Source: Nodosilinea sp. FACHB-141
GTDB lineage: Bacteria; Cyanobacteriota; Cyanobacteriia; Phormidesmidales; Phormidesmidaceae
Reading direction: 5' to 3'
DNA length: 64,000 bases
NCBI RefSeq assembly: GCF_014696135.1
Contig: NZ_JACJPP010000012.1
Span: forward strand, 124,001 to 188,000
Below, one piece after another: positions 1-64,000 of the stretch. How positions within the stretch are numbered: the first letter of the stretch is position 1; every line of letters starts with the position of its first letter. A program made the position numbers and the translations under genes. A model generated the notes under the pieces. It was not told the DNA's origin, did no database searches, and saw only the letters and a program-made list of their open reading frames with translations.

Positions 1-1166
1 AGCATGGGGGCATTGGCTCGAACCATCGGCAGCGGTTCTTCAAGAGTAATTTGGGCTTGGCGTTCTTGCAGCTCCGGCTTCAAGGTCGCTAATACGTCTG
101 TTAAGGCGACGGATAGATTGACCGACTCCAGAGCGACTTCAACCCGCCTCATGCGGCTGTAGGCCAGTAGGTCGGTAATCAGGGTATTTAGCTGCTTGGT
201 GTTGGCCAAAATGCGATGCAAGCATTCTGAGTTGCTCGCATCTAAGGAAGGCCCAATGTCTTCTAACAAAATTTGAGCAAACCCCTGAATGGCGCGCAGG
301 GGAGCACGCAAATCATGGGAGATGGAATAGGTGAACTCTTCAAGATCCTGATTTACCGCTTCCAGTTCGGCCGTTCGTTTTTGCACCCGTGCTTCTAAGG
401 TGGCGTTGAGTTCTTGCAGGGCTACTTCACCTTGCTTACGCTCTGTAATGTCTTCGAGCAGGCCATCGATAACGGTAATTCCCTCAACAGTATTCAACGT
501 TGTGGTTAAAAGGGCCCAAAATTCAGTTCCATCGCTTCTGTGCAGCTGCACTTCCTGCTCCTGCTGCTGGGGGGGTGGTAAATCGATTAAAAGACTGTAG
601 TAATGGCGAGTATCAATTAAATTGAGTTCGCTCGCTTGAGCCAGTGACTCTGCGCCCAATAATTCTAGAAAAGCACGATTTGCTTCCAGCAGGATGCCCT
701 CTGAACTAGAGCGAAAAATGCCGATTTTGACCTGATTCAGCAACCCCTGTAGGCGGATTTCTAACAGGGCAGCTCGTTGTTGTACTTGCCGCCGTTCTAG
801 CGCAATTCGAACGGCAGTCGGTACACGGATGTAGCGATTGGGTTCTTTAAGAATGTAGTCATCGAGGCCTAGCTTCATTGCTTCGACGGCAACTTCCTCG
901 GTGCCGGTATTGGTAAACATCACTACCGGGCAGCGGGGATAATGTTGTCTCACCGTTTCTAGAATGTCTAGTCCGGTGGTCCAGCGCAGTTGAAAGTCGG
1001 TCACCACGGCGTCGAAGTTGCCTGCTCTGATGGCCCGACTAAATTCACCGGAGCTGTTAATTTGCTGAACGTCTAGCTGGTCAAATTCACGCTTTAATTC
1101 CCGCAGCACTAGGAGGCGATCGCTGCGGTTGTCGTCAATGAGAAGAATTCGGAGGGGTTGGGTCAT
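1..1166 (-). CDS. Response regulator-PAS-histidine kinase hybrid (3' end outside window)
   Basis: Two-component signalling protein with its receiver domain at the N-terminus. The ATG at 1166 gives MTQPLRILLIDDNRSDRLL, a receiver start with acidic pair D11/D12, a phospho-acceptor Asp near residue 57 (VVTDFQL) and the Lys/Thr surface later in the domain. A PAS segment follows (about residues 145-250), then a short coiled linker and a HisKA domain with the phospho-His in SISHDLRAPLRAI. The ATPase domain lies beyond the window edge. Its start overlaps the last 32 nt of the upstream kinase gene (1135-3153), so the two are probably translationally coupled and act in one pathway. The linker and H-box closely resemble those of the neighbour, which suggests paralogy. 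Ligand and output are unknown. Confidence 0.88.
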   Translation of the reverse strand, partial: MTQPLRILLIDDNRSDRLLVLRELKREFDQLDVQQINSSGEFSRAIRAGNFDAVVTDFQLRWTTGLDILETVRQHYPRCPVVMFTNTGTEEVAVEAMKLGLDDYILKEPNRYIRVPTAVRIALERRQVQQRAALLEIRLQGLLNQVKIGIFRSSSEGILLEANRAFLELLGAESLAQASELNLIDTRHYYSLLIDLPPPQQQEQEVQLHRSDGTEFWALLTTTLNTVEGITVIDGLLEDITERKQGEVALQELNATLEARVQKRTAELEAVNQDLEEFTYSISHDLRAPLRAIQGFAQILLEDIGPSLDASNSECLHRILANTKQLNTLITDLLAYSRMRRVEVALESVNLSVALTDVLATLKPELQERQAQITLEEPLPMVRANAPM

Positions 1167-3153
1167 GGGTCAAATTATGGGATGGGGGAACAGCCATTGG
1201 TAACGCAATCCAGAACCGACTGCCGCGGCCCAGTTGCGATTCCACTCCGACTTGCCCGCCCATCCGCTCTAGCCCTTTGCGCACAATGGCTAGGCCAATG
1301 CCCGTGCCAGGATAGCTCTCGGCCCCATGCAGGCGCTCAAAGACGCGGAAGACTCGCTCTTGGTGTTCGGGTGCAATGCCAATGCCGTTGTCTACGATCC
1401 ACATTCGTATCCAGCGGCGCCCATTGTGATACGTTTCTTCGGCAAAAATATCTATCTGTGGTTGGGTAGTGGGTTCAACAAACTTGATGGCATTGCCGAT
1501 GAGGTTGGTCACGGCTTGAATGAGGGTTGAGCGGTGGGCCATGACCCCAGGCAAGGCCGCCGCAACCTCAATCTGAGCCTGCCTTTCCTGAATTTGAGCC
1601 GTTAGCTGCTTCAAAGCGTCTTCTACGACTTCAGCTAGTTTTGTGGGCTGTAGACTAATTTGAGTGCGAGTGAGACGGCTGTAGTTCAGCAAATCGCTGA
1701 TTAGTCCATTCATCTGCGCCGCATCTTCCATGATGGAAGCGATATAGTTGCGGCCTAGGTCGTCTAGTTGCTCACCACAGTCTTCAAGCAGGGCATTGGC
1801 AAACCCATGAATGGTGCGCAGCGGCGCGCGCAAATCGTGGGAAACCGAGTAGGTAAACGCTTCTAGCTCCTGGTTGGTTTCTTCTAGCTGAGCGGTGCGA
1901 TCGCTAACCCGTTGCTCTAGTAGCGCCGCATAGTTTTGGAGCTGGGTGCGAAGCCGGGTCTGCTCTAGGGCGATCGCCAGCTGGTTGGCCACCTCAAAGG
2001 CAATCTCCTGGGCTTCTTCGTCAAAGGCCGCCGGCTCAGTCGATGCCAGGTTGAGTTCGCCCACGAGGGTGTGGTCTACGCGGAGGGGCACACTTAGGCA
2101 GCTTAAAAATCCCTGGGCTCTCAACTGCACCAGTACCGGTGGGCAGGTTTCTGCGGTGGACAGATTTTGAACGTAGCGAACGCCGTTGAGCATGGTCTGC
2201 TCGAGGGCAAAGTCGGCAACGGTGAGGCGAGTGCCCACCGGCAGGGCCAGTTCGCCGACCTGGCTATTGCTGGCCAAGACTTGAGCGGTTTCGGCTTCTA
2301 AATCGAAAATAGCCACAAACGCCTGTTGGAACTTCACAACTTGGCGCATTTTGGTAAGGGCTTTGCCGATCAGAGGTCTGTCTAGCTCTGCGGCTAAAAT
2401 TGCTCGGTCAATGTCGTGTAGAGCCGCCAGTCGTCGAGCGCTGCGCTGGAGTGAAATGGCCGATTGTTCAGCTTCCTGAGTTCTCAATTGGGCTGTTTGC
2501 AGGGCATCCTTGTAAACCCGCGAGACCCATAAAATTTGGCGGTAGATGAAATAGGCAAGCATGGCACCGATGCCAGCTGCCAAAAGCAAACTGGTCAAAA
2601 TAACGGATTGAGTCGTCGCCTGAGCCGTCTGACTGCGCTGGCTTCGCAGCCGCTCCTCCGTGGAAATAAACTCGGCGATCTGTTGCCGCATTTGATCCAT
2701 GATCTGTTTTCGGCCCCTGAGATCACTTAACGGTTCTAACTCGCCCCGCTGCCGGCGGGCAATGGCAGGTAAAACCTGTTGTTCCCACCGTTGAAAGGAT
2801 GCCGTCAGTTCAACAACTCGCTCAACCTGGCTCGGATTGTCTGAAACTAAAGTCTTTAACTCCTCCAGCCTGGGCTCAATTAACCGGTTAGCTTGCTCGT
2901 AAGGTTCCAAAAACTCTTGCTCGCCGGTCAGCAGATACCCCCGAAAGCCAGTTTCCATATCCAACAGAAGATTTTGAGCCGAGTTGGCTTGCGAAATCAC
3001 CCTGCTTGTGTGGTCTACCCAGTCCAAGGCCGACAATAACCGAGTAGTTTGCCAGATGGAAATACCTGACAAAAGCAGCAGTAGGACGATGGGCAGGGCG
3101 ATCGCGCGGGTCAGCCTACGGCGAAACTGGGTTTGAGGAACGATAAGAATCAT
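1135..3153 (-). CDS. CHASE3-GAF sensor histidine kinase
   Basis: Membrane sensor kinase of 672 aa. An N-terminal membrane segment (about 14-34) is followed by an extracytoplasmic CHASE3-like helical domain (QNLLLDMETGFRGYLLTGE, about 50-175), a second membrane segment (about 183-203), a GAF domain (about 240-400), HisKA with the phospho-His near 440 (SVSHDLRAPL), and a HATPase domain with N-box NLIGNAIKF, G1 box VDNGIGI and G2 box GTGIGLAIV. CHASE3 and the H-box are typical of cyanobacterial phytochrome-like or cyclic-GMP-unrelated orphan kinases; the signal cannot be read from sequence. Its 3' end overlaps the start of the receiver-containing gene on the same strand, so the receiver of that protein is a plausible phosphotransfer partner. 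Confidence 0.93.
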   Translation of the reverse strand: MILIVPQTQFRRRLTRAIALPIVLLLLLSGISIWQTTRLLSALDWVDHTSRVISQANSAQNLLLDMETGFRGYLLTGEQEFLEPYEQANRLIEPRLEELKTLVSDNPSQVERVVELTASFQRWEQQVLPAIARRQRGELEPLSDLRGRKQIMDQMRQQIAEFISTEERLRSQRSQTAQATTQSVILTSLLLAAGIGAMLAYFIYRQILWVSRVYKDALQTAQLRTQEAEQSAISLQRSARRLAALHDIDRAILAAELDRPLIGKALTKMRQVVKFQQAFVAIFDLEAETAQVLASNSQVGELALPVGTRLTVADFALEQTMLNGVRYVQNLSTAETCPPVLVQLRAQGFLSCLSVPLRVDHTLVGELNLASTEPAAFDEEAQEIAFEVANQLAIALEQTRLRTQLQNYAALLEQRVSDRTAQLEETNQELEAFTYSVSHDLRAPLRTIHGFANALLEDCGEQLDDLGRNYIASIMEDAAQMNGLISDLLNYSRLTRTQISLQPTKLAEVVEDALKQLTAQIQERQAQIEVAAALPGVMAHRSTLIQAVTNLIGNAIKFVEPTTQPQIDIFAEETYHNGRRWIRMWIVDNGIGIAPEHQERVFRVFERLHGAESYPGTGIGLAIVRKGLERMGGQVGVESQLGRGSRFWIALPMAVPPSHNLTHDPTPPNSSH

Positions 3154-3219
3154 GCTTTTATGCTACTGCGCTCCCCAGCAGCGCCAACCTGAGGGTCAAC
3201 GCGGCCCAGGTGCTGAACC

Positions 3220-4665
3220 TTAAAGGCGAATGTCAGGGCCAATTAAGTCAGAGAGCTTTTCTACGTCGTAGAGCAGCATCGCAATGCGCTCTAGACCGAG
3301 GCCCCAGGCCACGGTGGCTTTTTCGCCGCAGCCCAAGGGAGCGAGCATTTCTTGGCGGAATAGGCCCGAATTGCCGACTTCGATGTAGCGATCGCTCGGC
3401 GGGTGATAGGCAAACACCTCCAGCGACGGCTCCGTATAGGGGTTATAGGTCGGCTTAAACTTCAGATCCTTAAACCCCAATCGTTCGTAAAAATAGGTCA
3501 GGTAGCCCATCAACGTGCGCACGCTGAGCAGTTCACCCACCACCACGCCTTCGATCTGGTGGAACTCGGCTAGGTGCGTGCGATCGACGGTTTCGTTGCG
3601 AAAGACGCGATCGATGGAGAAGTATTTGCCGTCTTTGCCCTGGAGCTGGTGCAGGCGGCGAGCGGTAGAGGTCGTGGTGTGAGCCCGCAGAATGGCGCGG
3701 CTGGCTTCGGCCTCGGTCCAGTGGCCGCCGTAGTTGGCTTCGTGCACCTGTTTGACTCGCTGCACTAGGGCTGGGTCATCGGGCAGGGGTAGGGTCTGGG
3801 GGTTGGCCAGATAAAACGTGTCCTGCACCTCGCGGGCTGGGTGGTCTTGGGGGGTAAACAGGGCGTCAAAATTCCAAAAGGCCGACTCCACCATGTAGCC
3901 CGACATCTCGTCGAAGCCCATGTTTAAGAAGATGTCGCGGATGCGCTGAATGCACTGGGTGAGAATGGTGGGTCGTCCATAGGCGACATTGGGCACCTCG
4001 GCGTGAATGTCGTAGGGCTTGAGGTCGGCCTGCCGCCACTGGCCCGACAAAATTAGCTCGCTAGTCAGGGTCGTCACCACATCCCCCAGGTCCAGGGTTT
4101 GCAGGGCCGGGAGCACGGTGAGGCTGTAGTCGGTCTCGACCCGGCTGGCGATGTAACCCTGCTGCTGGAGCCATTCCAGCGAGGACGCTGCGCTGGCATC
4201 TAAAACCTTGCCCGCTGCGATCGCCTCAAACACTCCCTGCCGCTGCTGGTAGGCACCTAACACCGACGACTTCAGCACGGCTACAGTCCCTTCACCATTG
4301 CCATCAATCAAATCGACGGCCTGCTCGCGCCGCAGGGCACCGTAGTTGAGGCTAAAGGCAGGGCCGAGCTCAGCCTGGAGCTGGGCGCGATCACACTGGC
4401 CAGCCAGCAGCCGATCCGCCAGCAGAGACCCCGGCAGCACGCCGGCCAAATCCTCTCCTCTGGCCGTCAGCGCCCAGGTTTGCTGGCTGTGCTCCTGCCA
4501 CTGCACGTAGCCATTTAAAGCCCCGCTGAGCAAAAAACCATTGATAAAGTTGAAGTCGAACCCGGCCTGGGCACAGAGCGATCGCAGACTCGCCACCGTT
4601 TGCTGCTGCTGCAACAGGTCGATAAACTGCCGCTGTTTGCCAGTGAGCTGAAGCAGGTCGAGCAT
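3220..4665 (-). CDS. pheS: Phenylalanyl-tRNA synthetase alpha subunit, archaeal/eukaryotic type
   Basis: Charges tRNA-Phe with phenylalanine as an (alpha-beta)2 enzyme. At 481 aa it is about 150 residues longer than the usual cyanobacterial PheS (about 330 aa). The N-terminal ~200 residues look like winged-helix repeats, as in archaeal and eukaryotic alpha subunits. Motif 2 reads RAHTTTSTARRL and KYFSIDRVFRNE, then HLAEFHQIEGVV, FKPTYNPYTEPSLEVF, EVGNSGLFRQEML and WGLGLERIAML. These match the type 2 (archaeal/eukaryotic) subfamily, not the bacterial one (RTHTSPVQIR, EVLGCGMV). An in-frame TTG lies six bases upstream of the chosen ATG. No pheT is in the window. The gene stands alone between the kinase pair and a divergent membrane-protein gene. 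Confidence 0.93.
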   Translation of the reverse strand: MLDLLQLTGKQRQFIDLLQQQQTVASLRSLCAQAGFDFNFINGFLLSGALNGYVQWQEHSQQTWALTARGEDLAGVLPGSLLADRLLAGQCDRAQLQAELGPAFSLNYGALRREQAVDLIDGNGEGTVAVLKSSVLGAYQQRQGVFEAIAAGKVLDASAASSLEWLQQQGYIASRVETDYSLTVLPALQTLDLGDVVTTLTSELILSGQWRQADLKPYDIHAEVPNVAYGRPTILTQCIQRIRDIFLNMGFDEMSGYMVESAFWNFDALFTPQDHPAREVQDTFYLANPQTLPLPDDPALVQRVKQVHEANYGGHWTEAEASRAILRAHTTTSTARRLHQLQGKDGKYFSIDRVFRNETVDRTHLAEFHQIEGVVVGELLSVRTLMGYLTYFYERLGFKDLKFKPTYNPYTEPSLEVFAYHPPSDRYIEVGNSGLFRQEMLAPLGCGEKATVAWGLGLERIAMLLYDVEKLSDLIGPDIRL

Positions 4666-4775
4666 AGCCAAGGTTTAGAAAATCTCTATCAGCCTATCAA
4701 TCTTCCCCCATTCCCAAGGGCCAACATTGATGAAAAGATAGACACCACTGCCCGGATGCAAGGGATTTTCCTACT

Positions 4776-5228
4776 ATGTCTGACGAGCCTACTCTGCCCT
4801 CCGGTCCCGGTTTCGGCTTTACGTTTCTGTATTACTTTTCTGGCACTGCCCTAGTTACAGCCCTACTGGCGGTCAACTCTCTCGGTATTGGTTTAGACAC
4901 TGGCTTGCCCAACCTATACGGCACCCTATTTGGCACGGCGGGCGGCCTCTTAGGTGCTTTCGTTAACCGCAGCACCACATTGACCCTGCCCATCAACAGC
5001 CGCAAAACCTTCAAGCGGGAGCTAGATGCTGCCCTAGCTGAAATGGGCTACACCGAAGATGCCGAAGCCAACCTAGAGGGCATCTTGGTCTACCGCCGTC
5101 CCTTTGTGCGCCAGCTACTTTCAGGCCGCGTCTACGTACTGCTGGGTGAAAAGCAGGCTCAAATCAGCACCCGAGCCGTGCACATGGGCGGCATCAAAAA
5201 ACGCCTCGAAGCCAGCGGTATACGATAG
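4776..5228 (+). CDS. Conserved cyanobacterial membrane protein, function unknown
   Basis: Protein of 150 aa that I do not recognise by name. Two hydrophobic segments (about 13-35 and 43-62, the second Gly-rich, GTLFGTAGGLLGAFVN) form a probable membrane hairpin. A soluble C-terminal half follows (about 75-150) with KTFKRELDAALAEMGY, VYRRPFVRQLLSGRVYV and a basic end. The ATG at 4776 follows a short leader divergent from pheS. The compact hairpin plus alpha/beta tail recalls small cyanobacterial complex-assembly proteins, but nothing decisive is visible. Confidence 0.7.
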   Translation: MSDEPTLPSGPGFGFTFLYYFSGTALVTALLAVNSLGIGLDTGLPNLYGTLFGTAGGLLGAFVNRSTTLTLPINSRKTFKRELDAALAEMGYTEDAEANLEGILVYRRPFVRQLLSGRVYVLLGEKQAQISTRAVHMGGIKKRLEASGIR

Positions 5229-5342
5229 GAGAGGGGTGAAAGTTTTGAGTTTTGAGTTTTAAGTGCTGAATTTTTCTGCCGCAACTCAGAACTAAACGCT
5301 TAAATCTCCCTCACCCCCACTCCCTACACCCTTACTTCCCCA

Positions 5343-5609
5343 ATGCCCCGCAAGCAAAAATATCCCCACCTGCTCGGCTCAAAATGGACGGCTTGCCAAA
5401 AGACCGACGGCTGGCGACATTTTCAGGTGACCAACCGCAAGCAGGATGGCCAGTGGGTGTTTGCGGAGCTGGTAGCCTCCTGTGATCCCACGGTGCGGCT
5501 GTGGGTCAACGCCAAACAGCTCAAAAATCGTGCCCTCTGGCAGCCGGGGTGGCAACCCCTCAACCCGTCAGCTCCCCCGGCTGAGGAAGACTTATTTTGG
5601 TTAAACTAG
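5343..5609 (+). CDS. TIGR02450-type Trp-rich small protein
   Basis: Small soluble protein of 88 aa with the layout of the TIGR02450 Trp-rich family: LGSKWTACQKTDGWRHFQV near the start, a basic/aromatic middle, and a repeated-Trp end (ALWQPGWQPL). Seven Trp residues lie in 88. Function is unknown in this family. The leader just upstream is C-rich (CTCCCTCACCCCCACTCC), like several other leaders in this window, with no clear Shine-Dalgarno sequence. Confidence 0.8.
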   Translation: MPRKQKYPHLLGSKWTACQKTDGWRHFQVTNRKQDGQWVFAELVASCDPTVRLWVNAKQLKNRALWQPGWQPLNPSAPPAEEDLFWLN

Positions 5610-5712
5610 AGGTTAAGAGGTGCTGACATTTGAGTTTTTGATCTGGCGAAGCACGCAGACCTAAAACGCGTTAGAGTCAGTACAGGCAAAGGTTCGCCAG
5701 AGGACAGCAGCT

Positions 5713-6039
5713 ATGTGGCACGTGGTTTACATTATTGCGTTTGCGGTTCTGGCGATCATGGCGATCGCCAACCTGGTCAGAAACTTGATTTTGCTTGGCG
5801 GTAACGCCCGCAATCCCCAATCGCCCAGAACCTACGGCAGCCAGCAGAACGCTTCAGGCGATCGCCCCATGCCCCACCCAGAGCTGCTTGACCAAGACGG
5901 CCAGGTAATTCGCGAACCGCTGCTGGTCATGCGATCCATTTCGGTAAAAGATGCCCGTGACCAACTCGACGCCCTCTACAACGGCACTGGCAGCCCCCTC
6001 GATGAGCCAGAAGATAGCGGTTCTGAGTCTGAGCGTTAG
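5713..6039 (+). CDS. DUF2973-like single-pass membrane protein
   Basis: Protein of 108 aa: one N-terminal membrane helix (MWHVVYIIAFAVLAIMAIAN, about residues 3-30), then a polar, Pro/Asn-rich linker and an acidic C-terminus (DEPEDSGSESER). The helix sequence and the short HPELLDQDGQVI segment fit the cyanobacterial DUF2973 family, whose function is unknown. A strong terminator follows 31 nt after the stop. Confidence 0.72.
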   Translation: MWHVVYIIAFAVLAIMAIANLVRNLILLGGNARNPQSPRTYGSQQNASGDRPMPHPELLDQDGQVIREPLLVMRSISVKDARDQLDALYNGTGSPLDEPEDSGSESER

Positions 6040-6070
6040 ACGCCACTCGTTAACCAACTTCCTTGAAACT

Positions 6071-6110
6071 AAAAAGGCTGGGTTCTGTTTTAAGAGAACC
6101 CAGCCTTTTT
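6071..6110. terminator. Bidirectional intrinsic terminator
   Basis: Near-perfect inverted repeat AAAAAGGCTGGGTTCT / AGAACCCAGCCTTTTT with a short loop, A-tract on one side and T-tract on the other. It serves the DUF2973 gene on the plus strand and the convergent DCC-family gene on the minus strand. Confidence 0.93.
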
Positions 6111-6155
6111 GATATCTGCTTGTGTTGGCTGGGGAGACTGGAGATCGGCACTGCT

Positions 6156-6674
6156 CTAAATGCGGCAGCGATTGGCAAGGGATTCGTCAACCGACCCAGA
6201 AGTAGAATCAGTTTCTGGATTGCCGCAGCCCTCGGCTAGACGGGCTTCACGCTCGGCCAAAATCGTCTTGAGACTGGGCCTGCCGGTAATCGCTAGACGC
6301 CAGTTAGCCCACAGACCGTAGACCCAATCGACCAGCGGGCCAAGGATGGGCCAGCGGGTAGGCGCGTAGATCCAGCCAATACCTAGAACTGCGTAGACTT
6401 GGCGAAACACATCCACATTCTGAATCACGGTGCCGTCGGCCTTCACAGCGTGGATGCGACCCATGGCCGTGGCAAAATCGATACCGCCGTTGTCTGCGGG
6501 GTTGTAGTCGTCAGCCGCAATATCGGTAAAGGCGATCAGCCCACGGCCGTTGTCTTGCTTGCGCAAAAAATTGACTTCCCGCAGACATAGGGGACAGTCG
6601 CCATCATAGAGCAGCTTAATTTTCCAGGCGATCGCATGGGGTGTTTGGGCAGAAGGTGCAGCGGCAGTCGTCAT
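6156..6674 (-). CDS. DCC-family (DUF393) thiol-oxidoreductase-like protein
   Basis: Protein of 172 aa with the family signature near its start: LLYDGDCPLCLREVNFL, a CxxC pair in a thioredoxin-like setting. GGIDFATAMGRIHAV and VFRQVYAVLGIGW then follow, with hydrophobic segments around WPILGPLVDWVYGLWANWR. Family members are called predicted thiol-disulfide oxidoreductases; the substrate is not known. The C-terminal ~35 residues after the core are acidic and Ser-rich and appear lineage-specific. It ends convergently against the DUF2973 gene and shares that gene's terminator. Confidence 0.88.
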   Translation of the reverse strand: MTTAAAPSAQTPHAIAWKIKLLYDGDCPLCLREVNFLRKQDNGRGLIAFTDIAADDYNPADNGGIDFATAMGRIHAVKADGTVIQNVDVFRQVYAVLGIGWIYAPTRWPILGPLVDWVYGLWANWRLAITGRPSLKTILAEREARLAEGCGNPETDSTSGSVDESLANRCRI

Positions 6675-6797
6675 AGAAATATGAGGCCAAGACAGTGCAA
6701 GGAAAAATTATTCCCTACACATATCTTAACAACCTCGACCTTGGTCTGCTGCGAGAACCATTAGATTTCGCGATTTAGACGGCTAAACGTCGCTAGT

Positions 6798-7724
6798 CTA
6801 AAGCACCCGAGCTTTTAGCAGGGTGCTGGGCAAGGTGAGCAGCTTGCGCAGAGAAGGCACGTAGGCCCGCTGAGTAAACACGTCGTAGCCGTTTTTTTCA
6901 ATCACGTCCAAAATCTGACGGTAGAGGGCCAGAGCAGCCCACACGGGCCAGCGAGCGTCTTCACTTAGCAGCCCAATGCCGCTCTCTGCTTCGGCATAAA
7001 ACCGACGGGCGCGATCGATCTGAAAGGCCATGAGGGCACGCCAGCGCTCGTCTACAACACCAGCGACCAGGTCAGCTTCGGTGTAGTCAAAGGCGGCCAG
7101 ATCTTTTAGGGGTAGGTAAATGCGGCCTCGGCGAGCGTCTTCGCCCACGTCGCGCAGAATGTTGGTGAGCTGGTTGGCAATGCCTAGGGCGATCGCCTGG
7201 GGAGTGGGGTCGAGCTGCTGTTGCTGGCTCCAGGGAGCGGTTTGCAGTTGGGTATCAATGCCCATCACTGTGGTCGACATCAACCCTACGGTGCCGGCTA
7301 CGCGGTAGCAGTACAGCTCTAAGTCTTCGAAAGTGTCGTAGCGATTGCGGTGCAAATCCATCCGCTGGCCCGCGATCATGTCGCGAAAGGGCTGAATGTC
7401 GAGGGGGAACTGCTCCAAGGTATCTACCAGGGCGACATCCTCGTCATCCACTGGGCAGCCGGCAAAAATTGACTCTAGCTGCGACTCCCACCGATCCAAC
7501 GTCTTTTCGCTGGTGAACTGCGCCTGCGGCCCGTCCACGAGTTCATCGGTGCGGCGACACCAGACGTAAATAGCCCAGATGGCGCGCCGCTTGGCAGGGG
7601 CCATCAGCATGGTGCCGGTGTAAAACGTCTTGGAATATTTCGCCGTGACGCGTCGGCACACCTCGTAGGCATCCTCAACGGAGGATAGGGATTGGATGGG
7701 GGGAGAATCCGTCAGTTGCAGCAT
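6798..7724 (-). CDS. crtB: Phytoene synthase
   Basis: Condenses two geranylgeranyl diphosphates to phytoene, the first step of carotenoid synthesis. Both Asp-rich, Mg-binding motifs are present: RRTDELVDG near residue 65 and NILRDVGEDARRGRIYLP near residue 185. The chosen ATG gives MLQLTDSPPIQ and 308 aa, the usual length; an open frame continues 16 codons upstream without a better start. In many cyanobacteria crtB follows the phytoene desaturase gene crtP in an operon. Here no crtP is present on either side, so the pathway genes are split. Confidence 0.96.
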   Translation of the reverse strand: MLQLTDSPPIQSLSSVEDAYEVCRRVTAKYSKTFYTGTMLMAPAKRRAIWAIYVWCRRTDELVDGPQAQFTSEKTLDRWESQLESIFAGCPVDDEDVALVDTLEQFPLDIQPFRDMIAGQRMDLHRNRYDTFEDLELYCYRVAGTVGLMSTTVMGIDTQLQTAPWSQQQQLDPTPQAIALGIANQLTNILRDVGEDARRGRIYLPLKDLAAFDYTEADLVAGVVDERWRALMAFQIDRARRFYAEAESGIGLLSEDARWPVWAALALYRQILDVIEKNGYDVFTQRAYVPSLRKLLTLPSTLLKARVL

Positions 7725-8181
7725 TAATGACCCAAACCTGGAGAATATAAATCTCAAACCGACTACAGGCAATTCTGCTTAACCTAGCCTCTCACAACTG
7801 CACCCAACTTTGGCAAAACAGTTGAAATCGGCCCATTCCCCGAAGCAACCCTGCCTCTGCCGTTCCTAAAGATTATATGTTGCAATCCGTAACATTTGTC
7901 CGCAAATTCCAAATGCGTGCTCTCTATTCCCAGCGTATTCAGGGCTGACTACCCATTTGAAGGCCATCCAGATAAGATAATAGACTGCGTATTAAACTGC
8001 TTGATGCCAAATCCCCGCTGTGGGTTCTCTGCGCTCCACCATGGACTGAGCCTCGCGAAGCGATTCCTGCGGGAGTTGCAGGGCAGCAAGCAGCACCGCT
8101 TTGGGGGAAGGCGCTCTATCGGCTACCCGTTAACGGTCCCCTTTGTCTGTCTAGTTCTGTCGATTGTTGGGAGCCTTGCCC
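7725..8181. other. Divergent spacer between crtB and glyA
   Basis: No convincing gene. An in-frame stretch on the plus strand (from 7896) has no Shine-Dalgarno sequence and no family resemblance. The spacer must hold both divergent promoters. The part from about 8040 to 8130 is GC-rich with self-complementary pieces (for example CTCGCGAAGCG...) and could be leader RNA of glyA. I do not see a glycine riboswitch core. Confidence 0.5.
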
Positions 8182-9465
8182 GTGCCTCAAACTAACTTTG
8201 ATTTTCTGCAAGAGTCCGATCCGCTGCTGGCCAGCATTATTCAGCGCGAGCTACAACGCCAGCGCGACCACCTCGAGCTCATCGCCAGCGAGAACTTTAC
8301 CTCGTCTGCGGTGCTAGCGGCCCAGGGATCGGTATTGACCAATAAGTATGCCGAAGGGCTGCCCGGCAAGCGCTACTACGGTGGCTGCGCCTTTGTGGAT
8401 GAGGCCGAGCAGTTGGCGATCGATCGCGCCAAAGAACTCTTCGGTGCCGCCCACGCCAACGTGCAGCCCCACTCTGGAGCCCAGGCCAACTTTGCCGTGT
8501 TTCTGGCCCTGCTTCAGCCCGGCGACACCATCCTGGGCATGGATCTCTCCCACGGCGGGCACCTGACCCACGGCTCGCCCGTGAACGTGTCGGGCAAGTG
8601 GTTTAATGTCGTTCAGTACGGCGTTGGCCGCGAGACCGAACAACTCGACTTTGACCAGATCCGTGAGCTGGCTCTAGAGCACCGACCCAAGCTGATCATC
8701 TGCGGCTATTCGGCCTACCCCCGCGTGATCGATTTTGAGAAGTTTCGCGCGATCGCCGACGAAGTTGGTGCTTACCTGATGGCCGACATCGCCCACATCG
8801 CTGGATTGGTGGCTGCCGGTTATCACCCCAACCCCCTGCCCCACTGTGACGTGGTGACGACCACCACCCACAAAACCCTGCGCGGCCCTCGCGGTGGCCT
8901 GATATTGGCCCGTGATGCCGAACTGGGCAAAAAGTTTGATAAGGCCGTGTTCCCCGGTAGCCAGGGCGGGCCATTGGAGCACGTGATTGCGGCTAAGGCG
9001 GTGGCCTTTGGCGAAGCTCTCAAACCCGAGTTTCGGGCCTATGCTGCTCAAGTGATCGCCAATGCCCAGCGCATGGCGGCTCAGCTCCAGCAGCGGGGCA
9101 TCAAGGTAGTGTCTGACGGTACCGACAACCACTTGGTACTGGTCGATCTGCGCTCTATCGGCATGACCGGCAAGCGCGCCGATCAGCTGGTGAGTGAGGT
9201 CAACATCACCGCTAACAAAAACACTGTGCCCTACGACCCCGAGTCGCCCTTTGTCACCAGCGGCCTGCGCCTGGGTTCTCCGGCGATGACCACCCGCGGC
9301 ATGGGCGAGGCTGAGTTCACTGAGATCGCCAACATCATCGCCGATCGCCTGCTCAATCCCGAAGATGCGGCGATCGCTGAGCACTGCAAGCGTCGGGTGG
9401 CGGCCTTGTGCGATCGCTTCCCCCTCTATACCCACTTAGGCGGGCTAGTTCCAGCTCTGGTCTAA
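8182..9465 (+). CDS. glyA: Serine hydroxymethyltransferase
   Basis: Interconverts serine and glycine, passing one-carbon units to tetrahydrofolate; in cyanobacteria it also serves the photorespiratory pathway. The PLP Lys is in [13 protein letters not shown], and [22 protein letters not shown] and [11 protein letters not shown] are family hallmarks. The start is taken as GTG 8182 ([10 protein letters not shown]) because GGGAG lies 8 nt upstream and the 427-aa length is normal. Two TTG codons upstream in frame are less likely. A long nested inverted repeat follows the stop. Confidence 0.97.
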
Positions 9466-9480
9466 GGGTGTAATACCTTC

Positions 9481-9592
9481 TCAAATAAGCCTTTGACCCA
9501 CAGGTCAGGCGTTAACTCCATGCAAAACCGCAGAAAGTTAGGGTTACTCCTTAATGATCTGTCATAATTGCATGGAGTTTTTGCTTATTTGA
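9481..9592. repeat. Nested long inverted repeat downstream of glyA
   Basis: The outer arms are TCAAATAAGC (9481-9490) and GCTTATTTGA (9583-9592). The inner arms are AACTCCATGCAA (9514-9525) and TTGCATGGAGTT (9568-9579). All 22 arm pairs are perfect, separated by unequal internal bulges (23 nt on the left, 3 on the right) and a 42-nt apical region. There is no T-tract right after it, so it is not a plain terminator. A transcribed RNA element or a small non-autonomous (MITE-like) insert would both fit. Confidence 0.75.
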
Positions 9593-9784
9593 CAAGACTC
9601 GGCCTATCCTATGGACTGTTTCGGGCCAAATTACCCTTTGGCCTGATCGACCTTGGTTAAGGGCAGTCCCTAGGGCTACCCGAGGTGATTAGCGATGGCC
9701 AAAGAACTAGTTTGCTGGGGTTAGGCCTGGGCTAGGGAGGTGGCTAGCCAGGAGAGAGTTTCTCCAACCATAGAGGGGAGTGAG

Positions 9785-10843
9785 ATGCCGTTTTATCTGT
9801 ATCACGTGTTGGCCTTTGGTATCTCCGCCGCGGTGGTGCTGGGCACGACACCGATCGTGCGCCGCATCGGCCTTAAAAGTGGGCGAGTCGATCAGCCCGG
9901 CGAACGTAAGGTACACGACAAGCCCATGGTGCGGTTGGGTGGGGTGTCAATTTTTATTGGTACGCTGCTAGCCTTGCTGGTCGTATGGTCTATGGGCGGC
10001 TTTATTGATGCTGCCGGAGCCCATTTAGCCCCACCCCAAGAGTTTCAGATCTGGGGGGTGACCCTCGGCGGGTTGGCCTTCTTTCTCATTGGCCTTACCG
10101 ACGACCTGTTTGGCCTCTCGCCCCTCAGCCGCCTGTTTATGCAGGCGGTGGTGGCCACCATGGCTTGGTACGTAGGCGTGAGCATCGACTTCCTCACGAT
10201 TCCTTTCTACGGGCTTACCCAGCTGCCCGCCTTCATCAGCCTGCCGGTGACCATTCTGTGGCTGGTGGGCATGGCCAATGCCATCAACTGGATCGACGGC
10301 CTCGATGGTCTAGCAGCAGGGGTGTCGGGCATTGCCGCAGTTGTGATGCTGGTGGTAAGTCTTTACATGAACCAGCCCGCAGCGGCGCTAATTGCTGCAG
10401 CCCTAGCCGGTGGAGCCCTCGGCTTTTTGCGCTACAACTTCAACCCGGCCAAGATTTTCATGGGAGATGGGGGAGCCTACTTCATGGGCTTTACCCTGGC
10501 GGGGGTTGGGGTTATCGGCTTGGTTAAAACGGTGACTACCGCTGCGGTACTGCTGCCTTACCTAATTTTGGCGGTGCCGATTCTCGATATGTCGGCCGTG
10601 ATTGTCGATCGCTTGCGAGCAGGCAAATCCCCCTTTGTAGCCGACAAGCGCCACCTACACCACCGGCTGCTCCAGGCGGGGCTGTCTCATCGGGTGACGG
10701 TGCTCTTCATCTACGTGCTGACTCTGTGGGCCGGCAGTTTAGCCCTGGCGTTTGCAGGCATGCCCAGCGGTCTAGTCTATGCCCTAGCTGCTACCGCGCT
10801 ACTCAGCTACACCGGCTGGCGGCTGCGGCAGCGCACCCGCTGA
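9785..10843 (+). CDS. WecA/TagO/MraY-family polyprenyl-phosphate sugar-1-P transferase
   Basis: Integral membrane enzyme of 352 aa that loads a HexNAc-1-phosphate onto undecaprenyl phosphate to start glycan synthesis. About ten membrane segments are visible. Family motifs are RKVHDKPMVRLGG, LTDDLFGLSPLSRL, NAINWIDGLDGLAAG, FMGDGGAYFMGF and HLHHRLLQAGLSHR; the DD pair and HxHHR loop are the Mg and substrate sites. The start at 9785 is preceded by GAGGGGAG; an upstream in-frame TTG is less likely. The HLHHR motif favours the WecA/TagO branch over MraY. Its 3' end overlaps the convergent glycosyltransferase gene by 45 nt. Confidence 0.92.
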   Translation: MPFYLYHVLAFGISAAVVLGTTPIVRRIGLKSGRVDQPGERKVHDKPMVRLGGVSIFIGTLLALLVVWSMGGFIDAAGAHLAPPQEFQIWGVTLGGLAFFLIGLTDDLFGLSPLSRLFMQAVVATMAWYVGVSIDFLTIPFYGLTQLPAFISLPVTILWLVGMANAINWIDGLDGLAAGVSGIAAVVMLVVSLYMNQPAAALIAAALAGGALGFLRYNFNPAKIFMGDGGAYFMGFTLAGVGVIGLVKTVTTAAVLLPYLILAVPILDMSAVIVDRLRAGKSPFVADKRHLHHRLLQAGLSHRVTVLFIYVLTLWAGSLALAFAGMPSGLVYALAATALLSYTGWRLRQRTR

Positions 10844-12541
10844 GGGACCGTAGGGGTAGGGGTAGGCCTGCCGCAAGTTGTTGGCGCGATACACGTGAAT
10901 GGTCTCGGTCACTTCGCCGCCGCGCATGATTGGTACAGTGCCTAGCGGCTCAATGCTGTTGAATAGGGAGCGATAGCCTTCTACAATTCTGTCGTCTTGG
11001 GCAAAGCGATCGAGCGTCATATAAAGCGCATCTTGCCCCACCCAGTCTTGGGGGTTAAACCAGTAGGCAAAACCGCGCGCGTCTTGACTAAAGGCTGTCA
11101 CTGGCAGATTGACTAGAGGGTGAATAGCCATGGCAAAGTAGCCCCCCAGGTAATACTCGTTGGTGAAGACAAACTCCACCTCATCGAGAGCTGCTTGGAT
11201 CTCTGGATTGCTGGCAAACTGCCGCTTGAGCTGGCTCGTGTCGATCAGTTCTGTGGATCCATCCTGCTCGACGGGTAATAGTCCACCAAACAGAGCGTAG
11301 GTGCTTGGTTTTTGCAGAACGCCCAGTTTCAGATGAAGCAGCGCCACCATGGAAAGCGAGCCTAAAAACAGCCCCGAACCCCACAGCCAGCGCCGAATGA
11401 GGCGAGGGCGATCGCGTTGCCAAACCAGCACCTGAGCGGCCAGCAAAATGGCGATGCCCCAGTAGCCAGGGGCGGGCCAGGCGGGCAAAATCTGCTGCTT
11501 GCCACCTAGCAGGGTAAACAGCAGCATAATCGGCAGCGATAGCCACAGAACGAAACCCTGTTTGTGATGCTCCTGGACTTCACTGTCGCTCAGGCCGGGG
11601 GAACGCCAGAATACCACCTGCTTAGCGCTCTGTCTTGCTGCTACCCACCACAGCGGAAAGCCAATTAGGGGAAACAGATAAACATTTGACAGCAGCCAGT
11701 AGCCCACCATTTGCCCCAGGCTAAAGCCAGCGGGAGCAGCATTGCTGTCAAATCGCATGCCCAGCTGAAAGCGAAAGGAAATCCAGTCGTTCTGGCTGTT
11801 CCAGTACCAGAGGGGGAAGAGGGTGAGAATAAATACACCCAGGGCAAGCAGGGTCCAGGGCGATCGCAGCGCCGCGCGGTAGGGTCGATAGGCGACACAA
11901 AACCCCACTAGGCTAATGCCCAGCACAAAGCCGTGGTACTTGCTCAACCCCGCCAGGGCCACCGTTAGTCCCAACAGCACAATGCGCCAGCTGGGTACGT
12001 AAGCTTTTGCCTTAGGGTCCTCAATCCGGTCGCTATGGGGAAAAAACTCCCAAGCGGCGACCAGCAGGGTGGCACTCCAAAACAAAATCAGCCCGTTGTC
12101 GGGAGAGGTGAGAATACCAAAGCCAATGTTAAACAGCGGTATCAATGTGACAATAGCCACGGTCATCTGCCCCACCGCCGCTGAAAACAGCCGCGTTGCC
12201 GCCAGGTACAGCAGCCCTAAGCTGAGACAGTAGAGCAGCAGCGCCCCCAGGCGAATGGTAAAAGGTGAAATGACTCCTGTGAGCCACCAGCCTATCCCGG
12301 TTGTGATGGCCACCATGGGCGGATGATCGAAATAGCTCAGGCTCAGGTAGCGGCTGTAGAGGTAGTAATAAGCTTCGTCAAACCCCGGAAACAGCCAGAG
12401 CGCCACGATAGCGCGGTAGAGTAGGCCCCCTAACACCAGGGCTAGCAGCCCGGTAGCCCAGCCCGGTTTGCGATCGCCCCCTAGGGCAGGTTTTTGACCA
12501 TCGCCCCCGGCGGGTCTATCCCCCTCGCTCCAACCTGCCAT
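10799..12541 (-). CDS. GT39-like (ArnT/PMT family) membrane glycosyltransferase
   Basis: Polytopic membrane protein of 580 aa. The first extracytoplasmic loop has the acidic catalytic motif FDEAYYYLYSRYLSLSYFDHPPMVA, typical of polyprenyl-phosphate-sugar-dependent GT39/ArnT enzymes. About ten membrane segments follow, then a soluble C-terminal domain of about 170 aa. It probably moves a sugar from a lipid carrier onto an envelope acceptor. The start (MAGWSEGD) is chosen because GGGGAGG lies 7 nt upstream. The gene ends inside the 3' end of the sugar-phosphate transferase on the other strand; both act in envelope glycan assembly. Confidence 0.9.
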   Translation of the reverse strand: MAGWSEGDRPAGGDGQKPALGGDRKPGWATGLLALVLGGLLYRAIVALWLFPGFDEAYYYLYSRYLSLSYFDHPPMVAITTGIGWWLTGVISPFTIRLGALLLYCLSLGLLYLAATRLFSAAVGQMTVAIVTLIPLFNIGFGILTSPDNGLILFWSATLLVAAWEFFPHSDRIEDPKAKAYVPSWRIVLLGLTVALAGLSKYHGFVLGISLVGFCVAYRPYRAALRSPWTLLALGVFILTLFPLWYWNSQNDWISFRFQLGMRFDSNAAPAGFSLGQMVGYWLLSNVYLFPLIGFPLWWVAARQSAKQVVFWRSPGLSDSEVQEHHKQGFVLWLSLPIMLLFTLLGGKQQILPAWPAPGYWGIAILLAAQVLVWQRDRPRLIRRWLWGSGLFLGSLSMVALLHLKLGVLQKPSTYALFGGLLPVEQDGSTELIDTSQLKRQFASNPEIQAALDEVEFVFTNEYYLGGYFAMAIHPLVNLPVTAFSQDARGFAYWFNPQDWVGQDALYMTLDRFAQDDRIVEGYRSLFNSIEPLGTVPIMRGGEVTETIHVYRANNLRQAYPYPYGPSAGALPQPPAGVAE

Positions 12542-12697
12542 CGGGTAGCCTCCCCTAAACAACCAATGCGCGACATAATTTTAGGGATTTTGCCAATGAG
12601 CCAAATGGGCTTTTCCTGGCTTCCCTGCAATGGCCATAATGACACTATTGCGCCTCGGCCATCCCATCTCTGGCCCATTTCGCCCCTAGGACGTTCT

Positions 12698-14023
12698 ATG
12701 ACCTCAAGCCCAGCATTTCAGCCCTCTGAGACGGACAATTTGCCCTCTGGCACCAGAAGTGCAGAGATTATCTGCGTGGGCACTGAGCTGCTGTTGGGGG
12801 ATATTCTCAATGGCAATGCTCAGTTTTTGGCCAAAGAGCTAGCCAGTCTAGGCATTGCCCACTACTACCAAACCGTTGTGGGTGACAACCCGGCCCGCAT
12901 TCAACAGGCGGTGACTACCGCGGCCGAGCGGTTTGCGAAGCCTTCGGGTATGGAATCGCAGCTCCTGCTCTTCACGGGAGGTCTGGGCCCTACCCCCGAT
13001 GACCTCACCATAGAGACGCTGGCTGACCTGTTTGGTGCCCCTCTGGTTGAACACCCCGACCTGCTGGCAGACATTGAGACCAAATTTACCGCCCGGGGCC
13101 GGACCATGCCCCCCAGCAACCGCAAACAGGCGCTGCTGCCTGAGGGGGCGATGGTGCTACCCAATCCTCAAGGCACTGCCCCCGGCATCATCTGGTCGCC
13201 CCGGCCTGGCCTAACTCTAATGACCTTTCCCGGTGTGCCGCGAGAAATGCAGGCCATGTGGAAAGAGACCGCTGTACCCTATCTGCGCGCCCAGGGCTGG
13301 GTGACCACCACCATCGTCAGCCGCATGCTGCGGTTTTGGGGCATTAGTGAATCGGCTCTAGCGGAGCAGGTTGCTGCTTACCTCAGCCAAGGCAACCCGA
13401 CGGTGGCCCCCTACGCCAGCAAAGGCGAAGCCAAGCTGCGCATTAGCGCGAGAGCCGACTCCACCGCTGCGGCCCTGGCCAAAATTGAGCCGGTCGAAGC
13501 TGGCATTCGGAAGCTAGTCGGCGCTGACTGCTACGGTGCCGATGACGATACTCTGGCCTCGGTGGTTGGCAAACTGCTGCTGGCTCGACAGCAAACTGTA
13601 GCCGTGGCCGAGTCTTGTACGGGTGGTGGCTTGGGGCAGCTCTTGACCGACATGGCCGGCAGCTCTGCTTACTTTCACGGCGGCGTGATTGCCTACGATA
13701 ACCGGGTCAAGGTCAATCTTCTGAAGGTGGATGCCGCTGTTCTAGAGGAGCAGGGAGCGGTGAGTGCGATCGTGGCGGAGCAGATGGCTCTAGGCGTCAA
13801 GGCGCTGCTGCAAACCGATTGGGCTTTGAGCATCACTGGCATTGCCGGGCCAGACGGGGGCAGCGAGACCAAACCTGTAGGCTTGGTTTATATAGGCCTA
13901 GCTACTCCCGGGGGCGAGGTGTTGACGTATAAACACGAGTTTTCTGGCTATCGAGGGCGCGACTGGGTACGCCAGCTCAGTGCCCTCTCTGCCTTAGATG
14001 CTCTACGACGCAACCTGCTGTAA
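12698..14023 (+). CDS. cinA: CinA competence/damage-inducible protein (NMN amidohydrolase type)
   Basis: Two-domain protein of 441 aa. The N-terminal MoaB/MogA-like domain (EIICVGTELLLGDILN, FTGGLGPTPDDLTIETLA) carries the COG1058 pyrophosphatase activity. The C-terminal domain (VAVAESCTGGGLGQLLTDMAGSSAYFHGGVIAYDN, split here by description only; key residues ESCTGG and SYFxGG) is the NMN deamidase that recycles NAD. The ATG at 12698 adds about 20 residues before the conserved start; a much longer open frame upstream is implausible because it runs back into the divergent gene's leader. Confidence 0.94.
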   Translation: MTSSPAFQPSETDNLPSGTRSAEIICVGTELLLGDILNGNAQFLAKELASLGIAHYYQTVVGDNPARIQQAVTTAAERFAKPSGMESQLLLFTGGLGPTPDDLTIETLADLFGAPLVEHPDLLADIETKFTARGRTMPPSNRKQALLPEGAMVLPNPQGTAPGIIWSPRPGLTLMTFPGVPREMQAMWKETAVPYLRAQGWVTTTIVSRMLRFWGISESALAEQVAAYLSQGNPTVAPYASKGEAKLRISARADSTAAALAKIEPVEAGIRKLVGADCYGADDDTLASVVGKLLLARQQTVAVAESCTGGGLGQLLTDMAGSSAYFHGGVIAYDNRVKVNLLKVDAAVLEEQGAVSAIVAEQMALGVKALLQTDWALSITGIAGPDGGSETKPVGLVYIGLATPGGEVLTYKHEFSGYRGRDWVRQLSALSALDALRRNLL

Positions 14024-14150
14024 CGTAGGTTGATCATTTGCTTCAAATGGCTATTATGTAATTATGGATAAATGCAGCCCCCATCTGGCCTAGAGCTGGT
14101 TTTAGGTAAGAGCAACCAGGGTGGCATGTGCCAGTAAGGAGTTTGCCCTA

Positions 14151-14282
14151 ATGGACTACATCGAAAAGGCTCTCGAAAAGCTGAGCGACTGGGTTGATAG
14201 AGTAATTGAAGCTCTATTTGGCCCTGAGCATCAGGCAGAACCTGACTTGATTCCTATTCCGGTAGAAGAACCCCGCCGTTAG
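14151..14282 (+). CDS. 43-aa small protein with amphipathic helix
   Basis: ATG at 14151 preceded by AAGGAG with a 9-nt spacer, a textbook ribosome site. The product begins MDYIEKALEKLSDWVDRVIE, a clear amphipathic helix with a 3-4 hydrophobic period, then ALFGPEHQ and an acidic, Pro-rich end finishing in EEPRR. It lies in the cinA-aroQ gap on the same strand. I have the impression that similar short proteins occur in other cyanobacteria but cannot name the family. A membrane-peripheral or subunit-like role is only a guess. Confidence 0.7.
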   Translation: MDYIEKALEKLSDWVDRVIEALFGPEHQAEPDLIPIPVEEPRR

Positions 14283-14439
14283 GGGTGCTCTTAAAAGATT
14301 TTGACTAGAGTCTAGCGATGTTGTCGCTTGATATCATTCTTGAGTGCAGCACTTGTGACTTGGAGCGCTGTGCTCGTATAGAGAATGAGTAAGCAAATGG
14401 TATTGCTAGCGTAAACATTAATCCAAAGGGCAACGAGCA

Positions 14440-14901
14440 TTGCTAAGGGTTCAAGTTGTTCATGGCCCCAATCTCAACATGCTGGGCTTGCGAGAACCCG
14501 AGATCTATGGTCGGCAAACACTCGCTACCATCGAAGCATCCCTAGAAGCTGAGGCGATTACCCTAGGCGTCTCTTTGGATTTCTTTCAATCGAACGGTGA
14601 AGGGGCGCTTGTGGATTGCATTCAGGCTACTTTTGGTCAAAAAGACGGCATTTTAATCAATCCTGGGGCTTACACCCACACTAGCGTGGCCCTTCGAGAT
14701 GCGATCGCAGCCGTAGGCACTCCCACCGTCGAAGTGCATCTCAGCAACATCCACCAGCGCGAGGCCTTTCGGCATCATTCATATATTGCTGCGGTGGCTG
14801 TAGGTCAAATCTGCGGCTTTGGGGCTGACAGCTATCGTCTGGGCCTGCACGCGTTGGTGAAATACCTCAAAGACCGGCATCAAGTGCCCGCAGATTCTTA
14901 G
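14440..14901 (+). CDS. aroQ: 3-dehydroquinate dehydratase, type II
   Basis: Third step of the shikimate pathway (3-dehydroquinate to 3-dehydroshikimate). At 153 aa it has the type II hallmarks: [19 protein letters not shown] with the catalytic Tyr, [29 protein letters not shown] and [18 protein letters not shown] with the catalytic His. The start is a TTG at 14440, with AAAGGG about 10 nt upstream; no ATG fits the conserved N-terminus. It is followed 42 nt later by miaE on the same strand. Confidence 0.95.
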
Positions 14902-14943
14902 TAGTTTAGACTGGGATCGGCGCTAAACCCTCCCCGAGGTTGC

Positions 14944-15534
14944 ATGGCCACTGCCACGATTAAATTTTTAGAGACACCAACTTCCCAGGCGTGGGTTGAG
15001 CAAGCTTTGGCCAATCTGGACGTGATTTTGCTCGACCATGCCCAGTGCGAGCGCAAGGCAGCGGGGGTGGCCATGAGCCTGATCAACCGCTATCCGTCGG
15101 ATGCTGAGTTAGTGAAAGCGCTAACTGCGATCGCCCAGGAAGAACTGGCCCACTTTGCCCAAGTCAACCAGTGGCTAGAGCGTCGCCACGTTGCCTTTGG
15201 CCCCTTGCCGCCACCTCCCTATGGAGCCGCTCTGCGTCAGCAGGTACGCTCCGACGAACCCCATCGTCAGCTGGACGTGCTGTTGGTGTCGGCTCTGATC
15301 GAAGCCCGCAGCCACGAGCGGTTAGGTTTGCTGGGCCAGCACTGTTCCAATCCTGAACTGGCCCAGTTTTACCGCAGTCTCATGGCTTCAGAGGCTCGCC
15401 ACTATGGGGCTTACTGGGTGCTGGCCACTGGGCGCTTTCCCCGTGCCGAGGTAGAAGCGCGACTGGCTGAATTGGCCGCTGCCGAAAGCGAGATTTTGGC
15501 TCGCCTGCACCCCCAGCCCCGCATTCATAGCTAG
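14944..15534 (+). CDS. miaE: MiaE-like tRNA 2-methylthio-N6-isopentenyl-adenosine hydroxylase
   Basis: Non-haem diiron enzyme of 196 aa that hydroxylates ms2i6A at tRNA position 37. The four-helix ligand set is visible: LLDHAQCERKAA, IAQEELAHFAQV (ExxH), ALIEARSHERL and SLMASEARHYGAYW (ExxH). The rest is a ferritin-like helical bundle. It is followed 9 nt later by a GNAT acetyltransferase, so the two are likely co-transcribed. Confidence 0.92.
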   Translation: MATATIKFLETPTSQAWVEQALANLDVILLDHAQCERKAAGVAMSLINRYPSDAELVKALTAIAQEELAHFAQVNQWLERRHVAFGPLPPPPYGAALRQQVRSDEPHRQLDVLLVSALIEARSHERLGLLGQHCSNPELAQFYRSLMASEARHYGAYWVLATGRFPRAEVEARLAELAAAESEILARLHPQPRIHS

Positions 15535-15543
15535 AGACGTTCG

Positions 15544-16062
15544 ATGCCGCTAGAACACCGCAGCACCTTTGGCCCTTACCTAATTCGCAGCTGGCAGCCG
15601 CGCGATCGCGCGGCTGCCGTTGCCGTCATTAGCGAGGTGCTGCAGGAATATCGCCTCACCTGTGAACCGACCGATAGCGATCGCGACGCCTTAGAAGTCG
15701 AAGACTGCTACTGGGAGACGGGCGGCGAATTTTGGGTAGTAGAGCTTGACGGTGTGCTGGTCGGTACCGCTGGCTATCGTCCTACCCAGCGCGGGGATGG
15801 TGCCGTGGAGCTGCGCAAGATGTATTTGCTGCCTCAGGCGCGCGGCCAAGGGCTAGGGCGTTACCTGCTCAGCACATTAGAATCTGCTATTCAGCAGCGC
15901 GGCTTTACCGATATCTGGCTAGAAACGGCCTCGGTACTAAAGGAAGCGGTCATGCTGTACGAAGCCAGTGGTTACGAAGCTGCCAGTGGGGTGGAAACAG
16001 CTCGATGCGATCGCGTCTACCGCAAGCGCCTGCCCTCTCCGGCTAACCATCCCGTCCTATAG
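15544..16062 (+). CDS. GNAT-family N-acetyltransferase
   Basis: Protein of 172 aa with the GNAT fold: VELRKMYLLPQARGQGLGRYLL holds the acetyl-CoA loop (QARGQGLG), followed by ALESAI-type helix and the C-terminal MLYEASGYE segment. The substrate cannot be told. It starts 9 nt after miaE. A tRNA- or ribosome-related role would fit the neighbour but is not shown by the sequence. Confidence 0.88.
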   Translation: MPLEHRSTFGPYLIRSWQPRDRAAAVAVISEVLQEYRLTCEPTDSDRDALEVEDCYWETGGEFWVVELDGVLVGTAGYRPTQRGDGAVELRKMYLLPQARGQGLGRYLLSTLESAIQQRGFTDIWLETASVLKEAVMLYEASGYEAASGVETARCDRVYRKRLPSPANHPVL

Positions 16063-16139
16063 AAGTGCGGGTCTAAGCCTTAATGGCTAGAAATTAGCTA
16101 TAATCGCCACATTAACCCTGGAATACTGGCTAAGCCGTT

Positions 16140-16691
16140 TTGATTGCCATTTATCCCGGCAGTTTTGACCCCATTACCTTGGGCCATTTAGACATCATTA
16201 CCCGCGGCAGTCGATTGTTTGAGCGGGTGATCGTGCTGGTGTCTAGCAATCCCAACAAGGTGCCCATGTTTTCTACCGACGAGCGGATTCAGCAAATCGA
16301 GCGATCGGTGAGGCATCTCAACAATATAGACATTGACCATTACGATGGTCTCACCATCAACTATGCCAGGCAGCGCCATGCCCAGGTGTTGCTGCGGGGG
16401 TTGCGAGTGCTCTCCGATTTCGAAAAAGAGCTGCAAATGGCGCATACTAATAAGACCCTGGCCGATGATATTGAGACTCTTTTTTTGTCAACCTCTACAG
16501 AGTACAGCTTTCTTAGCAGCAGCCTGGTCAAAGAAATTGCCCGCTTTGGCGGCCCCATCGACCACCTTGTTCCCCACCATGTAGCGCGAGACATTTACCA
16601 ATGCTACGCCCAGAACCCTCCCGCCTCAACGCTCAGCCCCGCACCGCCCAGTCCCGCAGTGCCGGTGCCCAAACCAATGGATTGTCTGTAG
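16140..16691 (+). CDS. coaD: Phosphopantetheine adenylyltransferase
   Basis: Penultimate step of coenzyme A synthesis: ATP plus 4'-phosphopantetheine to dephospho-CoA. The nucleotidyl-transferase motif is [17 protein letters not shown] (TxGH), and [13 protein letters not shown] is the C-terminal signature. The start is TTG 16140 (MIAIYPGSF). The core ends near residue 160; a Pro/Ala-rich tail of about 20 residues is unusual for CoaD and exists because its frame runs on through the start region of the next gene. Confidence 0.95.
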
Positions 16692-17425
16692 AGGCGACGG
16701 AAACAAACTCGGGCCTGCCTAACCCTGGCGACATCGACATTCAACAGGAGCTGAATAAGCTCGAAGAGCTGATTTTGGCTAGTCCCCGGGTGCCCTTTAG
16801 TGGGCGTACCCTGGTCGATGAGGATCAGCTGCTTGACCAACTCGACGCTATTCGCCTTAACCTGCCGCCGGCCTTTCGCCAAGCGGTGCAAATTTTGCAG
16901 CAGCGCAACAGCCTGCTGGCCGAATCTGAGCGCTATGCCCAAGAACTGATTGCTGCTGCTGAGCAGCAGGCAGCCCAAATACTGGATGAACTTGGCATTG
17001 TGCGCCAGGCTGAGCAAATGGCCCAACAGCTCAAAGCCCAGGCCCAGCAGGATTGCGATAGCTTGCGTACCCAGGTGATGGGTGACATTGAGCAAATGCA
17101 GATTCAAGCCCAGCGTGAGTGGGAGTCCCTGCGCCAAAAGGCCCTAGACGAGCAAGACATGATTCAGCAGGAGGCCGATGGCTACGCTGACCAGGTGCTC
17201 TCCAGCGTAGAGCAGCAGCTATCGCAGATGTTGCGCATCATTCAAAACGGGCGCAGCCACCTTCAGCCACCGAAGGAAGCCCCGGTGCCAACTCCAACCC
17301 AGCGCCCCAAATCCGGTAAGGGTTCGTCGCCCAGTGCGATGCCATCGGACCTCCGCGCCGATGCTGGGAGCGATCGCCCTTCACATCGCCCTCGTCCACC
17401 GCAAAAGCCTGACCCCTCGGCATGA
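16601..17425 (+). CDS. cdv3: Cdv3/DivIVA-like cell-division protein
   Basis: Protein of 274 aa: a low-complexity N-terminus, a conserved segment ([17 protein letters not shown], then [21 protein letters not shown]), a long coiled coil rich in Gln, Ala and Glu (about 105-215), and a Pro/Ser-rich tail. This is the layout of the cyanobacterial Cdv3/DivIVA-domain protein, which sits beside coaD in other cyanobacteria. The ATG at 16601 overlaps coaD by 91 nt; an in-frame TTG at 16682 would reduce this to about 10 nt. The stop overlaps the ruvA start (ATGA), so coaD-cdv3-ruvA is one operon. Confidence 0.8.
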
Positions 17426-18048
17426 TCAGCTATCTCAAGGGGGTGCTAGCCGATGTGCAAAAGCCTGGTAGCCACAAAATTATCGTCACCCTAGACGTCA
17501 ATCAGGTGGGCTATGACATGCAGGTGCCCGCCCGCCAGCTATCGCAGCTGCCGCCCCTCGGGGAAGTGGTGCAGCTCTTTAGCCACCTCTATTTTCGCGA
17601 AGACCAGGCGGTACTGTTTGGCTTTGGCCAGCGCCAAGAGCGCGACCTGTTTCGGCTGCTAATTAGCGTTAGCGGCATTGGTCCCCAAATGGCTCTGGCC
17701 CTAATCGACACCTTGGGCGAGGCCGAGCTGACCCAGGCGGTAGTTAGTGGTAACACCCGCCTGCTGTCGCGTACCCCAGGGGTAGGCAACAAAACCGCTG
17801 AGCGTCTGGTGCTAGAGCTTAAAACCAAGCTGCAAGACTGGCAAACTCAGTCGGGGGTGGGCCTGGTGCCCGATGCTGGGCCGATACCAACTCTCTACGA
17901 AGAGGTCGAAGCTACGTTGAGCGCCCTAGGCTATAGCCAGAGCGAGATTCTCAAGGCGCTTCAGGCGGTAGGGCGTAGCTCTGCTTTGCAAAAGACGGCG
18001 GATCCAGAAAGTTGGGTGCGCGAGGCGATCGCATGGCTCAGCCAGTAA
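17422..18048 (+). CDS. ruvA: Holliday junction branch migration protein RuvA
   Basis: DNA-binding subunit of the RuvAB branch-migration motor. At 208 aa it has the OB-fold N-terminus ([22 protein letters not shown]), two helix-hairpin-helix motifs (LLISVSGIGPQMAL and LLSRTPGVGNKTAERLVLELK), and the C-terminal domain III (EVEATLSALGYSQSEI) that contacts RuvB. Its ATG overlaps the stop of cdv3 by 4 nt. Confidence 0.96.
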   Translation: MISYLKGVLADVQKPGSHKIIVTLDVNQVGYDMQVPARQLSQLPPLGEVVQLFSHLYFREDQAVLFGFGQRQERDLFRLLISVSGIGPQMALALIDTLGEAELTQAVVSGNTRLLSRTPGVGNKTAERLVLELKTKLQDWQTQSGVGLVPDAGPIPTLYEEVEATLSALGYSQSEILKALQAVGRSSALQKTADPESWVREAIAWLSQ

Positions 18049-18140
18049 TCCTCTGCTGAGACCAGATGGGTGCAGTAGACCCTATGCTATAGTGAAAAAT
18101 CCTGGCTCAAAATTATTCTTCTAGAAAAGTTGTCTGTCCC

Positions 18141-18410
18141 ATGACTCTGTTGCAAGCGCGTAAGCAGGAACTTATTTCCGACTATCAAGTGCACGAAACT
18201 GACACCGGCTCCGCCGATCTGCAGATTGCTATGCTCACCGAACGCATCAATCAGCTGAGCGCCCACCTGCAAAAGAACAAAAAAGACTACTCGTCTCGCC
18301 GTGGCCTGCTCAAAATGATTGGTCATCGCAAGCGCCTCATGGCCTACCTGCAAAAGCAAGATTCCGAGCGCTATCGGGCGCTGATTCAAAAGCTTGGTAT
18401 TCGCGGTTAG
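18141..18410 (+). CDS. rpsO: 30S ribosomal protein S15
   Basis: Protein of 89 aa, the full length of S15: VHETDTGSADLQIAMLTERI and SSRRGLLKMIGHRKRLMAYL are the rRNA-binding signature. A TATAGT -10-like element lies about 50 nt upstream. It is followed by pam68, a pairing also seen in other cyanobacteria. Confidence 0.98.
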   Translation: MTLLQARKQELISDYQVHETDTGSADLQIAMLTERINQLSAHLQKNKKDYSSRRGLLKMIGHRKRLMAYLQKQDSERYRALIQKLGIRG

Positions 18411-18529
18411 GTTTTCCGCCGAAGCCAGATTAGCTGGGTTAAGTTGAGTTGAACTCAGCGAGGTTCTCTGGTAGGTAGCCTGAGTTGGGTACTGCGATCG
18501 CGTTATTTGACTTTGCCTTTAGGTAAGAA

Positions 18530-18556
18530 CGTTGGGCTAGCACCGCTAGCCCAACG
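18530..18556. repeat. Perfect 12-bp hairpin between rpsO and pam68
   Basis: CGTTGGGCTAGC, loop ACC, GCTAGCCCAACG, perfectly paired. It is not followed by a T-tract, so it is a weak terminator at best. An RNA-processing site or attenuator between the ribosomal gene and pam68 is possible, as is a dispersed palindrome. Confidence 0.8.
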
Positions 18557-18598
18557 CCCATTTATTCCTGTCGCTTGTTGTAGTCCGTGTAGCGCTCT

Positions 18599-19123
18599 AT
18601 GGCCTCTGAGTCTTCCCGAAAGCGGCTGCCCTTTGAGCCAGGTGGTAAGAGTGGTAGCAAGCCTGCCGATGAGTCACCAAAGGCTGCTAAGCCAGCCCGT
18701 ACAAAGAAATCAGCCAAAAAGCCAGCTGCCGTGAATAAACCTGCTGCGGCCAAGCCAGTTGTTGCTAGCAAAAAGCCAGCTGAAGCTAAGCGGTCGAACA
18801 GTGCAACAACCGCTATCCCTCAGGTGGTGAGCGATCGCATGCTGCGCCGCATGTTGGCCTTCTCCGGCGTCCCCACGGGGCTGGGAATACTGACCTTTTT
18901 CGTTAGCTACTATCTCGTAGCTAATCAGGTAGTAGAGTTGCCTTCTTACTTTGTACTGCTAGTAACCCTAGGCTGCTTTGGCCTGGGGGTAGTAGGCCTT
19001 ACTTATGGTGTGCTGTCAGCATCTTGGGATGAAGAACGCCCCGGCACCTGGTTGGGCTTAGACGAGTTTCGAGTTAACTTTGGCCGTGTAACCGGCGCCT
19101 GGGGTGCTAAGTCAGAGCGCTAG
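18599..19123 (+). CDS. PAM68-like photosystem II assembly protein
   Basis: Protein of 174 aa: a Lys/Ala/Pro-rich basic N-terminus (about 1-75), then two membrane helices (about 98-118 and 124-146), and a conserved end (SASWDEERPGTWLGLDEF). This matches the PAM68/DUF3464 family, which helps early photosystem II assembly in thylakoid membranes. It follows rpsO, as in other cyanobacteria. Confidence 0.9.
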   Translation: MASESSRKRLPFEPGGKSGSKPADESPKAAKPARTKKSAKKPAAVNKPAAAKPVVASKKPAEAKRSNSATTAIPQVVSDRMLRRMLAFSGVPTGLGILTFFVSYYLVANQVVELPSYFVLLVTLGCFGLGVVGLTYGVLSASWDEERPGTWLGLDEFRVNFGRVTGAWGAKSER

Positions 19124-19289
19124 GGCCAAGACTGGATATCCACCTGACTTCTAAGGGTCGACAATATAGCCGCTTGGGCATTCAGTAAAGCCTCTCCAGA
19201 ATGCCGGGCTTAGGCACACCCAATATTTCCTACGGTTTTCGTTCTTTGCGTTGTATTTTTTGCCATAGCTCCTGCCTTTTTGATCAGGG

Positions 19290-20489
19290 CTATGTCTCAC
19301 TGTCTGGACCAGTAGACGACTTCATAATCTGCTCAATCTGCTCTTCCATCATTTTGAGCAGCTGACTCAAGGCCTCCAGTGTCCGCGCCGAAGGAGGCTC
19401 AATTGTCAGCGACTGGCGAGCCCGGTGACGAATCTCAAAAATACGTTTTTGCAGGGTTTGAGCAACCCCAAGGGCATCCTCTCCCATCTGTTTAATTTGC
19501 TGCTGCTGATAAAACTTGAGGGCGGCTCCCCGTAGGACTTGAAGGGTAGCTTCTTCGCCGTGGGCACCCGACATTAGCCGCAGGCGCAGCAACACGCGTT
19601 CGCCTTTGTACAGCCGCTCAATGTCGGCCTGTTTTGGTTGGGCAGTTGGTAGCAGGGGCAGATGCGTTAGCCGCTTGAGTTCGTTGATGACGCTTTGAAC
19701 CTGGTCGAGGCTCAGGTTTTTTAGGGCGGCTTGAACCACGCCGTCTCTGCTCCAGAGCACTTGACCATGGGCGGCTCGCCGTTCTAGATAGAGACGCCCA
19801 ATGCCCTCGGTTAGCACCTGATAAAGCAGCGCCTGGGTAAGTTTAGGGGGCGGTAAGCGATGTAGTTGGTTAAGCGGAACCTGGCTAAGAATCGGGTCAA
19901 GCACAAGGGCTAGGGGTTGAGACTCTAGCTCAATTCCTGGAGGTTGAGGTTGGGGCGGAGTTGGAGTAGAGAGAGCAGGCGGCAGGTTGGGAGCTGGGCG
20001 ATCGCTCTGCAATTCTTTTGGGCTGTCAGCGACTGGGGTGGGGCGATCGCTTCTCAGATCTTCTGGGCTATCAACAATAAACGTGAGAAACTCATCGACC
20101 TGGTTTTGCGGCTGGGGCACTGCCTCATCTTGCGGCTGGGGCTTAGCTTTTTGCCGAGATGCGTGACTTAGATACTTAGAGAGCATTTTGCGCTGCCAGT
20201 CAGAGGCTACGGGCCACGACACTACAGAGCAGTGAATGAAGGAGACTTGCTTGCGGGCATATTCCGTAGCGACGGTGTCCGACGGGTTGACCATGCCGAG
20301 GTGTAGGCAACTCGACTCCACAGAGAGAGGAATAATCTCGTGGTAGAGACAGGCCTCAAAGGGCAAGATGCTATCGATTAGAGAGAGCATTTGGTCCACA
20401 TTGAGGCGGCTATCAATAGCCGGGCTGCCGCTTTGCACGTCAAGGGCAGAAAGGTCGTTGGATGGAGAGTGAGTGTCGGGCTCCGGCAT
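19290..20489 (-). CDS. PilB/GspE-like protein without the ATPase domain
   Basis: Protein of 399 aa. Residues ~30-110 resemble the MshEN/GspE N-terminal domain (LPFEACLYHEIIPLSVE, LHLGMVNPSDTVATEYARK). A Pro/Gln-rich linker follows (~115-200). Residues ~205-320 resemble the PilB/PilT N2 domain that precedes the motor (LLYQVLTEGIGRLYLE, VLWSRDGVV, VINELKRLTHLPLLP, MSGAHGEEATLQVLRG). It then ends in a helical tail with no Walker A, Asp box, Walker B or His box. So it could bind c-di-GMP or a pilus-motor partner but not power pilus assembly. Similar truncated proteins may be widespread in cyanobacteria. No other pilus gene is nearby. Confidence 0.7.
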   Translation of the reverse strand: MPEPDTHSPSNDLSALDVQSGSPAIDSRLNVDQMLSLIDSILPFEACLYHEIIPLSVESSCLHLGMVNPSDTVATEYARKQVSFIHCSVVSWPVASDWQRKMLSKYLSHASRQKAKPQPQDEAVPQPQNQVDEFLTFIVDSPEDLRSDRPTPVADSPKELQSDRPAPNLPPALSTPTPPQPQPPGIELESQPLALVLDPILSQVPLNQLHRLPPPKLTQALLYQVLTEGIGRLYLERRAAHGQVLWSRDGVVQAALKNLSLDQVQSVINELKRLTHLPLLPTAQPKQADIERLYKGERVLLRLRLMSGAHGEEATLQVLRGAALKFYQQQQIKQMGEDALGVAQTLQKRIFEIRHRARQSLTIEPPSARTLEALSQLLKMMEEQIEQIMKSSTGPDSET

Positions 20490-20878
20490 GGGCCTGGCAA
20501 GATAACGATCAGGATTTCCTTATGCTAGGCGTGGGGCAAGACGCGAAGGTAAATTCTTAAGATCAGCCTATTAATCTTTATGAGAGACTTTACTATTTTG
20601 CTGGATTTGCAGTCAGTTGCCCAGGCTGTTGGAGAATCGGCAGTGACGAAAAGGACATTACAAGGACTAAAACACTACTAGAAAGGACTGTTCCAGTGTT
20701 GTGATCAGTGCTGTTGTTGGTCAACCGCTAAAAGTTGGCTGCTTTGCTCGCGATCGCAATTCTTGCGGCGTCGCGTCTTTCGGTCGACGACTTTCTGTCA
20801 GCAACCCAGGCAATGCTGATGGTGTTCTCTCTATACCCAAGCTCTGCTTCTGTAGATCAACTAGAGATACCCAAGGGA
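20490..20878. other. Spacer upstream of the PilB-like gene
   Basis: 389 bp between two minus-strand genes. No ORF with a ribosome site or family match was seen. It should hold the promoter of the PilB-like gene and the end of the upstream cluster. Nothing else was recognised. Confidence 0.5.
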
Positions 20879-22930
20879 CTACTGAGCTGAGGCGCCTTCC
20901 CGTGCAGCGTCTGGGGTAATGACTTGGCTTGGCTCTGCATCTGGTAGGGCGATCGCCTCTGGTTCTAAAGGCTCGACATTCGTGGGAGAGGTCCTCAGCG
21001 ACAGGTCGTCTGAGCTGACCTGCTCGAACCCCAAGGGCTTTTCTGGCTCAGGAGTGCTCGCCGCGTCAGCGGGGACAGCGGTAGGTTCCGCTTCTAGAAC
21101 AGCTAAAGGCGCTGCTGAAGTATTTAGGGCATCCGGGGCCTCGGGCGGTTCGGCCTCTGGATTGGCGGTAACCTCGGTTGCCGGAGACACAGGGTCTTCC
21201 TGAGGCGCTGTAGCTGGCTGCGCATCGGGTTCTGCAACGGTAGCCTGAGGCATATAGATCGTGCTGTCGGGGAATGCCCCAGGTACAGGGGATGTAGTAG
21301 TGATTGGAACAACGGATTGGCTACCTTCTCTTGCGTCGGCCCAGGATGGAGGGGCGATCGCAGCTGGCTCCGCTACCGTCTCTGCTGGAGGTGCAGCGGC
21401 AGACGGCACCAAATCTGTTCCAAGCTCTTGAGCTCCACTGTCGGTAGCCGCTGCTGGTATCGGGGTCGGTGATGTCTCATCGGCAGAAGGTGCACTATCG
21501 CTACTAGCAACCGATGCTGGCGGTGGAGCTGTTGCCTCGTCGTGGTCTGGGACGGCGGTTGTGGTAGCAGAACCATTGCCCCGGTTAAACAGGGCGTTAG
21601 CAAGGGAGGCTGTCTGCGGCGAGGTGCCAGCTCCTGACGGGAACGCCGCTTGGGAGAAGCGTTCGACGGTAACCTGCCATAGTGCTGCTAGCGGATCGGT
21701 GTCACTGGCCTCAGCTGGGTTTGGCGAAGCGGCGACCGCCTCGTTGGTCGGTTCAATCTGGGCAACAGGGTCACTGGGAGAAGTCCACATTTGCAGTACC
21801 TCATCTACAGGCTCCGCCTCAGAGCTGTTCAGAGCCACCAAGCTTTCAGGCTCGGGGGCAGGGGTTAGCACCCAGGTCTGGGGATGGAGGTCAGGGTTTT
21901 GGGTCTCATAGGCAGCGATCGCCTGGGCTACGGCACTGGCCCGGCGCTGCTGGTCACGGCGAATGCCGGCTTCGGTGTTGCCCAACCCAGGGGCATTCCA
22001 GCGCCCGGTGTTGGGGTTGATATAGGAACGGGTGCGAGCCACCAAAATGGCCTCAGAACCCTCGTATCCATTCGCCTTAGCCTCAGCGAGACGCTCAATG
22101 TAACCCACCTGCCCGATGGCGGCTAGGGGCGATTGATTGGCCAGGTCCAGCCCGTTGAGGGTTTCCTCAAGGGTAAGGTTCAGGCCGTGCTTGAGGGCTC
22201 TTTGGCGCAGCACATCCCCTTGATTTTGAAGTCGGGCCAGCTGTTTTTGGTCGGCTTCTTCGGGAGTTTGAGCCCCGTGCTGGTAGGAAAACGTGCCCAT
22301 GTTCCACACACGGTTGCCGGGGTCGGTGTGGCCAAAATAGGCAGGATTAATCGCGCCGTTGGGAGTGCGAGTGCCCTCAGCACTGCCCACTGCCCTGGCT
22401 ACTAGAGAATCTGAGTTGCCTTCAAATAGACCTAACAATGGGTTGGGAGTGGCTTTAGGCTCAGACAATTTTGCCTGGGCCATGATCACCGCCGCTGAGG
22501 GTTCCAACCCAAAATCGAGGGCTAGCCGCTGCGTTTCCTTTGGTGGTTCAACCTTGGGTTCTGGGGCGACTGGTTCAGGAGCTGCAGCCACCATCACTGG
22601 GGCCATGGACAGCGGTGGAGCCGGTGGCAACAGGGCAGTGGCCGATGTGCTCTCATTCAGACCTACGGCTACCCCGCGCTGATATACCCCCGCCGGCAGC
22701 TGCTGGGGGGAGTGGTAGCGCATTGGGGGATTGGCTGCCTGGGCCGGAATGGGCAGGGGCTGGTTGGCGTTGTCTACCGCTGGTGCGACAGCCTCGGCGA
22801 TCGGCGGCGGCTCCACCCACTGAGGCGGCGAGAGCTCAAAGCTAAGAATGCCGTCGTCGGCCTGCACCGCAGTCGGGCAAAGCAGTGCCAGCAGAGCACT
22901 AGCGGCTAGGAGAGTGAGATGTAGCTTCAT
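20879..22930 (-). CDS. Secreted protein with lysozyme-like central domain and Pro/Ala-rich tail
   Basis: Protein of 683 aa starting with a clear signal peptide (MKLHLTLLAASALLALL, cleavage near AVQA-DD). After a Pro-rich spacer, residues ~170-345 form the only well-ordered part: ARAVGSAEGTRTPNGAINP, YFGHTDPGNRVWNMGTFSYQ, LALNG-type helices, AILVARTRSYINPNTGRWN and RRDQQRRASAVAQAIAAY. The glutamate in GSAEGT followed by a helical domain recalls muramidase/lysozyme-like folds, but the assignment is tentative. The C-terminal ~330 residues are Pro/Ala/Glu-rich and disordered. It is the last gene of a four-gene minus-strand cluster whose other products are also membrane or envelope proteins. Confidence 0.75.
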   Translation of the reverse strand: MKLHLTLLAASALLALLCPTAVQADDGILSFELSPPQWVEPPPIAEAVAPAVDNANQPLPIPAQAANPPMRYHSPQQLPAGVYQRGVAVGLNESTSATALLPPAPPLSMAPVMVAAAPEPVAPEPKVEPPKETQRLALDFGLEPSAAVIMAQAKLSEPKATPNPLLGLFEGNSDSLVARAVGSAEGTRTPNGAINPAYFGHTDPGNRVWNMGTFSYQHGAQTPEEADQKQLARLQNQGDVLRQRALKHGLNLTLEETLNGLDLANQSPLAAIGQVGYIERLAEAKANGYEGSEAILVARTRSYINPNTGRWNAPGLGNTEAGIRRDQQRRASAVAQAIAAYETQNPDLHPQTWVLTPAPEPESLVALNSSEAEPVDEVLQMWTSPSDPVAQIEPTNEAVAASPNPAEASDTDPLAALWQVTVERFSQAAFPSGAGTSPQTASLANALFNRGNGSATTTAVPDHDEATAPPPASVASSDSAPSADETSPTPIPAAATDSGAQELGTDLVPSAAAPPAETVAEPAAIAPPSWADAREGSQSVVPITTTSPVPGAFPDSTIYMPQATVAEPDAQPATAPQEDPVSPATEVTANPEAEPPEAPDALNTSAAPLAVLEAEPTAVPADAASTPEPEKPLGFEQVSSDDLSLRTSPTNVEPLEPEAIALPDAEPSQVITPDAAREGASAQ

Positions 22931-23004
22931 GGGCAGAAGGAGGTTAAATTGCCGGGAGCAGGCTTAAAGGAGTTGATTGGAGTTCTGAAACAGCGCGGCT
23001 AGGC

Positions 23005-23616
23005 CTAGAACGGTAAGCGTGGCGGTGGTCGATTGAGCGATCGCTCCAGCACGCGATCGGAGGGCTCGACCATAGCCCAGGAGCCATCGGGCTGCCGTCG
23101 CAGGGTGGCAAAGTGAATGTAGCGCCCGCGCCCCATCACGTCTCCGGCTTCAATGGGTCCCAAATGGGGACGGCTAACACCGCAGTAGCGAAACAGGTAG
23201 GCCGGTACCTCTGGGCTCGAAAAGTAAATACAGTTAAACCCCTTGGCTGCCAGTTCTACCTGGCCCGTAAAAGGAGCGCGCAGCCGAGCACCCTGCAGCC
23301 GGATCGAAATATCGCCCAGGCTGCCGGTTACTAATTGCCCAGCCACGCGATCGCCCGATTCGATCTCCCAAGCTTGCTTCAGCACAATCTGACGGGGCGC
23401 CATCGGCGTCAGCCTGCCGCAACCACCCAGGCCAAGCAGCAGCATGCCCAATCCTAGACCTAGGGCCAGTCGGCCGAGTCCAAGGGGTAGTCTGCTCGAG
23501 CGCCAGGGCTGAGAAAACCGACCTCTTGCCCAGGAGCCTAGGGGTCTCCAGCCAAATTGGCCGCTCAGCAGCAGGGCACTATTGAAACCGAAAGCGGTAG
23601 CCAGCGTACTCGTCAT
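23005..23616 (-). CDS. Probable lipoprotein of the envelope cluster
   Basis: Protein of up to 203 aa. The hydrophobic run ending LLLGLGGCGRL is a lipobox, so the mature protein would begin at a Cys near residue 67. A start inside the long N-terminal extension is therefore likely. The mature part (about 135 aa) contains DRVAGQLVTGSLGDISIRLQG, a segment with paired aromatics and IHFATLRRQPDGSW; it looks beta-rich. No family is recognised. The annotated ATG overlaps the upstream 137-aa gene by 38 nt. Confidence 0.7.
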   Translation of the reverse strand: MTSTLATAFGFNSALLLSGQFGWRPLGSWARGRFSQPWRSSRLPLGLGRLALGLGLGMLLLGLGGCGRLTPMAPRQIVLKQAWEIESGDRVAGQLVTGSLGDISIRLQGARLRAPFTGQVELAAKGFNCIYFSSPEVPAYLFRYCGVSRPHLGPIEAGDVMGRGRYIHFATLRRQPDGSWAMVEPSDRVLERSLNRPPPRLPF

Positions 23617-23992
23617 TTTCGTACAGAATTACTAGCTGAACGGTCGGATCCCACGCCATGGGGTATGCTTCGCGCTCTGAAACTACCCCAGAGCGTACTT
23701 GGAGCTGAGGCAGGCTACAGTAGGGCTCGGCAACAATCTTGCGCACATTCTCTTTCGGGTCACGCTCGGGCACGACCAGCAGCTGAGCGAGCTGCTCACG
23801 GCTCAACTGGGCAGTGCTCTGCACAATCTTTTCGCATCCCTCAACGCTCTGGGTACCAGCCGCCTGCAACCAGCCGCCCAGCCTCTGACCGTCGATGGCC
23901 AGTAACCCGATGGCTAACACAATGGCCCCTGCGATAAAGGGCTTGGCATTTGCCAAAGTGATTTTCTCTCTCTGGGGATGCATTGGAACCAT
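23579..23992 (-). CDS. Single-pass membrane protein of the envelope cluster
   Basis: Protein of 137 aa: one membrane helix near the N-terminus (PFIAGAIVLAIGLLAIDG, about 18-36), then an extracytoplasmic domain with two Cys (SVEGCEKIVQ and AEPYCSLPQL) that could form a disulfide, and a C-terminal beta segment (VQLVILYENDEYAGYRFRF). No family is recognised. It overlaps the lipoprotein gene downstream and lies 44 nt below the first gene of the cluster. Confidence 0.72.
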   Translation of the reverse strand: MVPMHPQREKITLANAKPFIAGAIVLAIGLLAIDGQRLGGWLQAAGTQSVEGCEKIVQSTAQLSREQLAQLLVVPERDPKENVRKIVAEPYCSLPQLQVRSGVVSEREAYPMAWDPTVQLVILYENDEYAGYRFRFQ

Positions 23993-24036
23993 CAGCTGCC
24001 TCCTTAAAACTCAATGAAGAATAGAGCTAACCCGCG

Positions 24037-25056
24037 CTAGAGCCGGCCGCCCACAACCAGTCCTAAAACCAGCAAAAACACCCGAATGGCTGGGCCAAAG
24101 GCTAGTTTGGGGGCCAGGGTTGCTCGGTAGAGGGCATAGGCTGTGATCGCGGTAATTGCTGCTACTGCTACTGACCAAAGCGCTGGAAAGGCGGCCAGTA
24201 GCAGATTCAAAGCCAGTCGACCAATGACTCCACCCCCCAACCACAGCACCCCGTCAACCACAGAAAGAGATGCTCCTCGCTGCGGCTGCCCCAGTGGAGC
24301 ACTAGACGCAACCGAGGGTCTGGCCTGCTGAGGGGCCACAAAGCGAGCGATCGCCAACCCGGTATTCCATACGGTGCGGCTCAGGCGAGCAACCAGCTCA
24401 GACGGCTCTTGCCCCAGGGCGACCAAATCAGAAGCTAGGGCACTCCACTGGCTTCGCCCCCGACGTTTAGAAGGACCATAGGTGGTGCGCAAATGGCCAG
24501 CCAGCTGGTTGACCTCGGCTCCAATAGGATTGGCCCGAGGCCCAGGGGATGGGGTGGGGCTAACGGTACGGTAAGCCAATACGATATTGCCTTGGCTATC
24601 CATCTCTGCCGACGCTAGAACTGCCCGCTCGACGTCGAGGTAGGGAGGCGCTATAGGCTGCCCCTGGGCGTTGGCAATGGGATGAGTGCGAGTCAAGCGA
24701 GCCCGGATCAGCTGCATTTCTGCGATCGCCCGTTCCTGCTCTGACGATAGCTGGTTAATCTTGTGCGCCATAGCGTTCAGGCGTTTGAGGTAGACTTCTG
24801 CAGGCGCTGATCCAGCGGGTAAGCTGGCCGCTAGATCGGCTCCCCCTGCCTGTTCAGAGCGCCATTGCAGAGCATTAATAGCCGTAGAAAAATCTACGCT
24901 GGGGCGCGATGGCCCTCCAGGGACAGCCTGAGACCCTCGCACCACTGTGCTTGGCAGCGATGGTTCACTGGCCCAGTCAACTTGTACGGGGGCATCGTTT
25001 TGGCTCAGGGCGTTGACTGTGTTGGTGAGTTTGGTTTGAATGCTTTGAAAATCCAT
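24037..25056 (-). CDS. Membrane protein, first gene of the envelope cluster
   Basis: Protein of 339 aa of unknown family. The N-terminal ~230 residues are soluble, with a helical middle (NAMAHKINQLSSEQERAIAE) and a Pro/Gly-rich linker. Two or three membrane segments close the protein (about 265-335: VLWLGGGVIGRLALNLLLAAF, AVAAITAITAYALYR, VFLLVLGLVVGG). The start MDFQSIQTKL is preferred; an in-frame ATG 36 nt upstream is possible. A LexA-type palindrome lies about 125 nt upstream of this start. Confidence 0.7.
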   Translation of the reverse strand: MDFQSIQTKLTNTVNALSQNDAPVQVDWASEPSLPSTVVRGSQAVPGGPSRPSVDFSTAINALQWRSEQAGGADLAASLPAGSAPAEVYLKRLNAMAHKINQLSSEQERAIAEMQLIRARLTRTHPIANAQGQPIAPPYLDVERAVLASAEMDSQGNIVLAYRTVSPTPSPGPRANPIGAEVNQLAGHLRTTYGPSKRRGRSQWSALASDLVALGQEPSELVARLSRTVWNTGLAIARFVAPQQARPSVASSAPLGQPQRGASLSVVDGVLWLGGGVIGRLALNLLLAAFPALWSVAVAAITAITAYALYRATLAPKLAFGPAIRVFLLVLGLVVGGRL

Positions 25057-25180
25057 TGTCTGGTAACCGTGTGAGGAGCAGCCAAAAACCATTAACCCTG
25101 CCCATCAACTCACCTGGCTGGTGTAGAGCGATCGCTTATGACCGACAATCACCTGGCCAAGGGGCAGTCCCGAAAGATTT

Positions 25181-25194
25181 GGTACAAGTGTACC
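25181..25194. promoter_or_regulatory. LexA-type operator candidate
   Basis: GGTACAAGTGTACC fits the cyanobacterial LexA-box consensus RGTACNNNDGTWCB at every position and sits in a perfect 16-bp palindrome (TGGTACA-AG-TGTACCA). It lies upstream of the four-gene envelope cluster. Binding is not shown; a chance palindrome is possible. Confidence 0.5.
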
Positions 25195-25336
25195 ATGCTC
25201 TTTTGGGATTCGTACTAAAGAACGTACTATCTTCTTCGGCTTCTAGAGAAGCTGGGCTAGGAGAGTTGGCAGTAGGTAAGCGTTGATGTGGTTTGAAGCG
25301 GCAGTGCCGGGCATCCCCCTAAGAACGGGTTTCGCT

Positions 25337-25567
25337 TCAAAAAGCAGCCAAAATTGTGAAAATTGTCGGAAGAAACGTCGGTAACCCGGTCAGGCTCTGT
25401 AAATTGGGGGCACCTTGGTGACGATTTATCACAATTGCCTTTAGTGCTTGGCCTTGGCCAATGTTGGCTGCGCTGGCTTGGGGCGCGGCATTAACCTGAT
25501 TCAGGCCTAATTTCACGCTTGAGTAGAGGGCATCTTCGTCGTCGCTGCCGTTGCAGTACAGCTCCAT
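25337..25567 (-). CDS. Possible 76-aa small protein
   Basis: ATG-started open frame in the 580-bp spacer upstream of the permease gene: MELYCNGSDDEDALYSSVKL, then a hydrophilic middle and a hydrophobic end (FLPTIFTILAAF). Composition looks protein-like, but the ribosome site is weak and no family is recognised. It could equally be noise in the spacer, which otherwise holds only the LexA-type palindrome. Confidence 0.35.
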   Translation of the reverse strand: MELYCNGSDDEDALYSSVKLGLNQVNAAPQASAANIGQGQALKAIVINRHQGAPNLQSLTGLPTFLPTIFTILAAF

Positions 25568-25637
25568 AGAACTGCTCTATTAGGGCACTCTGAGCTTGGT
25601 AATTTACCTCTGCCCATCTACCCTACGAGTTGTTGCC

Positions 25638-26504
25638 ATGGTTAAGGCCTACGACAAAGCCCTGCGGCGTTCCTTTGCCCTCCCAGAGTTGACCAACTCC
25701 GGCTGTGTCTCCCGGCCTGAACCCCGACCGGCAGTGACCGTGCGGGCGAAATCTTGCCCTTATCACATTGTGATGGCCTGCTTTTTGGGCGGACAGGTGC
25801 TCATGCGCATTCTGCGTGGCCGAGTCAATGGCCAGCGGACCTTAGAGCAAATGGTTGCGGCAGGGCCATTCACCCTGACTCCAGTGCTGTTGACAAATGT
25901 TTTTGCTGGCATGATTTTTACTGTGCAAACCGCGCGCGAGCTGGAGCGCTTTGGAGCAATGCACGCCCTGGGTGGGGCCTTTGCTATGGCCTTCTGCCGA
26001 GAACTGGCCCCCATCTTGACGGCGGCAATCATGGCTGGGCAGGTGGGCACAGCCTACGCGGCTGAGATTGGCTGCATGAAGGTGACCGACCAGATCGATG
26101 CCCTCAAGGTGCTGCGCACAGACCCCATTGACTACCTAGTGGTGCCTCGGGTGGTGGCCTGCTGCGTGATGCTGCCAGTGCTCACGGTGCTGGGCCTCGT
26201 GCTGGGAATTGTCGGCGGAGCTGGGGTGGCCTTTTTGTTCTACGAAATGCCCGTGGAACAGTTTCTAGACTCAGTACGATCGCTGATGGTGCTCAACGAC
26301 CTGATTGCTGTCTTGATCAAATCGGTTTTGTTTGGGGCCATCGTCGCTTTGGCGGGCTGCACCTGGGGGTTGACGACCACCTGTAGCCGGTCGGTCGGTC
26401 GAGCTGCGACTTCAGCGGTGGTTACCACCTGGGTGGGGCTGTTTATGGTCGACTTCTTTCTATCGCTGGTGTTGTTCGGCGGTGCTGAGGTGGCGCTGCA
26501 CTAG
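25638..26504 (+). CDS. MlaE-family ABC lipid-transport permease
   Basis: Permease of 288 aa related to MlaE, which moves phospholipids or other lipids between the envelope membranes with an MlaD/MlaF-type partner. Conserved parts are the Q/N-rich first amphipathic segment, LTNVFAGMIFTVQTARELERFG, FCRELAPILTAAIMAGQVGTAYAAEIG, LRTDPIDYLVVPRV and the terminal WGLTTTCSRSVGRAATSAVV. Five to six membrane segments. The ATG at 25638 is preferred over an upstream TTG. Neither the ATPase nor the MCE-domain gene is adjacent, which is common in cyanobacteria. Confidence 0.92.
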   Translation: MVKAYDKALRRSFALPELTNSGCVSRPEPRPAVTVRAKSCPYHIVMACFLGGQVLMRILRGRVNGQRTLEQMVAAGPFTLTPVLLTNVFAGMIFTVQTARELERFGAMHALGGAFAMAFCRELAPILTAAIMAGQVGTAYAAEIGCMKVTDQIDALKVLRTDPIDYLVVPRVVACCVMLPVLTVLGLVLGIVGGAGVAFLFYEMPVEQFLDSVRSLMVLNDLIAVLIKSVLFGAIVALAGCTWGLTTTCSRSVGRAATSAVVTTWVGLFMVDFFLSLVLFGGAEVALH

Positions 26505-26590
26505 GTCATTGCTAGCTTGCAATCGACTCAGGCTCCCTTGCCAAAACCGCAGTCCTATAGCGACGACGGTTGGACAAAACTGCTGGAGTG

Positions 26591-27151
26591 CTATTCTGCC
26601 CCGGCTGGCAGCATGTCAAAATTAAAGTCTATGTAGGTGTGGTCGGGCATCATGGTCCCGATCAGGTTGGCCCCGTCGAGGTCAGTGTTGGTCAGGTCAG
26701 CTTCGCGCAGATCGGCTCCCTGGAGGTTGGCGTGGCTGAGGTTAGCGCCCCGCAGGCAGGCCCGTTTGAGGTTGGCGCCGCGCAGGTCACTGCCACTGAG
26801 CACGGCCTCTTTAAGAACAGCACTCTGAAGATTGATGCCGGTCAGCTTGGCTCCTGAAAGCAGAGCGCGGTTGAGGTGAGCGCCAGATAAATCGGCCCGA
26901 AAGAAGTCGCTGCCGATGAGGTTGGCCCAGTTGAGTTTGCTTTTGCGCAAGAGGCTGTGGGTAAACACGCCTCCCGGCATAAAAGCCCCCGATAGATTTA
27001 GGCCCGAGAGGTTGCAGTCAATAAATTCAACGAAGGGCAGCTTCATACCCTCCAGCGATACGTTCCGCAGATCTAAATGGTGGAACTTGAGCTGCCCACG
27101 ACTGTAGTTTTGGGTGAGTAGGTCAAGGGAGTAGCGCGTGTAGGAATGCAT
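26591..27151 (-). CDS. Pentapeptide-repeat protein
   Basis: Protein of 186 aa. From about residue 20 to 175 it is built of A(D/N)LxX pentapeptides (for example [20 protein letters not shown]), expected to form a right-handed quadrilateral beta-helix. There is no signal peptide or extra domain. Function is not predictable. It ends convergently against the MlaE permease. Confidence 0.92.
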
Positions 27152-27473
27152 GGGAAGGCCGTGTAGAGAAGGCTAGATTGAGCGATCGCAGACAGGCAAT
27201 CGTCTGGGCAATGCAAATGACCCGTGCGTCTCATCAATTGCTCAAACCCTTGCAGTGAGGGCTATTGACGCATTTACCGTGGATCTCATCCTAGACGCTT
27301 TTGCAGAGCATATACCCAAGGGACCTTTTAATATTTGTGTCCTCCTAGAGCTGCTTCGTGGTCAGCTTTGGGAGGGTAAGGGGAGCGATGAGCACTGGCT
27401 CCGCCACTTGGTCAAGAGAGATATCATTTGCAGCCATTCTCCGCAATCTAATTTGACATTTTGTTACATTTGA

Positions 27474-27491
27474 TTTACATTAAGTTACATA
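27474..27491 (+). promoter_or_regulatory. HLR1 box (RpaB-binding site) upstream of psb35
   Basis: TTTACATT-AA-GTTACATA matches the HLR1 consensus KTTACAWWNNKTTACAWW perfectly, and a third half-site GTTACATT lies at 27463-27470. RpaB uses such sites to control light-responsive photosystem genes. It lies 89 nt upstream of the Psb35-like start. The rest of the 27152-27579 spacer shows no supported gene. Confidence 0.78.
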
Positions 27492-27579
27492 AGCGCAATG
27501 CATCGGCATCGATTGCATCGCTGAGTTAGGTGAGCGGCGCGTTTTGCGACCGTCACCATCCCGCACTGGAGGTTTATTT

Positions 27580-27810
27580 ATGACTGCCCTATTGATTTCT
27601 CTTTTCGTCATTGGCTGGGTCGCTGCTGCACTGATTGGCACCCAAGCTTATTTCCGGGGTGAGCAAACTAAGCCAATCCACGAGCGCAACTGGCGTTCTG
27701 ATTCCTTTGATCAACTGGCTCTGTCTGTGACTGGCCAGTCCACCGACTTCGGCGATCGCGTACCTGCTTACAGCGGTGATGCCTTTTCGAGCAGCGTGAT
27801 TTCTAAGTAA
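27580..27810 (+). CDS. psb35: Psb35-like photosystem II-associated protein
   Basis: Protein of 76 aa: one membrane helix at the start (LLISLFVIGWVAAALIGTQAYF, described by residues 4-25), then GEQTKPIHERNWRSDSFDQL, the hallmark of the small cyanobacterial Psb35-type proteins. The ATG at 27580 has GGAGGT 7 nt upstream. An HLR1 box upstream and an intrinsic terminator downstream make it a single-gene, light-regulated unit. Confidence 0.8.
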   Translation: MTALLISLFVIGWVAAALIGTQAYFRGEQTKPIHERNWRSDSFDQLALSVTGQSTDFGDRVPAYSGDAFSSSVISK

Positions 27811-27870
27811 TAGCTAGCTGCTGATTCCCATCCAGCAGCAGTTGTTTTCTGTAGAACTTCTACCTCTAGA

Positions 27871-27899
27871 GCCGTCCCCAAGCCAGGGACGGTTTTTTG
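27871..27899 (+). terminator. Intrinsic terminator after psb35
   Basis: CCGTCCC, a short loop, GGGACGG and six T residues: a standard Rho-independent terminator. Confidence 0.9.
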
Positions 27900-27949
27900 T
27901 TGCCGCCAACGTTGGGTCTGAGCGAGCAGCATTGCTTTTTTAGGGAGGA

Positions 27950-30715
27950 TTAGCTGGCCTCCCGCTCTACTACAATCACGTTTTCGGTTACCTGCTCAAA
28001 CGTGTCGTCGTGGCTGATCACAAATAGCTGCTCAAAGGTTTTGATGCGGCCAATCGCTTCGGCTAACCCCTGGCGACGGGGGCGATCCATATTAGTCGTG
28101 GGTTCGTCGAAGAAGGCAATGTCGGCATCGGCCAGCACCTTGAGCAGAGCCAGGCGCACCGCCAGGGCTGCACACATCTGCTCGCCCCCCGATAGATTAA
28201 TGAACCGCCGCTGGTTAGGCCCATCCTGCACCACAATTTCGTAGTCTCTGGTCCATTGCAGAGCTACGTTGGGGCGGTTGAGCAGATCACGAAATAGGCG
28301 ATCGGCCTGCTGGGAAACGCTGCGCAGATATTGCTCAGTAATGCGTGGCCCCGCTTCGTTATAGGCCTTACGGGCAAAATTGATAAAGCGTCTAGCCTTT
28401 TCCTGAGCCTGGAGCCGCTGTTTGGCGCTGTCGCGACGCTGGGCGATCGCCTCAAGCCCAGCAATTTGCTGGTCGATGTCGGTCAGTCGCTGACGCTGTT
28501 GGGGTAGGCTCCCTGCCAGCTGGTCAGATTCGGATTTGGTCGTGCTGTAGTTGGCTTCTAATGTGGCAGCAGCCTCAGGGTTGAACTCCGCTAGGGCAGC
28601 TTGGTAGGCCTGGTCAGCCTCCTGCTGCTGCTGCAACGCCTTGGCAAGGTCGGCCTCAGCCTCAGCGAGTTCGGCCTCCAGCCGGCTGTGCTGATTAGCC
28701 AGCGATTGGTTTTGTAGATATAGCCTGTAGCCTGTTTGATGTTGGGCGCGATCGCGCTGCACCTGAGCCAGACGCTGGTCTAGGTCGGCAAAGGGCTCTA
28801 GCTGACTGGTCAGCGCTTTGAGCTGTTGGTCTAGCGCGTCTAGGGCGGTGGCTTGGGCAGTGGCGGCCTGCTCCACCCGGGCTTTGTCTTGCAGGGTGCG
28901 TCCGAGAATTTGGCTTTTTTCGCGCGGTCGCCCCAGGGTCTCAAGCTCTCGCTCCAGCTTTTCTAAGGTGGTCTGTACCTGGGTATGCTGGGCCAGCTGC
29001 TGGGTAAGAGTTTCTCCCTGCGCAGTCAACTCAGCCTGGGCCTGCTGAATGTGCTCTAGCTGAACGGCGATGCTACCCAGCTGCGCTAACTCGGCTCGCC
29101 AGCCATAGCGCTGTTTGAGGTCGTTTTCTAAGGTGTGCAGCGCGGTCTTAAGGGCGGCCTCGTCGGTTTGATCTGCTAGGTCGCTGAGAATGGCGTCTAG
29201 GGCTGACAGCAATGATCCGTGCAGCTTGGTAGCTCCCTGGAGCGACTGCTCCAGACGGTCTAAGGTTGGGCCTGAGAGCAACGGCAGGCTCTCGGCTAAC
29301 ACCGCTAAATCTCTTAGCACTGCTTCAATCTCAGACTGCTGGACTTGACCCTGGCGGCGGCTGTCTGCCACCAGGGCATTAATTTCCGCTTCAAACTGGC
29401 GGGCAGCGGCCAGGCGGCTGAGCTGCTGCTGGAGGCGATCGCGTTGGTCTTCGAGGGCGGCGATGGCCTCGACCTGGGGTTGTAGAGCTAGCAAGCGATC
29501 GCGAGATTGGATTGCTTGTTGCCGCTGCTGGTTGAGCTGCTTCAGCTCCGCTTGGTACTGCTGCTGCTGGAGCTGCCACCGCTGGCCCTGCTCTAGCTGC
29601 TGCACCAGGTCTTGGCGCTGGGCCTCAAGCTGAGTCTGGGTGGCTATCTGCGGCTCAAGTTGGGCTAGCTCCCGCTCTGTCGCCGCAAACGATTCGAGCT
29701 GGGTTTGCCACCTAGCCAGCTCAACCTGGGCTTTGTTCTGGGCAGTTTGCAGCGTTTGGTACTCGATCTGCAAGTGCTGGCGCTGCTGCTGGGCTTGACC
29801 TAGCGCCTCTAACGCCTGCTCCGCTGCTTGATAGGCTTTGAAGGCCTGCTGATGGGTTTGACACAGGGCGATCGCCTGCTCAGCCTGCTGCACTGACTGC
29901 TGAAGTCGGACTAATGCGGTCTGCTTGACCTCAAACTGATGCACCAGCCCCTGGCGCTGAGTAGCCAAGGTTTGCACCGCCTGGGCTTGGGCTTTGAGCG
30001 CGTCCCGCTGGGTCTGCAGAGTGGCGAGTATAGTCTGCAAAGCCTTTAAACGCTGTTTGCTGATCCCAATTGCGTTGGTCAGGTGTTGCTGTCGCTGGTG
30101 CAGGTCATCCCAAAGGGTAAGCGCTTCTTCGTATTGAGTAATTTCTCGCTTAGTGGCCTCCGCCTGATCCTCGGCGTAGCGGCGCAGGGCGTTCATCTGC
30201 TTAAAAGCTAGCTTGTAGTCTTCAACCTTGAGAATGGCGTCGAACACCGCTTTGCGCTGTTCAGCAGGCTGTAAAAAGTCGGCGGTGAAGGTGCCCTGGG
30301 GCACCCCCAAGGTGCGAGCAAACAGCTGAGCTAGGTTGGTGGTGGGGCCTAACCCAAGGTGCTGGCGCAACCAGGGCAGCACCTCGTCTTTGATGCGGGT
30401 GTAGGGTAGCCGCTCGTTAAGCTGGGGGTCAAATAGAGCGTAGCCCCGCTGGGTACAGCGCTGAGCATGGTACGTGCGGCCATCATAGTTGGAGGTAAAC
30501 GCCACCGTAACCTGGGCACTGCCGCTGCCGTTGCGAATCAGATCGTCTTTGCCGTAGTCGCCCTGGTAATTGAAGAGCACCCAGGCGATCGCCTCTAAAA
30601 TGCTGGTCTTGCCCGCGCCATTTTCGCCGCAGATGGCATTGGTGCCCGGTTGAAACTCAAAGTAGCGATCGCGGTGGGTCTTAAAGTTTTGCAGCGCCAC
30701 CGACAAAATTTGCAT
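27950..30715 (-). CDS. SbcC/Rad50-like SMC-type ATPase without zinc hook
   Basis: Protein of 921 aa with split ABC-ATPase ends and a very long Gln-rich coiled coil (about 170-790). Walker A is CGENGAGKTSIL near residue 31; the C-terminal half has the signature FINLSGGEQMCAAL, Walker B ADIAFFDEPTTNM and the H-loop FVISHDD. The N-terminus (MQILSVALQNFKTHRDR) is Rad50-like. I find no CxxC hook in the middle of the coil; the apex segment is hydrophobic (LRDLAVLAESLPLLSG). No sbcD nuclease is adjacent. It starts 57 nt after the caspase-STAND gene on the same strand, so it may belong to that transcript. It could be the SbcC of the cell or a dedicated partner. Confidence 0.85.
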   Translation of the reverse strand: MQILSVALQNFKTHRDRYFEFQPGTNAICGENGAGKTSILEAIAWVLFNYQGDYGKDDLIRNGSGSAQVTVAFTSNYDGRTYHAQRCTQRGYALFDPQLNERLPYTRIKDEVLPWLRQHLGLGPTTNLAQLFARTLGVPQGTFTADFLQPAEQRKAVFDAILKVEDYKLAFKQMNALRRYAEDQAEATKREITQYEEALTLWDDLHQRQQHLTNAIGISKQRLKALQTILATLQTQRDALKAQAQAVQTLATQRQGLVHQFEVKQTALVRLQQSVQQAEQAIALCQTHQQAFKAYQAAEQALEALGQAQQQRQHLQIEYQTLQTAQNKAQVELARWQTQLESFAATERELAQLEPQIATQTQLEAQRQDLVQQLEQGQRWQLQQQQYQAELKQLNQQRQQAIQSRDRLLALQPQVEAIAALEDQRDRLQQQLSRLAAARQFEAEINALVADSRRQGQVQQSEIEAVLRDLAVLAESLPLLSGPTLDRLEQSLQGATKLHGSLLSALDAILSDLADQTDEAALKTALHTLENDLKQRYGWRAELAQLGSIAVQLEHIQQAQAELTAQGETLTQQLAQHTQVQTTLEKLERELETLGRPREKSQILGRTLQDKARVEQAATAQATALDALDQQLKALTSQLEPFADLDQRLAQVQRDRAQHQTGYRLYLQNQSLANQHSRLEAELAEAEADLAKALQQQQEADQAYQAALAEFNPEAAATLEANYSTTKSESDQLAGSLPQQRQRLTDIDQQIAGLEAIAQRRDSAKQRLQAQEKARRFINFARKAYNEAGPRITEQYLRSVSQQADRLFRDLLNRPNVALQWTRDYEIVVQDGPNQRRFINLSGGEQMCAALAVRLALLKVLADADIAFFDEPTTNMDRPRRQGLAEAIGRIKTFEQLFVISHDDTFEQVTENVIVVEREAS

Positions 30716-30772
30716 TGCTTGCCCCGTCCATCGCTTCAGCCACGAAGACTAGGATAGCTTTCTTTGCTGGAG

Positions 30773-33604
30773 CTAGGGCTGCCCCGGTTGGCTGCGGGCG
30801 GCGGTGGAGGTAAAACACACCGGTTCTGCCTGGGTGCGCGTACACCAAATCTGAATCATCACTGATGGGTCGTCGGGCGAAACCCACCAAGCCTCAAGCT
30901 TGACTACCTGGTTAGCTGGGGGCAGACTGCTGCTTTCGCTAGCGGCAGCTGAGGTGGCAAGGGTGGTCTGAGCTGCCTCTGAGTCATCGGTACGGGGGAG
31001 CGGCTTCAATTTTTGGGCCGTCTTGGCCAGGGCTGCCTGCAGCTGCGGTGCGGCCGCCCGATGCTCTTGAGGCGGTGGGCTGGGCAGGGGCGACCCCAGA
31101 GGAAGCATGTTGGTGCGCACTACTCCTGTCTGGGGCGAACCCAGATGGGTGGGAATGTCTGCATCGGTAGAGGTTGGCGGGTCGGCAAGGTTGAAGGAAG
31201 GGGTAACCGCGCTGACCCCAGGTTTCGCCAAGCTAAACCCAGTCGCTGGCTGGCTGAGGTAGCTGTGGCCGTAGGCCGTCAACATGCCGGTGGCCATGCT
31301 CAGCGGAATTAGCAGTCGGACCAGGTGGCGCTGACGGCCGCAGCGCTTGGTGTAGCGATCGCAGGCCTCCAAATAACGGTTAGCCAGCACCGAGAGCTGC
31401 TCGGGGTGAGTCTGCTGAAAAACTTTTGCCTCGTTAAGGCGAGTTTTGCTCAAGAAATAGTCGGGATGGTTAGGCTGCTCCTGCTGTTGCCATTCTTGGG
31501 CGGCACCCTCAATGGTCCGCTGCTGCCTGACCCGTGGCCCCTGGGTTTGCAAACATTCTTGCAGTAGCGGCCAGTTGCGGATCAAAGCCTCATGGGCAAT
31601 GTCAAAACAGGGGATGCTGGTGGTAGCTGGCTGAGAATTCAACAGCTCACCCGTAATAGTGAAAAGAATACCGTCAGGATCCGCCGGTGCCCATCCGGGC
31701 ACCGAATGGGCCGCGATATTGCACCTGGGGAACTGTGACTGGGTTTGGGCAACCACCAGCCGGGCTGCTATGAGCTTGTTTAGCACTGCAATAACAGCGG
31801 GCTCGGACATGGCCTCGGTGACTAGCTCAGGCAAAGACACTGGACGGCGAGTCACCATGGCGCCATCGCCTAGGTCGCAAAGGCTCAGAAATATGCGCTG
31901 GGCAACGGCTTGCTCAGGAGCCGTAAGGCTCTCGTACAACTCGTTAGCCCGCTGGTTAAGCAGGTGACGAATGCCCCCCATCTTTGCGTAGGCGGCTAGG
32001 GTCAAATGCGGCGGCTTGGAGAGGTCAGGGGTGTTTTCTCGCCGTAGCCACAGCTCTTTCAGGACCAGCTGAAGCAGAGCCAAGTCGGCGGGGGCACTGA
32101 CAATGTCGAGCAGTAGCGTGTAGACCAGGTTGGCGTCATAGCTCAGCCCCACCTTTTCGAGGGGGCCAACAATGGTGGCCTTGAGCTGGTTGTAGGTCAT
32201 GGCCGGTACGGCCAGGCTGTGGGCCGCTACCAAAGCCTGAAAGTCTGGGAACTCGTTCAGGCTCTCAAGGTGGTGAGTCCGCAGACCCAGCACTAAGTGA
32301 ACCGGAATATGGACGTTTTGTACTGCGGCTGTCAAACAATCGATCACTAGACGGCGATCGCGATCGGAGATTGAACCAGGCGTTAGCAGCGCTTCTATCT
32401 GATCAACAGCGAGTACCAGGCGGGCTTCTGGACCTTGTTCCCCCATTAAGGCTTGGATCAGCTGGCAAAATCCCTCTGCTCCTTGCTGCAAAAACGATTC
32501 GGCCCGACGCAGTTGTTCGGCTCGATGCAAGCCTGTAGCACCGGGGTCAACAAAGGCGTCTGCCAGACTGGTGAGGGGCGAAGACCCCAGGGCCAAGTAG
32601 CGCAGCGTCCAGGCGGTGGTGCCTTCGCTTTTAGCTAGGCGGGGCAGCAGCCCGGCCCGCAATAGCGAGGTCTTGCCAATGCCTGATGCCCCTGTGACCA
32701 CACACAGCCGAGACGACTGCACTTGCTCGACAAGGGTTTGCGTGATTTCGTCACGGCCAAAAAAGAATTCGCTATGGGCAGCCTCGAAGGGGGCAATTCC
32801 CGGAAAGGGGCAAAATCCATAGCGGAGCTTTTGCAGTCTCTCTAGCAGTGGGGGCGGTGTATCTCCGGCGGGGGCAACCATGCCTGACACGCGAGTGAGC
32901 ACAATTTCGCTGCCAGAGCTTTCAAACAGAGGCTGCTGTAGCTCGCCCTTGAGTTCTCGGTTGACCGTGTCTGTGAGGGAGTGGCTGTTAACAATGCCTC
33001 CCTTGATTTTGTAGGGATTGAGGCCCGACAGTAGCGCCTGGGTGAAGACGCTGTGGTTGCTGTTGAGAGATTCGTAGGCGGCTTCATACTCGCGGGCCGC
33101 TGCCATAAAGAGGCGATCGGTGCCGGCTCGGGCACCCGGATCGGCCTCTAGCATGTTAAAAAACTCGCCGCTGTTGCAGCAGTCGAGCAGAATGACTCGT
33201 TGACGCACTGGGCTCTCTTGCAACAGTCGCCGCAGCCAGTGCAGCGACAGCCCGTAATGCCCTGCGGCCGGGTTGGCATCGCTAGTTGCTAAATAGCCTT
33301 CTTGAATGCCGGCCTGGCGTTGTAAACCGTGGCCAGAATAATAAAAAATGGCGGTTTGAGGAATGGTTTTGCCGGCTGGCTTAAATAGTTTGATGAGCGC
33401 TTCTTCAAGTAGCGCTGTGGTCACACCGCCTCGCTGACTAATCTCCGGTTTTTGATGGGTGATGGCCTCTGGAAGCCTGACTACGCGGCATTCAGCGAAG
33501 CTTTCTAAGCAGCGGGCCACTGACTCAGCATCGTGGGCTGGTGCCTGCAAAACCGGCAGGTGCTGATAGGCATTGATCCCGACAACAAGCGCATCCCTTG
33601 ACAT
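30773..33604 (-). CDS. Caspase (C14)-nSTAND NTPase, membrane-anchored
   Basis: Protein of 943 aa. Residues 1-240 are a caspase-like protease with His92 (YYSGHG) and Cys143 (LLDCCNSG), both present. Residues ~265-700 are an nSTAND1-type NTPase: FPGIAPFEAAHSEFFFGRDE, then Walker A GASGIGKTSLL at about 305-315. A membrane segment follows near 760-783 (LIPLSMATGMLTAYG), then a Pro/Ser-rich stretch and a small C-terminal domain (VKLEAWWVSPDDPSVMIQIW). It lacks the WD40 or TPR sensor often fused here. Caspase-STAND proteins in bacteria are linked to triggered cell death and phage defence; that role here is inference. Confidence 0.9.
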   Translation of the reverse strand: MSRDALVVGINAYQHLPVLQAPAHDAESVARCLESFAECRVVRLPEAITHQKPEISQRGGVTTALLEEALIKLFKPAGKTIPQTAIFYYSGHGLQRQAGIQEGYLATSDANPAAGHYGLSLHWLRRLLQESPVRQRVILLDCCNSGEFFNMLEADPGARAGTDRLFMAAAREYEAAYESLNSNHSVFTQALLSGLNPYKIKGGIVNSHSLTDTVNRELKGELQQPLFESSGSEIVLTRVSGMVAPAGDTPPPLLERLQKLRYGFCPFPGIAPFEAAHSEFFFGRDEITQTLVEQVQSSRLCVVTGASGIGKTSLLRAGLLPRLAKSEGTTAWTLRYLALGSSPLTSLADAFVDPGATGLHRAEQLRRAESFLQQGAEGFCQLIQALMGEQGPEARLVLAVDQIEALLTPGSISDRDRRLVIDCLTAAVQNVHIPVHLVLGLRTHHLESLNEFPDFQALVAAHSLAVPAMTYNQLKATIVGPLEKVGLSYDANLVYTLLLDIVSAPADLALLQLVLKELWLRRENTPDLSKPPHLTLAAYAKMGGIRHLLNQRANELYESLTAPEQAVAQRIFLSLCDLGDGAMVTRRPVSLPELVTEAMSEPAVIAVLNKLIAARLVVAQTQSQFPRCNIAAHSVPGWAPADPDGILFTITGELLNSQPATTSIPCFDIAHEALIRNWPLLQECLQTQGPRVRQQRTIEGAAQEWQQQEQPNHPDYFLSKTRLNEAKVFQQTHPEQLSVLANRYLEACDRYTKRCGRQRHLVRLLIPLSMATGMLTAYGHSYLSQPATGFSLAKPGVSAVTPSFNLADPPTSTDADIPTHLGSPQTGVVRTNMLPLGSPLPSPPPQEHRAAAPQLQAALAKTAQKLKPLPRTDDSEAAQTTLATSAAASESSSLPPANQVVKLEAWWVSPDDPSVMIQIWCTRTQAEPVCFTSTAARSQPGQP

Positions 33605-34608
33605 TTTCCTCGCACCCTGTTTTGGCGTTCTCTAAATTTGACTGACTAGTAAATAGAAAGGGGAACATAAAAACTTTAGCCATTACTTCAGGTGAGATTT
33701 TCAGTGACTCAGCTAATCGAGAACTGTAGAAAACTAGCTCTCAAACTGAGTGCTCACGCCTCAATAGGTTAAGTTTATCTAAGAGGCCAAAATCCTTTAA
33801 GAGGGGTTTCACCCCTACGAGAAATATTGAAGGAGCAAACTTTTTTTAGGAATAAATCAATCCGTAGATCTGCGTAAACATTCGATTTTTGAGCGCCTTG
33901 TAGGTTTAATCGCAACAGAGAAATCCGAAAAATATGACGTGCTTTTGTGGGTCAAATCGGCCAACTGGTAGTAGGCTTCCGTAAAATTACATAGGTAATT
34001 TTGTACTTCCGTCATCTGGCCGAAACGAAAGTTTATTTCTTGGTTTCTAAATGCGGGTTCAGGTTTTCGCGAATTTGTTGTCTTTTGAATCGCTAGAGCG
34101 ACTGTCTAAATGATGTGATTGAGCCCTTGGCGATCGCCGATTTGGTGGGCGATCGCCACCAGGGTTTGACATCTCTGCGCTACCGATAGTTTAATTTGGC
34201 GGTAATACTCTATATCTAGCCCTATGTCAGAATCACGGCCTAGGGGTTCATTGGTGAAGCCTGACGTAGGGAGGCGGATCCCCATGCGATGCGGCTTGGG
34301 TAGAAAGCTGGGCGCACTGAGTTTGGGGATGACGCTGGGGGAAGTTATCCACTGCCCGGTGTAGCGAACATATCTTCTGAGTGGTTATAGGAGGGCGAGA
34401 GCCTGAGGACGGTCTGCCAATTTGCTGACTTTGCTGCCGCCGTCGCCCTTGTAAATGCGTCTCGTAGAACCCGCTGATAGGTTGGAGCACCACCCCGATC
34501 TAGCGATCGTCAACCGCGTCACGCTCTCGGTGACCACCCATGACGCTAAGGTTCGACGAGCCTAGATTTTGCCCTGGCTGAGGAGATCTCTGCGCTGCAC
34601 AATGGGCA
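33605..34608. other. 1-kb spacer with decayed sequence
   Basis: No intact gene. It contains short hairpins (AGGGGT-TTC-ACCCCT near 33805; AAAATTAC-ATAG-GTAATTTT near 33985) and an A/T-rich part near the caspase gene, presumably its promoter. The 34106-34385 part carries a possible TPR-gene remnant, listed separately. Confidence 0.5.
34106..34285 (-). pseudogene. Possible remnant of a TPR-repeat gene
   Basis: A short minus-strand open frame whose end reads YYRQIKLSVAQRCQTLVAIA and then HQIGDRQGL. This is close to the helix-turn pattern of cyanobacterial TPR proteins (AREIGDRQGE). It breaks off without a second repeat, so it looks like the scrap of a longer gene. The identification rests on one repeat only. 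Confidence 0.3.
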
Positions 34609-35289
34609 ATGTCAGACGCCTTTACATCCGCAAACGCCATGACCCTATCTCCGACCGGCAACCAATGGACCTCGGCCAGCCATGCCCTAGATTATCTAGC
34701 CCGGGCTGATACGATTCCGCACCGCACCGAGGGGGAGGCTGTACTGCTGGATCTGGTGCCCAAAACGGCTCGTCGTATTCTCGACCTGGGTACAGGAGAT
34801 GGACGACTCCTGAGACTACTGAAGATTGATCGGCCTGAGGCCAATTGCGTAGCGCTGGATTTTTCGCCGACCATGCTGGCGGCGGTGCGCGATCGCTTTG
34901 GTGCAGACCCCAACGTTACTATCGTTAGCCACGACCTATCTCAGCCTTTACCCAACCTCGGCACCTTTGACGCAGTGGTCTCAAGCTTTGCTATTCACCA
35001 CCTCGAACATCCCCGCAAGGCAGCCCTTTACGCAGAGATATGCCAAATTCTGGAACCCGAAGGCTGCTTTTGCAACCTGGAGCATGTGGCTTCTCCTACA
35101 GAGCGGCTGCACCACCAGTTTTTAGCGGCCATTGGCTATACCCCCGACGAAGAAGATCCCTCCAACCAACTGCTGGATGTGGAAACTCAGCTGGGCTGGC
35201 TAAGGCAGCTTGGGCTTGACGATGTTGACTGCCACTGGAAATGGCGCGAGATGGCGCTGCTAGCGGGTCTCAAGCCGCTCAAGAGGTGA
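34609..35289 (+). CDS. Class I SAM-dependent methyltransferase
   Basis: Protein of 226 aa with the Rossmann motifs in order: [27 protein letters not shown], post-motif [13 protein letters not shown] and [16 protein letters not shown]. The substrate is not evident; the relaxed YrrT/BioC-like layout suggests a small molecule. The 3' end is 3 nt from the convergent DUF456 gene. Confidence 0.9.
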
Positions 35290-35292
35290 ACT

Positions 35293-36021
35293 TTAGGCCC
35301 AACTTCCTGGCCAAGTAGTGGCTAAGAACACGATTAGGCTAATCAGGGCAAGAATGCCCTGTAAAACATTGCCGACTAGCGTACCAACCACAATGGCCAA
35401 GCCTACCTTGGCCGACTGCTTGACCCGCTGGAGCAGCTTCAGCTCGCGGCGGTGCAGAAATTCGCCAATAAAAGCCCCCATCACCGTGCCGATCAAAAGC
35501 CCGAGCAGGGGAATGCCCGTCGGCAAAAGAGGTAGCAACCCAAACAGGCCAAAAAACATGCCTATAAAAGCCCCAATTTGACCCCAGTTGCTGGCCCCTA
35601 CTCGCTGCGCCCCCAGCACCCCAGCCAAGTAGTCGATGACAAAGCTGAGGATGAGAGCGGCGATCGCGACCCCCAACGCCCACTTGAGGCCGACAAACCC
35701 GACAACTAAGCCCCATATCACCATGGCCCCTACAATCAGCGTGATTCCGGGCAGGGCCGGCACTACTGCGCCAATTACCCCCACCACCATGACGAGCACC
35801 AGCAACCAATACAGGGCTAAATGCCACGCCGCGGTGGTGTCGATCGCTGTGGATACCTGCACCTGAGCAGGCAAGCTAGCGATGCTGTGACCGATCTGAC
35901 TCAGGGAGTTGCTGCTGCTGTTGACTAAGCCAGCTATCCACTGAGTCACTTGAGAGTAAACTCCAGAGAGGCCTTGTGGGAGCGGTGATGGAGTCGGGTC
36001 AAGGGCTAAAAAATCAGGCAT
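35293..36021 (-). CDS. DUF456 membrane protein
   Basis: Protein of about 242 aa. The C-terminal ~170 residues are four to five membrane segments rich in Gly with the DUF456 core: VVPALPGITLIVGAMVIWG, YLAGVLGAQRVGASNWGQIG and IGTVMGAFIGEFLHRRE. The N-terminal ~70 residues are polar and poorly conserved. The ATG at 36021 has AGGA 8 nt upstream; a GTG 27 nt further up is possible. Function is unknown. Confidence 0.88.
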   Translation of the reverse strand: MPDFLALDPTPSPLPQGLSGVYSQVTQWIAGLVNSSSNSLSQIGHSIASLPAQVQVSTAIDTTAAWHLALYWLLVLVMVVGVIGAVVPALPGITLIVGAMVIWGLVVGFVGLKWALGVAIAALILSFVIDYLAGVLGAQRVGASNWGQIGAFIGMFFGLFGLLPLLPTGIPLLGLLIGTVMGAFIGEFLHRRELKLLQRVKQSAKVGLAIVVGTLVGNVLQGILALISLIVFLATTWPGSWA

Positions 36022-36196
36022 AGAAAGCATCCTGGAGAAATGTTGCACCTCTAGGAGCAGGGTGCTGGAGTAATTGCCACAGTCTAAAGCGGATCATAGC
36101 CAAAACCAGGGTCACTATTAGGACGGCTGAAGGTGCGGCCATCCATACATCTATATATTTATGCTGGTGATAGCAGCGTATCGATGCCGTCGCTAG

Positions 36197-37150
36197 ATGG
36201 AGTGGTCGGAGAGCGTTAGAGTTGGAGGACGCTTTTTCGCCTCCTTGATCTTGGAGCTTTGCCCTGTGCTGCCTAACTCTTGGCTACCCAAGTCCCTGCT
36301 GCCTACCTTTAACCCGCCAGCGCCGCTGTTGGTGATAGCCGCTATGGCTTCGACCCAGCTGGGCTCAACCTTGGCCAAGAGCTTATTCGGCCAGGTGGGA
36401 CCCTTGGGCATGGTGCTACTGCGGGTGGGGTTGTCGGCCGTGGTGTTAGTGGCTTGGTGCCGTCCCCGTTGGCGAGGGCACCGTCCGGCTGACTACCGGC
36501 TGCTGGTGGTCTTTGGGCTGTCGTTGGCGGTGATGAATGCGCTGTTTTACGGTGCGATCGCCCGGATTCCCATCGGCGTTGCGGTCGCGCTCGAGTTTTC
36601 CGGCCCGCTGGCGGTGGCGCTGCTGCACTCGCGCCGCTGGCTCGACGGATTGTGGGTTGCTCTGGCGGCGGTGGGCATTGTGTTGCTATCGCCCCTCAAC
36701 ACCCCAGCGCTCGACAGTTGGGGGGTGGTAATGGCGCTGCTGGCCGGGGTGGCCTGGGGCAGCTATATTGTGCTGTCGGCCCGCATGGGACAGGCTTTTC
36801 GCGGTGGGGAGGGGCTGGCGCTGTCGATGGCGGTGGGTGCATTGCTGCTGCTGCCCGTCGGGATCGCGGCGGAGGGCCGACTGCTGCTGTCACCCCATAT
36901 TTTGCTGCTGGGGTTGGGGGTGGCGATGCTGGCCTCGACTCTGCCCTATTCTTTAGAAATGACGGCGCTGCGCCGTATGCCGGTGAACGTGTTTGGCGTG
37001 CTGATGAGTTTAGAACCTGCGATCGCCGCCGTAATCAGCTTTTTTTGGCTCGGCGAAACCCTGAGCTTGACCATGATTGGTGCCATTGGTTTAGTCACGC
37101 TCGCCGCAGCGGGTGTGTCTTTATCCCAGCCTGCTACCAAGGCTGTTTGA
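36197..37150 (+). CDS. EamA/RhtA-type exporter
   Basis: Drug/metabolite-superfamily permease with ten predicted helices in two EamA halves: LGSTLAKSLFGQVGPLGMVLLR and ALFYGAIARIPIGVAVALEF in the first, SLEMTALRRMPVNVFGVLMS and LEPAIAAVISFFWLGE in the second. This matches RhtA-like threonine/homoserine exporters; the actual substrate is unknown. The true start may lie inside the first ~35 residues, since the first helix begins near residue 38. Confidence 0.88.
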   Translation: MEWSESVRVGGRFFASLILELCPVLPNSWLPKSLLPTFNPPAPLLVIAAMASTQLGSTLAKSLFGQVGPLGMVLLRVGLSAVVLVAWCRPRWRGHRPADYRLLVVFGLSLAVMNALFYGAIARIPIGVAVALEFSGPLAVALLHSRRWLDGLWVALAAVGIVLLSPLNTPALDSWGVVMALLAGVAWGSYIVLSARMGQAFRGGEGLALSMAVGALLLLPVGIAAEGRLLLSPHILLLGLGVAMLASTLPYSLEMTALRRMPVNVFGVLMSLEPAIAAVISFFWLGETLSLTMIGAIGLVTLAAAGVSLSQPATKAV

Positions 37151-37283
37151 GTTGAGCGTACTGGCAAAAGCGCGCCGATCTGCTGAATTTAATAGAGTCT
37201 TGCCTGCCCTACAGCAGAAGTGATCGCCGCCGAGTTCAGGGGAATTCTGGAGTTAATCAACACGGCGGAGGCGGGGTTAACCG

Positions 37284-38441
37284 GTGGCAACAATCAGTGG
37301 AAAACTGCGGCAGAGATGGATCTTAATCATGGGCGTGAGTGCCGTGATGGGTTTAGTGTTCTGCGCTCCTGACTCAGCCCTAGGCAACGCTAATGTCCAG
37401 TCTGTTCTGACCCAAACTGCTGCCGACTCCCTGCTGGCTCAGGCTCGAACGGGCTATCCCCAGCGCCAAGACGCCCAGATCAACGACTACGGCGAGGTGC
37501 TGCTACCGGCTGATGCCGCTCACCTGCGAGAGTTGTTGGAGCAGGTTAAGACAATTAATGGCATCGAAATCGTGGTGGTGACAGTGCCCTCAATCGGGGT
37601 TTACGAAACCGGGGATGATGCTATTGAAAGTTTTGCCACCAATCTTTTCAACGCCTGGGGCATTGGCGATGCCCAACGCAACGATGGGGTACTGGTGCTG
37701 TTTTCAGAGGGCGATCGCGCCGTGCGCATTGAGCTAGGTAAGGGCTACAGCCGCGTCTACGACGCTCGCATGCAGACCGTAATTGATGAATACATGCTGC
37801 CGCGCTTTCGGACCTCGGCCTACAGCACAGGCTTGTATGAAGGCACCCAGGCCTTGGTTGGACAGCTGACCGGGCCACCGCCTACAGCCCTAGAGAAACT
37901 GCCTTGGGGGTGGCTGATTCTCGGCCTAGGCGGGCTCGTTTCTGGTGGAGTTGCGATTGCGGGTTATAAACTGTTGCTCAACCTATGGCGACCCCAGTGC
38001 GAGCTATGCCAGGTGCGAATGACCAATCTGAGTGATACCGAGGCCAAAGCCCACCTAGACGCAGGGCAAATCTTAGAGCTGGAGCTGCAGTCGGTCTTTC
38101 ACACCGTTGCTGAGTGCCCCCAATGCCATAAGCACACCGCTCGTCACTTCGATAACTTAATCACTTCCTTTGAGTCCTGTCCGAGCTGTCACTACAAAAC
38201 GCTGGAAGAGGTGCAGCGCACCACAGTAAAAGAGCCAACCTATTACTCGTCGGGAGAAGCGCTGGCCAAACGGCACTGCCGCCACTGCGACCATAGCGAC
38301 CAAACGACCATTACCTTAGCTCAGCTGCATCACAGCACTAGTTCATCCTCCAGTAGCTTTAGCGGTGGCTCAACCTCTGGGGGCAGCTCGTCTTCGGGGG
38401 GTGGGTCGTCTTCAGGGGGCGGAGCCAGCGGCAAGTGGTAA
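37284..38441 (+). CDS. TPM-domain membrane protein with zinc ribbons and Ser/Gly tail
   Basis: Protein of 385 aa: signal peptide (GTG start, KLRQRWILIMGVSAVMGL), TPM domain (about 65-190; EVLLPADAAHLRELLEQ, GVLVLFSEGDRAVRIELGKG), a membrane helix (about 208-232), then Cys pairs CELC, CPQCHKH, CPSCHYK and CRHCDHS, which look like two zinc ribbons, and a Ser/Gly-rich tail. TPM proteins include a thylakoid phosphatase that aids photosystem II repair; the same layout occurs in many bacteria with unknown roles. Confidence 0.88.
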   Translation: MATISGKLRQRWILIMGVSAVMGLVFCAPDSALGNANVQSVLTQTAADSLLAQARTGYPQRQDAQINDYGEVLLPADAAHLRELLEQVKTINGIEIVVVTVPSIGVYETGDDAIESFATNLFNAWGIGDAQRNDGVLVLFSEGDRAVRIELGKGYSRVYDARMQTVIDEYMLPRFRTSAYSTGLYEGTQALVGQLTGPPPTALEKLPWGWLILGLGGLVSGGVAIAGYKLLLNLWRPQCELCQVRMTNLSDTEAKAHLDAGQILELELQSVFHTVAECPQCHKHTARHFDNLITSFESCPSCHYKTLEEVQRTTVKEPTYYSSGEALAKRHCRHCDHSDQTTITLAQLHHSTSSSSSSFSGGSTSGGSSSSGGGSSSGGGASGKW

Positions 38442-38556
38442 TTGAACCCTACCTTTTGGCGGTTGACCAATTGCAAAGAAAGGCCGTTGCCTAGACAAAC
38501 CGCCTGCATTCCGTGGAACACTGTTGCTACACAGGGAATGCATTCTAACGTCGGCT

Positions 38557-40677
38557 ATGAGTCTTTGTATCAACCCAAATTGCCGTCAGCCTAACCATCC
38601 CGATAATGGGGGCAGTCCTACCTGCATGGCCTGTGGGTCGGCTTTAGTGCTCCAGGGTCGCTACCGGGTGATGCGGCTAATTAGCAGCGACAGCGGCTTT
38701 GGCCGCGTGTATGAAGCTTACGAGCGCAACGTCCCCAAAATTCTCAAGGTGCTCAAAGAGGGCTACAACACCAACGACAAAGTGGTGGAGCTGTTTCGCC
38801 GCGAGGCCCAGGTGCTGAGCCAGCTCAACCATCCGGGGGTGCCTCGGATTGAGCCTGAGGGCTATTTCCTCTACTACCCAGCCAATGGTGGCGAGCCTTC
38901 TCACTGTCTGTTGATGGAGAAGATCGAAGGTCCCAACCTGAAGCAGTGGATGGTGCAGCAGGGCAACCACCCAATCAGTGAAAAGCAGGCCATGCTGTGG
39001 CTCACCCAGCTGACCGATGTGCTCGATCTGGTGCATCAGCACAACTATTTTCACCGCGACATCAAGCCCGAAAACATTATGCTGCGCCCCTCGGGGCAGC
39101 TGGTGCTGGTTGACTTTGGGGCGGCCCGCGAGATGACCCAAACCTACATGGCTAACCTGGGCGATAGCGGCATTACGACTGTGAGTTCGGCGGGCTACAC
39201 GCCCCCCGAGCAGGAGCAGGGCCAGGCGGTGCCCCAGTCTGACTTTTATGCCTTGGGTCGCACGCTCATCTATTTAATGACGGCCAAGTTGCCCAACGAC
39301 CCAGCGATCTACAACTCGCGTACCAATGCGTTTGCGTGGCGGTCGGCAGCGCCGCAGATTTCTGCCCCTCTGGCCGATTTGATTGACAATCTAATCGCTC
39401 CGGCGGCCGCCTATCGCCCCCAAAACACCGAGGCAATTTTAGAACGTCTGGCCCAGGTGCGATCGCGCCAAGTCTCTGGCCTGCCTCGCTCGACTAACAA
39501 CACCTCGGCACCGACCTGGCCCCTAACGACCCTCAACCCCCACGAGGCCCAGACTCTCCCTGAACCTTCGCGCAGCTTTTTGCCCCCCTGGTTAGACCAA
39601 CGCCCCTGGCTGCTGGCCGGTCTCACGGGGCTAGCTCTGGCGGTGCCCTTAGGCTGGTACGCGCTGAGCCGAGGGGCACTACCCTTGGCCTTGAGTGACT
39701 CTCGGGTGACAGCACCGGCTCTCCAGAATTTGACCGTCAGCCCGGTGGCGATCCTGACTGGACACGAGAATGATATTTACGATCTATTGCTGCTACGAGA
39801 CGGCAAAACGCTGATCTCTGCCAGTGCTGACAGCACGGTTCGAATGTGGGATTTGGAGGACAACACCCTGCGTCACACCCTGACTCATGCCAATGTGGTT
39901 CAGGCGATCGCCACCACCGTTGACCAGACAACCTTAATTAGCACCGGGGACGATCGCGCCATTCGCTTTTGGTCGCTGCCCGATGGCCAACCCCTAGGAC
40001 AGCTTGACAATGCCCACGGCACACCCATCCGCGCTTTGGAGGTCAGTCGCAATGGCCGCACGCTGGTGAGTGCTGACAGCGAGGGGAGCATCAAACTGTG
40101 GCCTTTGACCGACGCCACCGGCTCCCTAAACCTATCGGGCATGTCGGCAGCTGGTCCTAGCCACACTCTTCAGGCCGATGGCACCTTAAACGATCTGTTG
40201 TTCACCCGCGATAACACCATGCTGATCAGCGGCGGCAAAAGCCTCCAGCTTTGGGATTGGGCCAGTTTAAGGGATGGCGCCACGGGCGCGGCTAGTTTGC
40301 CCACCACCCTGGAAGGGCATACCAGCTTTGTCAACCGCATTGAAATTACCGACGATGATCAAACCCTAGTGAGTGCCTCAGCCGATCAAAATGTGCTGCT
40401 TTGGGATATGGCTACAAAGTCCCAAAGCGCAGCGTTGGAAGGTCACCAAGGTTACGTCAACACCTTGCGTTTAGAGGGGCCTCAGCTCTGGAGCGCTGAC
40501 GCTGACAAAACGATTTTGGTGTGGGATTTGCAGCAAAAGGCTCCGATTCAACGGATTACCGGCTTTGAAACCGATATCTGGCGCTTTGCGGTGCAGCCCA
40601 ACGGCCAAATTATTACCATTGGTGGCACCCAGCCCTACATTCGACTCTGGAGTCTGGATCAGCCCCCAGAGCCCTAG
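38557..40677 (+). CDS. Membrane Ser/Thr kinase with WD40 repeats
   Basis: Protein of 706 aa. An N-terminal Cys-rich knuckle (CINPNCRQPNH..CMACGS) precedes a Hanks-type kinase: Gly loop SDSGFGRVYEA, Lys in KILKVLKEG, catalytic loop HRDIKPENIM and DFGAARE. A membrane segment follows (about 345-365, LLAGLTGLALAVPLGWYAL), then six or so WD40 repeats (LTGHENDIYDLLL...SADSTVRMWDL) to the end. This is the common cyanobacterial Spk layout. The ATG at 38557 starts the conserved knuckle; an upstream in-frame ATG is less likely. The stop overlaps that of cphB by 4 nt (convergent). Confidence 0.93.
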   Translation: MSLCINPNCRQPNHPDNGGSPTCMACGSALVLQGRYRVMRLISSDSGFGRVYEAYERNVPKILKVLKEGYNTNDKVVELFRREAQVLSQLNHPGVPRIEPEGYFLYYPANGGEPSHCLLMEKIEGPNLKQWMVQQGNHPISEKQAMLWLTQLTDVLDLVHQHNYFHRDIKPENIMLRPSGQLVLVDFGAAREMTQTYMANLGDSGITTVSSAGYTPPEQEQGQAVPQSDFYALGRTLIYLMTAKLPNDPAIYNSRTNAFAWRSAAPQISAPLADLIDNLIAPAAAYRPQNTEAILERLAQVRSRQVSGLPRSTNNTSAPTWPLTTLNPHEAQTLPEPSRSFLPPWLDQRPWLLAGLTGLALAVPLGWYALSRGALPLALSDSRVTAPALQNLTVSPVAILTGHENDIYDLLLLRDGKTLISASADSTVRMWDLEDNTLRHTLTHANVVQAIATTVDQTTLISTGDDRAIRFWSLPDGQPLGQLDNAHGTPIRALEVSRNGRTLVSADSEGSIKLWPLTDATGSLNLSGMSAAGPSHTLQADGTLNDLLFTRDNTMLISGGKSLQLWDWASLRDGATGAASLPTTLEGHTSFVNRIEITDDDQTLVSASADQNVLLWDMATKSQSAALEGHQGYVNTLRLEGPQLWSADADKTILVWDLQQKAPIQRITGFETDIWRFAVQPNGQIITIGGTQPYIRLWSLDQPPEP

Positions 40678-41492
40678 CTCTTGGCCACAGTTAAGACTTT
40701 GCGGTGGTTAACGTCAAAGCGATCGCCGTGGGCCAGCAGGTGCAGCCGCAGCCCGTGGATGCTGAGCGGGTCGGAGGCGGTAATGTCGGGCTCGTTGGTA
40801 TGGGTCATATCGCTGGGGTCGACCACGGCAATTACTCCTTTGCCGATCACCCGAAAGCTACCGTCGCTCTCAAATAGAGCACAGGTGTCTTCGTCAATGC
40901 CCAACCCGAGACGGTTGGGCTGCATGGCCATGGCGCTCATCAGCCGGGCCATGCGGTTGCGATTGTGAAAGTGCTGGTCGACAATCACCTCGGGCACAAA
41001 GCCCAGACCGATTGCCATATCTACCAGCGACCGATTGGGCGACTCACCGCTGCCGCCCCCAGCGATCATGTGGTGGCCCATGACAGCAGCTCCAGCGCTG
41101 GTGCCGCCCAGGGTGATTTCGCCCAGCTGGGCCCGCTGCCGCACCAGGTTAATGAGGGGAGTATCGGCCAGTAGGCCACAGAGGCGCACCTGGTCGCCGC
41201 CAGTGATAAAGACACCGGTGCAGGGTTCGACGATGGTTTCCCAGGTGGGGTCTTCCCCCTGGGCGCGATCGCGAATATCCATCACCACCGTCTTGGGAGC
41301 GCCCATCTCGGCAAAAATCTCTTGATAGCGACCTGAAATTGCTACCGGATCCCGTGAAGCGCAGGGAATGATACCAATGCAGGCCGCCGTCCCCCCAGAC
41401 CGCTCGAAAAAGGTGTGCAAAATCTCTTTGCCGTGAACTTTATCTTCTGCGCCACCAATGGCCAGAATCGCATGGTGCTTGACGGGAGACAT
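40674..41492 (-). CDS. cphB: Cyanophycinase
   Basis: Serine peptidase (family S51) that cuts the nitrogen reserve cyanophycin into beta-Asp-Arg dipeptides. AILAIGGAEDKVHG, VFITGGDQVRLCGLL, the nucleophile in LGGTSAGAAVMGHHM and VDQHFHNRNRMARL are family hallmarks. The chosen start gives 272 aa, the normal length; the frame is open 14 codons upstream. The usual neighbour cphA (cyanophycin synthetase) is not present. Confidence 0.95.
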   Translation of the reverse strand: MSPVKHHAILAIGGAEDKVHGKEILHTFFERSGGTAACIGIIPCASRDPVAISGRYQEIFAEMGAPKTVVMDIRDRAQGEDPTWETIVEPCTGVFITGGDQVRLCGLLADTPLINLVRQRAQLGEITLGGTSAGAAVMGHHMIAGGGSGESPNRSLVDMAIGLGFVPEVIVDQHFHNRNRMARLMSAMAMQPNRLGLGIDEDTCALFESDGSFRVIGKGVIAVVDPSDMTHTNEPDITASDPLSIHGLRLHLLAHGDRFDVNHRKVLTVAKS

Positions 41493-41588
41493 GGGCCGCT
41501 CAACAAAGGGACGAAAATTGCTACCTAGACTCAATTACTGCATGATAGAGAGCGTTATATACCAAGTCCAGCTCAAGATCTGTAGTTT

Positions 41589-41602
41589 TCCTACCGGTAG
41601 GA
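41589..41602. promoter_or_regulatory. 14-bp perfect palindrome in the cphB-trmD divergent region
   Basis: TCCTACCGGTAGGA. It lies about 100 nt from the cphB start and 70 nt from trmD. It could be an operator. The half-site spacing (GTA-N7-TAC around it) is one base short of an NtcA site. Confidence 0.35.
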
Positions 41603-41669
41603 CTCCACTTCTGGACATGGATGACGTTTACTCAACCCATCAGGTCGTTAGGCCTCAGCAGTCTAGGCT

Positions 41670-42392
41670 ATGACAACTGGCATTTCGGGGGCTTCCCATC
41701 TGAGAGTAGATGTTGTCAGCCTGTTTCCAGACTTTTTTGCATCCCCTCTAGAGTCAGGGCTGATTGGTAAAGCCCTGGCCCGCCAAATTGCAGAAGTTTA
41801 TCTTACCAATCCCAGGGACTTTACAACGGACAAGCACCACCGGGTCGATGACGAACCCTACGGCGGTGGCGTGGGCATGCTGATGAAGCCTGACCCCATC
41901 TTTGCGGCGGTAGAATCGCTGCCCGTGCTGCCCCGGCGCGAGGTGATTTTGCTCACCCCCCAGGGCGAGGCGATGACTCAAGACCTGTTTCGCCATCTCG
42001 TCACGCTCGATCAGCTGGTGCTGATCTGCGGCCACTACGAAGGGGTCGATGAGCGCGTCAGCCATCTGCTGACGCGGGAGGTTTCCCTAGGCGACTTTGT
42101 GCTCACCTGCGGCGAAATTCCGGCCCTGGCATTGATCAATGGCGTGGTGCGGCTGCTGCCGGGCACCGTGGGTAAAACTGACTCCCTGCGCTACGAGAGC
42201 TTTGAAACCCCACTGCTCGACTATCCCCAGTACACTCGCCCCGCCAGCTTTCGCGGCTGGGAGGTGCCGGAGGTGCTGCGATCGGGCAACCACGAGGCGA
42301 TCGCCCAGTGGCGACGGCAGCAGCAGATTGAGCGTACACAGCAGCGGCGGCCCGATTTATATGAGCGGTGGGTGGAGGAGTGTGGGGAGTAG
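41670..42392 (+). CDS. trmD: tRNA (guanine37-N1)-methyltransferase
   Basis: SPOUT-family enzyme of 240 aa that methylates G37 next to the anticodon. It has VDVVSLFPDFFASPLESGLIGKAL, DDEPYGGGVGMLMKPDPIF, the trefoil-knot segment CGHYEGVDERV and SLGDFVLTCGEIPAL, and the C-terminal YTRPASFRGWEVPEVL with NHEAIAQWR. The start is at ATG 41670, with no clear ribosome site. Confidence 0.97.
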   Translation: MTTGISGASHLRVDVVSLFPDFFASPLESGLIGKALARQIAEVYLTNPRDFTTDKHHRVDDEPYGGGVGMLMKPDPIFAAVESLPVLPRREVILLTPQGEAMTQDLFRHLVTLDQLVLICGHYEGVDERVSHLLTREVSLGDFVLTCGEIPALALINGVVRLLPGTVGKTDSLRYESFETPLLDYPQYTRPASFRGWEVPEVLRSGNHEAIAQWRRQQQIERTQQRRPDLYERWVEECGE

Positions 42393-42393
42393 G

Positions 42394-42483
42394 TGGGTAG
42401 ATGGGTGGATGGGTAGGAGGGATGAGTAAGGGTGAGCGGATAATCATGCAGGACGTAGGGTGCATTAGCGGAGCAATGCACCG
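42394..42483. repeat. G-rich degenerate repeats plus perfect palindrome between trmD and ispF
   Basis: First a GGGT/GGAT run (about 42391-42426), the reverse complement of the C-rich repeats seen at 47.4, 51.0 and 53.1 kb. Then GGTGCATT (42459-42466), loop AGCGGAGC, AATGCACC (42475-42482), a perfect 8-bp stem. The second piece resembles a palindromic repeat scattered through many cyanobacterial genomes. Confidence 0.75.
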
Positions 42484-42536
42484 TTCAGGAAAACGTATTC
42501 ATCCAAAGAATTTAAGAGATATAGGGACGAGAACTT

Positions 42537-43019
42537 ATGGGGATCAGGATTGGCAACGGGTACGACATTCATCGGCTGGTGGAGGGGCGATCGCTCATAC
42601 TGGGCGGCGTCACCATCCCGCATCACTTGGGGCTGGATGGCCACAGCGATGCTGATGTGCTGACCCACGCGATTATGGATGCGCTGCTGGGGGCGCTGAG
42701 TTTGGGCGACATCGGCCTCTACTTTCCGCCGGGAGACCCGCAGTGGGCAGGGGCCGACAGCCTAAAGCTGCTGGCGCAGGTGAATGCGATGGTGCAGGAG
42801 CGGGGTTGGCAGGTGAGCAACATTGACTCGGTGGTGGTGGCCGAGCAGCCTAAGCTAAAGCCCCACATCGAGGCGATGCGATCGCGCCTAGCGGATCAGC
42901 TGGGCTTGGCCCCCGATCAGGTAGGGGTTAAAGCAACCACTAACGAAAAACTTGGCCCCGTGGGACGCCAGGAGGGAATCGCCGCCTATGCCGTAGCGCT
43001 CCTAACGACTGCTGACTAA
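42537..43019 (+). CDS. ispF: 2-C-methyl-D-erythritol 2,4-cyclodiphosphate synthase
   Basis: Fifth step of the MEP isoprenoid pathway. At 160 aa it has the zinc ligands in [12 protein letters not shown] (D, H) and [33 protein letters not shown], and the C-terminal [22 protein letters not shown]. It shares strand with trmD but is separated from it by the repeat region. Confidence 0.97.
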
Positions 43020-43379
43020 GAGGCTTTCCCCACAAGCGTTTCACAGGATGCTGAAAATTTAGCCCACCCGAGGCGGGAACCTTTTGTTTTGGCGTGGGTC
43101 AAACCACTTTGTTAAATCTTTATGGCCAGTCCGCAGTAGATGTAGCTTTGACAGCACAACTCTCGGCAATGGTTGTAAAAGATACTTAATCTGTTCGAGA
43201 AACCCGTAAACTTACTTTATAATATCTTCAAGTTTGACAAGGTTTTGAAGCGGAATTTGCGGTAATGGCCGTGTATCTACTGCTGAGCCTCGATCTAGGT
43301 CTGGTCTCAAAGCTAATCCAGGTGGGTTGGTAGCTGTAGGTGCTGGTTTTTGTCCCAGAGACAAAGGGGTAGGGCTCAA
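43020..43379. other. Spacer upstream of the BON-like gene
   Basis: 360 bp without a supported gene. TTATAAT near 43218 is a good -10 candidate for the next gene. Nothing else was recognised. Confidence 0.5.
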
Positions 43380-43766
43380 ATGACTAACGTCATGCAATCG
43401 CTGGTGGCAACGGGCCACACCATTCGTGGAGTTTGTTATGCCAAATCTAGCTATTTAAACCAGGCGATCGCAGCACTATCGGCCATTCCCCCCGAGCGGG
43501 TAGGTCTAAACGGCGAATACGATTACTACGGCTTGGCTAAGCGCATTAAGGCGAGCTACCACAGTCAGGTCGGGCGCGATGCTGTCAAGCAAATCACTGT
43601 CAAGCAGCGCGGCTCGGCTGTCATTCTCAGCGGCCAGGTAGACACCCTAGACCTGCTCGATCAGCTAGTTAATTTGGCGCTGCATACTGAAGGCGCAACC
43701 CACGTCGAAGTGCACGACGTGCAGGTTAACGTTCTAGAGCTAGCCCAGCCAGCGCGGGTAGCTTAA
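43380..43766 (+). CDS. BON-domain-like cyanobacterial protein
   Basis: Protein of 128 aa. The C-terminal ~70 residues (about 55-120) have the BON alpha-beta pattern: VKQITVKQRGSAVILSGQVD, LLDQLVNLALHTEGATHVEV. The N-terminal part (YAKSSYLNQAIAALSAIPPE, then RVGLNGEYDYYGLAKRI) is conserved-looking but of unknown role. No signal peptide or membrane helix. The ATG at 43380 follows an AGGG-type ribosome site. Confidence 0.68.
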   Translation: MTNVMQSLVATGHTIRGVCYAKSSYLNQAIAALSAIPPERVGLNGEYDYYGLAKRIKASYHSQVGRDAVKQITVKQRGSAVILSGQVDTLDLLDQLVNLALHTEGATHVEVHDVQVNVLELAQPARVA

Positions 43767-43891
43767 GCAAGCTCCAATAAGCCAGGGTTTAGGGCTTAAG
43801 GTATCGGATTTAAGGCCGGTTATGAACTGGACACCTTAATTCCAAACTGTCGTTTGACTGTTAGTTTTGGCTTGGCAGACCGCTAATTTGT

Positions 43892-44818
43892 TTAAGCCAT
43901 AGGCGTTGAGCCATCGTTAACTGTCAGACGCAGGGCAGACAGCACGAGAATGACTAAGAACAGCCCCAGCCCAATGGTGCAGGCGTAGCTAATTTCGAGC
44001 TTTTGGAAGGCCTGCTCGTAGATGTAGTAGACCACGGTTTTAGAGCTGTGGCGCGGTCCGCCCTGGGTCATGATATAGACCTCCTCAAAGACTTTGGTGG
44101 CGGCGATCGCCGAGATCACACTCACCAGCACCAGGTAGGGCCGCATCAGCGGCAGCGTAATATCCCAATGGCGTCGCCAGCCGTCAGAGCCATCCAGCGC
44201 CGCCGCCTCGTACAGGTCTTGGGGAATGCCCTGGAGCCCCGCCAGATAGATCACCATGTAGTAGCCCAGCCCCTTCCATACCGTCACCACCATGACGCTA
44301 AACAGCGCCAGGGCTGGGCTGGTGAGCCAGGGAATACCGTTCTCCGTCAGTCCCAAAGATTTGAGTACTTGGTTAAACAGACCGGTCTCAGCGTAGAGCC
44401 AGCGCCAGGCAATGCCTGCCACCACCATCGACACCACCACCGGAGAATAGTAGGCTACCCGCAGCCAGTGAATGCCCCGTAGTTGCCGGTTGACTAAAAT
44501 CGCCAATCCCAGTGGCGCAAAGGTCAAGATCGGCACGACTCCAGCTAGATAAATCAGGGTATTGCGTACCGTCTGCCAGAAAATTGGGTCGGTTCTCAGC
44601 CGCTGCACATTGGCCGAGCCTACCCAGGTGGGGGCCGCCGTCAGGTCAACTCCAAAGGTGGTGAAACTGAGATAAAAGGCTCGAAGAGCAGGCCAAAATA
44701 CCGATATTCCCAGTGCCGCCAGTGCCGGCAGCAGAAATAGGTAGGGGATCGCTACCTGAGGAACTGTGATATTGAGCGGCCAGGGTTTACCCGTTGGATT
44801 GTGCGGAGATGCAGTCAT
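43892..44818 (-). CDS. Carbohydrate-type ABC transporter permease (MalF/UgpA class)
   Basis: Six-helix permease of 308 aa. The EAA loop is present (LYEAAALDGSDGWRRHWDITLP), with YLFLLPALAALGISVFWPAL at the start and YIYEQAFQKLEISYA near the end. The class normally works with a second permease, a binding protein and an ATPase; none is adjacent, so partners lie elsewhere. It sits 26 nt after cobQ on the same strand and may share its transcript. Confidence 0.9.
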   Translation of the reverse strand: MTASPHNPTGKPWPLNITVPQVAIPYLFLLPALAALGISVFWPALRAFYLSFTTFGVDLTAAPTWVGSANVQRLRTDPIFWQTVRNTLIYLAGVVPILTFAPLGLAILVNRQLRGIHWLRVAYYSPVVVSMVVAGIAWRWLYAETGLFNQVLKSLGLTENGIPWLTSPALALFSVMVVTVWKGLGYYMVIYLAGLQGIPQDLYEAAALDGSDGWRRHWDITLPLMRPYLVLVSVISAIAATKVFEEVYIMTQGGPRHSSKTVVYYIYEQAFQKLEISYACTIGLGLFLVILVLSALRLTVNDGSTPMA

Positions 44819-44844
44819 GGGATACCGAAAATAGCTGAAGATGA

Positions 44845-46335
44845 TTATCCCAGCAGCGGTGTTAAATCCAAATGTTCGCTTACTGCCTCGGTGAGTTCAT
44901 TGAGAATGGCCTCGCGCTGTTCGCGGTAGTTGGGGATGCCGGTGGGCAGTGACCCTAGACCCCGCTGCTGGCGCAGACGGTTGAGCCAAGCCCGCCGCCA
45001 GGGGCCGTTGTCGAAGATGCCGTGCAGGTAGGTGCCCCACAGCGACTGACTGACATCGACTACGCCTAAACTGCGGTCTTCAAATAGGAACTCGAACTTG
45101 GTGCCCTTTTCGTCTTGCCCCTCGGAGAGGAGGAGCTGGGTGCGGCCCTGGTGCAGCTCGTAGCCCGACACCGGTAGCCCCTCCTGGGGAAATCGGGAGC
45201 TGACGGTGCGCTGGCGGGCGATCTTTTGCTGGGTAATAACTGTTCTCAGCGGGAATAGATCGAGACCGGGGAAGCGGCCTTCATGGCCCTCAATGCCTTC
45301 AGGATCGGCTAAGAACTGGCCCATCATTTGGAAGCCGCCGCAGACGCCCATCACCGTGCCCCCTGCAGCGACATAGTTTTGGATTTCTTCGGCCATGCCG
45401 GTGCGCTGCAAAATCAGTAGGTCGGCAATGGTGGTCTTGGTGCCGGGGATGATCACCGCATCGGGGTAGCTGAGTTTCTCTTTGGGGCTGAGATAAACCA
45501 CCCGCACGTTTGGCTCGGCCTCCAGCGGGTCGAAGTCGGTGAAGTTAGAGATGCGCGGCAGTCGAATGACGGCGATGGTGATGTCGGCCTGTTTTTTGCT
45601 GCCGGGGGTGCGATCGAGCAGGCTGAGGGAGTCTTCGGCAGGGAGGGCATTTTCAACCCAGGGCACCACGCCGAGGACGGGGATGCCGGTGCGCTCTTTG
45701 AGCCAGGCTAGACCGGGCTCAAGCACCTCGCGCTGGCCGCGAAATTTGTTGATGATGATCCCTTTGACTAGGGCGCGCTCCTCAGGATCCATCAGCTCTA
45801 GGGTGCCAATGATGTGGGCAAACACGCCGCCGCGATCGATGTCGGCCACCAGCACAGTGGGGGCGTTGAGGTGCTTGGCGATGCGCATGTTGGTGAGGTC
45901 GCGGTGTTTGAGGTTGACCTCCACCGGGCTACCGGCCCCTTCGCAAACCAAAAAGTCGAAGTCTTGGCTGAGGCGAGTGAGACTTTCCTGAATGGCCTGC
46001 CAGCCCTGGTCAAAAAAGTTTTCGTAGTACTGCATAGCGGTGGTGCGCCCCACGGCTCGGCCCTTGAGAATGACCTGGGAGGTCATGTCGCCCTGGGGCT
46101 TGAGCAGAATAGGGTTCATCTCTACCTGGGGGGGCACGCCTGCGGCCCAGGCCTGCACTGCCTGGGCATAGCCCATTTCACCACCGTTGGCGGTGACGTA
46201 GGAGTTGAGGGCCATGTTTTGCCCTTTGAAGGGGGCGACCCGCCAGCCCCGACGGCTGAGAATGCGGCAAAGGGCCGTGGTAATCAATGATTTACCCACG
46301 TGGGAGGCTGTTCCCACTACCATGATTGCTCTCAT
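44845..46335 (-). CDS. cobQ: Cobyric acid synthase
   Basis: Amidates four side chains of adenosyl-cobyrinic acid a,c-diamide in cobamide synthesis. At 496 aa it has the N-terminal dethiobiotin-synthetase-like domain (VVGTASHVGKSLITTALCRIL; FKGQNMALNS; CEGAGSPVEVNL) and the C-terminal glutaminase domain with the nucleophile in VMGVCGGFQMMG and the His in WGTYLHGIFDN. Length and motifs are complete. Confidence 0.96.
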   Translation of the reverse strand: MRAIMVVGTASHVGKSLITTALCRILSRRGWRVAPFKGQNMALNSYVTANGGEMGYAQAVQAWAAGVPPQVEMNPILLKPQGDMTSQVILKGRAVGRTTAMQYYENFFDQGWQAIQESLTRLSQDFDFLVCEGAGSPVEVNLKHRDLTNMRIAKHLNAPTVLVADIDRGGVFAHIIGTLELMDPEERALVKGIIINKFRGQREVLEPGLAWLKERTGIPVLGVVPWVENALPAEDSLSLLDRTPGSKKQADITIAVIRLPRISNFTDFDPLEAEPNVRVVYLSPKEKLSYPDAVIIPGTKTTIADLLILQRTGMAEEIQNYVAAGGTVMGVCGGFQMMGQFLADPEGIEGHEGRFPGLDLFPLRTVITQQKIARQRTVSSRFPQEGLPVSGYELHQGRTQLLLSEGQDEKGTKFEFLFEDRSLGVVDVSQSLWGTYLHGIFDNGPWRRAWLNRLRQQRGLGSLPTGIPNYREQREAILNELTEAVSEHLDLTPLLG

Positions 46336-46491
46336 GGAGCGTCTCCAAAATTGAATGAGTTCGATGGTAGGGCTAGAGCCGGAGTAGATTTACTTGCCGA
46401 GCCGTAGCCACTGTCTATGCAGATTCTTCAGGAACAACGCAACCCATCAGGACGATATAGCCCTGCTACCAGCTGGGCGATGATAACCGGC

Positions 46492-46902
46492 CTAGAAGGG
46501 CCAGCGCACCCACCGGCACCATGCATTATAAAGATGATCGCCTAGGGTGGGGCGATACTGGGCCGGACTCAGGGGAGATAGGTGCTCAAACACCTGCCGC
46601 CCCATGGGGGTGAGACGAAAGCTGTCGGTGAGGCCCTGGCCATCGACTTCGCGGCGCAAGATGCCCACGGCAATCAGCCACATCATCTCGTTTTCGGCCT
46701 GAAGCTCGGCTAGATTTCGACGGCTATAGCGGCTTTTAACCCCGGCTGGTCCACTCACCTGGCGAATGGAAATGCTCTGCGATCGCATATCCGCTAGCAG
46801 ATCTAACCGAAAAGAAGAGCACCGAAAGGCGCGTTCGGCCCGCTTGAGCGATCGCCGGGGATAGCAAAGGGCAATGGCGTAATCAGACTCAACTGGGGCC
46901 AT
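46492..46902 (-). CDS. Npun_F0494-like conserved cyanobacterial protein
   Basis: Protein of 136 aa. CYPRRSLKRAERAFRCSSF at the start and EVDGQGLTDSFRLTPMGRQV in the middle fit the small cyanobacterial family named after Npun_F0494; the second segment is winged-helix-like (GLTDSFRLTPMGRQ). It is divergent from the guanidine cluster, with the NtcA site 163 nt upstream of its start, so it could share that control. Function is unknown. Confidence 0.6.
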   Translation of the reverse strand: MAPVESDYAIALCYPRRSLKRAERAFRCSSFRLDLLADMRSQSISIRQVSGPAGVKSRYSRRNLAELQAENEMMWLIAVGILRREVDGQGLTDSFRLTPMGRQVFEHLSPLSPAQYRPTLGDHLYNAWCRWVRWPF

Positions 46903-47064
46903 GGGTTTAGAAAATGTGACTGCCTTAAATTGTAGGTTTATTTCACCGTCGGTCGGGCGAAAAGCGGAGAAGAATTCTGCCTATCCGAATATATTTAAGT
47001 GCAGCTCAGGATCCTTAGTTTTTATGGAAAAAACTCTATTTTTAGGCCTGAATTTGGTTTATTA

Positions 47065-47078
47065 GTAACAGCGGTTAC
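47065..47078 (+). promoter_or_regulatory. NtcA-binding site
   Basis: GTA-ACAGCGGT-TAC is a perfect GTAN8TAC NtcA site. It lies about 100 nt upstream of the guanidine-I aptamer, with A/T-rich -10-like sequence (TAAGCCTATTAG) 22 nt after it, the usual class II spacing. It would put the cluster under global nitrogen control. The site also lies in the divergent space of the Npun_F0494-like gene. Confidence 0.72.
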
Positions 47079-47164
47079 TTTCTAATGGTTGAGCAATTGC
47101 TAAGCCTATTAGTGCATCAACCGTTGACTTAAGTCACCAGTCACTCAACTAGTTTTAATAGCCA

Positions 47165-47345
47165 AACGGTTTCTAGGGTTCCGGCTTGCCGCCGCTGCGG
47201 TGGAGCGTCTGGTCCGAGAGAAACCGCCAGATAAGTTACTGGCCTCGCTTCAACAGCAGGGCTCACGGCCTCTGGTACACGGCGGGATAAAAGCCCGGGA
47301 GGATAGCGAAGCATTGCTTGGCCATTCTCTCGGGCTGTTGTGTTT
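47165..47345 (+). ncRNA. Guanidine-I (ykkC) riboswitch with terminator platform
   Basis: The conserved ykkC pieces occur in order: CTAGGGTTCCGG (47173-47184), CTGGTCCGAGAG (47209-47220), ACACGGCGGGATAAAAG and then CCCGGGAG (47277-47300). The 3' strand of the aptamer, AGCCCGGGAGGAT, can instead pair over 13 bp (two G-U) with ATTCTCTCGGGCT (47324-47336), followed by a U-rich run. That is a terminator exclusive with the aptamer, so guanidine should turn expression on. It lies about 65 nt before the first gene. Confidence 0.93.
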
Positions 47346-47409
47346 CATGACGGTTTGCCTCCTGTAGCACCTATTCATTACCCATCCGCCCATTTACCCC
47401 TACCCACCT

Positions 47410-48771
47410 ATGGCCCACCCGCTAACTCCTGAAATCGAAGCGCTGAAATCCTCTTTGGAGCATAAAGGTGTCAAGTACGCCCTGGCCAGCTATGTGGATA
47501 TCCACGGCATGGGCAAGGCCAAAATGGTGCCTCTGGCTCACTTGGGCCAAATGATGGCGGGTTCAGAGCTGTTTACCGGCGCGGCCCTCGATGGGGTGCC
47601 CCAGGAGATTAGCGATGAGGAAGTGGCGGCGATGCCCGACCCGGCCTCGGCCACGGTGCTGCCCTGGAAGCCCGAAGTCGCCTGGTTTGCCAGCGATCTC
47701 TACCTCAAGGGACAACCCTTTGAGGCCTGCTGCCGCACCATTCTCAAGCAAATGCTGGCCAAGGCAGCGGCGATGGGGTTTACCTTTAACCTGGGCATCG
47801 AGACCGAGTTTTTCATGCTCAAGGAAAACGCTGACGGTAGCTTTGGGCCGGTGAGCGATCGCGACCACCTTGCCAAACCCTGCTACGACCTACCCAGCCT
47901 GCTCGACAACGCCCCCTGGCTGAGCGAACTGGTGGAATACATGAACCAGCTCGGTTGGGATGTCTATTCCTTTGACCACGAAGACGCCAACGGCCAGTTT
48001 GAGACCGACTTTGCCTACAGCGACGCCCTGACCATGGCCGATCGCCTCACCTTCTTTCGGCTGATGGTGAAGGAGATCGCCCGCAAATACGGCTATTTCG
48101 CCAGCTTTATGCCCAAGCCCTTCGGCGATCGCACCGGTAGCGGCGCCCACTACAACATGTCTTTGGCCGATATCCAGACCGGGCAAAACCTGTTTGAAGA
48201 CCCGGACGACCCACGCGGCTGCAAGCTCTCTAAGCTGGGCTACCAGTTTATTGCTGGGGTGCTGCGCCACGCCAAGGCGATCTGCGCCGTCACCTGCCCC
48301 ACGGTCAACAGCTACAAGCGGCTGCTGCGCCAGGGCAGCATGTCGGGCTTTACCTGGGCCCCGGTTTACATCTGCTACGGCAACAACAACCGCACCAACA
48401 TGCTGCGCATTCCCCTGGCGGGAGGCCGGGTCGAGTGCCGCGCTGCCGATATTGCCACCAACCCGTATCTGGGGGCCGCAATGATTCTCGCCGCCGGGCT
48501 AGAGGGCATTGCTGAGGGGATTGATCCCGGTGACCCCCACACCGAAAACATGTACAACTACTCCCTAGCTGACCTGCAGGCGATGGGCATCGACATGCTG
48601 CCTCGCACGCTGCAAGAGGCGATCGACGCCTTTGAGGCCGACTCGCTCAGCCAGGCCGTGATGGGGCCGCTGATGTACCAGACCTACATTGATTTTCGCC
48701 GTCGGGAATGGGAGGAGTACCACACCCACATTTCTGACTGGGAAATTAAGCGGTATCTCAAGTTTTTCTAG
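47410..48771 (+). CDS. Type III glutamine synthetase-like gamma-glutamylamide ligase
   Basis: Protein of 453 aa of the GlnT/GmaS class. VDIHGMGKAKMVP at the start, then the beta-grasp, then the catalytic barrel: LGIETEFFML, SFDHEDANGQFETDF, FMPKPFGDRTGSGAHYNMS, CPTVNSYKRL and NNRTNMLRIPLAGGRVECRA. Class members include gamma-glutamylmethylamide synthetase, so ATP-dependent transfer of glutamate to an amine other than ammonia is likely. Being the first gene under a guanidine-I riboswitch, the acceptor may be guanidine or a methylated guanidine (inference). The leader just before the ATG is C-rich with no Shine-Dalgarno sequence. Confidence 0.9.
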   Translation: MAHPLTPEIEALKSSLEHKGVKYALASYVDIHGMGKAKMVPLAHLGQMMAGSELFTGAALDGVPQEISDEEVAAMPDPASATVLPWKPEVAWFASDLYLKGQPFEACCRTILKQMLAKAAAMGFTFNLGIETEFFMLKENADGSFGPVSDRDHLAKPCYDLPSLLDNAPWLSELVEYMNQLGWDVYSFDHEDANGQFETDFAYSDALTMADRLTFFRLMVKEIARKYGYFASFMPKPFGDRTGSGAHYNMSLADIQTGQNLFEDPDDPRGCKLSKLGYQFIAGVLRHAKAICAVTCPTVNSYKRLLRQGSMSGFTWAPVYICYGNNNRTNMLRIPLAGGRVECRAADIATNPYLGAAMILAAGLEGIAEGIDPGDPHTENMYNYSLADLQAMGIDMLPRTLQEAIDAFEADSLSQAVMGPLMYQTYIDFRRREWEEYHTHISDWEIKRYLKFF

Positions 48772-48848
48772 CGCTCGCCCCTCGCTCCAGGGTGTCCCAA
48801 ACACCCACAGCTTTCCCTGTAGTTTTTGAGTCTCAAACATCCACCGCC

Positions 48849-49892
48849 ATGAAACGACGTACCTTTTTACCCACGCTGTTTGCCTTTTTTTGCAGCCTGC
48901 TGATTACCGTTAGCTGTGCTCAAAACGCGCCCCAGGCCGATGCCCCCGCCGATGCCCCTGCGACTGCTACAGCGGGGGAACCCATAAAGCTCGGCTACAG
49001 CAGCTGGGCGGGCTGGTGGCCCTGGGCGATCGCCGAAGAAGAGGGCCTATTCGAAAAGAATGGGGCCAACGTCGAGCTGATCTGGTTTGACGGCTACCTA
49101 GAATCAATTCAATCCCTAGCCGCCGGGCAGCTCGATGCCAACAGCCAAACCCTCAACGACACCATCTCCTTCGCAGGGGATGCCGTCAACGGCATGGTGG
49201 CGGTGTTGGTCAACGACAACTCTGCCGGTAACGACAAGGTGATTGGGGCTGAGGGCATCGACACCGTCGCCGATCTGGCTGGCAAAACCGTTGCCCTAGA
49301 AGAGGGCGTAGTGGGTGACTTTTTGCTCAGCCTGGCCCTCGAAGATGCTGGCCTAACCCGCGACGCTGTAGAAATTAAAAATCTTGAAACCGGGGCTGCG
49401 GCCACGGCCTTTGCTGCCGAGCAGGTAGATGGCTTTGCGGGTTGGGTACCCTTCTGGGAAACGGCGCTTTCGCGCGAAGGCAGCAAAGAGCTGGCGAGCT
49501 CGGCAGATTTCCCAGGCGCGATTCCTGACCTGCTGGTAGTGACCCAAAAGCTGATCGACAGCCGCCCCGACCAGGTGCAAGCCTTGGTGAATACCTGGTT
49601 CGACATTTTGGCCTTTATTGAGGAAAACCCTGAGCGGGCCAACGAGATTATGGCAAAGCGAGCCAGCGTCAGCGACACCGAGTTTGAGAAGTATACCGAG
49701 GGCACCAAAATCTTCACCCTAGACGAAAACTTAGAAGCCTTTAGCGCAGGCGGTGATGACATGAAGTACATGCCCTACGCCTCTCAGAAAATGGCCGAAT
49801 TCATGGTGGAGCTTAAGTTTATCCCCGAGGCCCCCGACCTAGAGGCTATTCTCGATGACCAATTTATTAAGGCCTATACCGCCAAGAAGTAG
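48849..49892 (+). CDS. Guanidine-type (NitT/TauT-like) ABC binding lipoprotein
   Basis: Protein of 347 aa with a lipoprotein signal (MKRRTFLPTLFAFF, lipobox ITVSC with Cys23). The mature part has the NitT/TauT-family fold: IKLGYSSWAGWWPWAIAEEE, LESIQSLAAGQLDANSQTL, LAGKTVALEEGVV and a WVPFWE segment. Trp-rich pocket residues (SSWAGWWPW) would suit a planar cation. It is the binding component of the importer encoded by the next genes. The guanidine link comes from the riboswitch, not from the protein itself. Confidence 0.9.
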   Translation: MKRRTFLPTLFAFFCSLLITVSCAQNAPQADAPADAPATATAGEPIKLGYSSWAGWWPWAIAEEEGLFEKNGANVELIWFDGYLESIQSLAAGQLDANSQTLNDTISFAGDAVNGMVAVLVNDNSAGNDKVIGAEGIDTVADLAGKTVALEEGVVGDFLLSLALEDAGLTRDAVEIKNLETGAAATAFAAEQVDGFAGWVPFWETALSREGSKELASSADFPGAIPDLLVVTQKLIDSRPDQVQALVNTWFDILAFIEENPERANEIMAKRASVSDTEFEKYTEGTKIFTLDENLEAFSAGGDDMKYMPYASQKMAEFMVELKFIPEAPDLEAILDDQFIKAYTAKK

Positions 49893-49898
49893 CCGTTG

Positions 49899-50819
49899 AT
49901 GCAAGCCCCGATCGCCGTTCTGTGGATGATGGGGGCTAATGCTTTTCAGGTTTGTTGTACGTTTGGGCTAACCCCTGTGACTCCCGCTTCCCCTTCCTTT
50001 TCCACCGCGTCCACCGCCCCCCAAGGCATGAAGCCTAGTGTCTTTTGGCGACTGGCCGACGACATTCCCAAACCGATGAGCACGGCGCTGATGGTGCTCT
50101 CCATTGCGGTGCCCTTTGCTCTGTGGTGGATAGTGGCTAGCCTGGATCTGGTGAATGACAAGTTTTTGCCGTCGCCGATTCAGGTGGCTCAAGCGCTAGG
50201 GCGGCTGTGGACGGATGGCTTTCTGCTGGAAGATACCGCCGCCAGCATTATGCGGGTGACTGTGGGCTTTTTGCTGGCAGCGCTGGTGTCGATCCCCATC
50301 GGCATTGCCATGGGAGCCTTTGCTAGCGTGCGATCGCTGCTCGAACCCATTGTTGGCGTGGTGCGCTATATGCCCGCCCCCGCCTTCATTCCGCTGCTGC
50401 TGATCTATCTGGGCCTGGGCGAAGCACCCAAAATCGCCCTGATCTTTATGGGCACCGTGTTCTTCAACATCCTGATGATCATGGATGCGGTGAAGTTTGT
50501 GCCCAAGGCCCTGCTCGAAACCACCTACACCCTAGGCGGGCAGCGGCGGCAGGCGCTGTTTCAGGTGATTACGCCCTACGTGGTGCCCAACATTATCGAC
50601 ACCTTTCGCATCAACATTGCCACCTCCTGGAACCTGGTGGTAGTGGCGGAGCTGGTGGCGGCAGAAAACGGCCTGGGCAAACGGATTGTGCTGGCCCAAA
50701 AGTTTTTCAACACCGATGAAATCTTTGCCTGCCTGATCATTCTGGGCGTAATCGGCTTTGCCCTAGATTTGTCATTGCGAGGGTTGATGAAAGCCACTTG
50801 TAAATGGGCGATAGATTGA
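49899..50819 (+). CDS. ABC transporter permease of the guanidine cluster
   Basis: About 306 aa, six helices, SsuC/TauC class. The coupling loop is present (TTYTLGGQRRQALFQVITPY), as is ATSWNLVVVAELVAAENGLG. The frame starts close to the binding-protein gene; an internal ATG at 50028 (MKPSVFWRLADD) is the likely functional start because the preceding ~40 residues look unrelated to the family. The ATPase gene follows after a 249-bp spacer filled with repeats. Confidence 0.9.
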   Translation: MQAPIAVLWMMGANAFQVCCTFGLTPVTPASPSFSTASTAPQGMKPSVFWRLADDIPKPMSTALMVLSIAVPFALWWIVASLDLVNDKFLPSPIQVAQALGRLWTDGFLLEDTAASIMRVTVGFLLAALVSIPIGIAMGAFASVRSLLEPIVGVVRYMPAPAFIPLLLIYLGLGEAPKIALIFMGTVFFNILMIMDAVKFVPKALLETTYTLGGQRRQALFQVITPYVVPNIIDTFRINIATSWNLVVVAELVAAENGLGKRIVLAQKFFNTDEIFACLIILGVIGFALDLSLRGLMKATCKWAID

Positions 50820-50904
50820 GCGCTGGTGTTCCCTCAGCTTGTGAGGTGCGCGATCGCTCAGATAGATCCCCTCAAATTCTCACGTTCTAAGATTCACTCC
50901 GTAA

Positions 50905-51068
50905 CCCCCTTAAAAAGGGGCAAGGGGGATCTAACCAGGGTTATCCCACCCTCTCTATTCATCCTGAATCCGACTCAATCTAGCTTTGGTGGGCAGTGCC
51001 CACCCTACGGCATACCCATCCACCCTCCTCCCCATCCACTCATCCACCCCCTACCCCCACTCCCCACC
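50905..51068. repeat. Three stacked intergenic repeats inside the guanidine operon
   Basis: In order: a CCCCCTTAAAAAGGGG palindrome with a GGGGGATCT tail (50905-50932), the perfect palindrome GGTGGGCA-G-TGCCCACC (50989-51005), and a C-rich degenerate run of CCATCCACCC units (about 51013-51067) that reaches the ATG of the ATPase gene. The first is a commonly dispersed cyanobacterial repeat; the second and third recur at 53.1 kb. Confidence 0.85.
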
Positions 51069-51842
51069 ATGCACTTAGAAATCAACAACCTCAGCAAACA
51101 GTTCGACACCCGCCAAGGGCCAGTGCTGGCGCTCGATGACATCAACATGCACGTGGAAACGGGCGAATTTGTCTGCGTGGTAGGGGCCTCAGGCTCCGGA
51201 AAATCTACCCTGCTGCGGCTGGTGGCAGGGCTAGATATGCCCACGGCGGGGGAAATGACGGTGGATGGTCAAGTGGTGACGGGGCCAGGATCTGATCGCG
51301 GCATGATCTTCCAGAGCTACACCCTGTACCCCTGGATGTCGGTGCAGAAAAATGTCGAATTTGGCCTCAAGCTTCAGGGCGTGGGACCACGGGAGCGGCG
51401 GGAGATGGCTTCCTACTATCTAGACGTGGTGGGGCTGACTAAGTTTGCGCGATCGCTGCCCAAGCAGCTTTCTGGCGGCATGAAGCAGCGGGTGGCGATC
51501 GCCCGCACCCTGGCCTCCCGGCCCAAAATTATGCTGATGGATGAGCCTTTTGGCGCGCTAGATGTGCAGACCAAGGAAACCATGCAGCAGTTTATGCTCG
51601 ACCTGTGGAACCGCACCGGGGTGAGCATTTTGATGATTACTCACGATGTTGATGAGGCGGTGTTTCTCTCCCAGCGAATCTACGTGCTGACGGCGCACCC
51701 CGGCACCATTCAGCGGGAGGTGTTTGTGGATTTGCCCAGCGATCGCACCTACACCATTCGCCGCGATCGCGCTTTTCAAGACTACCGCGAAGGCATTATG
51801 GATCTGCTGCGGGGAAAGACGACGCCAGCCTTAGTGAGCTGA
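51069..51842 (+). CDS. ABC transporter ATPase of the guanidine cluster
   Basis: Protein of 257 aa of the NitT/TauT ATPase class: Walker A VVGASGSGKSTLL, Q-loop FQSYTLYPWM, signature LSGGMKQRVAIARTL, Walker B IMLMDEPFGALD and H-loop MITHDVDEAV. The start MHLEINNLSKQFD is fixed by the family; the open frame upstream runs through the repeats and is not coding. Confidence 0.95.
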   Translation: MHLEINNLSKQFDTRQGPVLALDDINMHVETGEFVCVVGASGSGKSTLLRLVAGLDMPTAGEMTVDGQVVTGPGSDRGMIFQSYTLYPWMSVQKNVEFGLKLQGVGPRERREMASYYLDVVGLTKFARSLPKQLSGGMKQRVAIARTLASRPKIMLMDEPFGALDVQTKETMQQFMLDLWNRTGVSILMITHDVDEAVFLSQRIYVLTAHPGTIQREVFVDLPSDRTYTIRRDRAFQDYREGIMDLLRGKTTPALVS

Positions 51843-51858
51843 TGGGGAGTGAACGCTG

Positions 51859-53010
51859 ATGGTTTCCAGTCTGCCGCTGCAATGGTCGAAGACCGGCCCC
51901 CAAGGGTCCTCACCGGTTCCTCCCGACGTTCACGGGCTGCCAGAACAATTTTTACTCACCGCTGACCACTACACCAATCCTGAATGGATTCCGATAGAGC
52001 AGCGGGCGATCTTTCGTCGCACTTGGCTCTACGCGGGCGATGGCGATCGCCTTCAGTCAGGCATGGTGTGGGCCAAGTCGGTGGCGGGCGCTCCCCTGCT
52101 GCTCGTTCGAGACAACGATGGCGAGCTACGGGCCTTTTACAACCTCTGTCCCCACCGGGCCGCAATTTTGTCGCCCCAAGCGGGCATTCACCCCTGTCAA
52201 AAGCTGGTCTGCCCCTACCACGCTTGGGTGTATGACCTTTCTGGAGATTTGGTGGGTGTGCCCTCCCAAAATCAGTTTCCGGAGTCGTTTGAGAAGCAGA
52301 ATTTCCCCCTGCGATCGCTGCGGCTAGAGACCTGGTCGGGCTTTATGTTTGTCTGCTTCGACGACAGTGCGCCGCCGCTAGTCGAGTTTCTCGGCAGCAT
52401 CCCCGAGCACCTAGGGCAGCACCGCACCCCCGCCACCCAACCCCTGGCGGCCAAGCAATACACCGTCGCCTGCAACTGGAAGAACTACCACGACAACACC
52501 CTGTGCGACTACCACGTGGCGATCGCCCACCGCACCACCCTAAACCAAGTGCAAGGCCCCATTCGCCGCTACCAGCACCAGCTCGAAGCCTTCGTTAACC
52601 TGCTCTACACACCCACTACTGCCGACTGGCAGGCCGAAAACCCTATTTCACCGGCCCTCCAGGGCCGCAGCCGCGAGGGATTTTTTACCTACGGCATTTA
52701 CCCTAACCTGCACCTGCTAGGGCTACCCAACGGTCTGTTAGCCTGGCTGCACATTGAGCCGCTCACCGTCGAGTCTTGCCAAGTTTCCCTAGACCTCTAC
52801 GGCGACCCCGCATTTTGTCCACCCACCGAAACCCTGCTAGCCGAATTTGAAGCCTTCATGCAGGAAGACATGGTGCTCACCGAAAGTGTCCAGCAGGGCT
52901 ACGCCAGCGGTGCCTACACCCCCGGCCCGGTGAACGGTTTAGAATCACGAATTATCCACCAGCAAAAACTGATTTGGGACGCCCTTGCCGCCGTTGGTGG
53001 TACCGAATAA
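51859..53010 (+). CDS. Rieske non-haem iron oxygenase, choline/carnitine monooxygenase-like
   Basis: Protein of 383 aa. The Rieske cluster ligands are C97-x-H99 (NLCPHRA) and C118-xx-H121 (VCPYHAW). The mononuclear iron His pair is in NYHDNTLCDYHVAIAH (H219, H224), and a third carboxylate is likely in QEDMVLTESVQQG. The domain layout is that of choline, carnitine and glycine-betaine monooxygenases, which oxidise N-methyl or C-N bonds. The bridging Asp sits one residue closer to the first His than in naphthalene-dioxygenase-type enzymes. No reductase gene is in the cluster. It lies 17 nt after the ATPase gene. Substrate by context: a guanidine compound or its glutamyl adduct (inference). Confidence 0.9.
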   Translation: MVSSLPLQWSKTGPQGSSPVPPDVHGLPEQFLLTADHYTNPEWIPIEQRAIFRRTWLYAGDGDRLQSGMVWAKSVAGAPLLLVRDNDGELRAFYNLCPHRAAILSPQAGIHPCQKLVCPYHAWVYDLSGDLVGVPSQNQFPESFEKQNFPLRSLRLETWSGFMFVCFDDSAPPLVEFLGSIPEHLGQHRTPATQPLAAKQYTVACNWKNYHDNTLCDYHVAIAHRTTLNQVQGPIRRYQHQLEAFVNLLYTPTTADWQAENPISPALQGRSREGFFTYGIYPNLHLLGLPNGLLAWLHIEPLTVESCQVSLDLYGDPAFCPPTETLLAEFEAFMQEDMVLTESVQQGYASGAYTPGPVNGLESRIIHQQKLIWDALAAVGGTE

Positions 53011-53086
53011 CAGCACGGCTTGAGCGCGGGCAAACCACCGTTCCCCCCTCGCGGAACCCTAGTTGTATAGCGCTAGGGTTAACGCT

Positions 53087-53157
53087 GGTGGGGCACTGCC
53101 CACCCTACCCATCCACCCTCCCACCCATCCACCCGCCTACCCTCCCACCCCCTCCCC
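53087..53157. repeat. Palindrome plus C-rich tandem units before the last cluster gene
   Basis: GGTGGGGCA-CTGCCCACC (53087-53104), then CTACCCATCCACCCTCCC-type units up to the ATG at 53158. The same pair of elements precedes the ATPase gene at 50.99-51.07 kb. There is no Shine-Dalgarno sequence between the units and the start codon. Confidence 0.85.
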
Positions 53158-53943
53158 ATGCCCTCCAACCCTTTCCTCGGCGTCTGGCAACGCCGCTCCA
53201 TCCAGTTCGACCAAGGCCCCATCGAAACCAGCCAATCGGTCCTGTGGATTCAAGCCGAAACCTACTTTGCCGATGTGCGCAGTGCTCCCTTTGCAGGACG
53301 GTTGACGCCAGAGCGGTATCGGGCGATGGATTGGCGATCGCGCTTTGACGCCGACCTGCTGGGCTTTGCCGGCACCTTTAGCTGGACTGAGTCCCCCCCG
53401 ATCTGTACCTGGCACCATCGCCTTGCCCTTACCCCACGGCAGTGGCCCGACACCAGCAACTATCACTGGCTGGGGCCAGACGATTTTTTAGAGCATGGCA
53501 CCTGTGAGGATGATGAGGGCGGTCTCCACCCTTTTGTTGAGCACTGGTATCGCCTTCACCCTGGCCCTGTGCAGGTGTGGCGTCTAGAACGGTCAGATCA
53601 GCAGGGGCAGGCCCTCCGGGTGGGCAACTGGGCCGTTTTGGTGCATCAGTGGCGTTCGCGCAGCGTCTCCAGTGGAGAATTGCAGAGCGTCTCCACTAGA
53701 GAATCGCAAAGTGTCTCCAGCGGAGAGTCGCCCACCGCTGACTCTTCGCTGGAGGCAGAGAACTTTCGCGCGTTTTCTGCCACTGCCTGGGAGTATCGGC
53801 AGGGCACCTGGCAGGCTCTGTTTGGCACTGAGGCCAGCCTGGGCACCCCACCCCACTGGACACCGCTGGATTTGGATGACCCGCTTGGTCTGTGGCAGCT
53901 AGAGCGATCGGCCCCAGTGAGCCAGAGCCTAGAGCTTAACTAA
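53158..53943 (+). CDS. Unknown protein ending the guanidine cluster, probable beta-barrel
   Basis: Protein of 261 aa of no family I can name with confidence. The pattern of short beta strands with WQRRSIQF, SVLWIQAETYFADVR and a second half with VQVWRLER and WAVLVHQWRS suggests two lipocalin-like halves, comparable in outline to HRI1-type proteins. The residue run 169-192 is made of three 8-aa repeats (SVSSGELQ-like) created by a DNA repeat. No signal peptide. It could bind a small ligand or an intermediate of the pathway. Position alone links it to the Rieske gene. Confidence 0.7.
   Translation: MPSNPFLGVWQRRSIQFDQGPIETSQSVLWIQAETYFADVRSAPFAGRLTPERYRAMDWRSRFDADLLGFAGTFSWTESPPICTWHHRLALTPRQWPDTSNYHWLGPDDFLEHGTCEDDEGGLHPFVEHWYRLHPGPVQVWRLERSDQQGQALRVGNWAVLVHQWRSRSVSSGELQSVSTRESQSVSSGESPTADSSLEAENFRAFSATAWEYRQGTWQALFGTEASLGTPPHWTPLDLDDPLGLWQLERSAPVSQSLELN
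53662..53733 (+). repeat. Three 24-bp tandem repeats inside a coding region
   Basis: Three units each begin AGCGTCTCC or AGTGTCTCC and hold a palindrome of the type TCTCCAGTGGAGA. They add in-frame SVSSGELQ, SVSTRESQ and SVSSGESP. The length (24 = 8 codons) keeps the frame open. Confidence 0.9.
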
Positions 53944-54116
53944 GTATTGAGCCTGGGTATCTGACAAACTCTCGGTGATAAGGTAAAGCCTGACGTTCTA
54001 AGGCTATCTCTGGGGGCATGGTCGCCCTCATCGGGCCGGTTTCTGCTTCAGGGCTGGTAGGACAGTCTAGGCAACATCGGCAGAGGTACTGTCAGCATTC
54101 AGCACACAGGTCGCGT

Positions 54117-56186
54117 ATGAGTCCAAAAGTTCTCCCTGGCCAAAGCTACCCATTGGGGGCCACCGTCTACGCTGTGGGGGTTAATTTTTGCCTGTACTCC
54201 AAACACGCTACTGGTATAGACCTGCTGCTGTTTGAGGCCGACGACCTCACCGAACCCAGCCGGGTAATTGCTTTAGACCCGCTGTGGAACCGCACATTTT
54301 ACTACTGGCACTTGTTTGTGCCGGGGCTAAAGAGTGGCCAGATCTACGCCTATCGGGTTCACGGCCCCTTTGATCCGGCCCGCGGCCACCGCTTCGATGC
54401 CACCAAGGTGCTGCTCGACCCCTACGCCCGCGCCGTTGTCGGCGACGACATCTACGATCGCAGCCGCGCCATTGGCCCCGGCGACAACTGCGCCACCGCC
54501 CTCAAAGGAGTGGTAGTTGATACCCGTAACTACGACTGGCAGGGCGATCGCCCCCTGCACATTCCCTACTCCAGCAGCGTCATCTACGAGATGCACGTGG
54601 GTGGCTTTACCCACCACCCGTCCTCTGGCCTGCCCGACGAGCAGCGGGGCACCTACGCCGGGCTAATCGAAAAAATTCCCTACCTGCAAGAACTGGGCAT
54701 TACGGCTGTTGAGCTGCTGCCCATTCACCAATTCGATGCCCAAGATGCGATGCCCGGACGGGACAACTACTGGGGCTATAGCACCCTGGGCTTTTTTGCC
54801 CCCCACCGCGCCTACAGCTCCCGCAAAGACCCTCTGGGGCCGGTGAACGAGTTTCGCGACATGGTCAAGGCCCTACACCGGGCCGGTATCGAAGTCATTC
54901 TCGACGTGGTGTTTAACCACTCTGCTGAGGGCAACCACGAAGGCCCCACCCTGAGCTTTAAGGGCATCGACAACGAAACCTACTATATGCTCGAAGACAA
55001 CCCCATCTACTACTCCAACTACAGCGGCTGCGGCAATACGCTGTCGCCCAACCACGCCGTTGTCGGGCGCATGATTCTCGACAGTCTGCGCTACTGGGTG
55101 TCAGAGATGCACGTGGATGGCTTTCGCTTTGACCTGGCTTCGGTGATGTCGCGCGACATGGCCGGCAACCCCTTAGAAGACCCGCCGATTTTGTGGAACA
55201 TTGAGTCGGAGCCGATTTTGGCGGGTACCAAGATCATTGCTGAGGCTTGGGATGCAGCGGGGCTATACCAGGTGGGCAGCTTTATCGGCGATCGCTTTGC
55301 CGAATGGAATGGCCCCTACCGCGACCACGTGCGCCAGTTTATCAAAGGTGACGAGGGCGTGGTGCCCGACCTAGCCGCCCGCCTGTTGGGCAGCCCCGAC
55401 ATTTACCAAAAGCCCAACCGCGAGCCCAACCGCAGCATTCACTTTGTCACCTGCCACGACGGCTTTACCCTCAACGACCTGGTTTCGTACGACCACAAGT
55501 ACAACGAGGCCAACGGCGAGCATAACCGCGACGGCACCGACGCCAACTACAGCTGGAACTGCGGGGTAGAGGGCCTCACTGCCCCGCCTGAGGTCGAGCA
55601 GCTGCGCCAGCGGCAGATCAAAAACTTTCTCACCCTGCTGTTTATGTCCCAAGGCACTCCCATGCTGCTGATGGGCGACGAGGTGCGCCGCACCCAGCGC
55701 GGCAACAACAACGCCTACTGCCAAGACAACGACCTGAGCTGGTTTAACTGGGATGCCGTAGAGAAAGAACAACCGCTGCTGCGCTTTACCCAGGGGCTAA
55801 TTCACTTCATTCAAAACCTGAAGGTATTTCAGCTCCAGCACCTGCTGCGGGTAACTACCACCTGGCACTACGAACCCCACATCGTTTGGCATGGCACCAC
55901 CCTCAACCAGCCCGACTGGTCGGAGCACTCCCGCACCCTGGCTTTTACCCTGCGCTACCCCGACGCTAAGGAGCAAATTCACGTCATGCTCAATGCCTAC
56001 TGGGAGGCGCTGATGTTTGACCTGCCGGGGCTTGGCCCCCACGATCGCTGGCACCGCATTGTTGATACCGCCGTGCCGCCCCCCCGCGACTTTTGCTACC
56101 CCGAGGAAGCCCCGGTGTTTGAAAGCGATCGCTACCCGGTGGGGCCACGATCGACCGTAGTGCTCATGAGCCGGCCGCAGGGCTAG
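54117..56186 (+). CDS. glgX: Glycogen debranching enzyme (isoamylase type)
   Basis: GH13 enzyme of 689 aa that hydrolyses alpha-1,6 branches of glycogen. An N-terminal CBM48-like domain ([20 protein letters not shown]) precedes the barrel, with [22 protein letters not shown], the nucleophile Asp in [10 protein letters not shown], the acid Glu in [10 protein letters not shown] and the third Asp in [12 protein letters not shown]. The family-typical [20 protein letters not shown] is present. The ATG at 54117 begins the conserved region. Confidence 0.95.
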
Positions 56187-56269
56187 CGTTCCATGGCTCG
56201 GCAGGCTCAATGCTTAGATCCTCTACGCTGTCCTGTATCCTAAACCCAGATCAGCCTTGGCTTTCTCCC

Positions 56270-57403
56270 TTGTACCTCACCCATTTATCGCTCAGGCACT
56301 TTCGCAACTACGGCGAGCAGCAGATTGACTTTGCCGCTCCCAAGACCATTTTGGTGGGGGAAAATGCCCAGGGTAAGTCGAATCTGCTAGAGGCGGTGGA
56401 GCTGTTGGCGACGCTGAAGTCGCACCGCACCAGCCGCGATCGCGACCTAGTGCAGCAAGACCAGCCCATGGCCCAAATCACCGCTTCGGTGCGCAAAGAG
56501 TTGGGCATAGCCGACCTCTCACTGGTGTTGCGCCAAGCGGGACGGCGCACGGCCGTTCTTAACGGCGAAAAGCTGCGGCGACAGCTCGACTTTCTCGGCG
56601 CCCTCAACGCGGTGCAGTTCTCTAGCCTCGATCTCGACCTGGTGCGGGGCGGGCCGGGCGGGCGGCGCGATTGGCTCGACACGCTGCTGATCCAGCTAGA
56701 GCCGGTCTATGCCCACATTCTCAGCCAGTACAACCAGGTGCTCAAGCAGCGCAACGCCCTGATCAAAAAATCCTTTGGCGATGACGACGGCGAGCCTGCC
56801 CCGGCCTTAGACGCCACCGAGTTTGCCTTGTGGGATGCCCAGCTAGCGGCCCTGGGCACGCGGGTGATTCGGCGTCGGGCCAGGGCGATCGATCGCCTCG
56901 CCCCGATTGCCCACCAGTGGCACCAGGCGATCAGCGGCCAGCGAGAAGACCTGCGCATGCACTACCAGCCCAATGTGCCAATGACAGAGGATGACCCGCA
57001 GGTGATTCAGGCCAGCTTTTTGGAGAAGATTAAGTTGAGGGCGATCGCAGAACAGCACCAGCGCACCACTCTGGTTGGTCCCCACCGCGACGACATTGAG
57101 TTCACCATCAATGACACCCCCAGCCGGCAGTACGGATCCCAGGGCCAGCAGCGCACCCTGGTGCTGGCGCTCAAGCTGGCGGAGCTACATTTGATCGACG
57201 AGGTTGTTGGCGAACCACCTCTTCTGCTGCTCGATGATGTGCTGGCCGAGCTGGATCTCAACCGCCAAAACCAGCTTTTAGAAGCCATTCAAGACCGCTT
57301 TCAAACCATCATCACCACCACCCACCTGGGGGCTTTCGGCAGCCAGTGGATGACCTCATCGCAAATTTTGACGGTGAAGGCGGGGCGGATTGAGGGCAAC
57401 TAA
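56270..57403 (+). CDS. recF: DNA replication and repair protein RecF
   Basis: SMC-like ATPase of 377 aa that helps load RecA at gaps. [20 protein letters not shown] starts the protein, Walker A is [15 protein letters not shown], the signature [20 protein letters not shown] and Walker [14 protein letters not shown]. The TTG at 56270 (giving MYLTHL) fits the family start; the frame is open 20 codons upstream with no family resemblance. It ends at the edge of the AT-rich island. Confidence 0.95.
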
Positions 57404-57568
57404 GAGGCTTTTTAAGCTACCTTCAGTCACCTTTGTATTTTCATACTCTTCCAAACTATGGGGTTACATTACGTCGATTGTAGGTTGGAAGGGTGTGGGA
57501 CTGAGAAAAGGGCGCTCTTCTTATATTTCGTGTAGAATAATGTAGGAGTTTAAGCCTTTGAGCTTGAC

Positions 57569-57783
57569 ACGAGACACTCTCTCGTCCCGAGTGGGTCCAG
57601 GTTCCTTAACCATTATAATGGTTTTGGAACCAGAAACAGAGGACCACCAAATCATGGATCATAACCTTGACATATGGTTCCTCTAATACTCATTTGAAAA
57701 ATGAGTATTATGGATTGCCTTGCTAAGCAAGGCCGACAGGTGATTTCATAGCGCTCCACGATCCCTGTCTCGATAGGAGCGCT
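57569..57783 (+). ncRNA. Six consecutive stem-loops upstream of the reverse transcriptase
   Basis: ACGAGA/TCTCGT (57569-57585); GGTTCC..AACCAT/ATGGTT..GGAACC (57600-57631); AGAGGACCA/TGGTTCCTCT with one bulge (57638-57684); TAATACTCATTT/AAATGAGTATTA with a GAA loop (57684-57710); GCCTTGC-TAA-GCAAGGC (57717-57733); AGCGCTCC/GGAGCGCT (57750-57783) followed by a U-rich run. The packing of six stems in 215 nt on the coding strand of an RT gene suggests a structured RNA, as with RT systems that use a dedicated template or cofactor. Its boundaries are estimates. Confidence 0.7.
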
Positions 57784-57878
57784 TTATAAAATATTTTTAC
57801 ATTTCTGTACTCAATATTGGAAGCGAGCATCTTAAGGGAACTCTACAATCGGGGCTTTGTAGAGTATATAGACTTACC

Positions 57879-59267
57879 ATGTTATTTTTCCCTGATGAAG
57901 AGCTTTTGCGATTTTTCACTCCTGAGAGAATTAAGGCTGAATTTATAAAATATGAGTTGACTAAGACTGATAGGATTACAAAAAAAATTGACATTCCTAC
58001 TGGTGCTGATGGTATTTCGTATAAAGCATTTAAAGAAGATATTGAGTTTCGTTCTAACAATATTGCCAGGCGTATAAGCAATAATACATACCAATTCTAT
58101 CCATATAGAGAAATCAAGATACCTAAACCTGATGGTGGCGAGCGTGTTTTATCGATTGCTTCGATAAGAGATGTGCTTGTTCAAAGGTTACTCTATGAAG
58201 CTACATACAGGCATCTTGAGCGTTTATTCAACAAAACTTTGGAGCTCAATCTCGCTTCATTTGCTTACAGGAAAGGTAAGTCAGCTCCCCTTGCTGCAAA
58301 ATTAATACACCGGCATATAGAACGTGGATTTTGTTATGCCTTGGATGCAGATATTGTTAAATTTTTTGACAATATATCGCATGATAAGTTAACGGCAAAA
58401 GTCCAAGACTCTTTTGGACTTAACACAATGACGACAAGTCTTTTGGAAAGGTTCTTTAAAACTAATGGGACTTCTTTAAAGTTGAAAACTCCAGGAAGGA
58501 GGCGAGGAAATTGTCACCATAGAAAGCCAGGGGTTAGGAGCAGAAGAATTGGCATTCCTCAAGGAGGCGTCTTGTCTGGAATGCTGGCAAATCTTTACTT
58601 GCACGATTTCGACAAGTATATCGTTGAGGATCTGTCTAAACAATACGAACTTAAATATGTAAGATATGCAGATGATTTTATTGTGCTTTTACGGCGAGGT
58701 GAGCTGCTTGTAGATGTTCATGCGATCATAGGTGAGAAGCTTTCAAAGTTGGAACTGGAACTACATAAAGAGCCTAAGACTAAGCACGTTTATATTCAAA
58801 ACAAGTATTTAAACTTTGTGGGTTTTGCTTTTTCTACTGATTGTATCGAGATTCAAGATAAAAACGTTCAAAAATTTAAAGAAAGAATCTCTGCTAAGCT
58901 TTTTCAAGAGTCAAGCTACGAGACTGGGAGTAATACGCTTTATAGGTTTAAGTTCCTTATCAAGAACGTCATCAATCGAAAGGTGCTTGGGTGTGGTGCA
59001 GAACTCTGTAACTTGTGTGGAGGTGTGAATGGTGATCGCGCAAGAAGTTGGATTGGATTTTTCTCGGTCACGACAAACGTTCAGCAGTTGTATGAATTAG
59101 ACAAGTGGATTCGTCAGTCGGTAAGTGTCTATTTTTACAGAAAGTATGGCCTTAGATTGAAGCGCTCTGATTTCAGGAATGCACGACTAGCTAGCTTGAG
59201 TCAGGAATTCTTTCGTCTTAAAGGAGTTAAGAAATGTGAGTGTATCAATTCTGCTGAAGTCATCTGA
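57879..59267 (+). CDS. Orphan group II-intron-like reverse transcriptase
   Basis: Protein of 462 aa. RT motifs are in order: IKIPKPDGGERVLSI (RT1-2 region), ALDADIVKFFDNI (catalytic Asp158), IGIPQGGVLSGMLANLYL (RT4), KYVRYADDFIVL (YADD, 263-266) and YLNFVGFAFS (RT7 region). A reduced maturase/thumb part follows (WIGFFSVTTNVQQLYELDKW, about 391-410), after a Cys-containing loop (CGAELCNLC). No endonuclease domain. Retron RT marks (NAxxH, VTG) are not seen, nor is a domain V after the gene, so it is neither a plain retron nor an intact group II intron. Base composition is far more AT-rich than the flanks, a sign of transfer. No Shine-Dalgarno sequence is visible. Confidence 0.9.
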   Translation: MLFFPDEELLRFFTPERIKAEFIKYELTKTDRITKKIDIPTGADGISYKAFKEDIEFRSNNIARRISNNTYQFYPYREIKIPKPDGGERVLSIASIRDVLVQRLLYEATYRHLERLFNKTLELNLASFAYRKGKSAPLAAKLIHRHIERGFCYALDADIVKFFDNISHDKLTAKVQDSFGLNTMTTSLLERFFKTNGTSLKLKTPGRRRGNCHHRKPGVRSRRIGIPQGGVLSGMLANLYLHDFDKYIVEDLSKQYELKYVRYADDFIVLLRRGELLVDVHAIIGEKLSKLELELHKEPKTKHVYIQNKYLNFVGFAFSTDCIEIQDKNVQKFKERISAKLFQESSYETGSNTLYRFKFLIKNVINRKVLGCGAELCNLCGGVNGDRARSWIGFFSVTTNVQQLYELDKWIRQSVSVYFYRKYGLRLKRSDFRNARLASLSQEFFRLKGVKKCECINSAEVI

Positions 59268-59452
59268 TGCTGTGAAAATTTTTTGTTAGTTAGTTTTAGA
59301 GTGGCTTCTCTCTATTAAGATCAATCCGCATTTTCCTATCCAAGTACTAATAAACAAAGATGGATGCCTGCATACTGACAGCAGGTGCTATATCAAATCA
59401 TATGGGCAATGTATTATTCATCTTCAGCAATCTGCAATACTACGGATAAAAC

Positions 59453-59725
59453 ATGCCTTCTATTGGTCACGCTGTTCCCCTACGGCATCGCGCTGTTTTA
59501 AGTCGAGGGAGCTACTTTAGCTTGTTGAGCCTCGGTAGTGCGGGCAGCATTCTCAGCATTGGCAGCACCGGCAGCATTCTCAGCATCGGCAGCGCGGGTA
59601 GCATCTTGAGCATTGGCAGTGCAGGCAGCATTTTGAGCGTTGGCAGCGCCGGTAGCGTGCTGTCGGTGTTGAGCCTGGACAGCATTCTTAGCGTCTTGCA
59701 GTTTTGGGCAGTTCGTCAATTTTGA
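59453..59725 (+). CDS. Gly-Ser-Ile-Leu nonapeptide-repeat protein
   Basis: Protein of 90 aa. From about residue 27 to 80 it consists of six 9-aa units of the form GSAGSILSI (27-bp DNA repeats), with small Val/Leu changes at the end. The even spacing of small and aliphatic residues suggests a beta-solenoid. Similar GSxGSxLSI repeat proteins occur in other bacteria; their role is not known to me. There is no signal peptide. A weak ribosome site leaves the start uncertain. The antisense frame is a shadow. Confidence 0.6.
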   Translation: MPSIGHAVPLRHRAVLSRGSYFSLLSLGSAGSILSIGSTGSILSIGSAGSILSIGSAGSILSVGSAGSVLSVLSLDSILSVLQFWAVRQF

Positions 59726-59956
59726 ATAGATAGCGATGGCTACTGCGCTGGGCTAGGGCTACCATCATCTCGGGTTCAAGGGAGCCTGGAATGGGAATGT
59801 GGAGTTTGGCTATGGGCAAGGTGAGGTGGGGCGATCGCACAGTTGCCAGTACGTTTTAGTGCTCACTATGGCTCAAACTCCCGGCGTTGTCTGAGACAGA
59901 ACGCCAGCAACGGCGATAGCCAAATCAGTACTGCAATTTAGTCTGACAAGAGAAAA

Positions 59957-60088
59957 TTGAGATACTACTCAAGCGGTCGCAATTTCCATCTTAAGGAGCG
60001 GTTAGAAGAGGAAATTTTACAGCTGAAGAAGGAGGTTGAGGCCGCTTCGAGTGCTTTAAGGTTTATGCAAGAACTACCGCATGACTAA
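59957..60088 (+). CDS. 43-aa coiled-coil small ORF upstream of the ChaB gene
   Basis: TTG start at 59957; product MRYYSSGRNFHLKERLEEEI, then LQLKKEVEAASSALRFMQEL. The middle ~25 residues are a heptad-pattern helix. It ends 12 nt before the ChaB-family ATG, and its stop overlaps that gene's AAGGAG ribosome site. A non-ATG start and no known family keep the confidence low. Confidence 0.45.
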   Translation: MRYYSSGRNFHLKERLEEEILQLKKEVEAASSALRFMQELPHD

Positions 60089-60100
60089 GGAGACAATCCA

Positions 60101-60343
60101 ATGCCCTACGAAAATGTAGAAGCTTTGCCCCAAGATACTCAGTCGCTGCCCCAAGAGGCTAAGCAAATTTTTATGGCAGCTTTTAATGCTGCTTCGAGCG
60201 ACGGTTTTAGCGAAGACGGTGCCCGCGATGTGGCTTGGAGCTCGGTGAAAAACACCTTTGCCCAAGATAGCAATGGCGAGTGGTACTTCAGAGCTGAAGA
60301 CCGTGATTCCAGAAGCAGCACAGGTACCATGCCTGGTAACTAG
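60101..60343 (+). CDS. ChaB-family protein
   Basis: Protein of 80 aa with the ChaB fold pattern: LPQEAKQIFMAAFNAASSDGF and ARDVAWSSVKNTF. ChaB was named from an Escherichia coli cation-transport locus, but its molecular role is not settled. AAGGAG lies 8 nt before the ATG. A hairpin terminator follows. Confidence 0.85.
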   Translation: MPYENVEALPQDTQSLPQEAKQIFMAAFNAASSDGFSEDGARDVAWSSVKNTFAQDSNGEWYFRAEDRDSRSSTGTMPGN

Positions 60344-60425
60344 GCTTGTTTGAGAGTTGGCGTTCTGCACAGTTGTGACATGGGTGCCACTCAAACTGGC
60401 TTCTAGCTGGAGTTATTAGATGTAA

Positions 60426-60471
60426 AGTGGGCATTGCTGCGACCAAATTCAAGGTCGTAGTTTTGCCCACT
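60426..60471 (+). terminator. Stem-loop terminator after the ChaB gene
   Basis: AGTGGGCA..TGCCCACT enclosing a second stem CGACC/GGTCG, followed by CATTTTATA. The T-run is short, so termination strength is uncertain. Confidence 0.6.
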
Positions 60472-60478
60472 CATTTTA

Positions 60479-60707
60479 TATGAACGAAAATAGAATAACG
60501 AAGAATTAAAACATGCTCGACAGGTTGGAATCCTGATATCTTGGGCTATCTTGATTCGCATTTAGCCTGCTGTAGCTAGCATTAAACTTGTACTTAGTAT
60601 TTCTGGTCTGAAAAGAGCTAATCCCTTAAAGATATGCTCTGTTGATTTGGACGTGCTAGACAAAATTTACATGTAACAGTTTGACAGTTTTAGTTATTAA
60701 ACAGACT
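60479..60707. other. AT-rich spacer at the right edge of the island
   Basis: No supported gene. Base composition is still AT-rich here and returns to the genomic average in xdhC. Confidence 0.45.
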
Positions 60708-61673
60708 TTAGCGTAACCCTTCAGAAAGCGATCGCCCCGTGCCTCCCCGCTGCACCAAAATTAGCTCAGCGCTAATGCTGACCGCAATTTCTTCTGGAGT
60801 GAGCGCCCCAATATCTAGCCCGATGGGGCCGTAGATATTGGCTAACCTTTCTTTAGCAATGCCTGCCTGGGCGATCGCCCCATAGACTTGGCGCACCCGT
60901 TTTTCGCTGCCGATCATGCCGATATAACGACAGGGAATGAGACGCTGAAGCAACTGCTGCAAAGCGTCGAGATCGTAGGTGTAGCCGCGTGTAACCAGGG
61001 CAGCGTAAAGGTTTTGGTGGGCAGCGAGGGCGGCGATCGCCCCCTCAACCTCCCCCGTCAAAATCTGGCTGGCCTGGGGATAGTGCTCTGGGTTAGCCCA
61101 CTCGGGGCGATCGTCCTGCACAACTATTTGGAAGCCGATCAGAGCAGCGACTTTAGCGAGTTGAATGCCGACATGACCCGCTCCGACAATCAGCAGCGTG
61201 GGCGGCGGTTCGAGGGTTTCTACAAAGGCGATCGCCGCGTCTACTGAAACAGGTTCATCTGCCAGGTACGGATCGTGAACTCCATCTAAAGGTGTCACCA
61301 GCGTTACCGACTGCCCCTGATGGAGCTGGTGCAAAATCGTTTGAACTAGAAATTTCGCCGCTTCCCCCTGCCATCGTTCAAGCCACACCCGCATGTGACC
61401 CCCACAAATCCCCTGGGTCTGTCCCTGGGGAGTGCCAGAAAGGTCAATGTCTACAAACTGCTTGTGGCCGGTTTGCAGCACTTCCTTAGCCTGGCGCAGC
61501 ACCTTAGCTTCTCCGGCACCGCCGCCAATGGTGTTGAAGGCTTGGCCATTAACATCAACGACTAACTTGGCTCCCACCTCGCGAGGAACGGAACCCCTCA
61601 CGCTGGTAACGGTGGCAAGAACCGTCGGGCCATAGGCGAGAGCCTGCGCCAGTTGTTGAAAGCAGTTCACCAT
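60708..61673 (-). CDS. xdhC: XdhC-family molybdenum-cofactor insertion protein
   Basis: Protein of 321 aa that matures and inserts the sulfurated molybdenum cofactor into xanthine dehydrogenase. ATVTSVRGSVPREVGAKLVV and GGGAGEAKVLRQA mark the N-terminal domain; the Rossmann part has LLIVGAGHVGIQLAKVAA, and GPIGLDIGALTPEEIAVSI is the C-terminal signature. The ATG at 61673 (MVNCFQQL) is preferred. It lies 84 nt after xdhB on the same strand. Confidence 0.93.
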   Translation of the reverse strand: MVNCFQQLAQALAYGPTVLATVTSVRGSVPREVGAKLVVDVNGQAFNTIGGGAGEAKVLRQAKEVLQTGHKQFVDIDLSGTPQGQTQGICGGHMRVWLERWQGEAAKFLVQTILHQLHQGQSVTLVTPLDGVHDPYLADEPVSVDAAIAFVETLEPPPTLLIVGAGHVGIQLAKVAALIGFQIVVQDDRPEWANPEHYPQASQILTGEVEGAIAALAAHQNLYAALVTRGYTYDLDALQQLLQRLIPCRYIGMIGSEKRVRQVYGAIAQAGIAKERLANIYGPIGLDIGALTPEEIAVSISAELILVQRGGTGRSLSEGLR

Positions 61674-61757
61674 GAGTAGACAAGTTTCGTATGGCAAGAA
61701 ACGGGGTTGCTGTTTGAATAGGCGATCGCCCAACAAACCCCGTTTCCACTTAGCAAA

Positions 61758-64000
61758 TTACGATACAACTTCCACAGGTTGCCCCTGCCTCACCATTGCT
61801 TTCACCGCCTCGATCGCCCACAACGTTGCTTCCGGGGTCGCTGGTAGCGCCAGAGGCACATAGTCAGCATTTCCAAAGGCGGCCACCGCGGCGCGAATCG
61901 CCTCTCGCACCGACATGGCCAGCATAAACGGCGGTTCGCCCACGGCCTTGCTGCCGTAGATCACGCCATCCTGGGCGGCGCGCTCGAGTAGGTGCACGGT
62001 GAACTGCTCAGGCACTTCGCTGATGGTGGGAATTTTATAGGTGCTGGGAGCAAAGGTGCGCAGGCGGCCTTCGCCGTCCCATACCAGCTCTTCCATGGTG
62101 AGCCAGCCCATGCCCTGCACAAAGGCCCCTTCGATCTGGCCTCTATCTACCAAAGGATTGAGGGATTCACCCACGTCGTGAACGATGTCAACCTGGCGCA
62201 GCTTAAAGGTGCCGGTGAAGCCATCAACTTCGACCTCAGAAACGGCGGCACCGTAGGCGAAGTAGTAGAAGGGGCGACCTTTACTGAGCTTTGCATCCCA
62301 AAAGATGTTGGGGGTCCGGTAAAAGCCGGTGGCGGAGAGGCTGATGCGTTCGCTGTAGGCCTGCTTCACCACTTCATCGAAGGTGATGCGGGCGCTGGGG
62401 TAGGTGCGGCAGTAGATCCAGTCGTCCTCAAAGACCATGTCTTCGGGGGCATCGAGATTCAGCATGTGCACGGCGACGGCAGCGAGGCGATCGCGCAAAA
62501 TCTCACAGGCATTCTTCACCGCTTGGCCATTCAAGTCTGATCCGCTAGAGGCAGCCGTGGCCGAGGTATTGGGCACCTTGTCGGTGCTGGTGTGCATCAT
62601 GCGCAGGCGATCGACCTTCACCCCTAAAGCCTTGGCGGCGATCTGAATCATTTTGGTGTGCAGCCCCTGCCCCATTTCGGTGCCGCCGTGGTTGAGCTGA
62701 ATGCTGCCGTCGGTGTAGATCAGCACCAGCGCCCCCGCCTGGTTGTACTGCACGTTGTTGAAGGAAATGCCGAACTTGACTGGGGTGATAGCCAGCCCGC
62801 GCTTTTTGTAGGGGCTGGTTTCGTTAAAGGCGGCGATCGCCGCCCGCCGCACCATATAGTCAGCCCCGGCCTTGGCCTCTTGCCAAACGCGAGCGATGCG
62901 GTTGTCAACGATGTCTTGGTCGTAGTGGGTGCGGTTGGTGTCGCCCTCACCGTGGTAGAAGTTGCGCTCGCGCACCACGTCGGGGGGCAGGTTAAGGGTG
63001 CGGGCAATGCGATCGCACACTTCCTCGATCGCGATCATGCCTTGGGGGCCGCCGAAGCCGCGATAGGCGGTGTTCGACACCCGATTGGTTTTGGCGATGT
63101 GCCCTTCAATCACTAGGTTGGGCACGTAGTAAGCGTTATCCACGTGCAGCATGGCCCGCCCCAGCACCGGAGGCGACAAATCTAGGCTCCAGCCGCCATC
63201 GGCGGTCAGCACTGCTTTCATAGCGGTAATCGTGCCGTCGCTGTTAAAGCCCACCTCATACTGGCTTAGAAAACCGTGGCGCTTACCGGTGATCAGCATG
63301 TCGTGGTGGCGGCGCAGGCGGCAGCGGGCGGGTCGGCCGGTTTTGTAGGTAGCTAGGGCGGCTGCCGCGGCAAAGGGGTTCGACTGGGATTCTTTGCCGC
63401 CAAAGCCACCGCCCATGCGCAGGCAGGTGCAGACCACCCGGTTTTTGGGTAGGCCGAGAATACGGGCGACGATCTCCTGGGTTTCGGTCGGGTGTTGGGT
63501 CGAGGTGTAGAGCTGAAGGTTGCCTTCGCCATCGGGAATGGCCCAGCTGACCTGGGTCTCAAGGTAGAAGTGGTCTTGGCCGCCGATTTCAATTTCGCCC
63601 GTAAAGGTATGCTCGGCCTCGGCCAGGGCCACATCGGGGTCACCTCGGCGAATGATTTGGGGATCGTTGTGGTAGCTGTTGGCTGCGATCGCCTCTTTCA
63701 CCGTCTTGATCGCCGGCAGCGGCTCGTACTCCACCACAATTTTGGCTGCCCCTTCCCTGGCGGCTGCTTCGTCTTCACCCACGGCCCAGGCTACGACCTG
63801 GCCGTAGTAGCTAATTTCGTCAGTTGGCAGCAGCACTTCGTCGTGGATGATGACGCCAGTGTTGTTTTCTCCCGGCACGTCAGCGGCAGTGAGCACGGTA
63901 ATGCAGCCCGCCACCGCTAGCGCTGGGGCCACATCTAGCTTGGTGATTCTCGCCCGCGCGTGGGGTGAGAGCACCGGATACAGCGACAGCATTCCCGCCG
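61758..64000 (-). CDS. xdhB: Xanthine dehydrogenase molybdenum-binding subunit (5' end outside window)
   Basis: About 747 residues are visible. The frame is still open at the window edge (AGMLSLYPVLSPHARARI), so the N-terminus is missing. Family marks are RMGGGFGGKESQ, NTAYRGFGGPQGM (substrate Arg/Glu region), NHGGTEMGQGLHTKM, and GEPPFMLAMSVREAI with the likely catalytic Glu earlier in AVGEPP. It hydroxylates hypoxanthine and xanthine to urate, feeding purine nitrogen into metabolism. It pairs with xdhC downstream; the FAD and iron-sulfur subunit should lie beyond the window. Confidence 0.95.
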   Translation of the reverse strand, partial: AGMLSLYPVLSPHARARITKLDVAPALAVAGCITVLTAADVPGENNTGVIIHDEVLLPTDEISYYGQVVAWAVGEDEAAAREGAAKIVVEYEPLPAIKTVKEAIAANSYHNDPQIIRRGDPDVALAEAEHTFTGEIEIGGQDHFYLETQVSWAIPDGEGNLQLYTSTQHPTETQEIVARILGLPKNRVVCTCLRMGGGFGGKESQSNPFAAAAALATYKTGRPARCRLRRHHDMLITGKRHGFLSQYEVGFNSDGTITAMKAVLTADGGWSLDLSPPVLGRAMLHVDNAYYVPNLVIEGHIAKTNRVSNTAYRGFGGPQGMIAIEEVCDRIARTLNLPPDVVRERNFYHGEGDTNRTHYDQDIVDNRIARVWQEAKAGADYMVRRAAIAAFNETSPYKKRGLAITPVKFGISFNNVQYNQAGALVLIYTDGSIQLNHGGTEMGQGLHTKMIQIAAKALGVKVDRLRMMHTSTDKVPNTSATAASSGSDLNGQAVKNACEILRDRLAAVAVHMLNLDAPEDMVFEDDWIYCRTYPSARITFDEVVKQAYSERISLSATGFYRTPNIFWDAKLSKGRPFYYFAYGAAVSEVEVDGFTGTFKLRQVDIVHDVGESLNPLVDRGQIEGAFVQGMGWLTMEELVWDGEGRLRTFAPSTYKIPTISEVPEQFTVHLLERAAQDGVIYGSKAVGEPPFMLAMSVREAIRAAVAAFGNADYVPLALPATPEATLWAIEAVKAMVRQGQPVEVVS

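Follow-up and report, generated by a model that had tools for sequence, protein, structure and literature searches.

The closest described system for the locus reported here is the MgdH/MgdL operon of Vreelandella boliviensis, published in 2025, in which MgdH and MgdL demethylate methylguanidine within a guanidine-I riboswitch operon (PMC12508155; this and the other papers cited were available in part). Within the available part of that account, its class I riboswitch showed no methylguanidine binding in the range tested, and induction would therefore need guanidine first. In cyanobacteria, the gdmH operon of Synechocystis PCC 6803 and the picocyanobacterial cluster Syn-eCAG_001 share with our locus a guanidine-I riboswitch and the same kind of importer (PMC12186494, PMC10119275). 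In most Synechococcus/Cyanobium genomes that carry Syn-eCAG_001, earlier work had recorded a Rieske gene downstream; in its available part, the 2023 account assigns the Rieske protein no function as an enzyme (PMC10119275). Furthermore, aniline and 1-naphthylamine dioxygenase systems encode a glutamine synthetase (GS)-like glutamyl-amine ligase together with a Rieske oxygenase (PMC11335346). Only a small number of enzymes are known to release guanidine (PMC12508155), and the natural source of guanidine is described as a major gap in a 2025 review (PMC12186494). A literature search of partial coverage, which does not establish priority, returned mention of a Rieske gene with guanidine genes only in PMC10119275; neither the ligase clade nor the cyanobacterial MgdL relatives described below came up in the parts of the papers available.

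Our analysis of a 64 kb window from Nodosilinea sp. FACHB-141 (the whole stretch of DNA analysed, to which all coordinates refer; its own genome is G000) revealed six co-directional genes on the plus strand, 3' of a guanidine-I riboswitch and a GTAN8TAC site, an arrangement that an earlier sequence-only reading had recognised and that is borne out here. As in V. boliviensis, a guanidine-I riboswitch, an ABC importer and an oxygenase adjoining an MgdL-type protein are combined with guanidine degradation genes in the regulon, but here a Rieske oxygenase takes the place of the 2-oxoglutarate (2-OG) dioxygenase MgdH and GdmH that of guanidine carboxylase, a GmaS-like ligase is added and the regulon is split in two (PMC12508155). 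Relative to the Synechocystis and Syn-eCAG_001 systems, our locus additionally has the ligase and the MgdL-like gene, and gdmH-hypAB stand in a riboswitch operon of their own. Unlike the aniline and 1-naphthylamine systems, the six genes include no amidotransferase-like hydrolase, second oxygenase subunit or reductase, and they stand under guanidine riboswitch control. The operon probably imports guanidine-like molecules and strips side groups off them, the freed guanidine passing to nitrogen via a known enzyme encoded elsewhere. Judging from gene content and genome comparison, we lean towards an operon accessory to guanidine assimilation in cyanobacteria, which would import guanidine and N-substituted guanidines and turn the latter into free guanidine. 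What we observe are the control elements, genes, homologies, residues and genomic associations; its substrates, reaction order, regulation and all of its chemistry are what we infer.

The NtcA-type palindrome GTAACAGCGGTTAC (47065..47078, plus strand) was identified by pattern match and conservation in the genus, GTAN8TAC being the motif of NtcA. On the pattern alone it might be a chance occurrence, with six sites in the window against 4.96 expected. The site is, however, kept at the same place in 6/6 genus members of the sample, and of 150 cyanobacterial guanidine-I riboswitches among the matches listed, 88 have a GTAN8TAC in the 300 nt upstream (a count in which one site may serve two divergent riboswitches); 200 mononucleotide shuffles, which do not preserve dinucleotide content, gave 11.65 on average and at most 21. 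Since the motif is enriched upstream of guanidine-I riboswitches across relatives, chance is unlikely, and the site is a candidate NtcA-activated promoter element. The riboswitch (ykkC) aptamer at 47162..47303 on the plus strand matched the full RF00442 covariance model (positions 1-107) at 76.7 bits (E 7e-12; gathering score 63), and no other match in the window exceeded the gathering score. Its 3' end overlaps a predicted intrinsic-terminator hairpin (47291..47346, plus strand), in which AGCCCGGGAG pairs with CTCTCGGGCT ahead of a T-rich run; the fold of 47162-47360 gave a z of -3.54 for the whole stretch, and both hairpin arms were found in 6/6 genus members of the sample. This hairpin may form the expression platform of a putative ON switch.

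A second guanidine-I riboswitch is located on another contig of the same genome, over gdmH-hypA-hypB. The encoded GdmH scored 828 bits to the solved Synechocystis enzyme (7esr/7oi1), and Thr97 and Trp305, named as guanidinase specificity residues in PMC11410670, are aligned provided that the chain carries a two-residue offset. No gdmH is present within the six-gene operon, and the earlier statement that carboxylase and GdmH are missing holds for the six genes and fails for the genome. With gdmH in the same genome, the view of the operon as sole or alternative guanidine degrader, replacing the known ones, is weakened, and in many relatives, too, the ligase or the Rieske gene lies within gdmH operons or beside carboxylase operons. 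The NCBIfam name of these carboxylases is urea carboxylase; we take them as guanidine carboxylases because of the riboswitch. In G002 and G027 a single operon, gdmH-hypA-GS-hypB-ABC-Rieske, holds the whole set except the MgdL-like gene. A cluster without the riboswitch had been named in advance as evidence against the sequence-only reading, and this is partly the case, both these genomes carrying the gene set without a detected riboswitch, although gdmH is then in the same operon. Five loci (L245, L347, L348, L237 and L250, of which L348 is a short contig) gave no Rfam riboswitch match at E 0.01 or better. Within the stretches inspected, some gdmH operons carry the ligase but lack the Rieske gene (G012, G060, G189, G203), and others carry the Rieske gene but lack the ligase (G055, G146, G221); neither gene therefore depends on having the other beside it.

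Recurrence of both genes with guanidine genes, as had been anticipated, was seen across the sampled genomes. The ligase clade comprises 50 genes in 48 of 242 genomes, 34 of which also encode GdmH. Among the matches listed, 27 of the 50 ligase genes and 19 of 26 window-type Rieske genes lie within 8 kb of gdmH or a guanidine-I riboswitch, and one or the other of these is found in 45/48 ligase genomes and 25/26 window-type Rieske genomes, compared with 142/242 overall; genomes of the same lineage are not independent, and these counts therefore overstate the evidence. Given gdmH in the same genome and the placement of both genes inside gdmH or beside carboxylase operons in relatives, they look like accessories of guanidine degradation. 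The importer is encoded on the plus strand by genes for an SsuA/NMT1-type substrate-binding protein (48849..49892; TIGR01728, 270.5 bits), a permease (50028..50819; PF00528) and an ATPase (51069..51842; PF00005). Homologues of the binding protein from gdmH operons scored about 270-585 bits to the window protein.

The Rieske non-haem iron oxygenase alpha subunit (51859..53010, plus strand) matched PF00355 and PF00848 and carries both the CxH...CxxH cluster motif and a 2-His-1-carboxylate iron site. The ligand columns Cys97, His99, Cys118, His121, His219, His224 and Asp337 are kept in the 27 compared sequences (including partial ones and two from G118), with the exceptions of gaps in partial sequences and a divergent L220 without the His pair. 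Its nearest solved relative is the carnitine monooxygenase CntA (112 bits) and its nearest named relative GbcA (114.7 bits), yet far under the GbcA cut-off of 670. Oxygenases of the CntA/GbcA type, quaternary-amine Rieske monooxygenases, act on N-bound carbons. Window-type Rieske genes were defined by at least 166 bits, which retained 26 of 65 genomes matched at E 1e-25 (that of G010 counted through two pieces on different contigs). Outside the genus they share 36-59% identity with the window protein and so form a separate group. Excluded as weaker were, at 121-125 bits, the Rieske genes that close the carboxylase operons under riboswitches in G013, G033 and G072, and the approximately 31% identical ones adjoining the ligase in G066, G077, G113 and G180.

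The sixth gene (53158..53943, plus strand) had been left unnamed by the sequence-only reading. It showed a marginal match to PF16815/HRI1 (29.4 bits, cut-off 27). The Vreelandella gene occupying the mgdL position shares 28% identity with it (pairwise E 4e-12); this pair scored 29.1 bits, and the highest score among 2000 shuffles was 10.5. The labels MgdL and MgdH for the Vreelandella locus, and likewise carboxyguanidine deaminase, were assigned by position and not by family match. Asp39 and Arg41 of the sixth product align with MgdL Asp49 and Arg51 in invariant columns. This Asp/Arg pair is kept in every checked family member spanning it, and several MgdL-like genes are located in apparently unrelated surroundings; the residues therefore do not fix the substrate, and we rejected them as proof of it. 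The structure model is a beta-barrel of mean pLDDT 66, and a structure search with it gave many weak lipocalin-like matches, none at E 0.001 or better. MgdL-like genes were found in 21/242 genomes and adjoin a window-type Rieske gene in nine of the 21, across three families of genomes; 17 of the 26 window-type Rieske genes are without such a neighbour as far as these comparisons show, a few of them at contig ends. Profile matches revealed no 2-OG dioxygenase MgdH among the six genes. The genome encodes a 2-OG dioxygenase elsewhere (G000:C11:534838-535710) that is 38% identical to Vreelandella MgdH, and MgdH-like proteins of this kind are common (63/242 genomes at E 1e-30). By homology, the sixth product is a putative MgdL-like lyase, related to N-(hydroxymethyl)guanidine lyase.

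In the accessory operon that we favour, NtcA would activate transcription under nitrogen shortage and guanidine bound to the riboswitch would block terminator formation. The Rieske oxygenase might hydroxylate the carbon adjoining a guanidine nitrogen, with methylguanidine as the first candidate, which is in keeping with the N-methylguanidines named as likely substrate class from the sequence alone. The MgdL-like barrel protein could then cleave the hemiaminal so formed to give an aldehyde and guanidine, which would induce both riboswitch operons. GdmH from the second operon, matured by HypA/HypB, would hydrolyse the guanidine to urea and ammonia. The GmaS-like ligase has no firm role in this scheme and may join glutamate to an amine or guanidino compound, not to ammonia and probably not to methylamine.

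This ligase (47410..48771, plus strand), a GmaS-like glutamyl-amine ligase or 'type III glutamine synthetase' of a guanidine-associated clade, scored 591 bits to TIGR03105 (cut-off 469.6), named 'type III glutamate--ammonia ligase' in NCBIfam. Its best solved relative is the glutamate-methylamine ligase 9qur (436 bits), and another such ligase scored 346 bits. We mapped GmaS residue equivalents visually, using the alignment and the residue positions given in PMC7948447, in 40 clade sequences representing 39 of the 50 genes (G113 is counted twice via a second locus). In 40/40 the ammonium-site residues are replaced, Asp50' by Thr56 and the glutamate of the Glu-flap by Trp316, a kind of change described for GmaS, where the Asp50' position is Ala in the solved enzyme (PMC7948447). 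Likewise in 40/40, the catalytic Asp177, Glu186 and Arg312 of GmaS together with Lys30' are found as Asp189, Glu198, Arg328 and Lys38. The methylamine pocket differs, with Gln175 and Asn188 of GmaS changed to Ser187 and Asp200 in 40/40, whereas the cyanobacterial paralogues spanning both positions retain Gln and Asn in 40/40 (the 'other' GS group of the comparison has n=42, with fragments L073 and L210 accounting for its gap counts). On these residues we reject a true glutamine synthetase and favour a glutamyl-amine ligase, as had been proposed from the sequence alone, and the altered pocket offers a handle on the substrate.

Several roles of the ligase can be weighed against these residues. 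As a tentative and rather improbable extension of the favoured accessory operon, the ligase with its Ser187/Asp200 pocket might cap the amine of an agmatine-like alkylguanidine. The Rieske oxygenase would then hydroxylate the carbon adjacent to the guanidine nitrogen, the MgdL-like lyase setting free guanidine that induces its own degradation. Rather unlikely is a clean-up of amines, in which GdmH or a related enzyme would hydrolyse substituted guanidines to urea and an amine captured by the ligase as gamma-glutamylamide synthetase, with the Rieske oxygenase acting on another substrate. The methylamine ligases as nearest solved relatives, the conserved catalytic Asp, Glu and Arg and the repeated location inside gdmH operons are consistent with it, but the two changed pocket positions argue against it, and the Nitrospira guanidinase yielded significant urea only from guanidine and agmatine among tested compounds that included methylguanidine, as far as the available part of that account goes (PMC11410670).

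The sequence-only reading had proposed that the ligase glutamylates guanidine or methylguanidine and that the Rieske oxygenase oxidises the conjugate as with aniline, which would be a third guanidine pathway. Pairs of ligase and Rieske gene do recur, also without an adjoining MgdL-like gene, the altered pocket could fit a guanidinium group, and the same two kinds of enzyme are coupled in the aniline and 1-naphthylamine systems (PMC11335346). We nevertheless consider this pathway quite improbable, given that GdmH is encoded in this genome as well as in 34 of the 48 ligase genomes and that either gene occurs in gdmH operons without the other. Guanidine is, moreover, a weak nucleophile. Instead of glutamylation before oxidation, the MgdL relationship of the sixth gene suggests that a substituted guanidine is directly hydroxylated and fragmented; taken together, that interpretation is partly supported. 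Assimilation of ammonia from GdmH and urease by a glutamine synthetase, with the Rieske protein as Fe-S accessory of the guanidinase, is very improbable in spite of the NCBIfam name and the suggestion for marine Synechococcus that an Fe-S protein marks iron as cofactor of the system (PMC10119275), given the GmaS-like Thr56 and Trp316 and a Rieske protein that is not a simple Fe-S carrier, because a ring-hydroxylase catalytic domain with mononuclear iron ligands is present besides the Rieske domain.

If the favoured accessory operon is correct, the Rieske and MgdL-like pair would be a second, non-homologous way to guanidine from substituted guanidines, and methylated or alkylated guanidines would be suggested as a cyanobacterial nitrogen source. 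The capping reaction, if true, would give bacteria a dedicated supply of free guanidine through a glutamylation-assisted, Rieske-based guanidine-releasing pathway. Concrete and cheap assays also become available for two gene families that have no known role. Among plasmids, no homologue of P0003 was found at E 0.01, and one Rieske match (33.6% over 57%) was found at E 1e-30 or better.

Our analysis bore out the guanidine-I (ykkC, RF00442) riboswitch and the six same-strand genes that the sequence-only reading had described at 47065-53943 (+) of the window. A full-length aptamer (47162-47303, +; 76.7 bits) is followed, in order, by genes for a type III glutamine synthetase (GS)-like ligase, the binding protein, permease and ATPase of an ABC importer, a Rieske oxygenase alpha subunit and a small protein (53158..53943, +) with a marginal match to HRI1, and this order is identical in 6/6 sampled genus members. 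A predicted terminator hairpin that precedes a T-rich run takes one of its arms from the 3′ end of the aptamer; both arms are kept in all six of these members, and we infer that the arrangement fits a transcriptional ON switch. Two similar spacers, before the start codons of the ATPase (~50985-51068) and the sixth gene (~53080-53157) respectively, each show by eye a GGTGGG...TGCCCACCCTAC palindrome with CATCCACCC repeats after it.

The genome that carries the window measures 5.92 Mb and is 99.98% complete, and a second guanidine-I riboswitch (84.9 bits) was found on a different contig above an arginase-family gene (gdmH), hypA and hypB (locus L003, G000:C7:126000-142000, 6035-8708, -). Against the guanidine hydrolase of Synechocystis, whose structure is solved (7esr, 7oi1), the encoded GdmH scored 828 bits, and the threonine and tryptophan described as GdmH specificity residues (PMC11410670) align once a two-residue shift of the chain is allowed for. 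This closeness to Synechocystis GdmH is among the gene-based indications that the genome is cyanobacterial. No importer genes were seen adjoining gdmH-hypA-hypB in the source genome. The window operon thus looks like half of a split guanidine regulon, with importer and accessories here and hydrolase and nickel chaperones on the other contig.

The guanidine-I aptamer family occurred in 127 of the 242 sampled genomes of the class. In the 7.5 kb that follow each riboswitch on its own strand, 71 of 150 listed places had gdmH, 30 had carboxylase or carboxyguanidine-deaminase-type genes without gdmH, 13 had the ligase with neither of these, 19 had importer genes only, eight a sodium:solute symporter only and six other genes, while three were too short for judgement. 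Counting all categories, the ligase was found downstream at 18/150 places. Operons of the order gdmH-hypA-GS-hypB-importer were present in genomes G012, G060, G189 and G203, as well as in G155 with two extra open frames, and gdmH-hypA-hypB-GS-importer-Rieske in G119. Complete gdmH-hypA-GS-hypB-importer-Rieske operons occurred at L245 (G002) and L347 (G027), where no guanidine-I riboswitch was detected. Window-type Rieske genes also lie beside carboxylase operons (G049, G085, G096, G099, G118). Because they occur in gdmH operons and by carboxylase operons, the ligase and Rieske genes look like accessories that keep recurring with both known guanidine pathways. Their recurrence with guanidine genes supports one part of the sequence-only reading; the other part, an alternative route replacing the known ones, was not supported, given gdmH-hypA-hypB under the second riboswitch. 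Other guanidine-I operons encode a metallo-beta-lactamase-type hydrolase and a creatininase-family protein along with importer components, the ligase and a permease, some with an isochorismatase-type hydrolase (e.g. L092 in G025, L099 in G040, L078 in G054; also L076 in G006), and possibly serve creatinine- or creatine-like guanidino compounds. A PF00474 sodium:solute symporter lay within 7.5 kb at 11/150 places, in some as the first gene after the riboswitch (e.g. L046 in G012, L058 in G121, L055 in G166), and is a candidate alternative guanidine importer.

The ligase clade (at least 616 bits to the window protein) comprised 50 members in 48/242 genomes, and the window-type Rieske gene (at least 166 bits) was found in 26 genomes. 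A riboswitch and/or gdmH was present anywhere in 45/48 ligase-bearing and 25/26 Rieske-bearing genomes, compared with a baseline of 142/242; these counts overstate the evidence because genomes of the same lineage are not independent, and the differing gene orders are the better argument for association. A listed riboswitch or gdmH lay no more than 8 kb from 27/50 ligase and 19/26 Rieske genes. The remaining 23 and 7 lie away from listed elements, which counts against the reading; a few of them sit on short contigs, and two ligase genes (G089, G099) and one Rieske gene (G099) are beside carboxylase genes.

Methylguanidine is hydroxylated in Vreelandella boliviensis by the 2-oxoglutarate (2-OG) dioxygenase MgdH. 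The resulting N-(hydroxymethyl)guanidine is split by MgdL, whose model is a barrel with Asp49 and Arg51 as the catalytic residues; mgdH and mgdL share an operon that carries riboswitches of both the guanidine-I and the guanidine-II class (PMC12508155). In a related Vreelandella genome the genes run carboxylase-MgdH-MgdL, and Asp49 and Arg51 fall at the exact positions; our comparisons used this MgdL, named by position and residues and not the published sequence itself. Alignment shows the sixth protein of the window to be its homologue (pairwise E 4e-12 at 28% identity; 29.1 bits, where the best of 2000 shuffles reached 10.5). Invariant columns among ten sequences include W10, R12, Q32, D39, R41, W85, E112, E128 and W130; the checked MgdL residues are kept family-wide, so membership alone does not set the substrate. 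The predicted structure, a beta-barrel of modest confidence (mean pLDDT 66) with weak lipocalin-like matches, agrees with the published description of MgdL as a barrel. MgdL-like genes occurred in 21/242 genomes, 19 of them with a guanidine-I riboswitch or gdmH, and in nine (the six genus members, G150, G099 and G118) the MgdL-like gene adjoins a Rieske gene of the window type; these nine cover three families of genomes and two gene orders. Among the other 12, 11 were viewed within 1.5 kb (G013 was left out): importer- or isochorismatase-type genes lay close by in four (G077, G083, G089, G216), and the rest had neighbours without evident link, e.g. acetolactate-synthase-like, kinase-like or P450-like by eye. 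In L088 (G150, ~4206-4932, -) the MgdL-like gene beside the Rieske gene has one in-frame stop (TGA). In L382 and L384 (G033, G072) the MgdL-like match lies within a longer 497-residue open frame, and the carboxylase operon of these genomes ends with another, more distant Rieske gene.

Whereas the MgdH/MgdL system uses a 2-OG dioxygenase, the window operon has a Rieske oxygenase beside the MgdL-like gene. With an oxygenase next to an MgdL relative under a guanidine riboswitch, and with GdmH in the genome, the operon is best explained as serving oxidative dealkylation of substituted guanidines to guanidine, in which the Rieske enzyme would take the role of MgdH. A remaining competitor within the source genome is a 2-OG dioxygenase, which has 38% identity to Vreelandella MgdH and is encoded on a contig that carries neither riboswitch. 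Dealkylation by the Rieske and MgdL-like proteins is a concrete and testable enzymatic hypothesis. In picocyanobacteria a Rieske gene 3′ of the importer has been noticed before and read as a sign of iron use (PMC10119275).

The top solved relatives of the ligase were a 'glutamate--methylamine ligase' (9qur, 436 bits) and GmaS (7cql, 346 bits); glutamine synthetases scored lower, at 275 bits or below. Using residue positions described for GmaS (PMC7948447), we found the ammonium-site Asp replaced by Thr56 and the Glu-flap Glu by Trp316, with the catalytic Asp, Glu and Arg retained, in 40/40 clade sequences, which cover 39 of the 50 ligase genes. The methylamine pocket has two changes in all 40 (Gln175 to Ser187, Asn188 to Asp200), and cyanobacterial paralogues retain Gln and Asn in all 40 sequences spanning these positions. 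Together these replacements suggest that the amine substrate is neither ammonia nor methylamine. The MgdL link, the ligase clade with its altered pocket, the division of the regulon and the GTAN8TAC pattern across the class were all undescribed in the literature searched, outside of which lay one directly relevant 2025 paper.

Upstream of the window aptamer lies GTAACAGCGGTTAC, an NtcA-type GTAN8TAC palindrome of which ~5 occurrences are expected by chance in the window; the site is conserved across the six genus members. The pattern occurred within 300 nt upstream of 88/150 listed guanidine-I riboswitches (200 mononucleotide shuffles: mean 11.65, maximum 21), which suggests that NtcA control of guanidine use may be widespread in the class. 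In this genus it belongs to the importer/ligase operon, and the six gdmH riboswitches are absent from the matches (0/6). Divergent guanidine-I riboswitch pairs a few hundred bases apart were seen at L036 (G046), L038 (G115), L039 (G170), L062 (G217), L120 (G088) and L093 (G192). Five of the six pair importer genes or gdmH in one direction with carboxylase-type or symporter genes in the other, and in G046 the contig end truncates one side. At L100 (G007:C15), several stops (1 TGA, 2 TAG) interrupt the gdmH that follows a guanidine-I riboswitch.
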